Shown here: positions 1 through 8,616 of the stretch, piece by piece | Layout: each line of letters opens with the position of its first letter | Numbering within the stretch: position 1 is the stretch's first letter | Assembly (NCBI GenBank): GCA_947478535.1 | Contig: CANJXD010000226.1 | Span: forward strand, 1 to 8,616 | Direction: 5' to 3' | Length of the DNA stretch: 8,616 nt | Source: Acetobacteraceae bacterium | GTDB lineage: Bacteria > Pseudomonadota > Alphaproteobacteria > Acetobacterales > Acetobacteraceae | The notes under the pieces: generated by a model | Seen by the model: the letters and a program-made list of their open reading frames with translations, nothing else | Told to the model about the DNA's origin: nothing | The model's database searches: none | Made by a program: the position numbers and the translations under genes

Positions 1-1814
1 CGGAGCTGCGTCGTGCCGAGGGTGGCGACCTGGGTGGTGCTGAGGGTCGAGATCCCGGTGGTTGTCAGGGCCGAGACCTGGCCCGACGTCAGCGCCGTCA
101 GCTGGGTGGTGGTAAGGCCGCCGATCTGGGTGGTCGAGAGGGCAGCGAGATCGGTGGTCTCGATGCCACGGATCTGCGCGGTGGACAGCGCGCCGATCTG
201 GGTGGTGGTGAGGGCGCCGACCTGGGTGGTGGTGAGCGATGCGACCTGGCCCGAGGTGAGGCCGGCGATCTGGGTGGAGCCATAGGCGCCCAGCTGGGTC
301 GTGCTGAGTGATGCGACCTGGGTGGTGGTAAGCGCGCCGGCCTGGGTGGAGGTGAGCGCTCCGAGTTGCGTCGTGGAGAGCGCACCGATCTGGGTGGTGG
401 AAAGGCCGGAGAACTGTGTGGAGCCGAAGCCGCGCAGCTGGGTCGTGGTGAGGGCTGCCAGGTCCGTCGTTTCCAGAGCGCCAGCCTGAGTGGAGGTGAG
501 GGCGCCAAGCTGAGCCGAAGAAATGCCGCCGATCTGGGTCGTCGTCAGTGCGGCGAGATCGGTGGTCTCGATGCCCCGGATCTGCGCGGTGGAGAGGGCG
601 CCGATCTGGGTGGTGGTGAGGGCGCCGACCTGGGTAGTGGTGAGGGATGCGACCTGGCCGGAGGTGAGGCCGGCGATCTGGGTGGAGGCGAAGGCGCCGA
701 TCTGGGTGGTGGTCAGGGCGGCGACCTGGGTGGTGCTCAGCGCGCCGGCCTGGGTGGAGGTGAGGCCGGAGAGTTGCGTCGTGGAGAGCGCACCGATCTG
801 GGTGGTGGAAAGGCCGGAGAACTGGGTGGAGCCGAAGCCGCGCAGCTGCGTCGTGGTGAGGGCTGCGAGGTCCGTGGTCTCCAGGGCGCCAGCCTGGGTG
901 GAGGTGAGGGCGCCAAGCTGAGCGGAAGAAATGCCGCCGATCTGGGTGGTGGTCAGCGCGGCGAGGTCGGTGGTCTCGAGGCCGCGGATGGCGGTGGTGG
1001 TGAGGGCGCCGATCTGGGTGGTGTTGAGCGCGCCGATCTGGGTGGTGGAGAGCGAAGCAAGCTGGATGGAGGAGAGGGCGGCCATCTGCGCCGTGGCGAG
1101 ACCGCCAAGCTGGGTGGTGGTCAACGCGCCGATCTGGGTGGTGGAAAGGCCGGCGAACTGCACGGAGCCGAAGCCCGTGAGCTGCGTGGTGGTCAGCGCG
1201 GCGAGGTCCGTCGTTTCCAGGGCGCCAGCCTGAGTGGAGGTGAGGGCGCCAAGCTGAGCCGAAGAAATGCCGCCGATCTGGGTGGTGGTCAGCGCGGCGA
1301 GGTCGGTGGTCTCGATGCCACGGATCTGCGCGGTGGAGAGCGCGCCGATCTGGGTGGTGGTGAGGGCGCCGACCTGGGTGGTGGTGAGGGATGCGACCTG
1401 GCCGGAGGTGAGGCCGGCGATCTGGGTGGAGGCGAAGGCGCCGATCTGGGTGGTGGTCAGGGCGGCGACCTGGGTGGTGTTCAGCGCGCCGGCCTGGGTG
1501 GAGGTGAGGCCGGAGAGCTGCGTCGTGGAGAGCGCGCCGATCTGGGTGGTGGAAAGGCCGGAGAACTGGGTGGAGCCGAAGCCGCGCAGCTGCGTCGTGG
1601 TCAGCGCGGCGAGGTCCGTCGTGTCCAGGGCGCCAGCCTGGGTGGAGCGGAACATGGCAAGCTGTGTGGTGGACAACGCGCCGATCTGCGTTGTCGTCAG
1701 CGCGGCGACCTGGGTGGAGCCAAGCGCGGCAATATCGCTCGATCCAAGCACCGCGATTGTCGTGGTGGTCAAGGTCTGGATCTGAGTCGTCGTAAAGGTG
1801 CCGATGATCGACAT
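1..1814 (-). CDS. Giant octapeptide-repeat (TTQ-type) Ser/Thr-rich protein, N-terminal part; runs off left edge
   Basis: An open frame runs without a stop from ATG (1814-1812) to the left edge: 604 codons, C-terminus not visible. It begins MSIIGTF and from residue 8 consists only of octads of the form x-T-T-Q-[ILVF]-x-[AG]-L (74 complete plus a partial one). Pro, Lys, His, Cys and Trp are absent from this part. Gln holds octad position 4 in most units. Charged residues are rare and clustered. There is no Sec signal peptide, which would suit type I secretion. Codons end almost always in G or C, like the neighbouring genes, which supports this frame. A weak GGGGA lies 5 nt before the ATG. From memory, similar T-T-Q-[IV]-x-A-L proteins occur in alphaproteobacteria as uncharacterised 'beta strand repeat' or 'heme utilization' proteins; I could not verify this. 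A secreted solenoid or adhesin-like surface protein is likely; the exact function is unknown. It is divergent from two GT41 genes that may modify it. Confidence 0.85.
   Translation of the reverse strand, partial: MSIIGTFTTTQIQTLTTTTIAVLGSSDIAALGSTQVAALTTTQIGALSTTQLAMFRSTQAGALDTTDLAALTTTQLRGFGSTQFSGLSTTQIGALSTTQLSGLTSTQAGALNTTQVAALTTTQIGAFASTQIAGLTSGQVASLTTTQVGALTTTQIGALSTAQIRGIETTDLAALTTTQIGGISSAQLGALTSTQAGALETTDLAALTTTQLTGFGSVQFAGLSTTQIGALTTTQLGGLATAQMAALSSIQLASLSTTQIGALNTTQIGALTTTAIRGLETTDLAALTTTQIGGISSAQLGALTSTQAGALETTDLAALTTTQLRGFGSTQFSGLSTTQIGALSTTQLSGLTSTQAGALSTTQVAALTTTQIGAFASTQIAGLTSGQVASLTTTQVGALTTTQIGALSTAQIRGIETTDLAALTTTQIGGISSAQLGALTSTQAGALETTDLAALTTTQLRGFGSTQFSGLSTTQIGALSTTQLGALTSTQAGALTTTQVASLSTTQLGAYGSTQIAGLTSGQVASLTTTQVGALTTTQIGALSTAQIRGIETTDLAALSTTQIGGLTTTQLTALTSGQVSALTTTGISTLSTTQVATLGTTQL
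138..545 (-). repeat. Super-repeat block D (17 octads, 408 bp)
   Basis: Octads 53-69, with the same octad order as block C. It differs at octad 60 (STTQLGAL for STTQLSGL) and at octads 62-64, where TTTQVASL, STTQLGAY and GSTQIAGL replace STTQVAAL, TTTQIGAF and ASTQIAGL. Downstream of it, octads 70-75 (below position 138) no longer follow the block pattern, so a different or degenerate stretch begins there. Confidence 0.85.
546..953 (-). repeat. Super-repeat block C (17 octads, 408 bp)
   Basis: Octads 36-52, opening with TTTQIGGI, SSAQLGAL, TSTQAGAL, ETTDLAAL and TTTQLRGF and closing with STAQIRGI and ETTDLAAL. It is nearly identical to the corresponding part of block A and to block D. The DNA landmark GAAATGCCGCC, which encodes the GGI/SS junction, recurs at the block borders near 519, 927 and 1263. 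Confidence 0.9.
954..1289 (-). repeat. Super-repeat block B (14 octads, 336 bp, shortened variant)
   Basis: Octads 22-35. It starts with the same block-opening octads TTTQIGGI and SSAQLGAL as blocks C and D and ends with an Arg-bearing octad (TTTAIRGL) followed by ETTDLAAL. The middle differs: it contains ATAQMAAL and SSIQLASL, lacks the TSGQVASL octad, and is three octads shorter. It is either an in-frame deletion derivative or a separate block type. Confidence 0.85.
1290..1697 (-). repeat. Super-repeat block A (17 octads, 408 bp)
   Basis: Octads 5-21. From octad 7 onward it matches octads 38-52 of block C almost residue for residue: STQAGAL, TTDLAAL, LRGF, STQFSGL, then later ASTQIAGL, TSGQVASL and STAQIRGI. 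The DNA match between about 1310-1490 and 565-745 shows only scattered single-base differences, pointing to recent duplication. Octads 5 and 6 at the N-terminal side are more diverged. Confidence 0.85.
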
Positions 1815-1859
1815 TGCCGTCCCCACTGAGGAGTTCGCAAGCACGAGGTTGGTCCGCCG

Positions 1860-1872
1860 GGCCCCTGGGGCC
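1860..1872. promoter_or_regulatory. Short perfect palindrome in the leader of the repeat gene
   Basis: GGCCCC-T-GGGGCC is a perfect 6-bp inverted repeat with one central base, 46 bp upstream of the repeat-gene start. It could be a protein-binding site or a small hairpin in the leader of the minus-strand transcript. In GC-rich DNA a palindrome of this size can arise by chance, so the functional call is weak. Confidence 0.25.
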
Positions 1873-1891
1873 AGCAGCCATGACCAACACG

Positions 1892-1927
1892 GGGTGACAT
1901 CTTGTCGTCCCGGCTTCCTGGTCACCC
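1892..1927. promoter_or_regulatory. 7-bp inverted repeat in the divergent intergenic region (candidate operator)
   Basis: GGGTGAC (1892-1898) and GTCACCC (1921-1927) are perfect inverted copies with a 22-bp gap and starts 29 bp apart. They lie between the two divergent transcription units and directly abut the CTATAT element at 1927-1932. The position suits an operator controlling one or both directions. No regulator gene is visible in the window. Confidence 0.35.
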
Positions 1928-1933
1928 TATATC
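1901..1933 (+). promoter_or_regulatory. Weak promoter-like element for the GT41 gene pair
   Basis: CTTGTC (1901-1906) and CTATAT (1927-1932) resemble the alphaproteobacterial housekeeping pattern CTTGAC...CTATAT, but the gap is 20 bp rather than about 17. The AT-rich core GATATAG can also be read on the minus strand and might serve the repeat gene. This is the most AT-rich spot in an otherwise GC-rich intergenic region. Start sites are not proven. Confidence 0.25.
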
Positions 1934-2057
1934 GGGCGGGATTGCCGGATGATGAATCCGCGCGGCGCAATCGTCGTGATCGCGCATCAACCCAGCATTC
2001 AGGAACATGGCCCTATTCTCCGTGCGCGTGGCAGCGATGCCACCTCCGCAACGCGCC

Positions 2058-2061
2058 AGGA
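2058..2061 (+). promoter_or_regulatory. Ribosome binding site deciding the start of the first GT41 gene
   Basis: AGGA lies 7 nt upstream of the ATG at 2069. An upstream in-frame ATG at 1949 would add 40 residues that do not look like TPR sequence and have no counterpart in the paralogue, so 2069 is preferred. Confidence 0.6.
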
Positions 2062-2068
2062 TGGAAGC

Positions 2069-4030
2069 ATGCCGGAAGCCAGCCTCGCCGAACTCATCGG
2101 CACCGCCCATTCGCTGACAGAATCGGGGCGACGCGCCGATGCTCTCGCGCTGTATCGCCGCTGGATCGCGGCACAGCCGGACGATTCGATGCGGCATGTC
2201 CCGCTGTTCAACCTCTCGGTCCTGCTCGGGGCCGAGGGTGAGCATGATGCGGCGGCGGAGGCGGCGCGTGATGCCGCACGCCATGCTCCCGGCTTCCTTC
2301 CGCCCTTCCTCGCCATTGGTCTTGCGCATGAACGCAAGGGTGAACCCCAGGCCGCCATCGATCACTGGTCCTATGTGGCCAACAGCCTCGGCGCCATCAC
2401 CCGCGATGGCATCGCAATGAAGGTGGCCGCCCTCAAGAACATGGCGCGGCTATTCGAGGATCACGCGGCGCTGCACCAGGCGGAAGATGTGTTGCGCCAG
2501 GTGATGGACATCGACCCGACGCAGCAGGACGTCCTGCAACGCTGGCTCAGCCTGCGGCAGCGTCGCTGCGCCTGGCCGTTGCGGCCGGACGGCATGGCGC
2601 CCGCGGCGCTGCTGCGTGGCCTCGCACCGGTCACGCTGCTGAACATGACGGAGGATCCATTTCTCCACCTCGCCCACGCCGCCGCGTGCCATCGGCGCGA
2701 CGTGCCGGCCATCGGAGCGGCGGCGCTCCGGCTTCGCCGCGCACCGGGGCGGTTGCGCATCGGCTACCTCTCCTCCGACCTGCGGGACCATGCGGTCGGG
2801 CACCTCATGGCCGATCTGTTCCGCCACCATGATCGAGCCGCGGTGGAGATCTTTGTCTATGATTGCGGCCTTGCCCGCGAAGACGCCACGAAGCGGCGCA
2901 TTCGCCACGATGCCGAGCATTGGCGCGATATCATCGCAGTGGATGACGCGGCGGCGGCGGCGCTGATGCGGGACGATGGCATCGACATACTGGTGGATTT
3001 GAACGGCCATACGCGGGGGTCCCGCCCCGGTCTGCTGGCGCTGCGGCCAGCGCCGGCGCTGGTGAACTGGCTTGGCTATCCCGGCACGATGGGAAGCCCC
3101 CTGCACCACTACATCATCGCGGACGCCACCATCATCCCGCCGGGGTGGGAGGATACGGTGTCGGAGCGGGTGTTGCGCCTGCCCTGCTACCAGCCGAATG
3201 ACCGCCAGCGCATTGTCGCGCCGCCACCGTCCCGCGCCGCGCTGGGATTGCCCGAGGATGCGGTGGTGTTCTGCTGCTTCAACGGCACGCAGAAGCTTAC
3301 GGCGCCGATCTGGGAATCCTGGGTCCGCATACTCCGCGCCACGCCCGGCAGCGTGCTGTGGCTGATCCATGGGGGTGATGCCGCGGAGATTGCGCTGCGG
3401 GCGCGTTGGGCGGAGGCGGGGCTCGATGCCGGGCGCCTGGTCTTCGCGCGGGCGATGCCGAACCCGCAGCATGTCGCGCGCTATGCCGCGGCGGATATCG
3501 TCCTCGATACCTGGCCCTATGGCGCCCATACCACGGCGTCCGACGCGCTGTGGATGGGGGCGCCGGTGCTGACCGTGCCGGGGCTTTCCTTCGCGTCGCG
3601 CGTCTGCGCCAGCCTGGTGCGCGCGGCTGGCGTGCCGGAGATGGTCTGTGCGGACTGGGCTGCCTATGAACAACGCGCCATCGCCCTGGCGGCGGATCCC
3701 ACAGCTCTCGCCGCGCTGCGCGCCCGCCTGCTGGCGGCACGCGAGACATCGGTGCTGTTTGATACCGCGGGGCTGGCGCGCGCGCTGGAGGCGCTGTTCG
3801 CCGGCATCGCGCGGGATATCGAGGCGGATCGCCTGCCGCGCCCGAACCTCGTGAACCTCGAGATCTATCTCGATATCGGGGTGGACAGCCTGCGCGACGA
3901 TGCCGTGCCGATGACGCGCCATGCGATGCTGGCGCGCTGGCAGGCCGCACTTGCGGCGCGGGACGCGATGTCACCATTGCCGAGCGATGGCCGGCTTTGG
4001 CCGGCGGCGTTGCCGCTGGCGGCGGAGTAG
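2069..4030 (+). CDS. TPR + GT41 (SPINDLY/OGT-like) protein O-glycosyltransferase, paralogue 1
   Basis: The product has 653 residues. The N-terminal part (about 1-165) holds four TPR-like helix pairs, for example ADALALYRRWIAAQPDD near 23-39, and ends in the linker LRQRRCAWP (162-170) seen in SPINDLY-family proteins. The catalytic region follows: RIGYLSSDLRDHAVGHLM (230-247, with H241 and H245), DLNGHTRG (310-317), then LGYPGT. FNGTQK ends in K409, which aligns with the UDP-binding Lys of human OGT. AHTTASD (486-492) matches the HTTxxD donor-site motif. A tail at 592-653 (YLDIGVDS, PLPSDGRLWP) is typical of one bacterial subgroup. The family transfers a sugar, classically GlcNAc from UDP-GlcNAc, to protein Ser/Thr in the cytoplasm, with TPRs binding the substrate. 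All key residues are present, so it should be active. The donor and the target are inferred; the divergent Thr-rich repeat protein is the obvious candidate. Confidence 0.9.
   Translation: MPEASLAELIGTAHSLTESGRRADALALYRRWIAAQPDDSMRHVPLFNLSVLLGAEGEHDAAAEAARDAARHAPGFLPPFLAIGLAHERKGEPQAAIDHWSYVANSLGAITRDGIAMKVAALKNMARLFEDHAALHQAEDVLRQVMDIDPTQQDVLQRWLSLRQRRCAWPLRPDGMAPAALLRGLAPVTLLNMTEDPFLHLAHAAACHRRDVPAIGAAALRLRRAPGRLRIGYLSSDLRDHAVGHLMADLFRHHDRAAVEIFVYDCGLAREDATKRRIRHDAEHWRDIIAVDDAAAAALMRDDGIDILVDLNGHTRGSRPGLLALRPAPALVNWLGYPGTMGSPLHHYIIADATIIPPGWEDTVSERVLRLPCYQPNDRQRIVAPPPSRAALGLPEDAVVFCCFNGTQKLTAPIWESWVRILRATPGSVLWLIHGGDAAEIALRARWAEAGLDAGRLVFARAMPNPQHVARYAAADIVLDTWPYGAHTTASDALWMGAPVLTVPGLSFASRVCASLVRAAGVPEMVCADWAAYEQRAIALAADPTALAALRARLLAARETSVLFDTAGLARALEALFAGIARDIEADRLPRPNLVNLEIYLDIGVDSLRDDAVPMTRHAMLARWQAALAARDAMSPLPSDGRLWPAALPLAAE
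4021..4027 (+). promoter_or_regulatory. Ribosome binding site of the second GT41 gene, inside the end of the first
   Basis: GGCGGAG overlaps the last codons of the upstream gene and is 8 nt from the ATG at 4036. This selects 4036 over the in-frame ATG at 3997, which would add a low-complexity Gly/Ala stretch. Close spacing implies translational coupling. Confidence 0.65.
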
Positions 4031-4035
4031 CGGCG

Positions 4036-5808
4036 ATGCTGGATGCGCCGATCGCCCTGGGCCTTGCGGGCCTGCCGCTGGAAGCAGTGCTGCCGATGGC
4101 GGAAGCCGCCAGCGCGGCGCGCAACCACAGCACCGCCGCGGCGCTCTACCAGGCCTGGATCGCCGCCAATCCGGATGCGCCGCAGGGCTTCGCGGCGTGG
4201 TTCAATCTTGGCGTCGAATTCGCCCGCGCCGGTGACCACGCGAACGCCATCGCCGCCTATCGCCATGCGCTGCACCGGAAGCCCGATCTGCACCAGGCCG
4301 CAGTCAATCTGGGCCTCGCGCTGGAAGCCGCGGGGCAGCCGGAGGCTGCGTTGCAACTCTGGGCCGAGGCCCTGCAGCCCGATGCCGCGCGCATCGCCCT
4401 GCTGAACCATCGTGGCCGGCTGCTGGAGATGCGGGGCGCGCTGGCGGAGGCCGCCGAGGCGCTGCGGTCGAGCCTGCTGGTGGACCCCGCGCAGCCCGAC
4501 GTGCTGCAGCACTGGACGCATCTGCGCCAGAGGCTTTGCGCCTGGCCGATCTTCGGCACGGATATCCCGGGCCTCGACGCCGCCACCATCGAACACAATG
4601 CCGGCCCGCTGGGAATCCTGGCGCTGACCGATGATGTGGAGACCCAGCGCCGCGTCGCAGCGGCCTGGATCGCGCGGAAGGTGCCCCCGGTGGCGCGCCG
4701 TCTTTCGCCGCCGGAGGGATATCGGCATCAGCGCATCCGGATCGGCTACCTCTCCTCCGATTTCTGCCGTCATGCGATGAGCTTCCTGATCGCGCAGGTG
4801 CTGGAGCGCCATGACCGCGCCCGGTTCGAGGTTTTCGGCTACTGCTCCTCCCCCGAGGATGGCAGCGACATCCGCCGCCGTGTCCTCGCGGCGCTCGACC
4901 ATCATGTGCCGGTCGGCGCGCTGGATGATGAGGCGGCGGCGCGGCGGATCCGCGACGATGAGATCGACATCCTGATCGACCTCAATGGCCTGACGCGCGG
5001 TGCGCGGCTCGGCGCGCTGCGCCATCGCCCGGCGCCGGTGCAGGTCACCTATCTCGGCTATATCGGGCCGGTGCCGATGGAGGAGCTGGATGGCTTTCTC
5101 TGTGACGCCGTGACGGTGCCGCCGGCGCAGGCCGCGCTCTACGCACCGAAGCCACTGCCGCTGCCCGGGCTGTATCAGGCGAATGACGCGCGGGAGATGG
5201 CGCTGCCGTGCGTATCCCGCGCCGAGGAAGGGCTGCCGGGCGCGGCCTTCGTCTTCTGCAACTTCTCCCACTACTACAAGATCACGGAAGCCGCTTTCGC
5301 CGACTGGATGATGATCTTGCGCCGCGTGCCTGACAGCGTGCTGTGGCTGGTGGATGACAATGACGCGGGCCGGCGCAACCTGCAGGCGGCGGCCGCCGGC
5401 CATGGCGTGGCGGCGCAGCGCCTGGTCTTCGCCGCGCGGGTCGATCCCGCCCGCTATCGCGCGCGCCTCGCGCTCGCGGATCTGTTCCTCGACACCACGC
5501 CCTACAATGCCGGGACCGTCGCCTCCGACGCCCTGCGCATGGGCCTGCCGCTGCTGACCCTGCCCGGACGCTCCTTCGCGTCCCGCATGGCGGCGAGCCT
5601 GCTGACAGCGATCGGCGCGACGGAGGGCATCGCCACGGATCGCGCGGATTACATTGCCCGCGCCATCGCCCTGGCCACCGATCCGCAGCGCCATGCCCGC
5701 GCCCGGGCCGCGCTGGCCGGCGAAGCCTGGGTGCGCACGCTGGGCGACAGCGCCGGCTTCACCCGACGCCTGGAAGCCTTGCTGGAATCGATCCGCCGTC
5801 AGCCATAG
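4036..5808 (+). CDS. TPR + GT41 (SPINDLY/OGT-like) glycosyltransferase, paralogue 2 with altered donor-site motif
   Basis: The product has 590 residues and starts 5 bp after the first GT41 gene, so it is surely in the same operon. TPR-like units occupy about 17-158 (ALYQAWIAANPDAP, FNLGVEFARAGDHANAI, NLGLALEAAGQPEAAL), followed by LRQRLCAWP. The catalytic domain includes RIGYLSSDFCRHAMSFL (235-251), DLNGLTRG, YYKITE with K415, and YNAGTVASDALR (490-501). Compared with paralogue 1, the first motif keeps H246 but has F250 where the second His is. The donor-site AHTT is replaced by AGTV, with Arg instead of Trp after DAL. The roughly 60-residue C-terminal tail is missing. It arose by an old duplication, because the paralogues are clearly alignable but well diverged. 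It may use another sugar donor, another substrate, or act as a partner subunit. Its 3' end overlaps the convergent gene by 10 bp. Confidence 0.88.
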   Translation: MLDAPIALGLAGLPLEAVLPMAEAASAARNHSTAAALYQAWIAANPDAPQGFAAWFNLGVEFARAGDHANAIAAYRHALHRKPDLHQAAVNLGLALEAAGQPEAALQLWAEALQPDAARIALLNHRGRLLEMRGALAEAAEALRSSLLVDPAQPDVLQHWTHLRQRLCAWPIFGTDIPGLDAATIEHNAGPLGILALTDDVETQRRVAAAWIARKVPPVARRLSPPEGYRHQRIRIGYLSSDFCRHAMSFLIAQVLERHDRARFEVFGYCSSPEDGSDIRRRVLAALDHHVPVGALDDEAAARRIRDDEIDILIDLNGLTRGARLGALRHRPAPVQVTYLGYIGPVPMEELDGFLCDAVTVPPAQAALYAPKPLPLPGLYQANDAREMALPCVSRAEEGLPGAAFVFCNFSHYYKITEAAFADWMMILRRVPDSVLWLVDDNDAGRRNLQAAAAGHGVAAQRLVFAARVDPARYRARLALADLFLDTTPYNAGTVASDALRMGLPLLTLPGRSFASRMAASLLTAIGATEGIATDRADYIARAIALATDPQRHARARAALAGEAWVRTLGDSAGFTRRLEALLESIRRQP

Positions 5809-7490
5809 GCCGACAGGCGCGCCGCCAGCGCGGCATCCAGCGCGCCACGCCGCGCGATGAGGGACCGGTACCAATCGATCCGGCGCCGCATCTGGTAGGA
5901 GCCCATGCGCTCCGCCGCGACCCAGCGATGCGCGGCCTGCCCGATGGCATGCGCGCGGTCCGGGTTGGCGAGCAGCCCGCGCAACGCCGTCGCCAATGCC
6001 GCGGGGTCGCGCAGGAGGATGCCGGTTTCGCCATCGCGCAGGCTCTCCGCATAGACCGTGGGGCTGGCGAGGCAGCAGAGGCCGCGGGAGGCAGCTTCCA
6101 CCGCCTTGATGTCGGATTTCATCGCATTGAAGCGGGTCTCCGCCAGCGGCAGGAAGGCCAGTTCGCAGCGGGCCATGGTGGCGCGATAGGTCGCGTAGTC
6201 GCAGGACGGTGTGAACCGCTTGTGGCGGGTGGAGAGCGCCGCGAAGCTCGCTTCGTCGTGCAGAATCTCGATCATGAGGCGACCCTGGGCTTCCTCCGCC
6301 GCCGCCCCCAGCGCCGGCAGGAAGGGCGCGATATCCGCGCCGCGGTTGAGCGCGCCGAAGAACAGCGAAAGTCGGCCCGCCGTCGCGAAGTTCGCCGGCA
6401 CCGGCAAGGTTTCCACACCGAAGGGGAAGGCCTCGACCTCCGGGTTCCACTCTCGCAGCAAGCGGGCCAGGGTGGGGGTGGAGGTCTGCACGGCGTGGGT
6501 GGCGCGGAAGGTCAGGTGATGGGTTTCCTCCATCGCGGGCCAGCGCGCGGGATCGTCATCGAATTCCTGCACCAGCACCGCGCCGCTGTCACGCACGGCC
6601 TGCACGATGCCGAGCGATTCCGGGCCGAGCAGCGTGCGCTGCATCAGCATGATGCGCGGCGTCCCGGCATCACCCGGTGGCAGCAGCAGGTCCGGTGCCG
6701 CGATGGTGGCGATGCCGGGCGCGGTCGCCATTTCTCGCAGCGGTTGCAGCACGCGCACTTCGGCCATCGCGGCGACGGGGTCCGCCAGTGTGCGCGCGGC
6801 GATCAGCAGTGGTGCCGGCGGCGTGCGGGCGGCGCGCCAGACATATTGCAGCGGCCGGCTGCGATCGAGCCATCCCGCGGCATCGATGCCGAGGCTGGCG
6901 AGGCCGGGCGCCATGGCACGGGCAAAATTCTCCGCCGCCTCCGCATCGAAGATGCGGGGTATGACCTCCAGCGGCGTGAGCCCGGCCTGGGCGAGCGCAT
7001 CGCGCATCATCGCCGGCGTGAACCAGCGCAGATGCGTGCGGTCATACAGGCCATGCGGCGCATAGTCCCAGCCCCCGGCCAGCAGCCGCGCGGCGAAGGA
7101 CCAATGCTCGACATTCGGGATGCAGACCAGCAGCACGCCATCGCGCGACAGCAGCTTCGCGTCGCGCCGCAGCACGGCCCAGGGGTCCCGCAGGTGTTCC
7201 AGCACATCGCCGAAGATCATCGCATCCAGGCTGCCGTCCGCGACCGGCGGTGGCGTCGTCTCGATGTCGATGCCGTGCACCTCATCCATCCAGGGCGCCG
7301 CGCGCGCGGCGAGGCCTGGGTCCGGCTCGATGCCAATCAGCCTAGTGCGGGGATTGATGCGCCGGAAGGCGCGCGCCAGCGCGCCCGCGCCGCAGCCGAT
7401 ATCGAGCACCGCTTGCGCATCGCGCGGGATGCGGGAGAGCAGGTCCGGATTGGCGTCGGACCCGTAGATGAAGGCGCCATCGTCGGGCAT
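5799..7490 (-). CDS. Bifunctional class I SAM methyltransferase - GT4-like glycosyltransferase
   Basis: The product has 563 residues. The N-terminal half is a Rossmann methyltransferase of the Methyltransf_23 kind: DIGCGAG (30-36) binds SAM, IGIEPDPG follows with acidic E55, then GDVLEHLRDP (94-103), PNVEHWSF and DRTHLRWFT. The C-terminal half (about 225-563) resembles a GT-B glycosyltransferase of family 4: SDIKAVEAASRGLCCLAS (459-476, with E465 in the nucleotide-sugar-binding segment), followed by ETGILLRDPAALATAL. Such fusions are common in surface polysaccharide or glycoprotein glycan loci, where one chain extends a glycan and methylates a sugar. The acceptor is unknown. The start follows a GGAG at 7501-7504, 10 nt upstream. 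It lies 28 bp downstream of the HlyD-family gene on the same strand and is probably co-transcribed with it. Confidence 0.85.
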   Translation of the reverse strand: MPDDGAFIYGSDANPDLLSRIPRDAQAVLDIGCGAGALARAFRRINPRTRLIGIEPDPGLAARAAPWMDEVHGIDIETTPPPVADGSLDAMIFGDVLEHLRDPWAVLRRDAKLLSRDGVLLVCIPNVEHWSFAARLLAGGWDYAPHGLYDRTHLRWFTPAMMRDALAQAGLTPLEVIPRIFDAEAAENFARAMAPGLASLGIDAAGWLDRSRPLQYVWRAARTPPAPLLIAARTLADPVAAMAEVRVLQPLREMATAPGIATIAAPDLLLPPGDAGTPRIMLMQRTLLGPESLGIVQAVRDSGAVLVQEFDDDPARWPAMEETHHLTFRATHAVQTSTPTLARLLREWNPEVEAFPFGVETLPVPANFATAGRLSLFFGALNRGADIAPFLPALGAAAEEAQGRLMIEILHDEASFAALSTRHKRFTPSCDYATYRATMARCELAFLPLAETRFNAMKSDIKAVEAASRGLCCLASPTVYAESLRDGETGILLRDPAALATALRGLLANPDRAHAIGQAAHRWVAAERMGSYQMRRRIDWYRSLIARRGALDAALAARLSAYG

Positions 7491-7500
7491 GGGGAAAAGG

Positions 7501-7504
7501 CTCC
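7501..7504 (-). promoter_or_regulatory. Ribosome binding site of the methyltransferase-glycosyltransferase gene
   Basis: The minus strand reads GGAG here, 10 nt before the ATG at 7490. The spacing is slightly long but this is the only good match in the 28-bp gap after the HlyD-family stop. Confidence 0.45.
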
Positions 7505-7518
7505 GTCCTGGAGGGGTG

Positions 7519-8616
7519 TCACGGTTCCCGGATGCTTTCCTGGAAGCCGCGGATCAGCGGGTGGAGGAAGAATTCGATGACGCGCCGCGTGCCGACCTTC
7601 ACCTCGGCGGTGACGCTCATGCCCGCGATGGGGCGCGCGCCTTCGGGCAGGTGTTGCAACTGCGGCGCACCCAGCGCGATGACGGCGCGATGCAGGGCGA
7701 GGCCCGGCATCGCTTCGCCCTCCGCGGAGCGAGGCGTTGAGTCCGGCGCCACGCTGCGCAGCGTGCCGTGAAGCGGGCCGTGGCGTTGGAAGGGGAAGGC
7801 ATCCACCTTGACCACCGTGGGATCGCCGCCGCTGAGCCGGCCGATATCGGCGGAGCGCAGCGTGATTTCCGCGACCAGCGGCGCACCCAGCGGCACCAGC
7901 GTGACCAGTGCTTCCGCCTCCCGCACCACCGATCCGGCGGAGCGGCGGGCGACCTCGATGACCACGCCATCGGCCGGGGCGACCAGTGTCATCAACGCAT
8001 CGAGGCGCGTCGCCTTCGCCACCTGTTCCTCGACCCGGGACAGCTCGGCATGCAGGCGCGCGAGTTCTTCGGTGATCTGGCGCTGCCAATCCTCCAGGAA
8101 GGCGGTGCGTTCGGATTGGCGGGCCGCGAGGGCGGCGCGCAGTTCCTCCTGGCGGGCCTGCGCCTGACGCTGGTCCTGTTCGGCCTGGATGCGCGTGGCA
8201 CGTGCGGCCAGCGCCTGCAGGCGGGTGCCGATCTGGCCTTCCAGCAGCCGCAGGCGCAGCGCCTCCACCTCCTGCGCGATGGAGACCTGCTCGGCCGTGC
8301 CGGGCGCTCCGTCCGAAAGCGCCGCGATGCCAGCGGAAAGCCCCGCGATTTCCGCCGCGAAGGCCGAGAGCCGCGCATTGCGGAGCGCCGCGCGCTGGGT
8401 GTGCAGCAGGGCTTGCAGCGCGGCGTCCGGGTCCGTGGCGAGCGGCGGTGCGCGCCCGGCCTGTTCCGCCGTCAGCCGCGCGAGCTGCGCGGTCAGCAGC
8501 CGCCGCTGCGCCAGCAGTGCCGCGCGATCCGCTTCGGTGAAGCTGGGGTCCAGCAGCGCCAGCACCTGCCCGCGCGTGACGATATCACCGGGCCGTGCGC
8601 GGATTTCCCGCAGCAC
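7519..8616 (-). CDS. Type I secretion membrane-fusion protein, HlyD family; N-terminus beyond right edge
   Basis: The last 365 codons are visible. The first visible residues (REIRARPGDIVTRGQVLALL) are the first half of a lipoyl/barrel-sandwich domain, so the cytoplasmic N-terminus and membrane anchor lie outside the window, and the GTG at the very edge is not a real start. A long Ala/Gln/Arg-rich coiled-coil hairpin covers roughly visible residues 28-210. The second lipoyl half follows (APADGVVIEVARRSAGSVV). A beta-barrel region comes next (ITLRSADIGRLSGGDPTVVKVDAFPFQRHG). The end has GMSVTAEVKVGTRRVIEFFLHPLI, the typical HlyD/PrtE-like C-terminus. Such adaptors sit in the inner membrane and periplasm and link an ABC exporter to an outer-membrane TolC-type channel. 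The ABC gene is probably upstream, past the right edge. The neighbourhood suggests that it exports the giant repeat protein; this is inference. Confidence 0.88.
   Translation of the reverse strand: MLREIRARPGDIVTRGQVLALLDPSFTEADRAALLAQRRLLTAQLARLTAEQAGRAPPLATDPDAALQALLHTQRAALRNARLSAFAAEIAGLSAGIAALSDGAPGTAEQVSIAQEVEALRLRLLEGQIGTRLQALAARATRIQAEQDQRQAQARQEELRAALAARQSERTAFLEDWQRQITEELARLHAELSRVEEQVAKATRLDALMTLVAPADGVVIEVARRSAGSVVREAEALVTLVPLGAPLVAEITLRSADIGRLSGGDPTVVKVDAFPFQRHGPLHGTLRSVAPDSTPRSAEGEAMPGLALHRAVIALGAPQLQHLPEGARPIAGMSVTAEVKVGTRRVIEFFLHPLIRGFQESIREP

Follow-up and report, generated by a model that had tools for sequence, protein, structure and literature searches.

Known GT41 systems and the locus

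The HMW1/HMW1C system pairs a cytoplasmic GT41 enzyme with a large secreted adhesin encoded alongside it, which is glycosylated in N-linkage and leaves by two-partner secretion. For most bacterial GT41 enzymes of the OGT-like kind, no natural substrate is known to us. One report identifies Lys842 of hOGT as the key catalytic residue and gives no detected in vitro activity of TtOGT on the peptides tested (PMC4683255). FlmG of Caulobacter crescentus is described as a flagellin O-glycosyltransferase (PMC7591256). The system described here would share with FlmG a cytoplasmic location, TPR and glycosyltransferase parts, and O-linked modification before export of a substrate bound by the TPR part (PMC7591256). 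Whereas FlmG acts on flagellin destined for flagellar export, the candidate substrate here is a predicted ALTTAQ screw, HlyB/HlyD genes occur in part of the clusters, and often two GT41 enzymes are present. The OGT/SPINDLY group, including XcOGT and Thermobaculum TtOGT, shares with our enzymes the fold, the GT41 catalytic columns, and N-terminal TPR-like helices (PMC4683255). Unlike that group, the present system has a candidate substrate to which the enzyme genes are physically linked; its class B enzymes are without the HTT motif, and its donor may be a pentose.

The stretch of DNA analyzed here (the window) is 8,616 nt long and contains the following features:

3..1814, minus strand: ALTTAQ octad-repeat protein, N-terminal 604 residues with 74 octads, 3' end beyond the window (PF20080, E 8e-147)
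1815..2068, no strand: divergent intergenic region, with 2069 taken as the GT41-A start (from sequence and the model confidence of residues 1-40)
2069..4030, plus strand: GT41-A, OGT-like putative O-glycosyltransferase, open from the ATG at 1949 (PF13844, E 5e-81)
4036..5808, plus strand: GT41-B, GT41 enzyme with TPRs whose donor-site motif is divergent (PF13844, E 5e-71)
5799..7490, minus strand: SAM methyltransferase fused to a group 1 glycosyltransferase-like domain (PF13489, PF13524, PF13692), with a possible role in glycan decoration
7519..8616, minus strand: HlyD-type type I secretion periplasmic adaptor, start beyond the window (TIGR01843, 221 bits, cut-off 208.65)

Extended antisense open frames within the window are presumed to be artefacts of high GC content. 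The head-to-head layout of substrate and enzyme genes emphasized in the preliminary description is true of the window but is not conserved in relatives, where it is one of several gene orders.

A regular Ser/Thr array on a predicted helical screw

The product of the minus-strand gene begins with MSIIG and continues as 74 in-register octads to the window edge. The window start cuts this gene, and the counts cover the visible N-terminal 604 residues (152 Thr, 58 Ser, and 2 Asn), the C-terminus lying outside. Counted by register, Ser/Thr (S/T) occupies position 1 in 53/74 octads, position 2 in 74/74, and position 3 in 61/74, which bears out the claim that nearly every octad offers two or three adjacent S/T residues. 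The estimate of over 100 potential acceptor sites holds as well, since positions 2 and 3 alone provide 135. When residues were shuffled within octads, the S/T fraction at positions 1-3 reached at most 0.45 compared with 0.847 observed, and 0 of 2,000 permutations attained the observed value. At the DNA level, 62 distinct sequences are found among the 74 octads.

Although the repeat array is real, the octad protein is not novel as a family: it belongs to a known Pfam repeat, ALTTAQ_rpt (477 bits against a gathering threshold of 26.4, in 22 stretches), and has a fold relative in the PDB, HeliScrew4 (9zem), which the octads match by sequence at E 3e-13. The two share octad sequence and register (LTPEQIAA in HeliScrew4 versus LTTTQIGA here), but positions 2 and 3, which are Ser/Thr in the window protein, are mostly other residues (Pro, Glu, etc.) in HeliScrew4. 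No tie of HeliScrew4 to glycosylation was seen in this analysis. An AF2 model of the stretch encoded by 717-1076 has 15 helices in 120 residues at pLDDT 95.8, a modeled continuous array with one short helix per 8 residues as in a HeliScrew-type fold. A Foldseek search of the PDB (to April 2026) with this model gave no match at E <0.001 and did not return 9zem; its weak matches, headed by mesothelin, were set aside. The octads are predicted to form a helical screw, in which position 1 (53 of the 210 S/T residues) is probably a structural N-cap and positions 2 and 3 are candidate sugar acceptors. Thr at position 1, and possibly at position 2, may have a helix-capping role.

Two OGT-like enzymes

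Both enzymes carry PF13844 and, by alignment, the putative catalytic Lys corresponding to hOGT Lys842; in GT41-A this would be Lys449, counted from the 1949 start. They had been introduced as two TPR-containing GT41 enzymes, and for GT41-B this is clear, with TPR_1/TPR_2 above the Pfam cut-offs; in GT41-A the TPR matches are sub-threshold only and are accompanied by helical hairpins over residues 46-205 of the model. The first 40 residues of GT41-A read from 1949 have block pLDDT values of 25-37, and this very low model confidence indicates that the start is probably 2069 rather than 1949. GT41-A matches XcOGT (2jlb) at E 9e-89 by sequence and E 6e-36 by fold, GT41-B matches human OGT (7ntf) at E 3.5e-81, and the closest folds are those of the protein glycosyltransferases OGT and SPINDLY. 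The columns of hOGT His498, Lys842, His920, Thr921, Thr922, and Asp925 are conserved in all class A rows covering them. At the donor site, GT41-B has GTVASD where GT41-A has HTTASD.

We give almost no credence to the idea that these enzymes modify Asn sequons as HMW1C-like N-glycosyltransferases. HMW1C also belongs to GT41 and is paired with a large adhesin, and the window likewise has a GT41 enzyme, presumably cytoplasmic, beside a gene for a large, putatively secreted protein. However, HMW1C is named in 0 of the 19 PDB sequences matching GT41-A at E 0.001, and where HMW1 is N-linked and uses two-partner secretion, the window protein is Thr-rich and accompanied by type I secretion genes. With only 2 Asn in 604 residues, the array is poor in possible Asn-X-Ser/Thr acceptors and N-linkage is disfavored.

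Recurrent linkage of ALTTAQ and GT41 genes

Among 41 Acetobacteraceae GT41 regions, ALTTAQ lies ≤2 kb away at 25/30 class A/B loci versus 0/11 other GT41 loci; three loci (L109, L110, and L111) are included because their genomes hold ALTTAQ, and their exclusion gives 24/29 and 0/9. All 31 ALTTAQ genomes in the Acetobacteraceae sample fall within the 112 of 200 that match the GT41-A protein, and 18 of 19 GT41-A orthologues are in ALTTAQ genomes (Fisher 2e-16). Relatives retrieved by means of the GT41-A sequence alone adjoin ALTTAQ in 12 of 12 cases. On plasmids, where 98 records matched GT41-A and 11 of the 15 listed were used (H16-H26, with H27-H30 left out), ALTTAQ was in the region in 11/11 of these listed matches, at ≤2 kb in 9 and 4-5 kb in 2; for plasmid matches to the ALTTAQ protein, H1 and H14 were examined of 15 listed. 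In the phylum sample, GT41 is present in 19/28 ALTTAQ genomes versus 114/370 others (p 1.3e-4), and the pairing is seen again in Caulobacter, Rhizobiaceae, and Niveispirillum. A control genome of laboratory Caulobacter vibrioides matches both families, and the two genes adjoin in other C. vibrioides records (L005 and L011). The genome-scale co-occurrence check that had been proposed therefore finds the two genes together, and adjoining, far above chance.

Octad genes thus recurrently have GT41 neighbors, as anticipated, but not always. PF13844 matches are absent from 9/28 ALTTAQ-bearing genomes of the phylum sample, and ALTTAQ is absent from the fetched region at 5/30 class A/B loci (L112, L114, L121, L128, and L129); at L121 and L128 the GT41 gene sits at a contig end, and the genome of L129 has no ALTTAQ. 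Further arrays often lack a nearby GT41: none was found in 15 regions around such arrays in ALTTAQ-bearing Acetobacteraceae genomes (L132-L142 and L207-L210), many of which are contig-end pieces, G154:C1 and G075:C25 being exceptions.

Octad positions 2 and 3 follow GT41 presence

S/T content at octad positions 2 and 3 follows the presence of GT41. In the phylum sample, mean S/T at these positions is 0.40-0.94 in 19 GT41-positive genomes versus 0.04-0.24 in 6 GT41-negative genomes, a comparison of one hand-picked array per genome that is confounded by taxonomy. Only 6 of the 9 GT41-negative genomes gave a measurable array, a small set in which three arrays appear to form a single family. For G558 the GT41-linked array was used (its unlinked array gives 0.23/0.56), and three of the 28 ALTTAQ genomes (G342, G398, and G468) were left out for want of an array meeting the criteria; GT41-negative G468 has 14 octads at 0.71/0.21/0.36, outside the main comparison. 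In 11/11 Caulobacter genomes, S/T at positions 2 and 3 is higher in the GT41-linked array than in its unlinked counterpart (p 0.001 each), but these pairs are orthologous and worth about one comparison; position 1 shows no linked excess (p 0.17). The linked and unlinked groups exclude arrays of <10 octads and frames with position-1 S/T ≤0.1. Two Shinella genomes count against the pairing: in PSBB067 a GT41 gene lies next to an array poor in Thr (0.55/0.10/0.18), and H4-D48 has 0.50 at position 2 with no GT41 within ~15 kb.

The threonines and serines could instead be purely structural, as N-caps and first helical turns, with the GT41 enzymes modifying another protein such as flagellin and the linkage reflecting a shared surface-structure locus. 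FlmG, a TPR glycosyltransferase, modifies flagellins in Caulobacter (PMC7591256), Pseudorhizobium flavum has flagellin and FlgE genes close to the pair, Rhodovastum has flagellar export genes after it, and position 1 remains high in S/T in arrays without GT41. Yet GT41-negative genomes are low in S/T at positions 2 and 3 and not at position 1, the direct neighbor is recurrently ALTTAQ, flagellin stands beside the pair only in P. flavum among the regions read, and no flagellin is among the five window proteins scanned. We therefore regard this alternative as unlikely.

The locus is probably part of a dedicated cluster for Thr/Ser O-glycosylation of ALTTAQ octads by GT41 enzymes followed by type I export. 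Adjacency beyond chance and the tracking of GT41 by S/T at positions 2 and 3 both support the specific substrate-enzyme pair first suggested for the window, with glycosylation itself putative. The ALTTAQ protein would fold in the cytoplasm as a long helical screw in which each octad has a short helix capped by its position-1 residue, with positions 2 and 3 opening an exposed first turn. The TPR-bearing enzymes would work along this screw, glycosylating the Thr/Ser residues of positions 2 and 3, and the modified fiber would exit through an HlyB/HlyD type I system to become a cell-surface or secreted structure.

Within the literature searched (ALTTAQ/PF20080, HeliScrew, and GT41 with octapeptide repeats or type I secretion), we found no paper on this pairing. 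If correct, the proposed system would provide a testable natural target for bacterial OGT-related GT41 enzymes, with acceptor positions predicted and the donor predicted for some clusters. In environmental bacteria that have been cultivated (Caulobacter, Niveispirillum, Rhodovastum, and Rhizobium), a highly regular candidate acceptor is physically linked to enzymes of two GT41 classes. The repeat threonines of ALTTAQ would gain a role, and the array would serve as a simple polymeric model for the processing of repeats by TPR glycosyltransferases.

Enzyme class and acceptor position

A rule assigning class A to position 3 and class B to position 2 holds only in part. In GT41-linked arrays of Acetobacteraceae and Niveispirillum, position-3 S/T is 0.55-0.97 at class A loci (0.50 at L002, also class A) versus 0.05-0.40 at class B-only loci, where Ala is the commonest residue. 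On the class B tree the position-3 trait changes 3 times, and the two well-supported independent pairs both agree (p 0.5). Against the rule, position 3 is at 0.17-0.31 in nine Rhizobiaceae loci whose enzyme is class A-like (HST for HTT); it is at 0.29 in L207, a second array of the A+B genome G098 that lies at a contig end in a region lacking GT41; and position 2 is high without class B at the class A-only loci L119, L124, L125, and L127. Because of these exceptions, the rule is kept as a lead.

Export, alternative glycans, and the sugar donor

HlyB and HlyD are both in the region at 10/30 class A/B loci and 0/11 other GT41 loci in Acetobacteraceae, with partial sets at L117 (HlyB only) and L001 (HlyD only), and both occur in two Rhodospirillales plasmids. 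The window has HlyD, and HlyB was not seen within it; neither was seen in the fetched Caulobacter (0/10) and Rhizobiaceae (0/9) regions. Co-encoding with HlyB/HlyD marks the ALTTAQ protein as a candidate type I secretion substrate. No RTX family was among the profile matches of its visible part, the C-terminus being outside the window.

It is very improbable that the GT41 enzymes and methyltransferases make a secreted polysaccharide or glycolipid to which the octad protein binds as an unmodified adhesin. The sugar-nucleotide genes UXS and glf and FkbM methyltransferases do occur in the same clusters. In Rhizobium CCGE532 the neighborhood of the pair includes a polysaccharide deacetylase, a protein of lipopolysaccharide biosynthesis, and more glycosyltransferases, and in R. 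rhizoryzae it includes a GT2. The nearest folds, however, are protein glycosyltransferases (OGT and SPINDLY), and a polymerase or flippase is annotated in none of the three clusters checked, Rhodovastum among them.

Under the preferred reading of octad O-glycosylation, the UDP-glucuronate decarboxylase (UXS) carried by some clusters hints at UDP-xylose as the donor there. A more specific version is doubtful, in which an OGT-family pair would use UDP-xylose from the cluster decarboxylase to O-xylosylate two neighboring Thr per octad (class A mainly at position 3 and class B at position 2), building a regular sugar ladder on a giant helical screw that would form a type I-secreted fiber. For those Rhizobiaceae clusters that encode UDP-galactopyranose mutase, the sugar may be a different one.

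Sequence and predicted fold of the octad protein

The arrangement noted in the preliminary description, a Thr/Ser-rich octad protein beside two OGT-like enzymes, probably reflects a dedicated substrate-enzyme pair, most likely for Thr/Ser O-glycosylation of a helical-screw protein, with type I export at least where the genes are present. No description of this ALTTAQ/GT41 pairing was found in the literature searched. The pair would work much as the cytoplasmic glycosylation systems known for adhesins and flagellins do, with another substrate and, where it can be seen, another export route. The features of the window are as follows.

1814 to window start, minus strand: ALTTAQ repeat protein (PF20080, E 8e-147)
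Divergent from the ALTTAQ gene: two GT41 genes for PF13844-type enzymes (PDB sequence matches)
Past the GT41 genes, minus strand: methyltransferase/glycosyltransferase fusion (profile matches)
Past the GT41 genes, minus strand: type I secretion HlyD (profile match)

After a few N-terminal residues, the repeat protein consists of 74 octads in a single register, with 62 distinct DNA sequences among them and several Thr codons in use. Ser or Thr occupies position 1 in 53, position 2 in all 74, and position 3 in 61 octads, a pattern reached by none of 2,000 within-octad permutations. An AlphaFold model of 15 window octads, built with 54 more stretches of octads, drawn from the window and from other loci, in the alignment, has 15 short helices (pLDDT 95.8), every one beginning at octad position 2. 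The array also matches in sequence the PDB entry 9zem, "HeliScrew4" (E 3e-13), whose octads resemble LTPEQIAA; this match and the modeled helix start together predict an N-cap role for position 1 in the two proteins. The next two positions, often Pro and Glu in HeliScrew4 but Thr/Ser in the window array, are probably solvent facing. A Foldseek search of the octad model against PDB entries to April 2026 returned nothing significant, and 9zem was not among the matches. Many other ALTTAQ proteins (P0001, P0002, P0011, and others) also contain PF26745 or a domain of the calpain protease type (PF00648), so the repeat is employed in several kinds of protein.

GT41 enzymes of the window and their relatives

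The model of one window enzyme, GT41-A, has the OGT fold (pLDDT 88.3), with XcOGT as best PDB match followed by fly and human OGT and SPINDLY. Relatives in Acetobacteraceae include locus L001 (53% identity over the best segment) and a Pseudoroseomonas plasmid copy (55%), which makes this the probable family of the window as well. In class A, the group of GT41-A, the columns matching human OGT (hOGT) His498, His920, Thr921, Thr922, and Asp925 are kept in all rows covering them. So is the column of hOGT Lys842, numbered as in PMC4683255. Relatives of the second enzyme, GT41-B (class B), keep the His498, Lys, and Asp columns, but their HTT motif is replaced by GTV, GTI, or GTT. In ALTTAQ genomes beyond the family sample, several GT41 domain matches lie within very long open frames of about 2,000 to 3,800 amino acids (G339:C153, G275:C17, G315:C92, and others).

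Linkage of ALTTAQ arrays and GT41 genes

A genome scan with GT41-A as the sole query gave 12 loci (one Acetobacteraceae, one unclassified alphaproteobacterium, and 10 Caulobacter or Caulobacterales), and an ALTTAQ array directly adjoined all 12. Among 200 genomes from the family of L001 (Acetobacteraceae), 31 had ALTTAQ, all of them within the 112 with a match to the GT41-A protein; 18 of the 19 genomes with a GT41-A orthologue (>480 bits) had ALTTAQ (Fisher 2e-16). In 41 Acetobacteraceae regions (40 fetched from this sample plus L001), picked by GT41 score except for L109, L110, and L111, which were included because the genome had ALTTAQ, an array lay within 2 kb of GT41 at 25/30 class A/B loci versus 0/11 loci with other GT41 enzymes. 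The five misses comprise two genomes with arrays elsewhere (L112 and L114), two GT41 genes at contig ends (L121 and L128), and one genome without ALTTAQ (L129). Gene order varies among relatives (upstream, downstream, or divergent); this variation points to functional linkage and not to frozen synteny.

Plasmids carry the pair as well: ALTTAQ was in the region in all of the best 11 of 98 records with a GT41-A relative, at ≤1 kb in nine Rhizobiaceae and 4 to 5 kb in Pseudoroseomonas and Niveispirillum. The Pseudoroseomonas cervicalis array (L262, 1615 to 6735) is split over several reading frames; the copy is apparently broken or the sequence has indels. Two flagellin genes and a UDP-galactopyranose mutase flank the pair in Pseudorhizobium flavum (L272, 5477 to 16498), with FlgE near. 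On a Rhizobium CCGE532 plasmid (L273, 16868 to 23220), genes for Curlin and CsgH are a few kilobases away from the pair.

Some arrays have no GT41 close by. GT41 was absent from 15 further array regions of ALTTAQ-bearing Acetobacteraceae genomes (L132 to L142 and L207 to L210). Many of these regions are fragments at contig ends, where an array broken in two may have its second half, unlike G154:C1 and G075:C25. Likewise, no GT41 was present within the fetched regions of unlinked Caulobacter arrays (L211 to L221 and L223).

Across 398 Pseudomonadota genomes (the phylum sample), 28 had ALTTAQ, 133 had GT41, and 19 had both (odds ratio 4.7, p 1.3e-4), 10 of these on the same contig within ~11 kb (G001, G245, G251, G255, G283, G287, G315, G347, G558, and G578). 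In a second sample, at class level, six of 289 genomes had ALTTAQ, G404 being common to both samples. Three with Thr-rich arrays (G757, G782, and G845) have GT41 on the same contig, ~2 to 5 kb from one array each, and G782 and G757 have an additional array distant from GT41. Among those with Thr-poor arrays, G404 and G728 lack GT41 and in G638 it is distant. Class A-like GT41 tandem pairs in G255 and G283 (L225, 13963 to 18865; L228, 13752 to 18647) lie ~10 to 30 kb from Thr-rich ALTTAQ arrays that adjoin HlyD.

Octad composition and GT41

With one array per genome, mean S/T at positions 2 and 3 in the phylum sample was 0.40 to 0.94 in GT41-positive genomes (n = 19) versus 0.04 to 0.24 in GT41-negative genomes with measurable arrays (n = 6), a comparison uncorrected for taxonomy in which the negative arrays of G404, G407, and G484 are alike. 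Position 1 in those six genomes was at 0.57 to 0.78. Within 11 Caulobacter-type genomes, whose linked and unlinked arrays are orthologous pairs across the 11, the linked array exceeded its unlinked counterpart(s) in that genome by a median of 0.17 at position 2 and 0.19 at position 3 (11/11, p 0.001 each), with no excess at position 1 (−0.02, p 0.17). Polaromonas JS666, with a Thr-poor array (0.19/0.10) and no GT41 nearby, is as this co-variation would predict. Counter-examples are Shinella PSBB067, in which a Thr-poor array adjoins a GT41, and Shinella H4-D48, with position 2 at 0.50 and no GT41 within ~15 kb.

A division of labor over the octad positions, by the rule that class A would act on position 3 and class B on position 2, is a lead from the medians below.

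Median S/T fraction at octad positions 1/2/3 by GT41 class
A + B loci (n = 8): 0.65/0.89/0.83
A only, Acetobacteraceae (n = 7): 0.75/0.86/0.86
A only, Caulobacter (n = 11): 0.71/0.42/0.85
B only (n = 11): 0.85/0.90/0.16 (Ala most frequent at position 3)

On the class B tree, L126 (A present, position 3 at 0.73) falls within B-only rows and L101 (without A, 0.40) within A + B rows; both supported independent pairs are consistent with the rule (2/2, p 0.5). The Niveispirillum array, with A and B, is at 0.68/0.95/0.85. Rhizobiaceae contradict the rule, having class A-like enzymes (HST for HTT) with position 3 at 0.17 to 0.31, and a second array in the A + B genome G098 has position 3 at 0.29.

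Secretion and sugar-nucleotide genes

HlyB (identity separately checked) and HlyD were both in the fetched region at 10/30 class A/B Acetobacteraceae loci versus 0/11 other GT41 loci, with partial sets at L117 (HlyB alone) and L001 (HlyD alone). The two Rhodospirillales plasmids carry both genes, against 0/10 Caulobacter and 0/9 Rhizobiaceae regions fetched. HlyD adjoins arrays in further phylum-sample genomes (G245, G255, G283, G287, and G347).

UDP-glucuronate decarboxylase, which makes UDP-xylose, occurs at 5/19 class A-bearing Acetobacteraceae loci (the L115 copy is a fragment) and on the Pseudoroseomonas and Niveispirillum plasmids, and is absent from the window and from the B-only (0/11), other GT41 (0/11), Caulobacter (0/10), and Rhizobiaceae (0/9) loci. 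Among PDB entries, the Pseudoroseomonas copy is closest to UDP-glucuronic acid decarboxylase 1 (418 bits, E 2e-124), with a UDP-glucose 4-epimerase far behind at 147 bits; NCBIfam gave sub-cutoff matches alone, to related sugar-nucleotide enzymes. In Niveispirillum the gene order is decarboxylase, GT41-A, GT41-B, HlyD and HlyB, and array. From this distribution, and from UDP-galactopyranose mutase in two Rhizobiaceae clusters, we hypothesize that UDP-xylose is the donor in some lineages. FkbM-family methyltransferase domains, which perhaps methylate the glycan, are encoded close to the GT41/ALTTAQ pair in Caulobacter (L006, 11488 to 14346) and Acetobacteraceae (L115, 5259 to 6305).
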